A stretch of 30,675 nt of DNA from a virus, in the IMG/VR virus record IMGVR_UViG_3300025311_000014, positions 1 to 30,675 of that record; one strand, 5' to 3'. The notes below the pieces were generated by a model. It searched no databases. It had not been told where the DNA came from and saw only the letters and a list, made by a program, of their open reading frames with translations. Below are positions 1-30,675 of this stretch, piece after piece. The position numbers and the translations under genes were made by a program. Every line of letters starts with the position of its first letter. Within the stretch, counting starts at the first letter, position 1.

Positions 1-19
1 TGCCGCCCGCACAAACGCC

Positions 20-109
20 GGAAGCGTGGCAGAGCGGTTGAATGCAACGGTCTTGAAAACCGTCGAAGGGGAGACTCTTCCGTGAGTTCGAATCTCACCG
101 CTTCCGCCA
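20..109 (+). tRNA. tRNA-Ser (anticodon UGA), attachment gene
   Basis: A complete class II tRNA can be folded by eye. The acceptor stem pairs GGAAGCG (from 20) with CGCTTCC (ending 105), then G106 and an encoded CCA (107-109). The anticodon stem ACGGT/ACCGT (47-51/59-63) closes the loop CTTGAAA with TGA at 54-56. A long variable arm follows and the T arm contains GTTCGAATC. The 90-base length and long variable arm fit tRNA-Ser. The gene is intact and its 3' end faces a phage integrase, the usual arrangement where a prophage has integrated into the tRNA 3' half and restored it. The exact att core cannot be set because the right end of the prophage is outside the window. Confidence 0.97.
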
Positions 110-164
110 TCTAAGATACTGTTCTGAAAGGGTTTTTAAATCGATACGCCCCACAGGGGAGCGA

Positions 165-183
165 TTTGGGAACATTTTGGGAA
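165..183. repeat. Direct repeats, candidate integrase arm-type sites
   Basis: TTTGGGAA occurs twice (165-172 and 176-183), 11 bases apart, about one helical turn, between the tRNA 3' end and the integrase gene. Paired repeats in this place are typical of the arm sites bound by the N-terminal domain of tyrosine integrases. The assignment is inferred from position and spacing only. The rest of the interval 110-229 shows no gene. Confidence 0.45.
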
Positions 184-195
184 TGGAAGGGTAAT

Positions 196-220
196 TGAGA
201 GGCCCATTGCAGGCCTCTCA
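196..220 (-). terminator. Hairpin after int, weak terminator candidate
   Basis: A 9-bp perfect inverted repeat (196-204 with 212-220, loop of 7) lies just past the integrase stop codon. On the minus strand it is followed by CAATTACCC, so the U tract is poor and termination may be inefficient or need Rho. Confidence 0.4.
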
Positions 221-229
221 GGCGTGGAT

Positions 230-1399
230 CTACTCCAGGTTCAACGCCTTGTTCAGGATGCCGACGAAGTCTGGCCCATCCCCGCTGATCCACGTCGCAT
301 AGTGCTTGAAGATCATGGCCGTCGACGTGTGTCCCATCTGCTCGGCGATCCACTCAGGCGTAGCCAGTCCGCTGGTTAGCATCTGGCTGGCGAACGTATG
401 CCGGCACTGATTCGGCCCACGCGGCCGCAAACCAGCATTTTTCAAGTGAACCTTCCACCAGCCGTTGCGCAGGGTGTCGGATGTTGAATACGCCTGGCCG
501 CTCGCCGTGTTGTGGAATACGAAGCGCACGGTCTGTTTGCGCCGGGTACGGTTGTCCCGGTCGATGACCTCGATTTCAACTGGCGGCAAGTTCTCGGTGT
601 GCCTGGCCTGTTCCTGCAATGCCCGAAGGGCTGGGGCCAGCAGTTTCAGGGTACGTGTTGAGCGCCGCGTCTTGGTCACCTTGTACTGGCTGCGCACTCG
701 AGCACGTCGGAACGTCACCGTTCCCGCCTTGAGGTCGACATCTTCCCAGGCCAGCGCCATTGCCTCGCTCACCCGGGGGCCGCTCCAGAGCATGAAACGG
801 ATCAAATTGATTTCCTGAACCCGGCTGCTCTCAGTGTCGAGCAGCGTATTGATTTCCGCCCTGGTGAACGGATCCGGCGCCTCGGCGTCTGGGAGGGTGA
901 TGACGATGCCATCGGTTGGGTCGTGCGCCGTTTTGTTACGGGTGCGGTACAGGCGGAAGATCTGCCGCAGGTTGCTGACGATCTCGCGCACTGTCTTGTT
1001 GTGCAATTTGGCCATCAGCTCGTTCTGCACCCACCCTTGCAGGTCCAAATGATCGATTTGATCAGCCTGAAAATTCGCCCACTTCGGTCGTATATGGTTT
1101 TCCACTCGGCTCGTATAGCCACGAAAGCCACTGGCCGCGATCTGGTTGCGCTTGATGTCCAACCACAGATCGATGTAATGCCCCAGCGTGTTGGTCTTGA
1201 CCTTGGGCGACTCCGGAAAGTGCCGCGCATAGCTGAACGTGCCCGCCTTGATCTCGTAATTGATGGTGCCGGCGATGCGCTCGGCGTTGGCGATGTTCTG
1301 CGGGCTGGCATCGCCCGGCATTGCCTCCCGGCACAACTCGCCCTGGTACCTGAAATACACCCGCACGCGGTTGCCGCGCACTTCAACTCCATCGGCCAT
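230..1399 (-). CDS. int: Phage integrase, tyrosine recombinase
   Basis: Site-specific recombinase that would insert and, with other factors, excise the prophage at the adjacent tRNA-Ser. The 389-residue product has an N-terminal arm-binding region (about 1-60, VRGNRVRVYFRYQG), a core-binding domain (about 65-165) and a C-terminal catalytic domain. Visible catalytic residues are R209 in WSGPRVSE, R333 in NQCRHTFAS, H357 in MGHTS and the nucleophile Y367 in FKHYATW. The first histidine of the HxxR box is replaced by N330, a substitution tolerated in this group. Start: ATG at 1399 has GGGGA five bases upstream; an in-frame GTG at 1411 would add four residues and lies in that ribosome-binding site. 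The gene converges on the tRNA, as expected for a tRNA-integrated prophage, and is separated by a terminator from the early operon, so it probably has its own expression. Confidence 0.95.
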   Translation of the reverse strand: MADGVEVRGNRVRVYFRYQGELCREAMPGDASPQNIANAERIAGTINYEIKAGTFSYARHFPESPKVKTNTLGHYIDLWLDIKRNQIAASGFRGYTSRVENHIRPKWANFQADQIDHLDLQGWVQNELMAKLHNKTVREIVSNLRQIFRLYRTRNKTAHDPTDGIVITLPDAEAPDPFTRAEINTLLDTESSRVQEINLIRFMLWSGPRVSEAMALAWEDVDLKAGTVTFRRARVRSQYKVTKTRRSTRTLKLLAPALRALQEQARHTENLPPVEIEVIDRDNRTRRKQTVRFVFHNTASGQAYSTSDTLRNGWWKVHLKNAGLRPRGPNQCRHTFASQMLTSGLATPEWIAEQMGHTSTAMIFKHYATWISGDGPDFVGILNKALNLE

Positions 1400-1439
1400 C
1401 TGCGTCCCCACGCTATTGCAAAAATCCAGCTTACTGGCC

Positions 1440-1467
1440 GGAAAAGAAAAGGCCCGTTGCCGGGCCT
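1440..1467 (-). terminator. Intrinsic terminator of the leftward early operon
   Basis: AGGCCCG (1450-1456) pairs with CGGGCCT (1461-1467) across a TTGC loop. On the minus strand the stem is followed by TTTTCTTTTC. It lies between the last small early gene and int, so early transcripts would mostly end here before reaching int. Confidence 0.75.
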
Positions 1468-1495
1468 AGAGGTTTGTTGTGATTTTTCTAGGTGT

Positions 1496-1795
1496 TCAGT
1501 CAGGCGTCCGGCTTGTGGCATCGATAAGGCGCAGCACGTCCGCCAGCCTGACCAGGCTGTCGCCGCGACCTATCGTGCAGCCGGCCCGGCGATGCACCGC
1601 GACAACTTCCAGGCTACGCAGAGTGGCCGGCAGTTGGCGCCAGGCGTTCGCGTCCAGGCGCCGCTGCAGCTCCTCGCTCAGGCGCTGCTTTTCCATCCGC
1701 ACCTCGCGCATACGGCCGGCGCATGGCTCTACCTGGTACCGGTGAACGCGGCCATCATCGCCACATACGTTCAGGCAATCGCACTGCTCAGCCAT
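1496..1795 (-). CDS. Small conserved-type phage protein, unknown function
   Basis: The 99-residue product starts MAEQCDCLNVCGDDG and carries a cysteine cluster near the N-terminus (C5, C7, C11, then C25), which suggests a small metal site or knuckle, followed by a charged, probably helical segment (REVRMEKQRLSEELQRR). No catalytic motif is visible and I do not recognise the family with certainty. The ATG at 1795 is chosen because GGAGGT lies five bases upstream and because it overlaps the stop of the preceding gene (ATGGCTGA), a translational-coupling layout. A longer reading from 1825 lacks such a site. It is the last gene of the leftward early operon, before the terminator near 1450. Confidence 0.75.
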   Translation of the reverse strand: MAEQCDCLNVCGDDGRVHRYQVEPCAGRMREVRMEKQRLSEELQRRLDANAWRQLPATLRSLEVVAVHRRAGCTIGRGDSLVRLADVLRLIDATSRTPD

Positions 1796-2030
1796 GCTGC
1801 ACCTCCAGTTCCTGACGGTCGGCACGGCGCAGCATGGCTAGCGCGTTGAGATAGGCACGCCGATCGCTCGGCGTGCTGCTGGTGAAGATGAAGGGCCGCC
1901 CGGGTTTGGAAAATCGCAGGTGGCCACCGTTGGTGCGCGAGGCTGACCAGCCAGCCGTCCAGGCGTAAGCGAACAGCGGAAAGGCGGACTTGCCAAATCG
2001 GCGGGGCTGAGTGATGACGATCTCGGTCAT
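1788..2030 (-). CDS. Small phage protein, unknown function
   Basis: 80 residues beginning MTEIVITQPRRFGKSAFPLF. The middle, with GGHLRFSKPGRPFIF and TPSDRRAYLNALAMLRR, looks like a small alpha/beta fold, vaguely like double-stranded-RNA-binding or HicA-type domains, but the HicA catalytic histidine context is not convincing and no antitoxin neighbour is present. ATG 2030 has GGAGGT six bases upstream and overlaps the methyltransferase stop as ATGA. The open frame continues upstream to 2303, but that part is shadow sequence of the methyltransferase. Its coupling to the methyltransferase suggests co-expression, not necessarily shared function. Confidence 0.75.
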   Translation of the reverse strand: MTEIVITQPRRFGKSAFPLFAYAWTAGWSASRTNGGHLRFSKPGRPFIFTSSTPSDRRAYLNALAMLRRADRQELEVQHG

Positions 2031-3712
2031 GGCCGCACCTCCAGCTGGCTGACGCTCAGCCCAACCGCCACCGGGCGCACCCAGATCGGCATGCTGTTGA
2101 GCATGAAGGTCTCGCCGGCGCCGGCGAGCAGCAGGGTGGTGCCCATGACGTGGGCGATCGCTTCGGCGGCGGATGGCGGTACCGCGTTGCCGATCCTCTC
2201 GCGCCAGGCCTGGTCGCTGAGGCCGTCCAGTTCCAGTTGATCCTCTGGATCTACCAGTGATTGCAGTGCAGCCAGCTCCAGGGTGGTGAACGGACGGTGC
2301 CAAGTGCCATCCAGCGAGCGGATGACGCAGGTCAGGCGTTCATTCGCCGCCGGCATGCGTGGATCTGCTACAGACCAGCGGCCGTTGTCGTGGCAGGCGC
2401 TGGCCGATACCGCGCCGGCGGCCTGGTCGAAGCCGACCACACCGTAGTGGCCTCCGGTCAGGTAGGCGTCGCCTTTCTCTTTAGCCATGCCCGGGCGTGG
2501 ATCTTGAACTGCAAACGCGCCCTGGCCGGTGGTGCTGCCAGAGATTACGGTGCGGCAGACTCCTTCCCACTTGGCCACGTTGTACTTGCCATGACCAATG
2601 CCAGTGTCTCGCGGATCAGCCACCGCAAATTGTCCCTGCCCAGGTGAGCACTGGCTGGGGATTGTTCCCGATGTTTGATCCCAGCGGCGAACCCCGTACT
2701 GCTGGCCATGGTTCCAGTCTGCTGACTGGGCATAGCGCGGATCGGCGACCGAGAACGCGCCATTGGTTGGGCTGGAGCGGCCGGCGACGGTGCCGGCGGT
2801 GTCGCGCCAGTCGTGCACGCCCAGGTAGCCGGCGCGGTACTCCGGCACGATGATCAGGTCGCGCAGGTAACCATCCTCGATCGCCAGCTCGTTGAGCGAA
2901 CGCCAGTCCTTACCAGCCGTGACCAGGGCGAGGCGCACCCAGGTTTTCCACTGCAGGGCTGGTACCCGATGCATCGGCCCTGCGGCATCGATATCGCCGG
3001 CCAGCGGCATGCGGCCGAGGATGTCGCCGACGGCGCGCAGGGTCTTTTTCTCCGGTTCGTAGAGGAACGGCGGCACCTTCTCGACATGACGGGCGACCAG
3101 CAGGAAGCGCTTGCGGCTCTGCGCCAGACCTCCTATCACGCCGCAGTCGTGGGTGGTTTCGGCCACGGCGTAACCGTAGAAGGCGAGCAACTTGCCGATC
3201 TGGTCGAGCAGGTGACGGCCCCGGGTGGCCAGGCGCGGGACGTTCTCGAAGACGATCAGCGATACCGGGTTGTGCTTCCAGGCCTCACACATCAGCCAGA
3301 CACAGCGCAGAGTCAGTTCGTTGAGCGCCTGGTATTTCGGAGTAAGGCTCATGGTTTCCGAGAGCAAACCGCTCGCGCCCTTACAGGGGCTGCTGATAAA
3401 CACCGCGTCCGGATCACCGTTCTGTGCAGCGCGGCGGATGTCGTTTGGCGTTGCTTCGCGCCAGCCGGCAGGCGGCTCGACGCCGTGAAAGCGGGTGTAC
3501 TGGTCACGGGTGAATAGATCGAGCAGGGTGCCGGGTACGCCTGCAAGGCGCTGGAAGTCTCGCAAGCCGGCCGGGTCGACGTCGATCCCGCCCAGGCATT
3601 GCCACTCGGCCTGCATGGTGCCGACTATCGGCTTGGCACGGTTGAAGCCTTTGGCACCACCGCCGAGGCCGCAGCAGAAGTGGAAGTGCTTGAGGATGCG
3701 TTTAGCGAGCAT
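2027..3712 (-). CDS. Orphan DNA (cytosine-5-) methyltransferase with repeat insert
   Basis: Transfers a methyl group from S-adenosylmethionine to C5 of cytosine in a DNA target. The 561-residue protein has the ordered motifs of this family: motif I FCCGLGGG (12-19), motif IV with catalytic C110 in SSPCKG, motif VI ENVPR (156-160), motif VIII QSRKRF (198-203) and motif X IGNAVPP (507-513). Between VIII and X, where the target-recognition domain belongs, four units end in FSVADPR, FAVADPR, FAVQDPR and WSVADPR (about residues 295-452). No restriction endonuclease is nearby, so it is an orphan enzyme, probably protecting phage DNA from host restriction or altering regulation. ATG 3712 has AAGGGG about eight bases upstream and overlaps the preceding gene by 11 bases. 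The target sequence cannot be predicted from sequence. Confidence 0.92.
   Translation of the reverse strand: MLAKRILKHFHFCCGLGGGAKGFNRAKPIVGTMQAEWQCLGGIDVDPAGLRDFQRLAGVPGTLLDLFTRDQYTRFHGVEPPAGWREATPNDIRRAAQNGDPDAVFISSPCKGASGLLSETMSLTPKYQALNELTLRCVWLMCEAWKHNPVSLIVFENVPRLATRGRHLLDQIGKLLAFYGYAVAETTHDCGVIGGLAQSRKRFLLVARHVEKVPPFLYEPEKKTLRAVGDILGRMPLAGDIDAAGPMHRVPALQWKTWVRLALVTAGKDWRSLNELAIEDGYLRDLIIVPEYRAGYLGVHDWRDTAGTVAGRSSPTNGAFSVADPRYAQSADWNHGQQYGVRRWDQTSGTIPSQCSPGQGQFAVADPRDTGIGHGKYNVAKWEGVCRTVISGSTTGQGAFAVQDPRPGMAKEKGDAYLTGGHYGVVGFDQAAGAVSASACHDNGRWSVADPRMPAANERLTCVIRSLDGTWHRPFTTLELAALQSLVDPEDQLELDGLSDQAWRERIGNAVPPSAAEAIAHVMGTTLLLAGAGETFMLNSMPIWVRPVAVGLSVSQLEVRP
2357..2830 (-). repeat. Four degenerate repeats in the methyltransferase recognition region
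   Basis: The encoded protein contains four units of about 30-45 residues (approximately residues 295-326, 339-368, 377-406, 423-452). Each has a YGV/YNV-like start, a W/F-D/E pair, a GTV/RTV/GAV core, a short Gly-rich turn and a closing [F/W][S/A]V[A/Q]DPR. The units are diverged at DNA level, which points to old duplications under protein-level selection. Confidence 0.8.
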
Positions 3713-3917
3713 AACGGCGCCCCTTGGCTGCTTTCGCAGCCTTCTCGGCCAGGGTGGTTTCCCACTCGGCGGCTTTGAGTTTCTGGCGCAGGCGGCTGCA
3801 GGCTTGGTGCTTGCGGGTGGAGCGGGCTTTGCCGCAGATGTCGCAGATGCTCGGCAGGCTCAGGCGATGGCTGGCCAGCGGTGGGCGAGTGCGGTCGGTG
3901 GTGGTTGGGTTAGGCAC
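3702..3917 (-). CDS. Small zinc-binding-like phage protein
   Basis: 71 residues. CDICGKARSTRKHQAC (residues 25-40) has two closely spaced cysteines and a downstream H/C pair, resembling a small zinc knuckle. The flanks are basic, and the C-terminus is lysine/alanine-rich and probably helical. A role in nucleic-acid binding is possible but not shown. The GTG start at 3917 is supported by GGAGG six bases upstream and by an 8-base overlap with the DUF2528 gene. The 3' end overlaps the methyltransferase start by 11 bases, so the genes are likely translationally coupled. Confidence 0.75.
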   Translation of the reverse strand: MPNPTTTDRTRPPLASHRLSLPSICDICGKARSTRKHQACSRLRQKLKAAEWETTLAEKAAKAAKGRRYAR

Positions 3918-4380
3918 TGGCCACCTCCTCGACCTGCAGGCTGTCGAAGTCCAGCGTCTCTACGCAGGCCGCGATGCAGCGAATGCCGCACCTGCCGAAA
4001 GGATTTCCGTCTTCGGTGCCGCCCCAGCCTTCTTCGTTATGCACATCTGCCGTCCAAAACGGCCCAGGGTTCTCGCCGGTAATCGGGTTGCCGGTTCTTT
4101 CGCTGAACTCTGCACCGCCTTGGGTGAGCATGGTGTTGATCATCACCTGGCCGAACAAGCGAATCACTGTCCGGACAACGTCGCCGTTTTCTTCATCGAG
4201 GCGGTCGTCTGAGCTGCTCCAGAACTCGTTGATCATCGTGGCCATTTCAACTGTAAGTAATTCGTGGTTCACCTCAAGCGTCACCTTGTCGTCGCTGAAC
4301 TGCTCGGAAACGGTGTATCGCTTGATATTGGTGGCGGTGGTAGCCTCTACGCTGCCGCCTTGGGGTTGATTCACTTGCAT
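3910..4380 (-). CDS. DUF2528-like phage protein
   Basis: 156 residues resembling the DUF2528 family of Pseudomonas phage proteins as I remember it: IKRYTVSEQFSDDKVTLEV, EFWSSSDDRLDE, VVRTVIRLFGQV, then NEEGWGG and FGRCGIRCIAA near the C-terminus. Function unknown; the protein looks soluble and acidic. Translation starts at ATG 4380 behind AAAGGAG at ideal spacing. This start region is one of three near-identical leaders in the operon (others at 4870-4892 and 5037-5060). Upstream of it is a hairpin that would be a terminator only for rightward transcription. Confidence 0.8.
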   Translation of the reverse strand: MQVNQPQGGSVEATTATNIKRYTVSEQFSDDKVTLEVNHELLTVEMATMINEFWSSSDDRLDEENGDVVRTVIRLFGQVMINTMLTQGGAEFSERTGNPITGENPGPFWTADVHNEEGWGGTEDGNPFGRCGIRCIAACVETLDFDSLQVEEVASA

Positions 4381-4400
4381 GGTGCTTCTCCTTTGGGGTG
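4375..4400 (-). promoter_or_regulatory. Repeated translation leader, copy 1
   Basis: On the minus strand, CACCCCAAAGGAGAAGCACC directly precedes the start ATGCA. The same block, with strong Shine-Dalgarno AAAGGAG, recurs before the next two genes upstream. The identity extends over non-coding bases, so it is a duplicated leader and not just a shared ribosome-binding consensus. Confidence 0.75.
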
Positions 4401-4403
4401 GTT

Positions 4404-4442
4404 GGCGTCGAGGGGTTGCAGCCCCTCGGCGCCTCTTTTTTT
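4404..4442 (+). terminator. Strong rightward-oriented intrinsic terminator inside the leftward operon
   Basis: GGCGTCGAGGGG (4404-4415) pairs with CCCCTCGGCGCC (4422-4433) through 12 base pairs including one T-G wobble, around TTGCAG, followed by TCTTTTTTT (4434-4442). In the leftward, coding direction the stem has the A run before it and no U run after it, so it should not stop the operon. It would stop antisense transcription. A degenerate copy (GGGTTGCAGCCC, then GTTTCTT) is near 5072-5095. Confidence 0.6.
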
Positions 4443-4456
4443 GCCGGTTTTCCCGG

Positions 4457-4876
4457 TCACTTCACGCGGATTTTCTTGCCGCCTTCCAGCACATACAGGT
4501 TCACGTCGGCCAGGCTGTATTGGCCGCCCACCCCACCCTTGACCACATAGCCATCGCTGGCCTCGCGGATGCGCACCTTGAACGGGTAGCCGTAGCCCTG
4601 GTTGCGGCACCACTCTGCCTGGTGGGCGTATTTGCTCGATTTCTTGATCTCGGCGTAGAGTTGCTGGCCGACAGGGCGCCGGCCGTGCGGGCCATGAGCC
4701 GCCTCAAACCCCTCCCAACGTGCATGGGTGTTCGGGTCTGCATAGCCGGTGTCTTCGACGTTGCGTTGAACCGGCCAGTCCCTCGACTGGGCCAGATCCT
4801 CAAACGCGAACAGCAGGTCAAGATCCGATAGCGTGGTTGTGGGCGCGGCGCAGCTTCCGATGCGGGTGCTTTGCAT
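4457..4876 (-). CDS. Hypothetical phage protein
   Basis: 139 residues starting MQSTRIGSCAAPTTTLSDLD. It contains an acidic/aromatic central part (RWEGFEAAHGPHGRRPVGQQ, AEWCRNQGYGYPFKVRI) and a C-terminal half that reads like beta strands ending in basic KKIRVK. I recognise no family and see no signal peptide or membrane segment. The ATG at 4876 has the second copy of the repeated AAAGGAG leader. It sits between the 47-residue membrane peptide and the DUF2528 gene in the early operon. Confidence 0.75.
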   Translation of the reverse strand: MQSTRIGSCAAPTTTLSDLDLLFAFEDLAQSRDWPVQRNVEDTGYADPNTHARWEGFEAAHGPHGRRPVGQQLYAEIKKSSKYAHQAEWCRNQGYGYPFKVRIREASDGYVVKGGVGGQYSLADVNLYVLEGGKKIRVK

Positions 4877-4892
4877 GGTGCTTCTCCTTTGG
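4870..4892 (-). promoter_or_regulatory. Repeated translation leader, copy 2
   Basis: CCAAAGGAGAAGCACC followed by ATGCAAA on the minus strand, matching the other two copies through the Shine-Dalgarno and start codon. This copy diverges further upstream (CCACCGCC instead of CACCCC) and lacks the TTGCAG hairpin. Confidence 0.7.
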
Positions 4893-4899
4893 CGGTGGG

Positions 4900-5043
4900 T
4901 TAGTGGGCGAGGGCCAGCAGCAGGTCAGGCACCTGGCTGGCGATGGCCACCAGCGCCACCAGGGCGACGGCGCTGCCGATCAGGGTGAGGGCGAATTCCA
5001 GCCCGCTGGGTTCGTTGTCGTGGTCGTTGTCGTGGGTTTGCAT
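4900..5043 (-). CDS. 47-residue single-pass membrane peptide
   Basis: The hydrophilic N-terminus (MQTHDNDHDNEPSG, rich in Asp/His) is followed by one long hydrophobic stretch (about residues 17-46, LTLIGSAVALVALVAIA then QVPDLLLALAH). It is a predicted one-pass inner-membrane peptide of unknown role; superinfection exclusion or modulation of a host membrane protein would be guesses. ATG 5043 is fixed by the third copy of the repeated AAAGGAG leader. The open frame extends upstream to 5109 without a comparable site. Confidence 0.7.
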   Translation of the reverse strand: MQTHDNDHDNEPSGLEFALTLIGSAVALVALVAIASQVPDLLLALAH

Positions 5044-5060
5044 GGTGCTTCTCCTTTGGG
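5037..5060 (-). promoter_or_regulatory. Repeated translation leader, copy 3
   Basis: CACCCCAAAGGAGAAGCACC then ATGCAAA on the minus strand, identical to copy 1 across the leader. As in copy 1, a GGGTTGCAGCCC hairpin core lies 15-25 bases further upstream, so copies 1 and 3 share a larger duplicated block. Confidence 0.75.
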
Positions 5061-5084
5061 GTGATCGCGTGCGGGTTGCAGCCC

Positions 5085-7805
5085 TTACGGTTTCTTGAAC
5101 ATCCAGCATTTGACGGTGGTGCAGCGCGGCGACATCTGGTTGCGCAGGTTGAAGGCCGCGCGCACGGCGCTGTCGACGCTCTTGTTGCTCTCGATGTAGG
5201 CCCGGCTGCGGCTGCTTTTGAGCAGGTTGCGCAGGGTGCCGATGTCGGCCAGCTTCTGGCGGTGCTCGGCGGCGCGTTCGCAGAACTCGTTGAGGTTGAT
5301 GGCGATCAGGTCGTTCTTGCTGTGGTTGACCACCGCGTCTTCGCTGATCGACTCCAGGTACTCGAACACCTCCCAGAACTCGGCCACTTCCTGCGGGTCG
5401 GCGTTGATCGCGCCCTGGCGCTCGATGGCCATGCGGGTCAGTTCGGCGAGGGTTGCGGCGTGCTGCTGGTCGGTGAAGGGCACCATCAGGCGCATGGCGT
5501 CGACCATGGCCATCAGCTGGGCGTGGTTTTTGATGATCCGCTCGACGCGGATCTGGTTGAGGGCGCGCAGGGTGCCCTCATGCACCTTGACCTGGCGGCG
5601 GAAGACTTCGAGCACCGGCTGCTCGGCCTTCACCGCCAGCAGCAGAAAGTGGCTCACGTCCAGGGTGTTGAGGTGGTTGAGGTTGTCGACCGCCGCGCGG
5701 CTGGCGCTGGTGACATCGGGGCGCACGAAGTGCAGCTTGATGATGCGCGTGAGGATGGCCTCGCTAGCGGTCACCGTGGCGTTCTGGCTGATGGCGATGG
5801 TGCCGCGAAACGGTGGCTCGTAGGTTTCGTTGCCGGCCGTCTTGACGCCGGTGACGCCCAGGGTGCCGCCGTTGAACAGCGGTTTAAGCTCGTCCCAGTC
5901 GTAGGCCTTGGCCATGCCGCGATCGTTGTCGCTACGGTCGGCCTCGAGCAGCACCAGGGGCATGCCCGATATCTGGCCCATCCAGCGGCGCAGGCCGGCG
6001 CGGGTCATCTTCGAGGGGTCTTTGCCTTCCTCATCGGGGCGGCCGAGCAGCTTCCACAAAAAGTTGAGCAGGGTGGTCTTGCCGGCGCCGGCCTCGCCGG
6101 TCACCTCCAGGAAGGGGAAGGACTGAAACTCGGCGCGGATCTGCTCGGCGAACAGCGAGCCGAACCAGAACGCCAACGCCACCAGGCCCTGGGTACCGAA
6201 ACTAATCCACAGCCAGTCGAGCCACTCCTGCCGATAGCCCTGGTTGTCGCGGGCGATTTCCAGCTTGATCGACTTTTGCAGGGTCTTGAGGCGCAGCTTC
6301 TTGAACTCAAAGTAGTCCTCAGTGTTGGCATGGGCAATCACGCCGCCGCGCACGGCGAAGTCGCCGAACACATAGCAGCCGTGTTCCTTGCTGTAGCCGA
6401 TGTAGTCGATGGTCTGCACGGTTTTCAGGCCGTAGAGCTGGTCCTTCATGATCCTGACCAGCTGCCCGGTGCTGCCGGTGAACATCGCGCCGGCGGCCAT
6501 GCCGAGCAGGCGCTTGTTGAAATCCGGGGCGGCTGCCACCTGGCCGCTGGTGAAGGTGTTGAGCAGGCTGGGGCCATCGTGCTGGAAGTCCACGCGGAAG
6601 TAGTACCAGGACTCGTCGGTCACCTCGTTGCGCTGGAAGTACAGCGCCTGCGGGTAGCAGTTGGCGATCTCCACCACGCCGCCGCACTGGTACAGGGCCT
6701 TTTCGCTGCGCTGCTTGTCGTTGAGCAGCTTGTCGGCCTGGCGCTCGGAGTCCTCGAGCTCCTGTACGGCGCGGTTGAATTTCTCCAGGTCCATCTTGAA
6801 CCAGTACATGCGCTGCTCGAAGCCGAAGTGAAACTCATGGCGCGGGCGCCATTCGTACATCAGCACGCCCTTTTCGGCGGCGCTTTCGGCGATCAGCAGG
6901 GCGCCGTGGTAGCGCGCCTCGTTCAGGTCATTGGTGACCTTGTCGGCGCGCTTTTCCGCGTCATCGATAAAGGCCCAGCGCTGGTGAAGGTCGTTCCAGT
7001 CGGCTTTGCGCTCGCGCTGGGGGATCTGCGCGGCGGTACAGCTGTAGCCCAGGTCGCGGGCCAGCTTGATGTGCTTGCGGGTGTAGCGGTGCGCGCCGGG
7101 TTCGTTGTCCAGCGCCCAGACCAGCTCGGGCAGTTTGCCGCCGCGCTGGCGCGACAGTTCCTTGAGCGATTCCTCAGGGAAGTAGGCGCTGCTCATGGCC
7201 GACACGGCGGCGATGCCGTGGTGCAGCAGGGCGATGGCGTCGAAGATGCCCTCGACAATCCACAGCTCTTTGGCCTCGAGCAGGTCCACGCACGGTGGGC
7301 ACCACCAGTGGCCGCGCGGGCTCTGCCCAGGGGCGAAGCGCGCTTTCATCTTGCCGAAACGATGCGGGCGGTCGATCAGGCGCTCCCAGTAGCCGCCTTT
7401 CTCCAGGGGGAAGCGCACGGTGGCGCTGCCGATGCCCTGGGTGCGGTCCCAGTAGTTGTCCTGGCTGTACCAGCCCTTGATCAGGTGCAGGTCGAAGCCC
7501 CTGGCGAACTGCAGGTAGCTGTCGACCGAGGCATTGGGGGTGGCGTCGGTGGCCGGGGCGCGCTTGCTCCAGTCGTCGAACAGATCCTCGAACAGCTCTT
7601 TGACGTGCCACTGCTCGCCGCACTTGCTCTCGCGGCCACAGCGGATGAACCAGGGCTCGTCCTGGCGGGAATACAGCTCCCGCTTGCCGCAGCTCGGGCA
7701 GGTGCCCTTGCGCATCCAGGGCGTGCCCTTGGCGTGTTGCAGGCCATAGTCGGATTCCAGCCGGCGCAGTACTTCGCTGCGGATCTCGCGCTCCATGGTT
7801 TTCAT
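5085..7805 (-). CDS. Phage replication protein: zinc-ribbon, Toprim-like, P-loop ATPase (primase/helicase-like)
   Basis: 906 residues with a replication-protein layout. A zinc-ribbon (CPSC at 36-39, with C56 and C62) resembles primase zinc-binding domains. A Toprim-like region follows: LWIVEGIFDAI (181-191) with the conserved Glu, and ALDNEPGAHR (231-240) as the candidate acidic motif. A C-terminal ATPase domain has Walker A GEAGAGKT (570-577), a Walker B-like LVLLEAD (617-623) and a sensor-like segment TIAISQN (669-675). It probably primes and unwinds phage DNA, in place of the rolling-circle A protein of P2. ATG 7805 overlaps the preceding stop as ATGA and has GGGAG upstream; an ATG at 7796 is the alternative. 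The frame upstream to 7961 is shadow sequence. The Toprim DxD is not canonical, so the primase activity is inferred. Confidence 0.88.
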   Translation of the reverse strand: MKTMEREIRSEVLRRLESDYGLQHAKGTPWMRKGTCPSCGKRELYSRQDEPWFIRCGRESKCGEQWHVKELFEDLFDDWSKRAPATDATPNASVDSYLQFARGFDLHLIKGWYSQDNYWDRTQGIGSATVRFPLEKGGYWERLIDRPHRFGKMKARFAPGQSPRGHWWCPPCVDLLEAKELWIVEGIFDAIALLHHGIAAVSAMSSAYFPEESLKELSRQRGGKLPELVWALDNEPGAHRYTRKHIKLARDLGYSCTAAQIPQRERKADWNDLHQRWAFIDDAEKRADKVTNDLNEARYHGALLIAESAAEKGVLMYEWRPRHEFHFGFEQRMYWFKMDLEKFNRAVQELEDSERQADKLLNDKQRSEKALYQCGGVVEIANCYPQALYFQRNEVTDESWYYFRVDFQHDGPSLLNTFTSGQVAAAPDFNKRLLGMAAGAMFTGSTGQLVRIMKDQLYGLKTVQTIDYIGYSKEHGCYVFGDFAVRGGVIAHANTEDYFEFKKLRLKTLQKSIKLEIARDNQGYRQEWLDWLWISFGTQGLVALAFWFGSLFAEQIRAEFQSFPFLEVTGEAGAGKTTLLNFLWKLLGRPDEEGKDPSKMTRAGLRRWMGQISGMPLVLLEADRSDNDRGMAKAYDWDELKPLFNGGTLGVTGVKTAGNETYEPPFRGTIAISQNATVTASEAILTRIIKLHFVRPDVTSASRAAVDNLNHLNTLDVSHFLLLAVKAEQPVLEVFRRQVKVHEGTLRALNQIRVERIIKNHAQLMAMVDAMRLMVPFTDQQHAATLAELTRMAIERQGAINADPQEVAEFWEVFEYLESISEDAVVNHSKNDLIAINLNEFCERAAEHRQKLADIGTLRNLLKSSRSRAYIESNKSVDSAVRAAFNLRNQMSPRCTTVKCWMFKKP

Positions 7806-8074
7806 TGGCCGTGCTGCTCCCAGTTCCAGGTGGTGGCGAGGTCTTGCAGGTCGCGCAGGGCCTGCTGGGTGACGCCCCACTGAATGAGGTCGTGGTCGGC
7901 CATGGCGGCGAGGTAGCCGATCAGCATGCCCAGGCAGCGGCTGGCCTCCCCGGTGTCGCACTTGCGTGCGGCTTTCTCCAGCTGGCTGAGCCAGCCCATG
8001 GCCATGGGTCGGCTGGCGATGTGGCGGGCCAATGGGGCGGACGCCTCGAGGGCGGCTTTAACGGCGGGGCTCAT
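7802..8074 (-). CDS. Small hypothetical phage protein
   Basis: 90 residues, predicted mostly helical (MSPAVKAALEASAPLARHIA, then WLSQLEKAARK, RDLQDLATTWNWEQHGQ). No motif recognised. It is joined by 4-base ATGA overlaps to the genes on both sides, directly upstream of the primase/helicase-like gene. It could be a replication accessory factor by position only. Confidence 0.7.
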   Translation of the reverse strand: MSPAVKAALEASAPLARHIASRPMAMGWLSQLEKAARKCDTGEASRCLGMLIGYLAAMADHDLIQWGVTQQALRDLQDLATTWNWEQHGQ

Positions 8075-8310
8075 GCCTGCACTTCCTGTTCGGCCAGCTG
8101 CTTGCGCAGTTCGCGGGCGCTGCGGCAGATGCCGGCGATGTGCGGGTGGTCGGCCAGCACGCGCTGGGCGCGGAAACCCTCGGCCACGTAGCGGTAGCTG
8201 TCGGAGTACCAGAGGTCGGCCATGGCCTGTTCGTACTGGTTGACCAGCCAGCGCAGGTAGGCCTGGCCTTGGGTCGGGTTCAGCTGGATTGACACGGTGA
8301 TGTCGCTCAT
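8071..8310 (-). CDS. Small hypothetical phage protein
   Basis: 79 residues starting MSDITVSIQLNPTQGQAY; a helical, charged protein with no recognised motif. ATG 8310 is preferred over the longer frame from 8346 because GGTGA lies about five bases upstream and because a strong hairpin (8333-8371) occupies the extra sequence. The 3' end overlaps the next gene as ATGA. Function unknown. Confidence 0.68.
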   Translation of the reverse strand: MSDITVSIQLNPTQGQAYLRWLVNQYEQAMADLWYSDSYRYVAEGFRAQRVLADHPHIAGICRSARELRKQLAEQEVQA

Positions 8311-8332
8311 AAGGTCACCAATCGGGCGCAAC

Positions 8333-8371
8333 TTGCCCCTGCCCACGGTGGGCGGGCATAGGCAGGGGCAA
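8333..8371 (-). other. Strong intercistronic hairpin in the early operon
   Basis: TTGCCCCTGCC (8333-8343) and GGCAGGGGCAA (8361-8371) form an 11-bp perfect stem, and CCCACGGTGGG (8342-8352) can form a competing inner hairpin. It fills the only real gap in this part of the operon. No U run follows on the minus strand, so it is not a standard terminator; mRNA stabilisation, processing or partial attenuation is possible. Confidence 0.55.
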
Positions 8372-8376
8372 AGGGT

Positions 8377-8715
8377 TTAGAGGGTGTGGTTGGCGATAAA
8401 GCGGCTGGGCAGGATGCGCCGCGGCATCAGGGCGCGTTCGCCGGTGCGGCGGTCGATCAACACCACGCTGCTGTAGTCGGAGCCGCTGGCCAGGTCGAAG
8501 CCGATCAGGGCTGGCTGCGGCTCGCCCAGCTCGCTCATGGCCAGGTGCACCAGGCGCTGGGCCATGAACACCGGCACCTCCATGGCTTGCACCAGGTAGC
8601 GGGCGGCGCGCTCGAACAACTGCGCGTCGTCGCCCAGGTGCTCGGCCTGATGCCGCTGCAGAAAGCTGCGGGCGGCCTGCTGCATGCTGTCGCGGTATTC
8701 CATGGCTTCGCTCAT
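8377..8715 (-). CDS. Hypothetical phage protein
   Basis: 112 residues. The N-terminal 75 residues look helical (MSEAMEYRDSMQQAARSFLQ, then FERAARYLVQAMEV) and the C-terminus has a short strand-rich piece (GFDLASGSDYSSVVLIDRRT). The family is not recognised. Its ATG overlaps the stop of the Ogr-like gene as ATGA, so translation is coupled to that regulator. It is followed by the hairpin at 8333-8371, where the chain of overlaps breaks. Confidence 0.7.
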   Translation of the reverse strand: MSEAMEYRDSMQQAARSFLQRHQAEHLGDDAQLFERAARYLVQAMEVPVFMAQRLVHLAMSELGEPQPALIGFDLASGSDYSSVVLIDRRTGERALMPRRILPSRFIANHTL

Positions 8716-8999
8716 GAGTGCATCTCCAGTTGGTCGACCAGGTCGAGTTGTGCGTCGTGTTCGTTGCGCATGCAGGCCCGACGCTGGGCGCTGTTAGCCT
8801 GGGGCAGCTGCACGGCGGGGTTGGCCATGCCGCTGGGGCCGAGTTCGTGGGTCATCTGGAACTCGGCGCGCACGCTCCAGCTGCAGGCCTCGTTGGTGCA
8901 CTGCAGGTAGGCAATGCGCAGGAAGATGTGCTGGCCCTCGCTGGTGCGGATGCGCATGCGGCCTTGGCAGTGCGGGCAAACCAGTTTGTAGACGCTCAT
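8712..8999 (-). CDS. Ogr/Delta-like zinc-finger transcription activator
   Basis: 95 residues with the signature of the P2 Ogr / P4 Delta family: a CX2C...CX4C zinc-binding site (C8, C11, C34, C39, 22 residues between pairs) and a downstream GPSGMANPAVQLP segment. Family members bind dyads upstream of late promoters and recruit host RNA polymerase through its alpha subunit. This protein therefore probably turns on the late leftward operons. Candidate sites are the dyads at 20139-20157 and 24844-24862. In P2, ogr is at the far right of the late region; here it is embedded in the early operon between the YmfL-like and unknown genes with ATGA overlaps, which would make late expression depend directly on early transcription. 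GGAGG lies about eight bases before ATG 8999. Confidence 0.9.
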   Translation of the reverse strand: MSVYKLVCPHCQGRMRIRTSEGQHIFLRIAYLQCTNEACSWSVRAEFQMTHELGPSGMANPAVQLPQANSAQRRACMRNEHDAQLDLVDQLEMHS

Positions 9000-9469
9000 G
9001 GCTTGGCCCTCCGGTGCAGGGTGATCACCGCGCCGACTTCGGTGTGACGGGCGGCGATGTGCTCGCGGTGGGCGGCGATGATCTCGGCCAGCTCGGCCTC
9101 GTTGATGTCGCCATCTACCAGCGCCCTGGCAATGACCTGGTCGACTGCGCCTTTCTTGATGTCGGTGGCCAGCGAGCGGGTGTAGAGGTCGATGTTGTCC
9201 AGGGCCTGGGCATCAGGCATGGCCACGAACACGCCGCCATAGAGCGCGCTGATGTAGTCCGGCAGGTGGGTGGTGCCGGTTTGCTGCTCGAGCATGTGGA
9301 TTTGCTCATCGGTCAGGGGCTGGCTGCCGGCGTTCTCGTAGACGTGGTTGTCGAGCTTCTTAACCGTACTCAGGCCCAGGCGGCTGGCGGCGCAGTCACG
9401 GCCGCCCGGGTAGGCGCTGACTACAGCACTCATGACCTGGCGGCGGGTTTCTAGAATCGAGCGTTTCAT
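8996..9469 (-). CDS. YmfL/CII-like phage regulatory protein
   Basis: 157 residues starting MKRSILETRRQVMSAVVSAY, with a helix-turn-helix-like segment CAASRLGLSTVKKLDNHVYE and the C-terminal helices seen in the phage regulatory CII/YmfL family. It follows the Cro-like gene, as in many P2-related and Mu-like phages, and is likely a DNA-binding regulator of early genes or of replication. Two starts are possible. ATG 9469 matches the usual N-terminus of the family but has AGGGG 11 bases upstream. ATG 9499 forms a TAATG overlap with the Cro-like stop and adds ten residues. I use 9469. The 3' end overlaps the Ogr-like gene as ATGA. Confidence 0.85.
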   Translation of the reverse strand: MKRSILETRRQVMSAVVSAYPGGRDCAASRLGLSTVKKLDNHVYENAGSQPLTDEQIHMLEQQTGTTHLPDYISALYGGVFVAMPDAQALDNIDLYTRSLATDIKKGAVDQVIARALVDGDINEAELAEIIAAHREHIAARHTEVGAVITLHRRAKP

Positions 9470-9498
9470 CTTCTGGTTTTCCCCTGTCCCTAAGCGCA

Positions 9499-9708
9499 TT
9501 ACGGTTTAACCACGCCATCTTTGATGCCGAGTAGTACGGCGGCGCGGTGAGCCTCGCCGCGCTTGCCTTTCTTTCGACCGTTGAGCAGATCGCTGACCAG
9601 ATTTCTGTTCAGGTCATGTTCGCGGCAGAACTCGGCGATGCTTTTCCCCTCGCGGTCAAGAGCCGCGCGGGCTTGCTCGGGAGTGAGAAGGGCATGCATA
9701 GTGTTCAT
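9499..9708 (-). CDS. Cro-like DNA-binding regulator (BcepMu gp16-like)
   Basis: 69 residues. A helix-turn-helix is visible in KSIAEFCREHDLNRNLVSDL followed by basic NGRKKGKRGEAHRAAVLLG, as in the BcepMu gp16-type phage regulators. It is the first gene of the leftward early operon and diverges from the repressor, so it probably plays the Cro role: blocking repressor transcription and committing to lytic growth. The ATG at 9708 lies inside three tandem 10-bp repeats (9700-9729). ATG 9699 (MHALLTPEQ) is an alternative; neither has a strong Shine-Dalgarno. A near-copy of the promoter sequence at 9746-9764 lies inside this gene at 9598-9616. Confidence 0.88.
   Translation of the reverse strand: MNTMHALLTPEQARAALDREGKSIAEFCREHDLNRNLVSDLLNGRKKGKRGEAHRAAVLLGIKDGVVKP
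9598..9616. repeat. Copy of the early-promoter 19-mer inside the cro-like gene
   Basis: CAGATTTCTGTTCAGGTCA here and CAGATTTCTGTTCAAGTCA at 9746-9764 differ at one base of 19. This copy encodes the helix-turn-helix part DLNRNL of the Cro-like protein. Such a long match between coding and promoter DNA 148 bp apart is unlikely by chance and suggests a second operator. Confidence 0.6.
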
Positions 9709-9729
9709 CCGTGTTTAATCGTGTTTGAT
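9700..9729. promoter_or_regulatory. Three tandem 10-bp repeats, candidate operator
   Basis: AGTGTTCATC, CGTGTTTAAT and CGTGTTTGAT lie head to tail, in phase with the DNA helix, covering the predicted early-transcript start and the start codon of the Cro-like gene. P2-type repressors bind direct repeats, so this is a candidate repressor or Cro operator. Confidence 0.6.
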
Positions 9730-9736
9730 GAAGGGG

Positions 9737-9765
9737 ATTCTTGGGCAGATTTCTGTTCAAGTCAA
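9737..9765 (-). promoter_or_regulatory. Putative leftward early promoter
   Basis: On the minus strand, TTGACT (9765-9760) and AAGAAT (9742-9737) are separated by 17 bases. The -35 is near consensus and the -10 is weak. The spacer is the 19-mer repeated at 9598-9616. The start point would be near 9730, about 20 bases before the Cro-like gene. Confidence 0.6.
9746..9764. repeat. 19-mer repeat within the early promoter, candidate operator
   Basis: CAGATTTCTGTTCAAGTCA overlaps the -35 element and spacer of the leftward promoter and matches 18 of 19 bases at 9598-9616. Binding here would block polymerase. Confidence 0.6.
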
Positions 9766-9767
9766 CT

Positions 9768-9773
9768 TATATT
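9768..9773 (+). promoter_or_regulatory. Putative -10 of the repressor promoter
   Basis: TATATT matches five of six -10 consensus bases. It would start transcription near 9780, only a few bases before the first usable repressor start codon, so the mRNA may be nearly leaderless. No good -35 is seen, which fits a promoter that needs activation or a weak maintenance promoter. Confidence 0.4.
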
Positions 9774-9783
9774 GATCAAAAAA

Positions 9784-10119
9784 TTGTTCATAGAGTCAGG
9801 GGTCGGTGAGCGCCTGAGAGAAGAACGGGATCGGCTGGGCCTGAATCAGACCGATTTCGGCGTGGCGGCGGGGGTCAGTCGCGGCACACAAAAGGCCTAT
9901 GAACTGGAATCCAGCTCGCCTGATATCCGCTACCTCAGCACCCTGCAGGGCATGGAAGTGGACGTGCTTTACGTGTTGACCGGGGAACGGTCGACGATGG
10001 ATGCCGATGGCCTGACGGCGGAGGAAGCCAAGGTGCTCGAGCAGTACCGGACAATGTCGCCGGAGAGCAGGGCATCGGTCGAGCGAGTGGCCGAGGCGCT
10101 GGCGAATTACAAAATCTAA
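9784..10119 (+). CDS. XRE-family phage repressor (C/CI-like)
   Basis: About 111 residues. GERLREERDRLGLNQTDFGVAAGV is an N-terminal helix-turn-helix of the XRE type, here read as GERLREERDRLG plus LNQTDFGVAAGVS. The product continues with SPDIRYLSTLQGMEVDVLYVLTGER, typical of short Pseudomonas phage repressors, and ends in a helical tail (EEAKVLEQYRTMSPESRASV). No peptidase domain is present, so it should not be a LexA-like self-cleaving repressor; P2-type C repressors are also short. It diverges from the Cro-like gene. The start is uncertain: no ATG or GTG precedes the helix-turn-helix in frame, and TTG 9784 (or TTG 9772) is the only reasonable choice, possibly on a nearly leaderless mRNA. 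The open frame upstream to 9547 is antisense shadow. Confidence 0.88.
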   Translation: MFIESGVGERLREERDRLGLNQTDFGVAAGVSRGTQKAYELESSSPDIRYLSTLQGMEVDVLYVLTGERSTMDADGLTAEEAKVLEQYRTMSPESRASVERVAEALANYKI

Positions 10120-10128
10120 GGAATGACG

Positions 10129-10473
10129 ATGACCAGGAATGGATTGTTCGGGCTGGTGATCGCCAGTCTGCTGCTTGCGGCCACTGCGGCGGTCGCCGCC
10201 AATATCGAGCTGGTGAGCGCCGATGACTACGGCCAGGGCTGGCCATTCACCCTAGATGAGGTGCACCTGCTGTGCCTGGACGGTAACGCGGTGGTGGCCT
10301 CCGATCCTGAAAGCGGGCGCATGTACCCGCTCAACGGCAGCGCCACTGCTAAGGCTACCAAGCTCGCCTTGGAACCGTTGGCGCCTATCTGGCGAGATGA
10401 TCCGGCGTTGCATGGCGCCAAGCTGAGTGTGTCGCCGATGATTGAGCGAGGGCTCGCACTATGCCAGGGCTGA
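10129..10473 (+). CDS. Secreted DUF2511-like protein
   Basis: 114 residues with a clear signal peptide (MTRNGLFGLVIASLLLAATA, cleavage probably after AVAA near residue 22). The mature part has the look of DUF2511/YebY-like periplasmic proteins: LVSADDYGQGWPFTLDEVHL, CLDGNAV, YPLNGSA, and two cysteines (about C46 and C112) that could form a disulfide. Function unknown; a periplasmic role in the lysogen is likely. ATG 10129 has AAGGA six bases upstream; ATG 10123 is too close to it. The gene follows the repressor by nine bases and overlaps the next regulator, so it is part of the lysogeny operon and should be expressed in the prophage state. Confidence 0.82.
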   Translation: MTRNGLFGLVIASLLLAATAAVAANIELVSADDYGQGWPFTLDEVHLLCLDGNAVVASDPESGRMYPLNGSATAKATKLALEPLAPIWRDDPALHGAKLSVSPMIERGLALCQG

Positions 10474-10703
10474 TCGAACTCGACGACGACACAGCCTTCG
10501 GTGCGCGCCTGCGCGCAGAGCGTGAACGGCAGGGGCTGGAGGTGCACGAACTGGCGCACCTGGCCGGCCGCCCGGATATCACCCAGAAGCGTTACGAAGC
10601 GGGCAGCACCCCCATCCCGATTGACTACCTGCAGGCGCTGCATGCGCGCAGCGATGTGGACGTGTGGTTTGTCATCACCGGCCAGCCTGGCGCGACTGGA
10701 TAG
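10461..10703 (+). CDS. Second XRE-like regulator in the lysogeny operon
   Basis: 80 residues. FGARLRAERERQGLEVHELA and the following AGRPDITQKRYEAGSTPIPI resemble the XRE repressor fold. SDVDVWFVITGQPG at the C-terminus matches the VDVLYVLTGER end of the repressor core at 9784-10119, so the two genes look distantly paralogous. The turn of the helix-turn-helix (GRPDITQKRYE) is unusual, and DNA binding may be altered or lost; it could instead dimerise with the first repressor. ATG 10461 lies inside the end of the DUF2511-like gene (13-base overlap), with GAGGG about ten bases upstream. Confidence 0.78.
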   Translation: MPGLIELDDDTAFGARLRAERERQGLEVHELAHLAGRPDITQKRYEAGSTPIPIDYLQALHARSDVDVWFVITGQPGATG

Positions 10704-10754
10704 TCACTTTTTATGTGGTCGGTATGGTGGCACGTTGCCATATGCTGACAATGG

Positions 10755-10794
10755 AACGCTCCCGGGCGTTTTAGGCGGTGCTGGTTTGGCACCG
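10755..10794 (+). other. Two hairpins after the second regulator
   Basis: AACGC/GCGTT (10755-10759/10766-10770) around TCCCGG, followed by TTA, is a weak terminator candidate. CGGTGC/GCACCG (10776-10781/10789-10794) forms a second hairpin. Nothing else is visible in 10704-10829. Confidence 0.35.
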
Positions 10795-10829
10795 GGCGCC
10801 CGTCACATGGAAATGGACTGGAGTGCAGC

Positions 10830-10946
10830 ATGTTTAGCAACCTTACCGACCTGGTACGCCTGATCAGGCTTTATTGCTCGTTGAGCAAGCGGCAGCGCGG
10901 GGACATCCTGCGGATATCGGAGGCGTACGCGCAGTCAGCCAAGTAG
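10830..10946 (+). CDS. 38-residue peptide, unknown function
   Basis: A short open frame MFSNLTDLVRLIRLYCSLSK followed by RQRGDILRISEAYAQSAK, amphipathic and basic, probably two helices. GGAG lies six bases before ATG 10830, an ideal site, and codon choice is like that of its neighbours. It lies between the second regulator and the CsrA-like gene and is followed by a GC hairpin. A small regulatory or adaptor peptide is possible; no family is recognised. Confidence 0.6.
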   Translation: MFSNLTDLVRLIRLYCSLSKRQRGDILRISEAYAQSAK

Positions 10947-10957
10947 GGAAACAGAGG

Positions 10958-10980
10958 AGCCCCGGGCTGATTCCGGGGTT
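10958..10980 (+). terminator. Terminator-like hairpin after the 38-residue peptide gene
   Basis: AGCCCCGG (10958-10965) pairs with CCGGGGTT (10973-10980, one G-T wobble) around a 7-base loop, followed by TCGAC. The short U tract makes it a moderate terminator at best. It lies 11 bases past the peptide stop codon. Confidence 0.55.
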
Positions 10981-11043
10981 TCGACTATGGTGAATGCGGC
11001 ACTAGCGTTCGCAGATGCCACCACCACAGCAAGGATGCGACCC

Positions 11044-11265
11044 ATGTTGACTCTCTCTCGCCGTATCGACCAATCAATCGTGCTGACCGTCGCCGATGAC
11101 GTCGACACCGTGCAACTGGCCGAGGCCCTACGCCAAGGCATCACCATCACTCTATGCGATATCGGCGCGCATCAGACTTGGGCAAAGATCGGCGTGGATG
11201 CGCCGCGGGAGGTGCGCGTGTTACGGAGCGAATTATTGCAGCGCAGTGATGGGATGGTCGAATAA
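11044..11265 (+). CDS. CsrA/RsmA-like RNA-binding protein, prophage-encoded
   Basis: 73 residues. MLTLSRRIDQSIVLT is the CsrA N-terminus (usually MLxLxRrxgEsI), and KIGVDAPREVRVLRSELL matches the conserved GI-APkevxvxReEi end that contributes to the RNA-binding face. The central part is longer and diverged (VADDVDTVQLAEALRQGITI), so it is not the chromosomal copy. CsrA/RsmA proteins bind GGA motifs in mRNA leaders and usually repress translation. A prophage copy could rewire host RsmA control or regulate phage mRNAs, several of which carry strong AAAGGAG leaders. ATG 11044 has AAGGA eight bases upstream; the frame from 10987 lacks one. It lies just upstream of the ATPase gene on the same strand. 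Confidence 0.85.
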   Translation: MLTLSRRIDQSIVLTVADDVDTVQLAEALRQGITITLCDIGAHQTWAKIGVDAPREVRVLRSELLQRSDGMVE

Positions 11266-11316
11266 CGAATGTGCAAATTTAAATTTTACGGATCAATAAC
11301 TCTGGCGGGATGATAA

Positions 11317-13395
11317 ATGGATATTACCATTGAGAACTGCAATAGCATCGATAGTGCCAGGATTTCGCTGACTTTGGGGCGGCTAAATATAAAGTACGGC
11401 CCTAATGGAACAGGTAAAAGCACAATTGCAAAGGCAATCGAGCTTGCCGCTCTCGGTGGAGACGATCTCCCGAACCTAACGCCGTTCAAACACCGAGGTA
11501 AGGATGCAGGTGTCGCAATGGTGCCAAAGGTGACCGGCACGGATCAATTCAAGTCGGTTCTTGTATTCAACGAGGATTACGTTGATAAGTTTGTTTTTAC
11601 GCAAGAAGAAGTCGTAAAAAATAGCTTCGATATCTTCATTAAAAGCAGCGAATATGACAAGAAAATGGAAGATATTGAGTTGCTAATATCGGAGATAAAG
11701 GACACCTTCAAGAGAAATGAAAACATAGAGCAGATTTTGAGAGACCTTACTGAACTAAGTGAAAGCTTTGGTAAGTCTCAAGCGGGGTTTTCAAAATCTG
11801 GTCGGATAGCCAAGGCAATTGGTGGTGGGAACAAGTTGGAGCATATCCCGGACAGCCTGGCTCCATACACTAGCTTCATCAAGAGCGATTCTAATGTTAA
11901 GTGGATTGGCTGGCAGATAAAAGGTAACGACTTTCTCGAGATTTCTACTGAGTGCCCATATTGTGCATCACCCACAGCAGAAAAGAAGGAGACCATACTC
12001 GCCGTTAGTAAGGAATATGATGCCAAATCGATAGAGCATTTGAATATTCTATTGGCGATAGTTGCCAGGCTCGGAAAGTATTTTAGTGGAGATACTTTTG
12101 AAAATATCGAGAAAATTATAAAAAACAAATCTGAGTTGAGAAAAGAGGAGATAACCTACCTGACTGGCCTTAAAAGCCAGATTGATACGCTGCGCGAGAA
12201 GCTGCAGGACCTGAAGTCAATTTCATTCTTCTCGCTTCGTGATGTCGGTGAAATTCAGAAGCAAATTAATTCTCTGAGGATTGATCTTGGCCTCTTAAAG
12301 GCATTGGACTCAGAAGAAACCAAATTAATTGTTGATCAAATTAACCAATCTCTAGATCTTGTGCTTGGCAAGGCTGGCAAGCTGCAGGGGGAGATCAATA
12401 AACAGAAGATAGGTATTGAGGCGGCAATAAATAGGTATAAGTTGGAAATTAACAACTTTCTCCGCTATGCGGGTTACAAGTACGAAGTCGATATGCAGGC
12501 GGAAGCCGATTCGTACAAGATGAAGCTAAAACACTTCGAGTTCTCAGAGCATATCGCAGATGGATCACGTCACTTGAGTTATGGTGAAAGGAATGCATTC
12601 GCAATCGTGCTTTTTATGTACGAATGCCTGACAAAAGCTCCAGATTTTATTGTCCTTGATGATCCGATTTCGTCATTCGACAAGAATAAAAAGTTCGCCA
12701 TAATGGAGATGTTGTTTCGCGGAAAGAATAGTTTTAGTGATAAAACTGTTCTAATGCTGACACATGATATTGAGCCGATCATTGATATGGTGAAAAGTCT
12801 TGGCCACACTTTTCAACCAATGCCGGTTGCAAGCTTCTTGAGCTCTAAAGCTGGCGTGGTAACCGAGCTCGATGTTAAGAAAAAAGATATCCTCACGTTC
12901 GCCCAAATTTGCGATGAAAATATCAAGTCCCTCGATAGTGATGTTATCAAGACGATTTACCTTCGGAGGCTCTACGAGATTATGGACGACAAGGGGCTCG
13001 AGTATCAGTTGATCTCAAACCTCCTTCACAAAGAGCCTAATCCGGTAATCAAGGGAAATGGCGGCGATAGGCCAATGACCGTCGATGAAATAGCTAGTGC
13101 GACCGTTGGGGTTAAAGCGAAGCTGCTTTCGTTCGAGTTTGCCACACTATTAACGGCGGTTCTCGACGATGTGGCGATGAGGGAAGCGTATGCAAAGGCA
13201 ACAAATGGATATGAGAAGCTGCAGTTATTCAGAATAATAAACCAAGACAATCATAGTAATGATGTTGTAAAAAAATACATCAATGAGTCGTACCATATTG
13301 AGAACGAGTACATCATGCAGCTCAATCCGCACAAATACGACTCTGTGCCCGAATACATCATTGCAGAGTGCGACCAGGCAATGGGTATTCAGTAG
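11317..13395 (+). CDS. ABC-type ATPase (SMC/PrrC/RloC-like), candidate anti-phage cargo gene
   Basis: 692 residues. Walker A GPNGTGKST (28-36), ABC signature LSYGER (420-425), Walker B FIVLDDP with D-loop SSFD (444-454) and H-loop histidine H483 in LTHD define an SMC/RecF-like ABC ATPase split by a coiled-coil middle (about 110-400). The middle contains CPYC (213-216), which recalls the zinc hook of Rad50/RloC. The C-terminal ~200 residues are helical, with R639 and H646 (RIINQDNH) spaced as in HEPN RNases, and no Toprim or HNH motif. The gene is clearly more AT-rich than its neighbours and sits as a lone rightward cargo gene between the regulatory region and late gene D, a place where P2-like prophages carry defence genes. 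Function as abortive-infection ATPase/nuclease is inference. GGGA lies about seven bases before ATG 11317. Confidence 0.85.
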   Translation: MDITIENCNSIDSARISLTLGRLNIKYGPNGTGKSTIAKAIELAALGGDDLPNLTPFKHRGKDAGVAMVPKVTGTDQFKSVLVFNEDYVDKFVFTQEEVVKNSFDIFIKSSEYDKKMEDIELLISEIKDTFKRNENIEQILRDLTELSESFGKSQAGFSKSGRIAKAIGGGNKLEHIPDSLAPYTSFIKSDSNVKWIGWQIKGNDFLEISTECPYCASPTAEKKETILAVSKEYDAKSIEHLNILLAIVARLGKYFSGDTFENIEKIIKNKSELRKEEITYLTGLKSQIDTLREKLQDLKSISFFSLRDVGEIQKQINSLRIDLGLLKALDSEETKLIVDQINQSLDLVLGKAGKLQGEINKQKIGIEAAINRYKLEINNFLRYAGYKYEVDMQAEADSYKMKLKHFEFSEHIADGSRHLSYGERNAFAIVLFMYECLTKAPDFIVLDDPISSFDKNKKFAIMEMLFRGKNSFSDKTVLMLTHDIEPIIDMVKSLGHTFQPMPVASFLSSKAGVVTELDVKKKDILTFAQICDENIKSLDSDVIKTIYLRRLYEIMDDKGLEYQLISNLLHKEPNPVIKGNGGDRPMTVDEIASATVGVKAKLLSFEFATLLTAVLDDVAMREAYAKATNGYEKLQLFRIINQDNHSNDVVKKYINESYHIENEYIMQLNPHKYDSVPEYIIAECDQAMGIQ

Positions 13396-13469
13396 CCTCG
13401 GGCTCTAACTTTTAGGTCAACCGGACGCTCGAAAGCGGGCGGCTCTCCGAACGTGCTGCCTCGCGCACG

Positions 13470-14747
13470 CTAGTTACCAACACGCTCAGCCGCTTCCTGC
13501 AGTCTTTGCCACTCCCGATCCACCGCCCGCTGTGCGCTGGCCTTGCTGGCGTAGAGGTGCGTCAGGCGTTTGGGTTTGGCCTGGTCGCCGGCGGTGAGCG
13601 GGTGCTGGGCGCCGGTCTTTTCGTCGCGGTACCAGGCGAGGATGCCGGTGTAGTCGCCGCTGTCGTCGGCCAGCTCGGCCAGGTCATCGGCGTCGGGCAG
13701 TTTGGATTCCAGCTCCAGGCTGGTGGTGTAGGCGTCGGGGGTGAAGCTGTGGTTGATGTTGGCGCCGAGCCAGACGATAGCGCCGATCTCGGCCTTGATG
13801 CCGTGCAGGGCGTAGGTCAGTTCGGGGATGAGCTCCGGGCGGCCTTTGGCCAGGGTGTAGCTGAGCGTGGCCGTGCCGCGCTGCAGGCGGCTCCATTCGG
13901 CGCGAGCGGCGGCTAGGGCGCTGGCCTGGTCGGTGTAGGTGTGGCGCAGATCCTTGAGGTTGTCGCCGGCGCCGGCGATGGCGGACTTCTTCGCGGCGCT
14001 GTTGACCTCGTAGTAGTAGGCGCGCACGCCGCTGTAACTGTCGCGGTCGGCTTGCAGGTAGCGGTGCTGGTCGCCGTCCTGGCGGGTGAGGGTGATGTGC
14101 GGCAGGGGCAGGCCGCTGGCGCTGGTGCTTTTGCCAGCGGGCATGAACAGCAGGCGCCCGGCTTTGACGGTGGCGATGGCGTCGTGCTGGTCGCCCAGGC
14201 GGGCGAGCAGGTTGGCGTCGCTTTCGTTGGCCTGGTCGAGGTGCGCCAGGCCGATGGCGGCCAGCACCGGGGCGATGAGGGCTTGCAGGCCGTTGCCGGC
14301 GGCGAGGCTGCTGATGACCTCGCCCAGGGTGGCGGCGTGCCAGCTGCGCTCGCGCTTGCTCTTGAGGCCTGTGCGTAGGTCGGCGCTGCGGGCGCGGATG
14401 CTGAGCACGTCGGGCGCGCCGCTGTGCTCGGTTTCATCCACCGTGTAGCTGCCTTTGTCGGTGAGGCCGGTGTCACTCCAGCCGAGCCAGAGGCGCACGC
14501 CGGCACCGTGCGGGGGAATCGCCAGCAGGCCGTCGTGGTCGCTGAGTTGGATGTTGAGGGTGTCGGCCTCCAGCCCTCGGTTGTCGGTGAGGTTGATGCT
14601 GACCAGGCGCTGCTCGATCACGGCGGTGATGTCGCGGCCGTCCACCAGTACGCGGCAGATTGGCCGGGCGTAGCTGGCTTGTTGGCGGTAGCTGTCTGCT
14701 GCGCCCTGTAGCAGGCCGCTGGCACGGCTGAGCAGCGGGTTTATCAC
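13470..14747 (-). CDS. D: Tail protein gpD (late control D family)
   Basis: 425 residues, homologous in layout to P2 gpD, a tail hub-type protein joining the tube tip and baseplate. Recognisable parts are the N-terminal ARPICRVLVDGRDIT, the region RLVSINLTDNRGLEADTL, LWLGWSDTGLTDKGSYTVDE, and the long central beta/helix region (HAATLGEVISSLAAGNGLQA). The GTG start at 14747 overlaps the U stop as GTGA, and this gives the correct N-terminus VINPLLSR; the open frame further upstream is shadow. It is the last gene of the FI-to-D operon. No convincing terminator follows (13396-13469), and it converges on the ATPase gene. Confidence 0.92.
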   Translation of the reverse strand: MINPLLSRASGLLQGAADSYRQQASYARPICRVLVDGRDITAVIEQRLVSINLTDNRGLEADTLNIQLSDHDGLLAIPPHGAGVRLWLGWSDTGLTDKGSYTVDETEHSGAPDVLSIRARSADLRTGLKSKRERSWHAATLGEVISSLAAGNGLQALIAPVLAAIGLAHLDQANESDANLLARLGDQHDAIATVKAGRLLFMPAGKSTSASGLPLPHITLTRQDGDQHRYLQADRDSYSGVRAYYYEVNSAAKKSAIAGAGDNLKDLRHTYTDQASALAAARAEWSRLQRGTATLSYTLAKGRPELIPELTYALHGIKAEIGAIVWLGANINHSFTPDAYTTSLELESKLPDADDLAELADDSGDYTGILAWYRDEKTGAQHPLTAGDQAKPKRLTHLYASKASAQRAVDREWQRLQEAAERVGN

Positions 14748-15184
14748 AGGACACCGCGAATAAGGTTGCCGAGGGTGCCGGTGAGGCTGCCGAGTAGGTC
14801 GACACGGCCGTCGTCGATGCGCTTGAGGTTGATGGTGAACTCGATGCGCCGCGCGGCGCCGTCGCGGAAGAACAGGGTGCGGGTTTCGCTCAGGGAGTCG
14901 ATGACCCACAGGCCGTAGATGCGCCCGCTGCCCTCGATCAAGGGCCAGGCCTTGCCGGTGTCGGCCATTTGCCGGATGACGTCGAGGCTGATCTGGCTGC
15001 CGGCGATTTCGGCGAGCAGCACGCCGGGCAGGGTGATGGCGTCTTCGCCTTTGCCCATGAATTGGCGCGCCGGGTTGGTGCCGATGCGCGAAGTGCTGCC
15101 GTGGCGCCAGTCGGTTTGGCGCTGCAGCTCCTGGTAGGCGAGGGTGTGCATGCCGAATACGAACATGCCGAGGGCCATCATCAT
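14744..15184 (-). CDS. U: Tail terminator protein gpU
   Basis: 146 residues matching the gpU family: MFVFGMHTLAYQELQRQTDW, PARQFMGKGEDAITLPGVLL and GLWVIDSLSETRTLFFRDGA are typical. gpU caps the tail tube and sheath and is needed for joining to the head. Three consecutive ATG codons begin the gene (15184, 15181, 15178), with GGAG nine bases before the first. It overlaps D by four bases and follows T by six. Confidence 0.93.
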   Translation of the reverse strand: MMMALGMFVFGMHTLAYQELQRQTDWRHGSTSRIGTNPARQFMGKGEDAITLPGVLLAEIAGSQISLDVIRQMADTGKAWPLIEGSGRIYGLWVIDSLSETRTLFFRDGAARRIEFTINLKRIDDGRVDLLGSLTGTLGNLIRGVL

Positions 15185-15190
15185 GGGTTT

Positions 15191-17767
15191 TTACTCCTGG
15201 TCGTGCAGGCGCGAGCGAATGCGCGCGGCCTTGCTGCGCTCGCGCTCGTCGAGCACGCGGCTGATCTGTTGGGCGATGTCGCTGGCGTTGCCCGGCCCGG
15301 CCTGGATGGTGATGTGAATGGTGTCGCCGCCGATGCTGATGCCGGTACCGGCGTTGGCACTGAGGGGTGGGCGGTTGTCGATGCTCAGCGGCTCGCCACC
15401 GGCCAGGGCGGGCATGGCTGCAGCGCCTACGCCCAGGGCCAGCGCGCCGGCCTGGGTCATGCGCTTGGCGAAGCCGCCCAGCTGGCTGAGCGGGCCGTCT
15501 TCGCCGCCGGCCAGGCCCTGGGTGAGGCCGGCCATGGTGAAGCCGCCCAGCTCGGCGAACACGCGGGACGGGCTGCGGATGCCGAGTTTGTCTTTGAACC
15601 AGCCGATGGTGGATGCCCCGGCGCCGGTGATGGCGGTTTTGACGCTGCCCATGGCGTTGGTGATGCCGCTGACCAGGCCGCTGATGAGCATGCCGCCGAA
15701 CTCGCTGAATTTGCCCGGTAGCTCGACGCCGAAGTAGCCCAATACGCCGGCGAACGCCTTGTAGAACAGGCCCAGCGGCGACCAGTTGAGCAGCAGGGCA
15801 GCCACGCCGCCGATGCCGCCGGCAAAGGCCGCTTTGATATCGCCCCAGAGGCCGCCGAAGAAGGCCTTGATCGGCTCCCAGTAGGTGTAAATGAGGAAGG
15901 CCGCAGCGGCGATGGCGGTGATGGCCAGGCCGATGGGGTTCATCATCAGCGCGCGGCCGATGAACAGGATGCCTTTGCCGACCAGGGGCAGGGCAGTTTT
16001 GCCGAGCCTGAACAGGGTGGTGGCCAGCCCTGCGCCCTTGATGCCGAACAGGGCCATGCCATAGCGAACCATGGCGAACGGACCGAGGATGCTGGCCAGT
16101 GCCAGGGTGATGCCGCCCATGACGGCCATGAGGATGCCCAGGCCGGCGGCGGTCTTGACGATTTGCCCAGCCAGCTCGGGGTTGGCGGCGATCCAGCCTT
16201 TTACCCCGCCGATGATGCCGGTGAGGCTCTTGGTCAGCTCACGCATGGGGCCGTTCTGCTGGTCTTGCATCTGGATGCCGAGGTCTTGCCAGGCGCTGCC
16301 CAGGGCATCGAGGTCGCCCTTGAGGTTGTCGCCCATCACCTTGGCCGTGGTGTTGGCCGCGCCCTGGGCCTCGCGCAGGGTGCCGATGAACTTCTGCAGC
16401 TCGCCGCTGCCGGCCTGCTTGACCAGCACCTGCAGGCCGCTGACGGCCTCCTCGCCGGCGATGCCCTTGAGCAGACCCTGGCGATCAGCGTCGCCCATGT
16501 CCTTGGTTTTCTCGTAGATCTCCTGCAGTACGGTGGGCATGTCGCGCAGGTTGCCTTGGGCGTCCTTGGCGCTGATGCCGAGCGTGTCCAGCGCCTTGGC
16601 GGCCATCTTTGGCGGTGCGCTGAGGCGGCTGAGGATGGCGCGCAGGGCGGTGCCGCCCATGCTGCCCTGGATGCCCGCGTCGCCGAGCTTGCCGGCCATG
16701 GCGGCCACCGTTTCGATGTCCTGGCCGACTGCACTGGCCACCGGGGCCACGTACTTCATGGTTTCGCCGAGCATCTGCAGGTTGGTGTTGGAGCGGGTGA
16801 AGGTGCCGACCAGCACGTCACCCAGGCGCCCGGTTTGCTCGGCACTCATGTTGAAGCCGGTGAGGATGTTGCTGGCGATGTCGGCCGTCTCGGCCAATTC
16901 AGCACCGCCGGCCTTGGCCAGGCTGAGCATGCCCGGCAGCGCCGCCTGGATGGCTTTGGCGGTGAAACCGGCCATGGCCAGAAAGCCCTGGGCGTCGCTG
17001 GCGTCGCTGGCGGTGAACTGGGTGCTGGCGCCGAGCTGGCGGGCCTGGCCGCGCAGGGCCTGCATCTGTGGGGCGTCCTTGTTCTGCCGGGTGAGGGCGG
17101 CCACCTTGCTCTGGCTGGCATCGAACTCCAGCCCGGGCGCCATCAGCCGCGCGCCGGCATAGAGGATGCCGCTGCCGGTGGCCAGACCCGCCGCGCCGGT
17201 ACCGGCCATGCTGCCGGCCAGGCTCTGGGTGTGCTGGTACTGCTGCTTGGCCTTGGCCAGGCGCTGTTGCTGCTGGGTGACGCGCTTGAGGCGGCCTTCC
17301 TGCTGGCTTAGGGACTGGTTGGTCTGGGTGATCCGCTGCCGCAGCTCGCGCTCGTGCTGGCCGAGGTTGCGGGTGCTGATGCCGGCGGCGTTGAGTTTGC
17401 CGCGCAGGCCTTGCAGTTCGCGCTGTTGCTCGCCGTGCTTTTGCTTGAGGGCCTGGCCCTGGCGCACGGCGCGCTGGAATTCGGCGCTGAGCGCCTTGGT
17501 CGGGGTGGCGGTGTTGGCCAGTTGCCGGGAGAGTGCCTTGACCTTGTCGCGGTTGGCCTGCATGGCCGCGCCGGTTTGCTCGGCCGCACCCTTGAGGGTC
17601 TTGAAGCTGCTGATGTTGCTCTGCTGGGCCTGCAGCCCCTTGAGGGTGTCGCGGGTGCTCTTGAGGGTTCGGGCCAGGCCGATGCTGCCTTGCATGATCG
17701 ACTTGATGGGGCGGGTGGCCTTGTCGATGGCGGCCAGGACCACCTGCAGCTTCAAATCACGCGCCAT
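15191..17767 (-). CDS. T: Tail tape measure protein gpT
   Basis: 858 residues, the largest late gene, setting tail length. The order is typical: N-terminal MARDLKLQVVLAAIDKATRP, a long Gln/Lys-rich coiled coil (about 35-185), the conserved tape-measure core (FTASDASDAQGFLAMAGF, ETADIASNILTGF), then hydrophobic segments near residues 545-575 and 605-635 that probably insert into the host membrane at DNA injection, and a Gly/Ala-rich C-terminus. It overlaps the end of E' by 11 bases, as in P2, where E/E' are assembly chaperones for this protein. Confidence 0.94.
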   Translation of the reverse strand: MARDLKLQVVLAAIDKATRPIKSIMQGSIGLARTLKSTRDTLKGLQAQQSNISSFKTLKGAAEQTGAAMQANRDKVKALSRQLANTATPTKALSAEFQRAVRQGQALKQKHGEQQRELQGLRGKLNAAGISTRNLGQHERELRQRITQTNQSLSQQEGRLKRVTQQQQRLAKAKQQYQHTQSLAGSMAGTGAAGLATGSGILYAGARLMAPGLEFDASQSKVAALTRQNKDAPQMQALRGQARQLGASTQFTASDASDAQGFLAMAGFTAKAIQAALPGMLSLAKAGGAELAETADIASNILTGFNMSAEQTGRLGDVLVGTFTRSNTNLQMLGETMKYVAPVASAVGQDIETVAAMAGKLGDAGIQGSMGGTALRAILSRLSAPPKMAAKALDTLGISAKDAQGNLRDMPTVLQEIYEKTKDMGDADRQGLLKGIAGEEAVSGLQVLVKQAGSGELQKFIGTLREAQGAANTTAKVMGDNLKGDLDALGSAWQDLGIQMQDQQNGPMRELTKSLTGIIGGVKGWIAANPELAGQIVKTAAGLGILMAVMGGITLALASILGPFAMVRYGMALFGIKGAGLATTLFRLGKTALPLVGKGILFIGRALMMNPIGLAITAIAAAAFLIYTYWEPIKAFFGGLWGDIKAAFAGGIGGVAALLLNWSPLGLFYKAFAGVLGYFGVELPGKFSEFGGMLISGLVSGITNAMGSVKTAITGAGASTIGWFKDKLGIRSPSRVFAELGGFTMAGLTQGLAGGEDGPLSQLGGFAKRMTQAGALALGVGAAAMPALAGGEPLSIDNRPPLSANAGTGISIGGDTIHITIQAGPGNASDIAQQISRVLDERERSKAARIRSRLHDQE

Positions 17768-17879
17768 GCTTGGCCTCTAGTCGCTTGCGGGCGCGCTCGC
17801 GCCATTCCATCAGATCGGTGAGGCCCAGCGGATCCATGTCCGCTGGGGCCCAGTGAAAGACCATGGCGAGATCCGCCAT
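17757..17879 (-). CDS. GpE' tail protein: frameshift extension of gpE
   Basis: The E' frame encodes a GpE-type domain (MADLAMVFHWAPADMDPLGL then TDLMEWRERARKRLEAKHGA). It is open upstream to 17957 and overlaps the end of E, with slippery TTTTTTG in the overlap. A -1 shift at 17930-17936 joins E residues 1-106 to 57 residues of E', giving a predicted 163-residue E+E' protein. By analogy with P2 and lambda (gpG/gpGT), the fusion is a tape-measure chaperone. The coordinates given start at the internal ATG 17879, which has only a weak ribosome-binding site, so independent translation is doubtful. The end overlaps T by 11 bases. Confidence 0.88.
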   Translation of the reverse strand: MADLAMVFHWAPADMDPLGLTDLMEWRERARKRLEAKHGA

Positions 17880-17887
17880 GGCATCTT

Positions 17888-18247
17888 CTACGCGACGAGG
17901 GATGCTTCCGCTTTCGCCGACTTCTGCAGCAAAAAACCGGCCACCGCGACGCCGCACTGCACCAGGTCGGCGGGGTCCATTCGGCCGATCTCGATGTCGG
18001 TGAGGGCCGGGCTGGTGATGCGCGGCAGGACTTTGCGCAGGGCGCTGACGTCGAGGTTCATCAGCTCGACCAGGGACACGCCGCGCAGTTCGCCGGACAT
18101 AGGCTTGCGCAGGGTGACGCTGGCAATGACCTGTTCGCCGCGGACGATGTGGCCGTCGAGGTCGACGGTTTCTTCGTTGGGGTTTTTCACGAGGCTTTTC
18201 ATTTTTTCGGTAATGTCGTTAAGGCGTTTGTTGTCGGTCTTTTCCAT
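17888..18247 (-). CDS. E: Tail assembly chaperone gpE
   Basis: 119 residues of the phage tail assembly chaperone E/41/14 family: RLNDITEKMKSLVKNPNEET, SVTLRKPMSGELRGVSLVEL and LRKVLPRITSPALTDIEIGR. It coats and keeps soluble the tape measure during tail assembly and is made alone or, by -1 frameshifting, as the longer E+E' form. ATG 18247 has AAAGGAG eight bases upstream. It lies between the major tail tube gene FII and T, the conserved position. Confidence 0.92.
   Translation of the reverse strand: MEKTDNKRLNDITEKMKSLVKNPNEETVDLDGHIVRGEQVIASVTLRKPMSGELRGVSLVELMNLDVSALRKVLPRITSPALTDIEIGRMDPADLVQCGVAVAGFLLQKSAKAEASLVA
17930..17936 (-). other. Programmed -1 ribosomal frameshift site (T TTT TTG)
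   Basis: On the minus strand the E frame reads GGT TTT TTG CTG, so the heptamer is in the X_XXY_YYZ phase (T TTT TTG). It is the same heptamer as in P2 E/E'. After slippage the frame continues TTT TTT GCT GCA into E'. Confidence 0.9.
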
Positions 18248-18272
18248 GGTGTTGCTCCTTTGTGGGTAGATA

Positions 18273-18290
18273 GCCGGCCAGTGGGCCGGC
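18273..18290. other. GC hairpin between FII and E
   Basis: GCCGGCC (18273-18279) and GGCCGGC (18284-18290) form a perfect 7-bp stem with an AGTG loop. No U run follows in the direction of transcription. It may stabilise or process the late mRNA. Confidence 0.45.
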
Positions 18291-18322
18291 GGTGGTGGCG
18301 TGCTGCCGTAGCAGCCCAGGGC

Positions 18323-18838
18323 TTACAGGCCGATGGCTTTGCGCTGGGCTTCGAGCAGGTCTTTGCCGTCGACCAGGAAGACGAAGTTGAGCAGGTCGAT
18401 CTCGATCTCGACGTTGCCGTCGACGGTGAGCTTGTAGTAGCTGCAGGTGGTGGTGATCTTGTGCTCGGTGTCTTCGCCGGGCTCAGCGTCGCCCATGTCG
18501 ATTTCTTCATGGCGGCCGCGCACGACCACCTCGACGGCGCTGACTTCGCCGGTGTCGTCACGCTGCACGGCGCCGGCCCAGCGCAGCAGCACGCCGGCGG
18601 CGGTGGTGATGCCGTACTGGCGGATGACGGTGAGGTCCCAGCCGCCGAGGGTCCACTCGATCTGTAGCCCGTCGTCGCCCATACCCATGTCGGCCTTGAC
18701 TGGGCCGTCCATGCCGGCGCCGCGCCAGGCTTCCATTTTGCGGGTGAGGTTGGGCAGGGTGACCGACTTGCTGACGCCCATGTAGCTCTGGCCGTCGTTG
18801 AACATATTCTGGTTTTTCAGTTTGCGAGGCATGGCCAT
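18323..18838 (-). CDS. FII: Major tail tube protein gpFII
   Basis: 171 residues, the family's usual length. Typical segments are MPRKLKNQNMFNDGQSYMG, TLPNLTRKMEAWRGAGMDGP, EWTLGGWD and the C-terminal YKLTVDGNVEIEIDLLNFV. It forms the inner tube of the contractile tail through which DNA passes. ATG 18838 has GGAG eight bases upstream; an ATG two codons later is possible. It follows the sheath gene FI. Confidence 0.95.
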   Translation of the reverse strand: MAMPRKLKNQNMFNDGQSYMGVSKSVTLPNLTRKMEAWRGAGMDGPVKADMGMGDDGLQIEWTLGGWDLTVIRQYGITTAAGVLLRWAGAVQRDDTGEVSAVEVVVRGRHEEIDMGDAEPGEDTEHKITTTCSYYKLTVDGNVEIEIDLLNFVFLVDGKDLLEAQRKAIGL

Positions 18839-18866
18839 TGGGCGTGCTCCAGGATGCAGTGGGCAG

Positions 18867-18885
18867 GCCCCGCGCTGGGCGGGGC
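18867..18885. other. GC hairpin between FI and FII
   Basis: GCCCCGC (18867-18873) pairs with GCGGGGC (18879-18885) over a 5-base loop in the FI-FII gap. No U run is present. Such hairpins next to highly expressed structural genes often tune relative mRNA levels; here that is only a possibility. Confidence 0.4.
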
Positions 18886-18892
18886 GGCGGGA

Positions 18893-20065
18893 TTAGCCGG
18901 AAATGCGCGCGGCGAAGTCGACCAGGTAGCGGTCGGTGATGCGCTGGCGCAGCAGTAGGTTCTCGAGCGGCGGCACGGGGGTGTAGTCGTAGTCGAGGTA
19001 GAGCTTGCCGTCCTTGAGGGTGGTGGCGCTGTTGGCGGCCTCGTCGTACCAGCAGTTGGCGTCGACGATGTAGCCCAGCGCCTTGAGCTCGCGGAACTTG
19101 GCGTTGATGCCCTCGATGATGTCGCGCACCAGGGACGGGTGCATGGGCTTGTCGATGGCCCACAGGTGCGCCTCGGCGATGGTGTCGGCGAGTACCTGGG
19201 CGGTGCGGGTGTAGTTCTCGAAGGCGAACAGCGGGTCAGCCGAGCAGGTGCGCGAGCCCCAGAAGCGGAAGCCGCCTTCCTGGATGAGCGTGGTGACTTC
19301 GCTGGCGTTGAGGTAGCCGGCATCGGTGGCGGGGTTTTGCAGATCCCAGAACACGTCCTTGCTGATGCCGGTGACACCGTTGACCGGGATGTTGGACAGG
19401 GTCTTGTGCCAGCCCACTTGCTGGTCAAGCTTGGCGCGCAGGCCGAGAGCGCGGGCGGTGGCGTAGGCCGGGGCCTCGGCGCTGAGGACGGTGTCCCAGC
19501 TGACGAAATCGGGCCAGATGACCATGACCTCGCGGGCGCCGAAGTTGTCGCGGTAGGCAACGGCCTCTTCCTTGGTGGAGCACTCCCAGGCGCTGACGTA
19601 GGCGAAGGCGCGCAGCTGCTGGGCCATGGCGACCAGCTCGGTGGCGACCGCCAGGGAGTCCAGCCCGGGCACGCCGAGGATGCGCGGGGTAACGGCGACC
19701 TTGGCCTTGGCGGCGAGCAGGGCCTTGAGGCCGGTGTATTTACCCTCGGCGGTGACGGTGCCGATGATGTTGGTCGTGGTGGCGGCTTCGTCGACGCCTT
19801 CGGCTACCCGCACGACAATGGTGAAGGGGCTGGCGTTGTCGGCGATGGCGTCCAGGCTGCTGGCCAGGGTGCCGAGCACGCCGGCACTGCCGATGGCGCT
19901 GAGCACGTCGGTGAGCAGCACGGCGGTGTCGAGCGGGAACACCAGCGGGTCGGCATCTTCGGCGGTGCAGACCATGCCGATGACGGCGGTGGAGATGGTG
20001 CGGATCGGGCGGGTGCCCTCGTTGATTTCGAGGACGCGGACACCGTGGTGGTAATCGGCTGGCAT
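18893..20065 (-). CDS. FI: Contractile tail sheath protein gpFI
   Basis: 390 residues, standard for P2-type sheaths. Typical segments are YHHGVRVLEINEGTRPIRTI, STAVIGMVCTAEDAD, the conserved C-terminal core FRFWGSRTCSADPLFAFENY and DKPMHPSLVRDIIEGINAKF. It polymerises around the tube and contracts on infection. AGGA lies seven bases before ATG 20065. It is the first gene of the FI-FII-E-T-U-D operon; a terminator for the upstream operon and a candidate Ogr dyad lie in front of it. Confidence 0.96.
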   Translation of the reverse strand: MPADYHHGVRVLEINEGTRPIRTISTAVIGMVCTAEDADPLVFPLDTAVLLTDVLSAIGSAGVLGTLASSLDAIADNASPFTIVVRVAEGVDEAATTTNIIGTVTAEGKYTGLKALLAAKAKVAVTPRILGVPGLDSLAVATELVAMAQQLRAFAYVSAWECSTKEEAVAYRDNFGAREVMVIWPDFVSWDTVLSAEAPAYATARALGLRAKLDQQVGWHKTLSNIPVNGVTGISKDVFWDLQNPATDAGYLNASEVTTLIQEGGFRFWGSRTCSADPLFAFENYTRTAQVLADTIAEAHLWAIDKPMHPSLVRDIIEGINAKFRELKALGYIVDANCWYDEAANSATTLKDGKLYLDYDYTPVPPLENLLLRQRITDRYLVDFAARISG

Positions 20066-20074
20066 GGGTCATTC

Positions 20075-20100
20075 CTGCGCAGGAGTTAGGTTCTGCGCAG
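20075..20100. repeat. Two CTGCGCAG palindromes before FI
   Basis: The 8-bp palindrome CTGCGCAG occurs at 20075-20082 and 20093-20100, 18 bp apart, in the leader or promoter of the FI operon. This may be a protein-binding site or an mRNA hairpin; one copy overlaps the AGGA ribosome-binding region. Confidence 0.4.
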
Positions 20101-20138
20101 GGTGACGCGCGCGCGCGGGTGCAGCGAGCGGCGGGGAT

Positions 20139-20157
20139 TGTAGCGGCGGCGGGTACA
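20139..20157 (-). promoter_or_regulatory. Candidate Ogr-type activator dyad upstream of FI
   Basis: On the minus strand TGTACCCGCCGCCGCTACA is TGTA-N11-TACA (TGT-N13-ACA). P2 Ogr/Delta sites are TGT-N12-ACA, so the spacing is one base longer. Its centre is 83 bp before the FI start codon. A similar dyad with the same spacing precedes V. Confidence 0.45.
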
Positions 20158-20170
20158 GCACGCAGGTAGT

Positions 20171-20194
20171 AAAAAGCCCCGGCTGGCGGGGCTT
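20171..20194 (-). terminator. Intrinsic terminator after the tail-fibre genes
   Basis: AAGCCCC (20174-20180) and GGGGCTT (20188-20194) form a stem with a 7-base loop. On the minus strand the stem is followed by a run of five T (20175-20171). It ends the V-to-fibre operon, 21 bases past the last stop codon and before the FI operon. Confidence 0.85.
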
Positions 20195-20214
20195 GGTGTG
20201 GGGCGGGTTGGCGC

Positions 20215-20778
20215 TTAGTTGGGGTTGTTGCCGATGCCGGCGACGGCCGCCTCGATCGCGGCGATGGTTTCGGCGGCAATGTCCTCGGCCTGGGCGACCT
20301 GGCCGGCGGTCATGGCCTGGCGCACCAGCTCTTTGGCTTGCAGGCGGGCCTCGCGGATCTGGTACAGGGCCTCGGTGTAGGCGGCGGACTCGGCCAGGAT
20401 GCTGTCGGCGGCCTGCTGCGCAGTACGCTCACCAATCGCCCAGGCGGCGACGGTGCGCGGTACGTCCTCGGCGGGGTAGCCGGCAGTCTTGAAGGCTTGG
20501 GCCTCGGTGGCGGCGCGCTCGTACTCCACCGCGCGCAGCGGGTCACCGGCCACTGCGCGGCGGGCGGCGTCGGCGGCGGCGTCGATCTGGGCGCAGAGCT
20601 GGGCGGCTGTGGGGAGGATGGGCGCAGGTGCCGCGAGGATGGTGCCGTCAAACGTCCAGCCGGGCAGCACCTCCACGCCGCACGGCTCCCAGTGCAACGA
20701 CGGGTGAAAGCGCCCGGCCGGGTCGATTGCCGTGATTTCGGCCACGGCGCCGTTTTCGATTCTTGCCCACATAGTCAT
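20215..20778 (-). CDS. Putative tail fibre partner/assembly protein
   Basis: 187 residues. A short N-terminal beta-like part (MWARIENGAVAEITAIDPAG, FHPSLHWEPC) resembles tail-fibre assembly chaperones (Tfa/gpG type), followed by a long Ala/Glu-rich helical region (AQLCAQIDAAADAARRAVAG to the C-terminus). Gene order, directly after the tail fibre, supports a chaperone or fibre-tip role. ATG 20778 overlaps the fibre stop as TGATG; ATG 20784 and 20772 are alternatives. It is the last gene before the terminator. Confidence 0.72.
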   Translation of the reverse strand: MTMWARIENGAVAEITAIDPAGRFHPSLHWEPCGVEVLPGWTFDGTILAAPAPILPTAAQLCAQIDAAADAARRAVAGDPLRAVEYERAATEAQAFKTAGYPAEDVPRTVAAWAIGERTAQQAADSILAESAAYTEALYQIREARLQAKELVRQAMTAGQVAQAEDIAAETIAAIEAAVAGIGNNPN

Positions 20779-22193
20779 CACCATTGAATTTTCGCCAATC
20801 CATCGCCGCCGTTACCCGCTACACCGCTAGCAGCCCCACCGCCGCCCGAACCATTAAAGCCGGACGCGCCTCCAATGGTGCCGCCGCGCGACGCCCCCCG
20901 CCAGTAAGAGCCGCCGCCGAGTGCGCCAGACGCAGACGCCCCGCCATAATCCTCACCGTCACCACCCGACAGATTGATATCGCCACCCACCCCGGCCCCA
21001 CCACTACCGCCAGCATTTACAGAACCCCCTGAGCCCTTCTGGCCGCCCGTCGCAGAACAGTAAGCCCCGAACGACGTGGAAAAACCGTCCTCGGTGCTAC
21101 CGCCATCGGCAAGCCCTACGCCGCCACGCCCTACCGTTACTTGGACGCTGGAAACGCCCGCGAGAGAAAGGCGCTTGATCGCCGTCCCGCCCGCTCCGCC
21201 GCCCGCGCGGCCGCCGCCACTTGAACCAGGCCCACCGCCTCCGGTGACAATCACGGTCGCAATGCGGCGACCACTTCGCAGCACTGGCGGCACGGTAAAC
21301 GTATAGCTCCCAGTGGCGGCGTACGCGATCAGCCCGCTCGCAATACTCCCCGGCAATTGCGACTGGCCAACGCACCACCACTTGCCAGCGCCATCGCTGC
21401 GCAGCCGCAGATAGTCACCGGCGAACAGTAATTCGGTGGCGGCCTGGCCGGCAGCCTGGGCGGTGGTATCGAGCATGAGCGTGTCGGTGCCGTTGGCGGC
21501 GATGGTCAGCACGTTGGCGCTGACGTCTGCCCGGCGCACCACCAGCTCGCGCACGCCAAGCGCAGCAGAGGCTTGCGGCAGGGTGAAGGTTCGATCACCA
21601 CCGTTGGCATCCAGCAGAAGCAGGCCAAGCTGGGCGACCGTGATGGTGGCCGAGGCCGCCAGGGGGGTGACCGCACCGCGCAGCTCATACTGCGTATGCG
21701 GGTCGGCGGCGGCCTGATGCACGGTGATAAGGCCGTCGGCATAGGCGCGGGTGGCCAGCACCACGCTGGGGTCAATCTTCAGCTGCACGGCGGCGGTGCT
21801 GCTGACGATCAGCACCATGCGCAGCACCTGGGTGCGCCCGGAGCCTTCGGCCATCTGCGGCTTGTAGCTGGGCGGGCAGTTGCTGACGGCTATCAGGTCG
21901 CCGGCGTAGTCGTACAGGCCCATCTCACGCAGCCACCAGCCACCCTCGGTTTCCGGGATGACCATCTCGGCAATGATCTGGCTGGCGTTGGCTGGGTCGA
22001 CCTGCAGGGTGTTGAGGTCGGCGCGGTATTGCTCGCCGACCAGAGCGGTCTGCAAGCGGTCGGGGGTGGGCAATGCGCCGCCGCCGTCGCCGACCGCCAT
22101 GCGGCTGACTTGCAGTTGGGTGCCGAGTGCCGTGGCGTTGGCCAGCTTGGCCTCGCCCACGGCGGTCAGGATGGCGTAATAGGTCTGGGTCAT
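20778..22193 (-). CDS. Tail fibre protein (gpH-like) with glycine-rich tip
   Basis: 471 residues. The N-terminus (MTQTYYAILTAVGEAKLANA, then PETEGGWWLREMGLYDYAGD) is the conserved baseplate-attachment domain of P2-like fibres (about 1-150). The middle (about 165-300) is beta-rich. The C-terminal ~170 residues are a glycine-rich domain (GGGGPGSSGGGRAGGGAGG, GGSGGAGVGGDINLSGGDG and further blocks), reminiscent of polyglycine-helix adhesins such as phage S16 gp38, so it probably carries the receptor-binding surface. It is only half the length of P2 gpH. The start overlaps I as ATGA. The receptor cannot be predicted. Confidence 0.88.
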   Translation of the reverse strand: MTQTYYAILTAVGEAKLANATALGTQLQVSRMAVGDGGGALPTPDRLQTALVGEQYRADLNTLQVDPANASQIIAEMVIPETEGGWWLREMGLYDYAGDLIAVSNCPPSYKPQMAEGSGRTQVLRMVLIVSSTAAVQLKIDPSVVLATRAYADGLITVHQAAADPHTQYELRGAVTPLAASATITVAQLGLLLLDANGGDRTFTLPQASAALGVRELVVRRADVSANVLTIAANGTDTLMLDTTAQAAGQAATELLFAGDYLRLRSDGAGKWWCVGQSQLPGSIASGLIAYAATGSYTFTVPPVLRSGRRIATVIVTGGGGPGSSGGGRAGGGAGGTAIKRLSLAGVSSVQVTVGRGGVGLADGGSTEDGFSTSFGAYCSATGGQKGSGGSVNAGGSGGAGVGGDINLSGGDGEDYGGASASGALGGGSYWRGASRGGTIGGASGFNGSGGGGAASGVAGNGGDGLAKIQW

Positions 22194-22810
22194 GGGTAGA
22201 CGCTCATGGTGTCGATGGAATGCTCGGCGCCGCCGAACAGCAGCACGGCGCTGCTGACTTCAATGGGGCCTGGCGCGTAGGGGTAGACGGTTAGGGTTTC
22301 GCCATCCACGGCGGCGGCGCCGAAGTAGATGGTGCCGTGGGTTTCCAGGCCAATGGCCAGGCCGATCAGGTGGCGGCTGACGGGCTTGGCGTCGTCGATC
22401 AGGCGTTCGAGCTCGAGGTACATCTCCTCGCTGATGCCGGTGTCGAGTACGCCGACCAGCAGGGCGAAGGTGCCGGGCACGCCTTCGGGGACGGTTTGCC
22501 ACCACTCGAGCACCTCGATCAGGTAGCCCAGCGGCTCGACCACCCGGCGCAGGGCGCCGATGGTGCCTTTGTGGGCGTGGACGAAGTAGGCGGCGCGGAT
22601 GACGCCGCGCTTGGTCGCCTCCGGCCAGGCCGAGTCCCAGCGGTCGACGCTGTAGGCCCAAGCCAGGTAGGGCAGCAGGGCGACCGGGCAGAGGTCGGGG
22701 TTGTGCAGCTCGCGGATCGGTACCGGCACGCGCTGGATCTGTGCCAGGGCTTCGGCCGCCTGGCGCTCCAGGGCGCTGGCGTTGGCGGGCAGCAGGCCGC
22801 GGCTGGTCAT
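22190..22810 (-). CDS. I: Baseplate/tail protein gpI
   Basis: 206 residues with the gpI family hallmark: DLCPVALLPYLAWAYSVDRW, then WPEATKRGVIRAAYFVHAHK and GTIGALRRVVEPLGYLIEVL. A baseplate wedge component linking to the tail fibres. ATGA overlaps join it to J upstream and the fibre downstream. Confidence 0.95.
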   Translation of the reverse strand: MTSRGLLPANASALERQAAEALAQIQRVPVPIRELHNPDLCPVALLPYLAWAYSVDRWDSAWPEATKRGVIRAAYFVHAHKGTIGALRRVVEPLGYLIEVLEWWQTVPEGVPGTFALLVGVLDTGISEEMYLELERLIDDAKPVSRHLIGLAIGLETHGTIYFGAAAVDGETLTVYPYAPGPIEVSSAVLLFGGAEHSIDTMSVYP

Positions 22811-23718
22811 GCCTGGCCGCCGATGCTGACGCTGTAGCCGGTGCAGTAGGCGGCCTGGGCGGCAGTGGGGGTGATGTCGGCCCAGCCGGTGAGCACGACC
22901 TTGGTCACGCCTTCGGCATGCAGCGCGGCGTGGATGGCCGACTCCGAGACCTCGACGCCGAGGCGGCGGCGCTGGTTGACGTAGGCGTCCAGCTTGGCTT
23001 CTGCGGCGGCGCGGATCGGTTCGGCCTCGGGGCCGACGGTGCTGAGGTAGAGGGTGGCGTCGACGCTGTAGGGGAGGACTTCGGCGCCCTGGACGGTGAG
23101 GCGGTCGGCCACCGGGCGGCGGTCATCGTCGCTGAGGTAGGCGGCGACGCTGTCGATCAGGGCCTGGTCGACGCTGCCATCGCCCAGGGCGCCCTGGATG
23201 GTGACCACGACCACGGCGGGGCTCGGGCTGTCGGCGGTGGCATCGGCGACCAGGCCATCGGCGCTGCGGGCGTGGAACACATAGCTGTTGCGCGGGCCGG
23301 CGGTGCTGAGGCCTTCCCAGGCCATCTGGGCACGCTCGCGCAGGGCGTTGTCGCCCTCCATCACGGCGGCCAGAGGCGGGGTGGCGGCGGGGTTGGCGGC
23401 GATGATGGTCAGGCGCTGGACGTTGACGCCGGCGGCGATCTGCTCGAGGTCGGCGCCACGGGCCTTGGCCAGCAGGGTGGCGAGCGCGGCCTCGTTGACG
23501 CGCTGGCGCCAGAGGGTTTCGCGGTAGGCGTTCTCTTGCAGCAGCTTGGTCAGCGGCTCGGACTCGAGGGCCAGCAGGGCGGCGATGGCGGCTTGTTCGT
23601 CTGCCGGCCAGAGGCTGACGGCGTAGGCCTTGCGCTCGGCGAGGATCTGCTCGTAGTCGATGGCCTCGACCACGCTCGGGTCGGGCAGTTGGCTGAGGTC
23701 TATGGGGGTGAAGTTCAT
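22807..23718 (-). CDS. J: Baseplate assembly protein gpJ
   Basis: 303 residues of the baseplate J/gp47 family: MNFTPIDLSQLPDPSVVEAI, ESEPLTKLLQENAYRETLWR, RQRVNEAALATLLAKARGAD, then VVVTIQGALGDGSVDQALID. It forms the outer part of the baseplate wedge with W and I. ATGA overlaps occur at both ends. Confidence 0.95.
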   Translation of the reverse strand: MNFTPIDLSQLPDPSVVEAIDYEQILAERKAYAVSLWPADEQAAIAALLALESEPLTKLLQENAYRETLWRQRVNEAALATLLAKARGADLEQIAAGVNVQRLTIIAANPAATPPLAAVMEGDNALRERAQMAWEGLSTAGPRNSYVFHARSADGLVADATADSPSPAVVVVTIQGALGDGSVDQALIDSVAAYLSDDDRRPVADRLTVQGAEVLPYSVDATLYLSTVGPEAEPIRAAAEAKLDAYVNQRRRLGVEVSESAIHAALHAEGVTKVVLTGWADITPTAAQAAYCTGYSVSIGGQA

Positions 23719-24068
23719 GCGGAGGCCCCCATCTGCAGCGGCACCTGGAGGTTGAGCGGGGCGTTGTTGTCGACGCGCTCGCCGTCTAGCTCGATGACGG
23801 CGCCACCTTGGGTGTCGCCCTGGAAGATCTGCACGCGGGACAGGCGGATGCGCGGTTCCCAGCGCATCAGGGCGATGGCTGTGGCGGCGTAGGCGCGTAG
23901 CTTGGTGACCTCGTTGAACGGCTGGTCGATCAGCTCGGGCAGTTGGCTGCCGTAGTTGCGGCGCATCAGGCGCGAGCCGATGGGCGTGGTGAGGATGTCG
24001 GCGATGGACTGGCTGAGGTGGGCCAGGTCATCCAGGGCGCGGCCGGTGGTGCGGGACATGCCGGTCAT
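23715..24068 (-). CDS. W: Baseplate assembly protein gpW (gp25-like lysozyme fold)
   Basis: 117 residues: HLSQSIADILTTPIGSRLMR, RNYGSQLPELIDQPFNEVTK and RWEPRIRLSRVQIFQ are hallmarks of the gpW/gp25 family, a wedge protein that starts sheath assembly. ATG 24068 has AGGGGG eight bases upstream and begins two bases after the PAAR stop codon. The frame to 24332 is shadow. An ATG at 24059 is an alternative. Confidence 0.94.
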   Translation of the reverse strand: MTGMSRTTGRALDDLAHLSQSIADILTTPIGSRLMRRNYGSQLPELIDQPFNEVTKLRAYAATAIALMRWEPRIRLSRVQIFQGDTQGGAVIELDGERVDNNAPLNLQVPLQMGASA

Positions 24069-24070
24069 GA

Positions 24071-24361
24071 TCAGCCCCCTGCGAATACGTTGGCGCTGCC
24101 GGCGGCAACGCTGGAACCGCAGGCAACGGGGTCGCCGATGCGGGCCAGGGGTTTGCCGTTGGCGAACACTGTGGCCGAGCCCTGGGCCAGGGTGCTGGCG
24201 TGGCAGGACGGCGTGGGGTTGCAGTGGCTGGCCCAGGCATCGCCCTTGCGGTGCACGGCGATGCTGTTGACGAACACGTCGGCACTGGCGCCGGTGCTGG
24301 GCCGTGGTGGCCAGGCGCCGTGGCCGGTGCATGCGTCGCCGAGGCGGGAGACTGCGGGCAT
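24071..24361 (-). CDS. PAAR-domain spike-tip protein
   Basis: 96 residues covering the whole PAAR fold: MPAVSRLGDACTGHGAWPP, ADVFVNSIAVHRKGDAWASH, LAQGSATVFANGKPLARIGD, PVACGSSVAAGSANVFAGG. Histidines and cysteines (H14, H37, H46, C47, C53, C80) could supply the metal site of the cone. It should cap the gpV spike and sharpen the membrane-piercing tip, as in contractile tails and type VI secretion. It sits between V and W. In P2 itself the tip is part of gpV, so this gpV is accordingly short. AGGGGGAG precedes ATG 24361. Confidence 0.94.
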   Translation of the reverse strand: MPAVSRLGDACTGHGAWPPRPSTGASADVFVNSIAVHRKGDAWASHCNPTPSCHASTLAQGSATVFANGKPLARIGDPVACGSSVAAGSANVFAGG

Positions 24362-24370
24362 AGCTCCCCC

Positions 24371-24796
24371 TTACTGGTTGAGGTCGATGCGGCTGCCCAG
24401 GATCTTTACCGGGCCGCTGCAGGTGATGGTGAGGGTGGTGGCGCTGAGTTCGGCCGCGCCGGTGTCGGCGTTGTGTTGGAGGAAGTCACCGTTGGCCCAT
24501 TGGGTGCGGTGTACGGCGGGGTCTGCGCTGTGCGCCGGGTTGCTGTCGGAGTAGATGCCGACCAGGACGAAGCCGACGCCCGGATCGCCCGATGGGCTGA
24601 GCACCACGCACTGTTCGCCGATGCTGGGCGGATCCCAGTCGCTGGTGGCTCCGGCGCGGCGGGTGAACCAGGGCAGCCAGCCGGTGGTGATGCCGCCGGT
24701 GGTTACCTGGCAGCGGGCGTTGCCGTGATCGACCGCGGCGATGGCGCCGGGGCGGATCAGGTTTTCGAGGCGGCGGGTCAGGTCGGCGATATTCAT
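24371..24796 (-). CDS. V: Baseplate spike protein gpV
   Basis: 141 residues. The N-terminal OB-fold part is recognisable (MNIADLTRRLENLIRPGAIA, TTGWLPWFTRRAGATSDWDP, GEQCVVLSPSGDPGVGFVL), followed by a short C-terminal beta-helix repeat (TGAAELSATTLTITCSGPVK). It is shorter than P2 gpV (about 211 residues), in line with a separate PAAR tip. It starts the V-PAAR-W-J-I-fibre operon. No strong Shine-Dalgarno precedes ATG 24796. Confidence 0.93.
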   Translation of the reverse strand: MNIADLTRRLENLIRPGAIAAVDHGNARCQVTTGGITTGWLPWFTRRAGATSDWDPPSIGEQCVVLSPSGDPGVGFVLVGIYSDSNPAHSADPAVHRTQWANGDFLQHNADTGAAELSATTLTITCSGPVKILGSRIDLNQ

Positions 24797-24843
24797 AGAG
24801 CGCAGGTTGCCGGCCTCGCGCGTGGGTGTCGCGGTGCCGGGGT

Positions 24844-24862
24844 TGTCGCGCGGGGGGTTACA
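24844..24862 (-). promoter_or_regulatory. Candidate Ogr-type activator dyad upstream of V
   Basis: TGTAACCCCCCGCGCGACA on the minus strand, TGT-N13-ACA, the same spacing as the dyad before FI and a similar left half (TGTAxCCC). It begins inside the last codons of S. Its centre is only 57 bp from the V start codon, and no good -10 is seen, so the call is tentative. Confidence 0.35.
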
Positions 24863-25310
24863 GGGCGAGGTGGGCCAGCAGGCTGTCGCGGATCAGCTCG
24901 CGGTCGGCGGCGGTGAAGCCGAGCAGCTCGCGGCGCTCATATTGAATGTCGGGGGAATTGCGCCCGGGCTTGTCGCGCAGGCCGAACTGGTGGATGCGGG
25001 CCATGCGCGCCGTGCGGCCGAGAAAGCTGATGGCGGCGCTGTCGGCGGTGCTCTGCAGCTTGAGGTGTTTGGCGCGGCCGAGCTTGCTGAACATTTTGCG
25101 CTTGATGCGCCCGGTTTTCTGCCGCGCCTGGCGCGGTTTGCGCGGGGCGTAGGCGCTGCCATCGGGGTTTTGCTGGGTGGCGATGCGCCGTTGCTGGCTG
25201 CGGCGCAGGTCGCGGGCCACGGCCTGGGTGAGTTTGCGCCGTTGGGCCGGCTCGAGCCGGGCCAGCAGGGCGCCTGCCCAGTCTTCCAGGGCGCGCAGGT
25301 CGTCAGCCAT
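24858..25310 (-). CDS. S: Tail completion protein gpS (virion morphogenesis)
   Basis: 150 residues: LRALEDWAGALLARLEPAQR, RKLTQAVARDLRRSQQRRIA, QQNPDGSAYAPRKPR and ARMARIHQFGLRDKPG are characteristic of the gpS/virion morphogenesis family needed for tail completion. It overlaps R by eight bases. In P2, R and S are the last genes of the O-to-S operon; V then starts a new operon. Confidence 0.94.
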   Translation of the reverse strand: MADDLRALEDWAGALLARLEPAQRRKLTQAVARDLRRSQQRRIATQQNPDGSAYAPRKPRQARQKTGRIKRKMFSKLGRAKHLKLQSTADSAAISFLGRTARMARIHQFGLRDKPGRNSPDIQYERRELLGFTAADRELIRDSLLAHLAL

Positions 25311-25830
25311 TGGCGGGGCCTGGGTGGGGGCTTTCGATGTCTACGCCCTGGCCGGCGGGGCTGTCCCATTCGGCCAGCAGCTCGTTGCCGACAAACACTT
25401 GCATGTGGGTGGCGTCTTGCTGCGCGGTGAGCGGCGGCTCGGCGACGTGGGTGACGCTGAGGCTGCCGTCCTCCTGGCGCTTGACCACGACGCGCTCGGT
25501 GAGCGGCAGGGTGATGGACAAGTCGACTTTGTCGTTGGCGAGCACGTCGACCTCGAACTGGATGGCGTCCTTGCTTTTTTCCAGGTTGGTCATCAGCTCG
25601 GACTGCTGCTCGAGCACCCAGGCGAACAGCGGGATGGCGATGGCATCCGGGTGGCCGGCGTAGTCGGTGAAAATCAGGTTGAGGCTGTAGCTGTACTCGA
25701 AGGACAGGCCCGGGGCGGCGGTGCTGCGCAGTTTGCCGTCGTCGATGAACACCAGCAGGCGGTCGGGGTTGTGGCGCAGCTCGGGCACGGCGGCCAGCAG
25801 GTGGGCGCGCAGGCTGTTGGGTTTGTTCAC
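25303..25830 (-). CDS. R: Tail completion protein gpR
   Basis: 175 residues beginning MNKPNSLRAHLLAAVPELRH (GTG start), with NPDRLLVFIDDGKLRSTAAP, FEYSYSLNLIFTDYAGHPDA and PLFAWVLEQQSELMTNLEK, the gpR family pattern. It acts with S at tail completion and head joining. GTG 25830 has GAGG eight bases upstream and overlaps the lysC stop as GTGA. Confidence 0.93.
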   Translation of the reverse strand: MNKPNSLRAHLLAAVPELRHNPDRLLVFIDDGKLRSTAAPGLSFEYSYSLNLIFTDYAGHPDAIAIPLFAWVLEQQSELMTNLEKSKDAIQFEVDVLANDKVDLSITLPLTERVVVKRQEDGSLSVTHVAEPPLTAQQDATHMQVFVGNELLAEWDSPAGQGVDIESPHPGPANG

Positions 25831-26093
25831 GGGTCGGCCCTCGGTTGCTGTTGATGCTGGTAGAGCATGTCGACCTGGGCGGCGCATTCGGCCCAGGCCA
25901 GTTCGGCGCGTTCGGTGTCGGTGAGCAGCTCGCCGTTAGTGCCCGGGCTGGTCGCTGGCAGGACGCAGGGCACCACTGCCGGACAGCCAAGCTCGATAAG
26001 CTGCGGCGCCGACGATGGCGGGGCGTTGGCGCAGCCGCCGAGCAGCAGCAGGCAAAGGCTGGACAGCCCACTGCCTAAGATCAGTATTTTCAC
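25827..26093 (-). CDS. lysC: o-spanin lipoprotein LysC (Rz1-like), embedded in lysB
   Basis: 88 residues with a lipoprotein signal: MKILILGSGLSSLCLLLLGG then C21 (lipobox LGGC). The mature part is Pro/Ser-rich near the lipid anchor (ANAPPSSAPQ). Outer-membrane spanin subunit that acts with LysB to fuse inner and outer membranes at lysis. The gene starts within lysB in another frame (GTG 26093, GAGG nine bases upstream), the classic overlapping Rz/Rz1 layout, and ends past it, overlapping R by four bases. Confidence 0.9.
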   Translation of the reverse strand: MKILILGSGLSSLCLLLLGGCANAPPSSAPQLIELGCPAVVPCVLPATSPGTNGELLTDTERAELAWAECAAQVDMLYQHQQQPRADP

Positions 26094-26379
26094 GTTTGAG
26101 TGCCTCGATCTGGGTTTCGCGGTCGCTGAGGCCCTGGCGCAGCAGGTTTTGCGTGCTGCGCAGGGAGGCTTGGGCTGTGCGTTCGGTTTCAAGTTGTGCC
26201 TGCAGCTTGTCGACCACGGCCATGGCGCCTTCGGCGGCGAGGATGCTGGCGCGGCTGATCTGTTCGCTGACTTCGGCGCGGGCCTGGGCTGCGTCCAGGC
26301 GCTGGGTCTGGACCCATAGCGCCAGGGCCAGGGTGGCGAGCAGAGCCAGGCCATAGAGGGCTTGGTGCAGGGTGGTCAT
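25936..26379 (-). CDS. lysB: i-spanin LysB (Rz-like)
   Basis: 147 residues: one N-terminal membrane anchor (YGLALLATLALALWV, about 9-23) followed by a long charged coiled coil (QRLDAAQARAEVSEQISRAS to about residue 105), the structure of inner-membrane spanins. The last ~45 residues overlap lysC in another frame and are Ala/Arg-rich. The start overlaps the endolysin stop as ATGA. Confidence 0.9.
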   Translation of the reverse strand: MTTLHQALYGLALLATLALALWVQTQRLDAAQARAEVSEQISRASILAAEGAMAVVDKLQAQLETERTAQASLRSTQNLLRQGLSDRETQIEALKRENTDLRQWAVQPLPAAARRLRQRPAIVGAAAYRAWLSGSGALRPASDQPGH

Positions 26380-27221
26380 GCCGCCACCTGTTGCGCACAG
26401 TGGCAGACCGCGTGCCGCTGGTAGGCGCGATCGAGCTTCACGTCATACAGGTTGCGGGCGTAGGCGGGGCCGTTGTAGAGCTTGGAGAACTGCGCCCACT
26501 TCTTGCCCTTGAGGGCCTTGTGCAGGGCCGGGTCGGCTTCGATGAAGCGGACGAACGCCTCGAAGTGCTCGGCTTCGCTGGTGGCCATGCGGGTGGTGAA
26601 GTCGTCGATGCTGGCGTAGCCCAGCAGTTGCCAGTGGTAGCCCATCACCTGGAACGCGCCCCAGCTGCAGGCTTCGGGTGCGCTGGTGGCATCGAGCTGG
26701 CGAGCACCGGCCAGGCGTTGGTGCTCGGCGGTACCGCCGGCATACCCGCCCGGGCGGGTGTTGACCAAGTGCGGATACTGGGTCGCCAGCTGGTCGGCGT
26801 GGGCCAGGCGCAGGGTGGCGTCGTCGCCCAAATTGCGCGGGGTGGCGAGCAACCGGTGCATGACGTGGCGCTCGTAGAGAATCTTGGGTTTGCCGTTGCC
26901 CAGGAAGCCTTCGCCGAGGCTTTCCACCTCGTTTACGGCGTAGACGGCGGCCAGTTCGACGCCCAGACGCTTGGCGGCGGCCACCAGGGTGGCGTTGCTG
27001 AGCAGCAGGCGGCAGTCGGCACCGGCCAGGGCGGCCTGCGTCTTGGGGCCGGCAACACCGTCGGCGACCAGGCCGACCTTGAGCTGGTAGGCGCGGACAG
27101 CGTTTTCGGTTGCGTCGCCGAAGTCGGCGTCCGGGTAGAGCGTGGCGCCGTAGCTGTTGAGCTGGTTCTGCAGCTGGCGCACGGACAGACCGTGGTCGCC
27201 ATGGCGGAGGGTTTGAGTCAT
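26376..27221 (-). CDS. Endolysin: peptidoglycan-binding plus N-acetylmuramidase domain
   Basis: 281 residues. The N-terminal peptidoglycan-binding domain (about 1-70) reads LRHGDHGLSVRQLQNQLNSY, ATLYPDADFGDATENAVRAY and QLKVGLVADGVAGPKT. The C-terminal catalytic domain (about 90-281) is of the N-acetylmuramidase type (DUF3380): VYAVNEVESLGEGFL with the probable catalytic Glu, PKILYERHVMHRLL, EACSWGAFQVMGYHW and AFVRFIEADPALHKALK. It cleaves the glycan backbone of the cell wall at lysis. No signal peptide, so it depends on a holin. ATG 27221 overlaps the membrane-protein gene upstream as ATGA; the frame to 27539 is shadow. Confidence 0.94.
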   Translation of the reverse strand: MTQTLRHGDHGLSVRQLQNQLNSYGATLYPDADFGDATENAVRAYQLKVGLVADGVAGPKTQAALAGADCRLLLSNATLVAAAKRLGVELAAVYAVNEVESLGEGFLGNGKPKILYERHVMHRLLATPRNLGDDATLRLAHADQLATQYPHLVNTRPGGYAGGTAEHQRLAGARQLDATSAPEACSWGAFQVMGYHWQLLGYASIDDFTTRMATSEAEHFEAFVRFIEADPALHKALKGKKWAQFSKLYNGPAYARNLYDVKLDRAYQRHAVCHCAQQVAA

Positions 27222-27499
27222 TGGCTGGGCCTCAGCAAGGCGGCGAGGTTGCCGCGAGAGCGATAGACGAGGATGCAAAGAATCACGGCGATGGCGGCCT
27301 GCCAGGGGCTGACGTGCTGGCGGTAGAGCAGGATGTCGACGGCGTTGCACAGCAGCGCGGCGATAAACAGGCAGGCGAGCAGGGAGATACCGCGGCGGAT
27401 GCGCGCGCCGTTGCGCTGGAAGCACACCAGGCGCAAGGCCGAGGCGATGTAGGCCAGGGCGGCGAGCAGCGGCAGCAGGCTGTTGACGGTGGTGAGCAT
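27218..27499 (-). CDS. Phage holin-family membrane protein, three TM segments
   Basis: 93 residues with three hydrophobic segments: TVNSLLPLLAALAYIASAL (about 4-22), ISLLACLFIAALLCNAVDIL (about 38-57) and QAAIAVILCILVY (about 67-79), with basic loops (RNGARIRR). This fits the three-TM holin family found next to endolysins in P2-like phages. ATG 27499 has AGGGAG seven bases upstream; a GTG at 27505 that overlaps the upstream stop is the alternative. One of the two adjacent membrane genes is probably the holin and the other an antiholin or pinholin, but sequence alone does not tell which. Confidence 0.82.
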   Translation of the reverse strand: MLTTVNSLLPLLAALAYIASALRLVCFQRNGARIRRGISLLACLFIAALLCNAVDILLYRQHVSPWQAAIAVILCILVYRSRGNLAALLRPSQ

Positions 27500-27501
27500 G
27501 G

Positions 27502-27867
27502 TCACTCTCCCTTGCCTTTTTTGAGCCAGGCCGGGACAAAGCTAGCGAAGTCGGTTTTCTCGATCAGCTCCAGGGCTTTGAGGGCCAGAGGCACGACGAT
27601 GATGGCGCCGACGAAGCCGCCGGGGCCGGTCTGGGTGATGGGGGTCTGGGCGACGATTTCGGAGGCGCTGACGTAGCCTGCGCCTACCGATACCAGTAGG
27701 CCGGTGCAGCGCTGCCAGGCTTTGAGGTCGCGCTGGTTCATGGCGATAAGCGCGGCACCGATGATGGCGCCGAACAGCGCATTACCGTCCATGGTAGGCA
27801 TGAGTGTGGCCAGGCCTACGCCTGCGGATGCGGCAACAACTACCGCGCCTATGGTTGGCTCAGCCAT
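27502..27867 (-). CDS. Putative holin
   Basis: 121 residues with hydrophobic segments near 5-23 (IGAVVVAASAGVGLATLMP), 31-43 (LFGAIIGAALIAM), 55-67 (TGLLVSVGAGYVS) and 83-100 (GGFVGAIIVVPLALKALE), and a basic C-terminus (PAWLKKGKGE). It resembles the putative holins of Pseudomonas P2-like prophages. It would permeabilise the inner membrane to release the endolysin. AAGGA precedes ATG 27867 at good spacing; the gene overlaps the cysteine-hydrolase gene by eight bases. Confidence 0.8.
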   Translation of the reverse strand: MAEPTIGAVVVAASAGVGLATLMPTMDGNALFGAIIGAALIAMNQRDLKAWQRCTGLLVSVGAGYVSASEIVAQTPITQTGPGGFVGAIIVVPLALKALELIEKTDFASFVPAWLKKGKGE

Positions 27868-28393
27868 GGTGTGTCCTTACTGCTGGGGAAGGTGTGATGG
27901 TGCCGCTGGCCAAATCAACCAAGTAGGCAGGCCGTTCATTGATCTGGTGGGCGAGCTGAACGAAGGGCAGGCGGTTGATGCGCTGCACCACTTCGCCGAG
28001 CAGCGCTGGGCTGAAACGCTGGGCGCTGGTGTCGAAGCCCAGGCCGGCGGCGCAGAACTCGCTGCAGAACATGCGCCGTTCGCTGTCGATCGCCAGGGGC
28101 AGTACTTGGCTGGCGATGACGCCGAGCCAGTCGTAGCCCTTGCCCTCATGCTGGTTGAACAGCGCCTCGATGCGCGGGGCATGGGCCCAGGGCAGGGGGA
28201 GCAGATCCCAATGCTCGAGGTCGAGCTCAATGCGCTTGGCACGCACGCCACCGTCCATTGCCGAGGCGGACAACCAGCGGCCGTCTGGCATGACCAGTTC
28301 GCAGTGGCTGTATTTGGAGCGCGTCCAGAGGCGGATCAGGCGGTTGAACAGGGTGCCTTGGCCTTTGTAGAGCGCGAGGTAGATCAGTCCCAT
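27860..28393 (-). CDS. YiiX/YebB-like permuted NlpC/P60-type cysteine hydrolase
   Basis: 177 residues. H30 in KYSHCELVM precedes the candidate nucleophile C110 in MFCSEFCAAG, the reversed His-Cys order of the circularly permuted NlpC/P60 (papain-like) fold; KGYDWLGVIASQVLPLAI between them is also typical. Such enzymes cleave amide or thioester bonds, often in peptidoglycan peptides or lipids. Placement in the lysis cassette, directly before two holin-like genes, suggests a cell-envelope role, perhaps as a virion-associated or accessory lysis enzyme. No signal peptide. GGTGA lies about four bases before ATG 28393, and the start overlaps X by ten bases. Confidence 0.82.
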   Translation of the reverse strand: MGLIYLALYKGQGTLFNRLIRLWTRSKYSHCELVMPDGRWLSASAMDGGVRAKRIELDLEHWDLLPLPWAHAPRIEALFNQHEGKGYDWLGVIASQVLPLAIDSERRMFCSEFCAAGLGFDTSAQRFSPALLGEVVQRINRLPFVQLAHQINERPAYLVDLASGTITPSPAVRTHHG

Positions 28394-28593
28394 AGGTTCA
28401 CCATTTGCCGCTGCGGTTGGGGGGCTTGCTCGGGGAGGGTGATGAGGTGGCCATGGGGCAGGATGGGGCCGAGGTCAGCCAGGCCGGGGTTGGCTTCGAG
28501 CACGGCCTCGGTCACGCCAGCGGTGCGGCCGTAGTGGCGCCAGCAGATGGCGTCGACGGTTTCGCCTTGCATGGCGCGCAGCTGCTGGGCCAT
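28384..28593 (-). CDS. X: Tail protein gpX (LysM-like)
   Basis: 69 residues: MQGETVDAICWRHYGRTAGV, EAVLEANPGLADLGPILPHG and HLITLP match the gpX family, a short LysM-like domain in the baseplate hub or tail. ATG 28593 overlaps the L stop as TGATG, and the end overlaps the hydrolase gene. Confidence 0.95.
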   Translation of the reverse strand: MAQQLRAMQGETVDAICWRHYGRTAGVTEAVLEANPGLADLGPILPHGHLITLPEQAPQPQRQMVNLWD

Positions 28594-29066
28594 CAGATGA
28601 GTTCCACGGTGGTGCGGCGGCGGCCGAGCAGGTCGCTCATGGCCCAGCGGGCGTCGCGGCGGTATTCGTCGATGCTGGGGGTGAGCTCGTCGGCGTTGGC
28701 GTTACCGGAGTTGGTGCTGTCGTAACTGCGGAAGCGTTCGGCCAGCTCGGCACCGGCGGTGCAGTAGACGGCGCGCAGGTAGAGGTGCACCGGACGCGAT
28801 TGGTTCTGGATTTGCGGGCCTGGCACTTCGGCCAGACTGGCGTAACCGAGGGCCAACTGGGCGACCTGGTAGGTGTCGAGCTCGCGGTTGACGCTGAGGA
28901 TGGCGTTGACCAGGGCGACCTCGAGGCGGATGGCGCTGATGCTGCTGTCCAGGCGCAGGGCAGCGCGCACGGCTTCACCGTCTAGATCCGGCCACCAGCC
29001 GTCGTTGCTGATGGGGTGGGGCTCGGCGACGGCGGGGACGGTGCCAGTGGCGATGAAGGCGCTCAT
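28593..29066 (-). CDS. L: Head completion protein gpL
   Basis: 157 residues: GWWPDLDGEAVRAALRLDSS, RLEVALVNAILSVNRELDT, HLYLRAVYCTAGAELAERF and RSYDSTNSGNANADELTPS are the gpL family pattern. gpL finishes the head after DNA packaging, at the head-tail interface. ATG 29066 overlaps the upstream stop as ATGA; a GTG at 29075 is less likely. Confidence 0.94.
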   Translation of the reverse strand: MSAFIATGTVPAVAEPHPISNDGWWPDLDGEAVRAALRLDSSISAIRLEVALVNAILSVNRELDTYQVAQLALGYASLAEVPGPQIQNQSRPVHLYLRAVYCTAGAELAERFRSYDSTNSGNANADELTPSIDEYRRDARWAMSDLLGRRRTTVELI

Positions 29067-29356
29067 GCTTGCCACCCTTGGCGGTCAAGGTCGCTCACGG
29101 CGCGGCGAATCTCGGCGCGGGTGAACTGGGGGTGGCGCTGACAGAGGCTGGTCATCAGCTCCTGGGCGTTGCGACTGACCAGGGCGCGTTGGCGGCTGGT
29201 GACCGGGACGATGGAGCCGTGGCGGATCGGCCCGGTGCAGACGGTGCGGTCGTATGCCTCGGTTTCACGGACATATTGCTCGGCGATCGACTGCAGCAGT
29301 TGGTCGCGCTCGGTGAGCGTGAAGTCGCACATGTGCAGGTCCGTGAATCTGTTCAT
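29063..29356 (-). CDS. Small hypothetical protein between M and L
   Basis: 97 residues (MNRFTDLHMCDFTLTERDQL, then LLQSIAEQYVRETEAYDRTV, a basic C-terminal helical part RRAVSDLDRQGWQA). Family not recognised; P2 has no gene here. The ribosome-binding site is weak (GGGCC), and an internal ATG at 29332 is possible. The stop is coupled to L by ATGA. A long structured element (29371-29437) lies 14 bases before the start codon and may control this gene. Confidence 0.65.
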   Translation of the reverse strand: MNRFTDLHMCDFTLTERDQLLQSIAEQYVRETEAYDRTVCTGPIRHGSIVPVTSRQRALVSRNAQELMTSLCQRHPQFTRAEIRRAVSDLDRQGWQA

Positions 29357-29370
29357 GTTCTGGCCCTAAA

Positions 29371-29437
29371 ACGGCGGTGGTCGGGGCGTCACAACTGGGA
29401 AAAGGAGTAAACCCGTTGATCAGCCCCGAGCCGCCGT
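29371..29437 (-). ncRNA. Candidate structured RNA element in the M-L intergenic region
   Basis: Three nested helices can be drawn over 67 bases: ACGGCGG/CCGCCGT (29371-29377/29431-29437), CGGGGC/GCCCCG (29382-29387/29423-29428) and CAAC-T-GGG/CCCGTTG (29392-29399/29412-29418, one bulge). In the late transcript the middle internal loop is UGAU/UGAC, which allows tandem sheared G-A pairs, and the apical loop is UUUACUCCUUUU, pyrimidine-rich with an anti-Shine-Dalgarno core. The stem is followed by UUUA, so partial termination is one possible role, and a cis-regulator of the next gene is another. Confidence 0.5.
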
Positions 29438-29451
29438 GTGCGTGGGGACGC

Positions 29452-30168
29452 TCAGTCAGCTGCCGGTGGTGGCGCAGCATGTTTTTTGAGGAGGCGCTCG
29501 ACGCGCTCCAGATCTTTTTTGCCGCCGCAGTTGCTGTGCAGGTCGATGGCGCGGGCCAGGTGCTGCTTGGCCTGCTCGAGCGGGGCAGTGTCGGCGTCGG
29601 CCGGGGCGTCATCGGCGAGCATGCTGGCCAGGGCCTTGCCGAGCGCCAGGTGCAGCTTGGCGCGGGCTTGGTCGGGCATGTCCTGCTCGGCGGTGAGGGT
29701 TGCAGCTTGTTCGAGGATGTAGAGCGGGAAGCTCTCGCCGGCCTTTTGCGCCTTGAGTGCGGCATTGGCGATTTCCTCGGCGATGAGGGTGCCGGTGCTG
29801 CGCTCGAAGCGGTCGGGCATGAGCAGGCTGTGCTTGATCACGTAGCCGGCAATTTCCAGGGCGCCCTGGTACAGGCCCGCGTCGATACACCAGACCATCA
29901 GGGTGGTTAGCACTTCGTCCTGCGCTCCGTTGCCGGCAGCCAATACGCCCTGGATGTAGGGCTCGTAGGCCGGGATCAGTTGAGCCTTGAGCTCGGCCTT
30001 GCCCTGGTTGGACTGCACGTTTTTGAGGCGCAGGCGATCCTGGATGAGCTGGGCGAGTTGCTGCTCGTAGGCGGTAGCGCCGGCCATGGAGATAGCCGGC
30101 GCGGTTGCGGCGGCCTCCTTTGCTGCGCGCTTGCGCAGCTGGTTACGTTGGGCGGGTGTCAGGGACAT
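29452..30168 (-). CDS. M: Small terminase / endonuclease subunit gpM
   Basis: 238 residues: MSLTPAQRNQLRKRAAKEAA, LKAQLIPAYEPYIQGVLAAG, MVWCIDAGLYQGALEIAGYV and LLMPDRFERSTGTLIAEEIA are typical of the P2 gpM family. gpM recognises and cuts cos DNA with the large terminase subunit gpP, which is outside the window. AGAGGT precedes ATG 30168. It follows N by 16 bases. Confidence 0.95.
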   Translation of the reverse strand: MSLTPAQRNQLRKRAAKEAAATAPAISMAGATAYEQQLAQLIQDRLRLKNVQSNQGKAELKAQLIPAYEPYIQGVLAAGNGAQDEVLTTLMVWCIDAGLYQGALEIAGYVIKHSLLMPDRFERSTGTLIAEEIANAALKAQKAGESFPLYILEQAATLTAEQDMPDQARAKLHLALGKALASMLADDAPADADTAPLEQAKQHLARAIDLHSNCGGKKDLERVERLLKKHAAPPPAAD

Positions 30169-30184
30169 GGGTCACCTCTTAGGC

Positions 30185-30675
30185 TTAAGTCGGTGCCGGG
30201 TAGTTGACTGGAGTGATGTTCTCGATCAGGGCGACCAGGCCGAAGTCTTCGATGAGGTAGGCTTCGTTGGAGGACTGGTAGTCGGCGATGCGGTCAAGCT
30301 CCGGCTCGTCTTTCAGGTGACGGCGACGGGCACCGTTTTGGTAGTAGATGGACAGGTTGCTGAGGGTGGTGACCAGCACGGTGTTGTCCGGGAAGAACGG
30401 GGCGTCGACCACCGGTAGACCACCCAAGCGGGCGCGGCTGACGATTTCTTGCGCGGCGTTTTCTTCCTGGTTGGCGTCGGCACCCTTTTCAACGGCGGCC
30501 AGCAGTTTGCTGTGCATCAGGTTGCGCGAAACCATCACGCGCAGATCCGGACGGCTGCGATGCCATGGGTCGAGCATTTGAATGCCGTCGAATACCAGGC
30601 CGTCGAGGGTGGCGTAGTCGCCCTCGAACACGGTATCCACGCCAGCCACTTTGATAATTTTGCGCGGGCCGAGGG
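30185..30675 (-). CDS. N: Major capsid protein gpN, C-terminal part
   Basis: The frame is open to the right edge of the window and lacks its start, so only about the last 163 residues are here. PRKIIKVAG, LDGLVFDGIQMLDPWHRSRP, DLRVMVSRNLMHSKL and PFFPDNTVLVTTLSNLSIYY match the C-terminal half of P2-type HK97-fold capsid proteins. The GTG at 30649 is an internal valine codon, not a start. N, M and L are in the P2 order. Confidence 0.95.
   Translation of the reverse strand, partial: LGPRKIIKVAGVDTVFEGDYATLDGLVFDGIQMLDPWHRSRPDLRVMVSRNLMHSKLLAAVEKGADANQEENAAQEIVSRARLGGLPVVDAPFFPDNTVLVTTLSNLSIYYQNGARRRHLKDEPELDRIADYQSSNEAYLIEDFGLVALIENITPVNYPAPT

Follow-up and report, generated by a model that had tools for sequence, protein, structure and literature searches.

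A hook-bearing ABC ATPase gene beside gene D of a P2-like temperate phage: a probable RloC-like defence cargo

Introduction

RloC is an anticodon nuclease which excises the wobble nucleotide of its tRNA target (PMC2610378, PMC3874168). Cleavage requires an R-x3-E pair and a histidine (R692, E696 and H737 in the Geobacillus protein), and the nuclease is held in check by a zinc hook (PMC2610378). It is activated by its own ATPase in the presence of linear DNA, and also by inducers of double-strand breaks (PMC3874168). P2-like phages of E. coli exchange defence genes at a hotspot between gpA and gpQ, and a relative of P2 in Vibrio does so between cI and the integrase gene (PMC9122126).

PrrC, an anticodon nuclease linked to type Ic restriction-modification (R-M), joins an ABC ATPase to a putative R/E/H triad, as does the protein described here. 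It is about 396 residues long and lacks a zinc hook, whereas the present protein carries a CPYC motif. A further point of comparison is PDC-S06, a single-gene phage defence candidate in the PADLOC collection. Canonical AAA_13 proteins of other genomes match PDC-S06 models other than PDLC04889; PDC-S06 is therefore an umbrella over RloC-like proteins and the PDLC04889 subgroup, and broader than the latter. In the literature we found no experimental reports on the PDLC04889 subgroup.

Here we analyse a gene of this subgroup in a phage genome. We consider it probable that this gene is, on its own, an RloC-like abortive-infection system of divergent and compact form, which a P2-like temperate phage carries as exchangeable cargo. 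The family was already catalogued as a defence candidate; what we add is the RloC-like reading with its residues, the unusual C-terminal domain and the documented cargo spot.

The locus and its composition

The window, i.e. the whole stretch of DNA analysed, is a virus record of 30,675 bases. It opens at a tRNA-Ser (20-109), followed by genes for an integrase (230-1411), a C5 methylase (2027-3712), a primase-like protein (5085-7961), an Ogr-like protein (8712-8999) and two lysogeny-type HTH proteins (9547-10119 and 10461-10703). A DUF2511 gene (10123-10473), kept in many relatives, lies between the two HTH genes. Gene D is found on the minus strand at 13470-14909 (Pfam Phage_GPD), and the tail genes run from there onward. 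The best annotated relatives are Sirocco and Dobby (Peduoviridae, Citexvirus), which match at ~76% over 25-37% of the query.

The gene of interest is an intact ORF at 11317-13395 on the plus strand, with an ATG start codon which agrees with homologues opening MDIxIxxCN. It encodes a 692-residue ABC ATPase. The window ORFs and the Phage_GPD match confirm the placement given by an earlier sequence-only reading, with the lysogeny genes on one side and gene D on the other. On the lysogeny side its immediate neighbour, 51 bp upstream, is a CsrA-like gene (10987-11265, plus strand; Pfam E=1.2e-11), whose protein has no match in annotated phages (E 0.01) or in the viral contigs searched.

The same reading had described the gene as markedly AT-rich, and the measurements agree. 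Its GC content is 0.428 versus 0.657 for the remaining window. Windows of equal size elsewhere in the record have a mean of 0.663, a standard deviation of 0.024 and a minimum of 0.606, which places the gene about 10 standard deviations below them. The CsrA-like gene has a normal GC content (0.58), and the AT-rich stretch begins in the 51-base gap which follows it.

The ATPase half and the hook

The nucleotide-binding motifs first read from the letters are all present, and in 26 relatives they vary little or not at all. On the plus strand, they comprise the Walker A motif GPNGTGKST (residues 28-36; 11398-11424), the ABC signature HLSYGE (residues 419-424; 12571-12588), the stretch IVLDDPISSFD (residues 445-455; 12649-12681), in which Walker B (IVLDDP, 445-450) is followed by the D-loop (SSFD, 452-455), and the H-loop LTHD with H483 (residues 481-484; 12757-12768).

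Profile searches give the protein a family. It matches Pfam AAA_13 (E=7e-22) and, in line with the anti-phage role proposed at the outset, the PADLOC model PDLC04889 of the candidate family PDC-S06 over its full length (residues 1-689, 968 bits). For comparison, a canonical RloC-like set (L127-L154) was assembled by searching 399 genomes of the phylum with Pfam AAA_13; these proteins are called RloC-like on the basis of AAA_13 membership, a CxxC hook and the R-x3-E...H arrangement, and not by reference to a biochemically tested RloC sequence. One protein related to this set is homologous to Streptococcus phage genes annotated as 'translation-disabling ACNase'. An hhalign comparison of 26 family members with 21 AAA_13/RloC-like proteins aligns residues 2-489 at 99.8% (E=1e-29). 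The same alignment places CPYC (residues 213-216; 11953-11964, plus strand) on the CPFC hook of the RloC-like proteins, and both C213 and C216 are kept in every family member which covers the site. CPYC thus looks like a CxxC hook of the RloC type at the apex of the coiled coil, with putative zinc binding. Neither the cysteine pair nor the conserved C-terminal domain had figured in the sequence-only reading.

The full AlphaFold2 model (pLDDT 83) shows an SMC/Rad50-like head with a coiled coil, and the best Foldseek matches in the PDB are the heads of SMC, RecN and Rad50. These matches would equally suit a DNA-repair or maintenance ATPase of the Rad50/RecN type, which aids the phage or mobile element and does not block competitors. 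We regard this as improbable: the protein ends in a further conserved domain which Rad50 lacks, and the occurrence of its homologues, presented below, also argues against a maintenance role.

Of the kin named in the earlier reading, RloC and PrrC stand as possible relatives. A PrrC identity was rejected: the PrrC profile matched the ABC region alone (E=6e-4) and no hsd genes, hence no type I R-M locus, were noted among the window ORFs read. The OLD-type part of the proposal was not supported, as the C-terminal domain is predicted to be helical and Pfam gave no TOPRIM match; the Gabija and IbfA types were set aside on the same grounds. IbfA of IncI1 plasmids, a 518-residue ATPase with TOPRIM, had been considered for the many E. 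coli plasmid homologues.

The C-terminal domain

Residues 522-692 (12880-13395, plus strand) are predicted with confidence to form a helical domain (AlphaFold2 pLDDT 87, pTM 0.84), which is the putative RNase effector. Foldseek found no fold match in the PDB (best E 0.24) and no HEPN structure among the best matches. Aligned alone with RloC tails, the domain gave no significant profile match (0.4%) in local, global or loosened mode, and hmmsearch against the tails returned E-values of at least 0.09. In view of these profile and fold comparisons, a HEPN fold is unproven. The spacing K653-x6-H660 fits the HEPN pattern [RK]x4-6H loosely, with K and not R in first position.

Across 26 members, down to 28% identity, the residues R550, E554, K653, E657, H660, E662 and N663 are invariant, as are the polar residues Y632, K634 and R639. 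R550-x3-E554 (RRLYE; 12964-12978, plus strand) would constitute a catalytic pair, and H660, the putative catalytic histidine, lies in KYINESYHIEN (residues 653-663; 13273-13305, plus strand), which resembles KFINEYSH of RloC-like proteins. The conserved order, R-x3-E and then K-x2-N-E-x2-H, is the same as in RloC.

The resemblance of the histidine peptide was gauged with a weight matrix built from its RloC-like counterpart and scanned over ~680 windows per member. The H660 window ranks first in 24 of the 26 members. In the other two, namely the query and L024, which is nearest to it, the window comes second behind a non-conserved histidine (H646 in the query). The family median score is 13, and none of 365 background ORFs reaches a score of 8 in its last 75 residues; this background, taken from the same loci and including non-coding frames, is a guide and carries no formal probability. 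The R-x3-E peptide behaves differently between branches. In the divergent branch L116-L119 it reads LRKFIE or LRKLIE, close to the RloC-like LRKFLE, and ranks first, whereas main-branch members show no such specific likeness to RloC in this peptide (rank 17 in the query).

Several differences from RloC accompany these likenesses. The protein has 692 residues compared with ~720-795 in the RloC-like set, its C-terminal domain is not alignable by profile, and the conserved E and H are 103-116 residues apart in the family versus mostly 37-54 in the RloC-like set. The order of helices may also differ between the two kinds of tail. Because of this spacing and the non-significant comparison of the isolated domain, we call the RNase assignment likely and go no further.

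One may ask whether the same sensor ATPase has been coupled to an unrelated effector, neither HEPN nor anticodon nuclease, which would for instance cleave DNA or bind a host target. The lack of a detectable profile or fold match, the long insert between the conserved residues and the additional invariant polar residues (Y632, K634, R639, E662, N663) would be natural under such a scheme. It accounts poorly, however, for R-x3-E and K-x2-N-E-x2-H standing in RloC order and for a histidine peptide which scores above background, and we hold it to be rather unlikely.

Proposed mechanism

The RloC-like reading suggests a course of events which we propose by analogy with RloC; it is the anatomy that the present analysis establishes. 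Both architectures comprise an ABC ATPase split by a coiled coil with a CxxC hook, the coiled coil being short here. The Rad50-like head and hook would sense abnormal or broken DNA, or the ends made by another infecting phage. ATP binding and hydrolysis would then release the C-terminal helical domain, whose R550, E554 and H660 might cut RNA, most likely in a tRNA anticodon loop. Translation would halt before the invader matures, the infection would be aborted and the resident prophage would benefit. We infer DNA sensing and RNase activity, and likewise the defence function and the tRNA target, from this parallel. The defence reading is plausible, and the gene probably shuts down cells which become infected and so protects the lysogen. 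R550, E554 and H660, together with the hook cysteines C213 and C216, make the RloC-like mechanism directly testable.

More tentatively, the subgroup might stand next to PrrC and RloC as a third group of ABC ribonucleases with a hook. It would then have an expanded helical nuclease domain of its own, act on a different RNA, and reside on plasmids and in P2-like phages at the hotspot between lysogeny genes and gene D. We think this extension possible but doubtful.

An exchangeable segment next to gene D

The closest relative phage found (L026) has 89% protein identity in D, 99% in the Cox-like protein and 88% in the primase. Its identity to the window is 84.6% through base 10951 and 91.4% from base 13509 on. 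The segment in between (10952-13508), which includes the CsrA-like gene and the ATPase gene, is replaced there by an unrelated AT-rich gene of 269 residues (42% GC). This ORF (L026:8485-9294, plus strand) has no PADLOC or Pfam match.

The interval was then compared across 80 relatives fetched by their D gene (L026-L105), 64 of which have both interval edges. Its length ranges from 313 to 6,765 bases (median 2,385) and is at most 500 bases in 14 of the 64. In all 50 cases longer than 800 bases, the interval is lower in GC than its own locus. Its 187 ORFs of at least 150 residues form 107 clusters. Known or candidate defence genes occur among them, alongside many uncharacterised ones: PD-Lambda-5 A (L079), Septu PtuA (L076), PDC-M09 A and B (L077) and PDC-S20 (L102), and an Abi_alpha gene is one of the cluster representatives. 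The ATPase itself has no match in the 80 relatives, in Sirocco and Dobby, or in the annotated phage collection. The refuting outcome named in the sequence-only reading, that every related prophage would carry this gene with a base composition like its own, was thus not observed.

Taken together, the GC contrast, the replacement in the closest relative and a variable interval with defence genes support horizontally acquired cargo. Both the acquisition and the variable spot had been anticipated in the sequence-only reading. As at gpA-gpQ in E. coli P2-like phages (PMC9122126), defence genes are swapped at a fixed spot, but the position differs: here it is the stretch from the lysogeny genes to gene D. 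Our survey, which was not exhaustive, found no published description of a hotspot at this position. The spot beside D in Citexvirus-like Peduoviridae appears to be exchangeable and defence-rich, and may serve as a reservoir for new defence candidates.

A related arrangement, which speaks for the RloC-like reading, is seen in a P2 prophage of E. coli APEC O1, where an ABC ATPase gene also occupies a variable spot. The gene (WP_000423308; L168:45933-48149, equal to NC_008563.1 925932-928148) lies between A and Q, whereas the window gene is next to D. Its product is canonical RloC-like (63% to L146) and is similar to the window protein in the ATPase half only. It possibly belongs to the APECO1_4465 group of PMC3710099.

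Homologues and their neighbours

Among the 399 genomes sampled from the phylum, 6 have the C-terminal domain; one of these (G001) is the centre genome of the sample and was already known as a carrier. In a plasmid set which is mostly Enterobacterales, 906 records match the protein, and in 781 the match spans at least 80% of its length. Viral members lie in other prophages, with tape-measure, terminase or portal genes close by. This patchy distribution, the mobile-element and R-M contexts and the absence from all fetched sister phages fit poorly with the repair ATPase considered above. The R-M contexts speak for the RloC-like reading, and spread on mobile elements, single-gene organisation and, in some cases, R-M neighbours are shared with RloC.

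The neighbourhoods are diverse and often include R-M genes. One homologue has a BsuBI/PstI-type endonuclease and a methylase directly upstream, another a methylase and a DEAD/DEAH-box helicase gene, and others have type II endonuclease or methylase genes close by. Further neighbours include an Abi family gene, a nucleotidyltransferase with a pore-forming effector, and VapBC. Chromosomal and MAG loci add EcoRI-type and other methylases, Vsr, GmrSD and AlwI families.

No single partner gene recurs across those annotated contexts that were inspected, and the flanks vary by element, which fits a single-gene system as first suggested. The companion suggestion, that the ATPase acts with small genes of the prophage, is not supported: the CsrA neighbour is absent from the annotated homologues inspected. 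The same observations bear on a multi-gene system, be it Lamassu with the ATPase as its LmuB-like component or a pair with the CsrA-like gene. The short distance to the latter and a match to the LmuB model (E=1.7e-18) would be in keeping with it; yet that match is incomplete and falls far short of the one to PDLC04889, and no LmuA-like ORF adjoins the gene. Lamassu was rejected on these grounds, and we judge any multi-gene arrangement to be very improbable.

Two loci deserve mention for their surroundings. A fragment matching RtcR, a regulator of RNA repair, is located near a family member (L008:73-915); an RtcR/RtcB pairing was dropped there, as by inspection the ORF after the RtcR match is not RtcB. 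The divergent branch L116-L119 (28-30% identity) comes from contigs of the viral collection, and at least L118 adjoins a radical-SAM-type gene.

Follow-up and report, generated by a model that had tools for sequence, protein, structure and literature searches.

A conserved two-hairpin RNA between the terminase small subunit and head completion genes of P2-type phages

The gap between genes M and L of P2-type phages contains an element that is almost certainly a conserved functional RNA. It occupies the approx. 92–113 nt that separate these genes in nearly all the Peduoviridae examined, and it was characterized here from a window that is the whole stretch of viral DNA analysed, 30,675 nucleotides in length. 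An earlier note on this DNA described, at positions 29371–29437, three nested helices, a UGAU/UGAC internal loop and an apical loop. This description is exact; the complete element is larger and comprises two hairpins.

Structure and position of the element

The late genes of the window are all located on the minus strand, and therefore the element RNA is the reverse complement of 29371–29437. Its predicted fold has a minimum free energy of −35.2 kcal/mol versus −21.4 ± 3.0 for shuffled sequences (z = −4.7), and none of 200 shuffles was equally stable. The features of the region, all on the minus strand and in the direction of transcription, are the following:

29452–30168 (−): gpM, terminase small subunit, the upstream gene (PF05944, 1.4e-48)
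29454–29452 (−): UGA stop codon of gpM; hairpin 0 starts right after it
29440–29451 (−): hairpin 0, GCGU-CCCC-ACGC, directly 3' of the gpM stop codon; from the fold
29431–29437 (−): 5' strand of helix H1, ACGGCGG; all cells paired (100%), with recoding of the outer pairs and no change at the two inner G-C pairs
29430 (−): unpaired C, short side of a 1x3 internal loop; invariant in both alignments (33 and 26 sequences)
29423–29429 (−): 5' strand of helix H2, UCGGGGC; changes on both sides at 7/7 pairs (26 sequences)
29419–29422 (−): UGAU, 5' side of the tandem G-A internal loop; from the fold
29412–29418 (−): 5' strand of helix H3; from the fold, sequence highly variable between relatives
29400–29411 (−): apical loop UUUACUCCUUUU, anti-Shine-Dalgarno-like; conserved only within the Pseudomonas/Xanthomonas group
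29392–29399 (−): 3' strand of H3, with a bulged A at 29396; from the fold
29388–29391 (−): UGAC, 3' side of the tandem G-A loop; from the fold
29381–29387 (−): 3' strand of H2, GCCCCGA; from the fold and covariation
29378–29380 (−): CCA, long side of the 1x3 internal loop; invariant in both alignments, UCA in a few deep branches
29371–29377 (−): 3' strand of H1, CCGCCGU; from the fold and covariation
29063–29356 (−): small gene of 97 aa (phrog_27964) between the element and gpL; ATG at 29356
28593–29066 (−): gpL, head completion protein (PF05926, 1.7e-48)

Two of these features, the 1x3 internal loop (C 29430 / CCA 29380–29378) and hairpin 0, are absent from the earlier description, and they are better conserved than the tandem G-A loop and the anti-Shine-Dalgarno-like loop. 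The latter, which had been singled out, is confined to the Pseudomonas/Xanthomonas group, and an anti-Shine-Dalgarno function was rejected because the loop is not conserved. A kink-turn, in which a three-nucleotide bulge adjoins tandem sheared G-A pairs, was considered in view of the tandem G-A and also rejected, given that the G-A loop is symmetric (4x4) and that the asymmetric 1x3 loop, located 7 bp away, has no G-A. As the earlier note stated, 14 bases separate the 67-base element from the start of the small gene, and the element is followed by UUUA.

A covariance model of the element, of which the window is a seed member, scores the window at 77 bits (E 4e-14). A second match at 18598–18663 (21 bits) is inside coding sequence and looks like chance, and was discarded as another copy.

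The capsid gene N is located upstream of the element, and gpL is followed by gpX, two holins, a muramidase and LysC. The M–L gap is the sole sizeable gap in this part of the operon, where the other neighbouring genes overlap or nearly touch. Genes inserted in the M–L region stand after the element and not before it; 46 of the 257 loci with the element have a relative of phrog_27964 in the same position, always 3' of the element. The sequence that follows the 3' strand of H1 is roughly ACCUAUUCAGAGG in most members, and runs into the next ribosome-binding site. Elsewhere in the window, 27860–28393 (−), between gpX and the holins, matches phrog_1128 (labelled enoyl-CoA hydratase-like, moron category) and has no Pfam match, and a tRNA-Ser (TGA) at the very edge, 20–109 (+), may be the prophage attachment site.

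Conservation and covariation

The core of the element, GG-C-H2...H2'-CCA-CC with H1 and H2 paired, is present 3' of gpM in the window. An exact motif of this kind, formed by a 5-bp H1, the C and a 5-bp H2, and by the returning H2', CCA and H1', was found in 239 of 256 unique sequences downstream of M; it appeared in 16 of 5120 mononucleotide shuffles (0.3%) and in none of the reverse complements. Several of the 17 sequences without the exact motif are mis-started gpM frames or carry single changes, and the K139 and Zymomonas types are truly devoid of it.

Covariation was evaluated in alignments made with plain MAFFT, in which the structure was not used. In the first one, with 33 sequences, 98.4% of the cells were paired versus 76.1% in shuffled alignments, changes on both sides were found at 10 of the 13 pairs, and the covariation score was 0.503 versus 0.104. 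In the second, with 26 more divergent sequences, these values were 98.2% versus 65.7%, 11 of 13 pairs, and 0.789 versus 0.144, with a score of at most 0.140 when one strand was slid; since the sequences are related, the counts of both alignments do not represent independent events. The covariation that the earlier note proposed to look for in the helices of related M–L gaps is present in H1 and H2. RNAalifold recovered the same 13 pairs unaided in both alignments, and at one single position the four pair types GC, CG, AU and UA were observed. No change was seen in either alignment at the two inner G-C pairs, at the C or at the CCA.

Hairpin 0 shows the same behaviour. A stem of at least 3 bp, closed by a loop that contains CCC, is located directly after the stop codon of M in 247 of 256 unique relatives, versus 16% of shuffles, and its stem has been recoded as GCGT/ACGC, GCTC/GAGC, GCGC/GCGC, GCGG/CCGC and GTCG/CGAC. 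On its 5' side there is an ACCGA/ACAGA-like stretch, with CCGA present in 179 of 256 sequences. The UGAU/UGAC loop, whose conservation the earlier note proposed to test, is shared by several distant clades but not by all: the tandem G-A loop also occurs in FLC10, LPM4, G176 and Mae-JY29, and is absent from P2 and 186. An NGAN/NGAN form of this loop recurs above H2 at four loci from distant clades, and could be an optional module.

In regard to the strand, the H1 and H2 helices of the 256 sequences contain 15 G-U versus 7 A-C appositions (G-U in 15 of 2816 cells), or 14 versus 3 when three divergent members are counted without the positions that lie past their true H2. This count, obtained from the sequences, modestly favours an RNA of the sense strand. 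Folding energies are uninformative here, because in the antisense strand C/CCA becomes G/TGG and gains pairs; the antisense strand alone folds slightly more stably than the sense strand, and for this reason the G-U and A-C count was used instead.

Distribution among P2-type phages

The earlier note considered that the structure has no counterpart in P2. This proved to be wrong, since P2 and 186 both carry the element; the same fold, in a gap of 92–113 nt, is also present in AP3, Momento, FLC10, Acica, LPM4, M16-3, ST340-VIM1phi10.2, YenM 31.17, PHL101 and Sirocco. The idea that it could be limited to the clade of the window is therefore ruled out, given that it spans P2, 186 and phages of Burkholderia, Aeromonas, Mannheimia, Xanthomonas and others. 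The RNA is likewise located 3' of gpM in 80 close relatives, among which the outer helix flips between CGGCGG/CCGCCG and CGCCGG/CCGGCG. Pattern scans of viral and bacterial contigs, with hosts that include Pseudomonas, Stutzerimonas, Xanthomonas, Stenotrophomonas and Lysobacteraceae, yielded 280 matches, 257 of them at M–L; the remaining 23 are without the corresponding 5' half. Every element found is directly 3' of gpM and in a single copy per phage, which rules out several copies per genome. Deeper relatives, including a phage recorded from Microcystis, retain hairpin 0 and GG-C ... (C/U)CA-CC.

The covariance model matched 14 of 398 Pseudomonadota genomes, all 14 among the 27 genomes that have gpM, and gave no matches in the 371 genomes without gpM. 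When the gaps of model-negative genomes were read directly, seven more proved to have this core with H1 and H2 both recoded, for example AAGGGGGC-ACCGC...GCGGU-CCA-CCCCCUU. With these, the element is present at 21 of 29 gpM loci, and one of the other eight (L472, a second copy in genome G302) was judged by the silence of the model alone.

The gpM loci without the element are mostly of the K139/HP1 type, with gpR instead of gpX and a holin after L. In K139-type prophages (L460, L466, L465 and L473) other hairpins replace the element, several of them ending in U-runs like intrinsic terminators, and in L465 and L473 they are followed by a DNA methyltransferase gene. In two P2-type prophages of Zymomonas, M and L overlap, leaving neither gap nor element; these prophages represent a natural knockout for comparison. 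DNA that matches the P2 M–L gap is found in 1,477 of 5,426 complete E. coli genomes and, mostly with at least 99% identity, on 21 PLSDB plasmids, 12 of which are predicted to be conjugative, indicating P2-like prophages on plasmids.

Possible role of the element

The earlier note suggested a conserved cis-regulatory RNA. Conservation and covariation support this very strongly as far as the RNA is concerned, and the sense strand is favoured; regulation of expression and its route are what we infer. The reading that we tentatively prefer, and to which we give somewhat less than an even chance, is that of a cis-acting mRNA element located where head genes give way to lysis genes in the P2-type late operon, operating by RNA processing or by elongation control. 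Carried in the late mRNA, between the stop codon of gpM and the ribosome-binding site of the next gene, the element would act in cis. The boundary between the strongly needed capsid and terminase segment (O-N-M) and the L-X-holin-lysin segment would be marked by its GC-rich hairpins, with the fixed C/CCA internal loop and the CCCC loop as the features through which they are read. This could occur through RNA processing or protection of a 3' end, or through an effect on the polymerase, which would be slowed or modified during transcription; head and lysis genes could in this way be expressed at different levels. The phages that bear the element have L-X-holin downstream and those of the HP1/K139 type, with L and then gpR, are without it; nevertheless, this association represents one evolutionary split with one exception, the Zymomonas prophage, which has the L-X-holin order and no element, and it is a lead rather than a proof.

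Other explanations have to be weighed against this boundary element. In a weak intrinsic terminator or attenuator, part of the transcripts would end after M, lowering the expression of L and the lysis genes. The stable GC-rich hairpin, the UUUUA tail in the window, the U6 after H1 in the relative G176, the different M–L hairpins followed by U-runs in K139-type phages, and the terminator annotated at 769–796, inside the element, in the Mannheimia PHL101 record are all in line with it; however, a terminator scan of the window was negative, and a U-rich tail, even loosely defined as 5 T of 8 within 2 nt of H1, is present in just 41 of 256 unique relatives, mostly past a 3-nt spacer. Furthermore, terminators need neither a fixed C/CCA loop, nor a CCCC loop, nor compensatory recoding while the U-tract is lost. 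The partial terminator contemplated in the earlier note is thus unlikely. A polymerase-modifying RNA like put of HK022, whose two stem-loops would attach to the polymerase during elongation and keep it from pausing or terminating over the remainder of the operon, would account for two stem-loops of similar total length (approx. 70 nt in put, PMC9378689, and approx. 80–85 nt in the M–L element), for the invariant unpaired residues, and for conservation over very different hosts, as expected of a host target such as the polymerase. We consider it quite improbable, as put is located near early promoters and the M–L element in the middle of an operon, after its third gene.

The constant association with gpM, invariant loops that suit recognition by a protein, and the presence of the element in P2-type phages recorded from hosts as unlike as E. 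coli and Microcystis would also be compatible with a site at which a head or packaging protein of the phage binds (gpM, gpL, capsid or terminase), or with an RNA that is freed from the late mRNA and acts in trans. Against this, the genome of satellite P4, which is packaged by P2 proteins, is without the element (no covariance-model match; best score 11.4 bits, E 0.33). A required packaging signal in cis is therefore excluded, and the packaging-related element mentioned in the earlier note is further disfavoured by its location, at a distance of approx. 6 kb from where the linear P2 record ends; the case of P4 is still compatible with an RNA that P2 provides, and on balance a role of this kind is rather improbable. 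A structure at the DNA level, either a cruciform or a single-strand hairpin in replication or packaging, would agree with pairs that are nearly all Watson-Crick, with few G-U intermediates overall; we regard it as very improbable, given that the helices hold G-U two- to five-fold over A-C, that the position of the element is tied to the stop codon and the ribosome-binding site, and that P4 does not have it.

Returning to the boundary element, a plain 3'-end protector or an RNase III site needs no invariant C/CCA and CCCC, and this suggests a specific partner. A bolder proposal, which we hold as doubtful, is that this is an undescribed RNA device of P2-type phages that sets the balance or timing of head assembly and lysis through a specific partner at the C/CCA and CCCC loops. 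The partner may be the polymerase, a ribonuclease or a morphogenetic protein, and the device may be old enough to be common to phages recorded from Pseudomonadota and Microcystis. The element may explain how high capsid output with delayed lysis is obtained from one late operon, and, P2 and 186 being textbook phages, it is a clear and easily mutated target in a laboratory phage.

Comparison with other structured RNAs

A search of Rfam 15 (4227 families) gave no match at the element of the window (E up to 10) or in 14 phage loci (E up to 1), and a literature search found nothing on a P2 M–L RNA. A cis-acting phage RNA that resembles it is HK022 put, which also has two adjacent stem-loops with bulges and fixed unpaired residues (PMC9378689). 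The two differ in that put forms a triplex in its stem, is known to contact the polymerase, at the beta' zinc domain, with read-through as the result, and lies near early promoters, whereas the M–L element is placed mid late operon. Intrinsic terminators share with it a GC-rich hairpin between operon genes; however, most M–L elements have no immediate U-tract, and they have a fixed internal loop, a second hairpin and compensatory evolution of both helices. A candidate parallel is the Mu-gpT-DE RNA motif of Mu-like phages, a conserved structured RNA located just 3' of a phage head gene; it belongs to a different phage group and gene. The C/CCA loop itself may resemble a C-loop. Finally, the RNase III processing hairpins of phage T7 (R1.1 type) are irregular, of approx. 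60–70 nt, with an asymmetric internal loop, and are located between genes of a late mRNA. Their overall shape is like that of the M–L element, which differs in having an invariant C/CCA and an adjoining CCCC hairpin that RNase III does not require.
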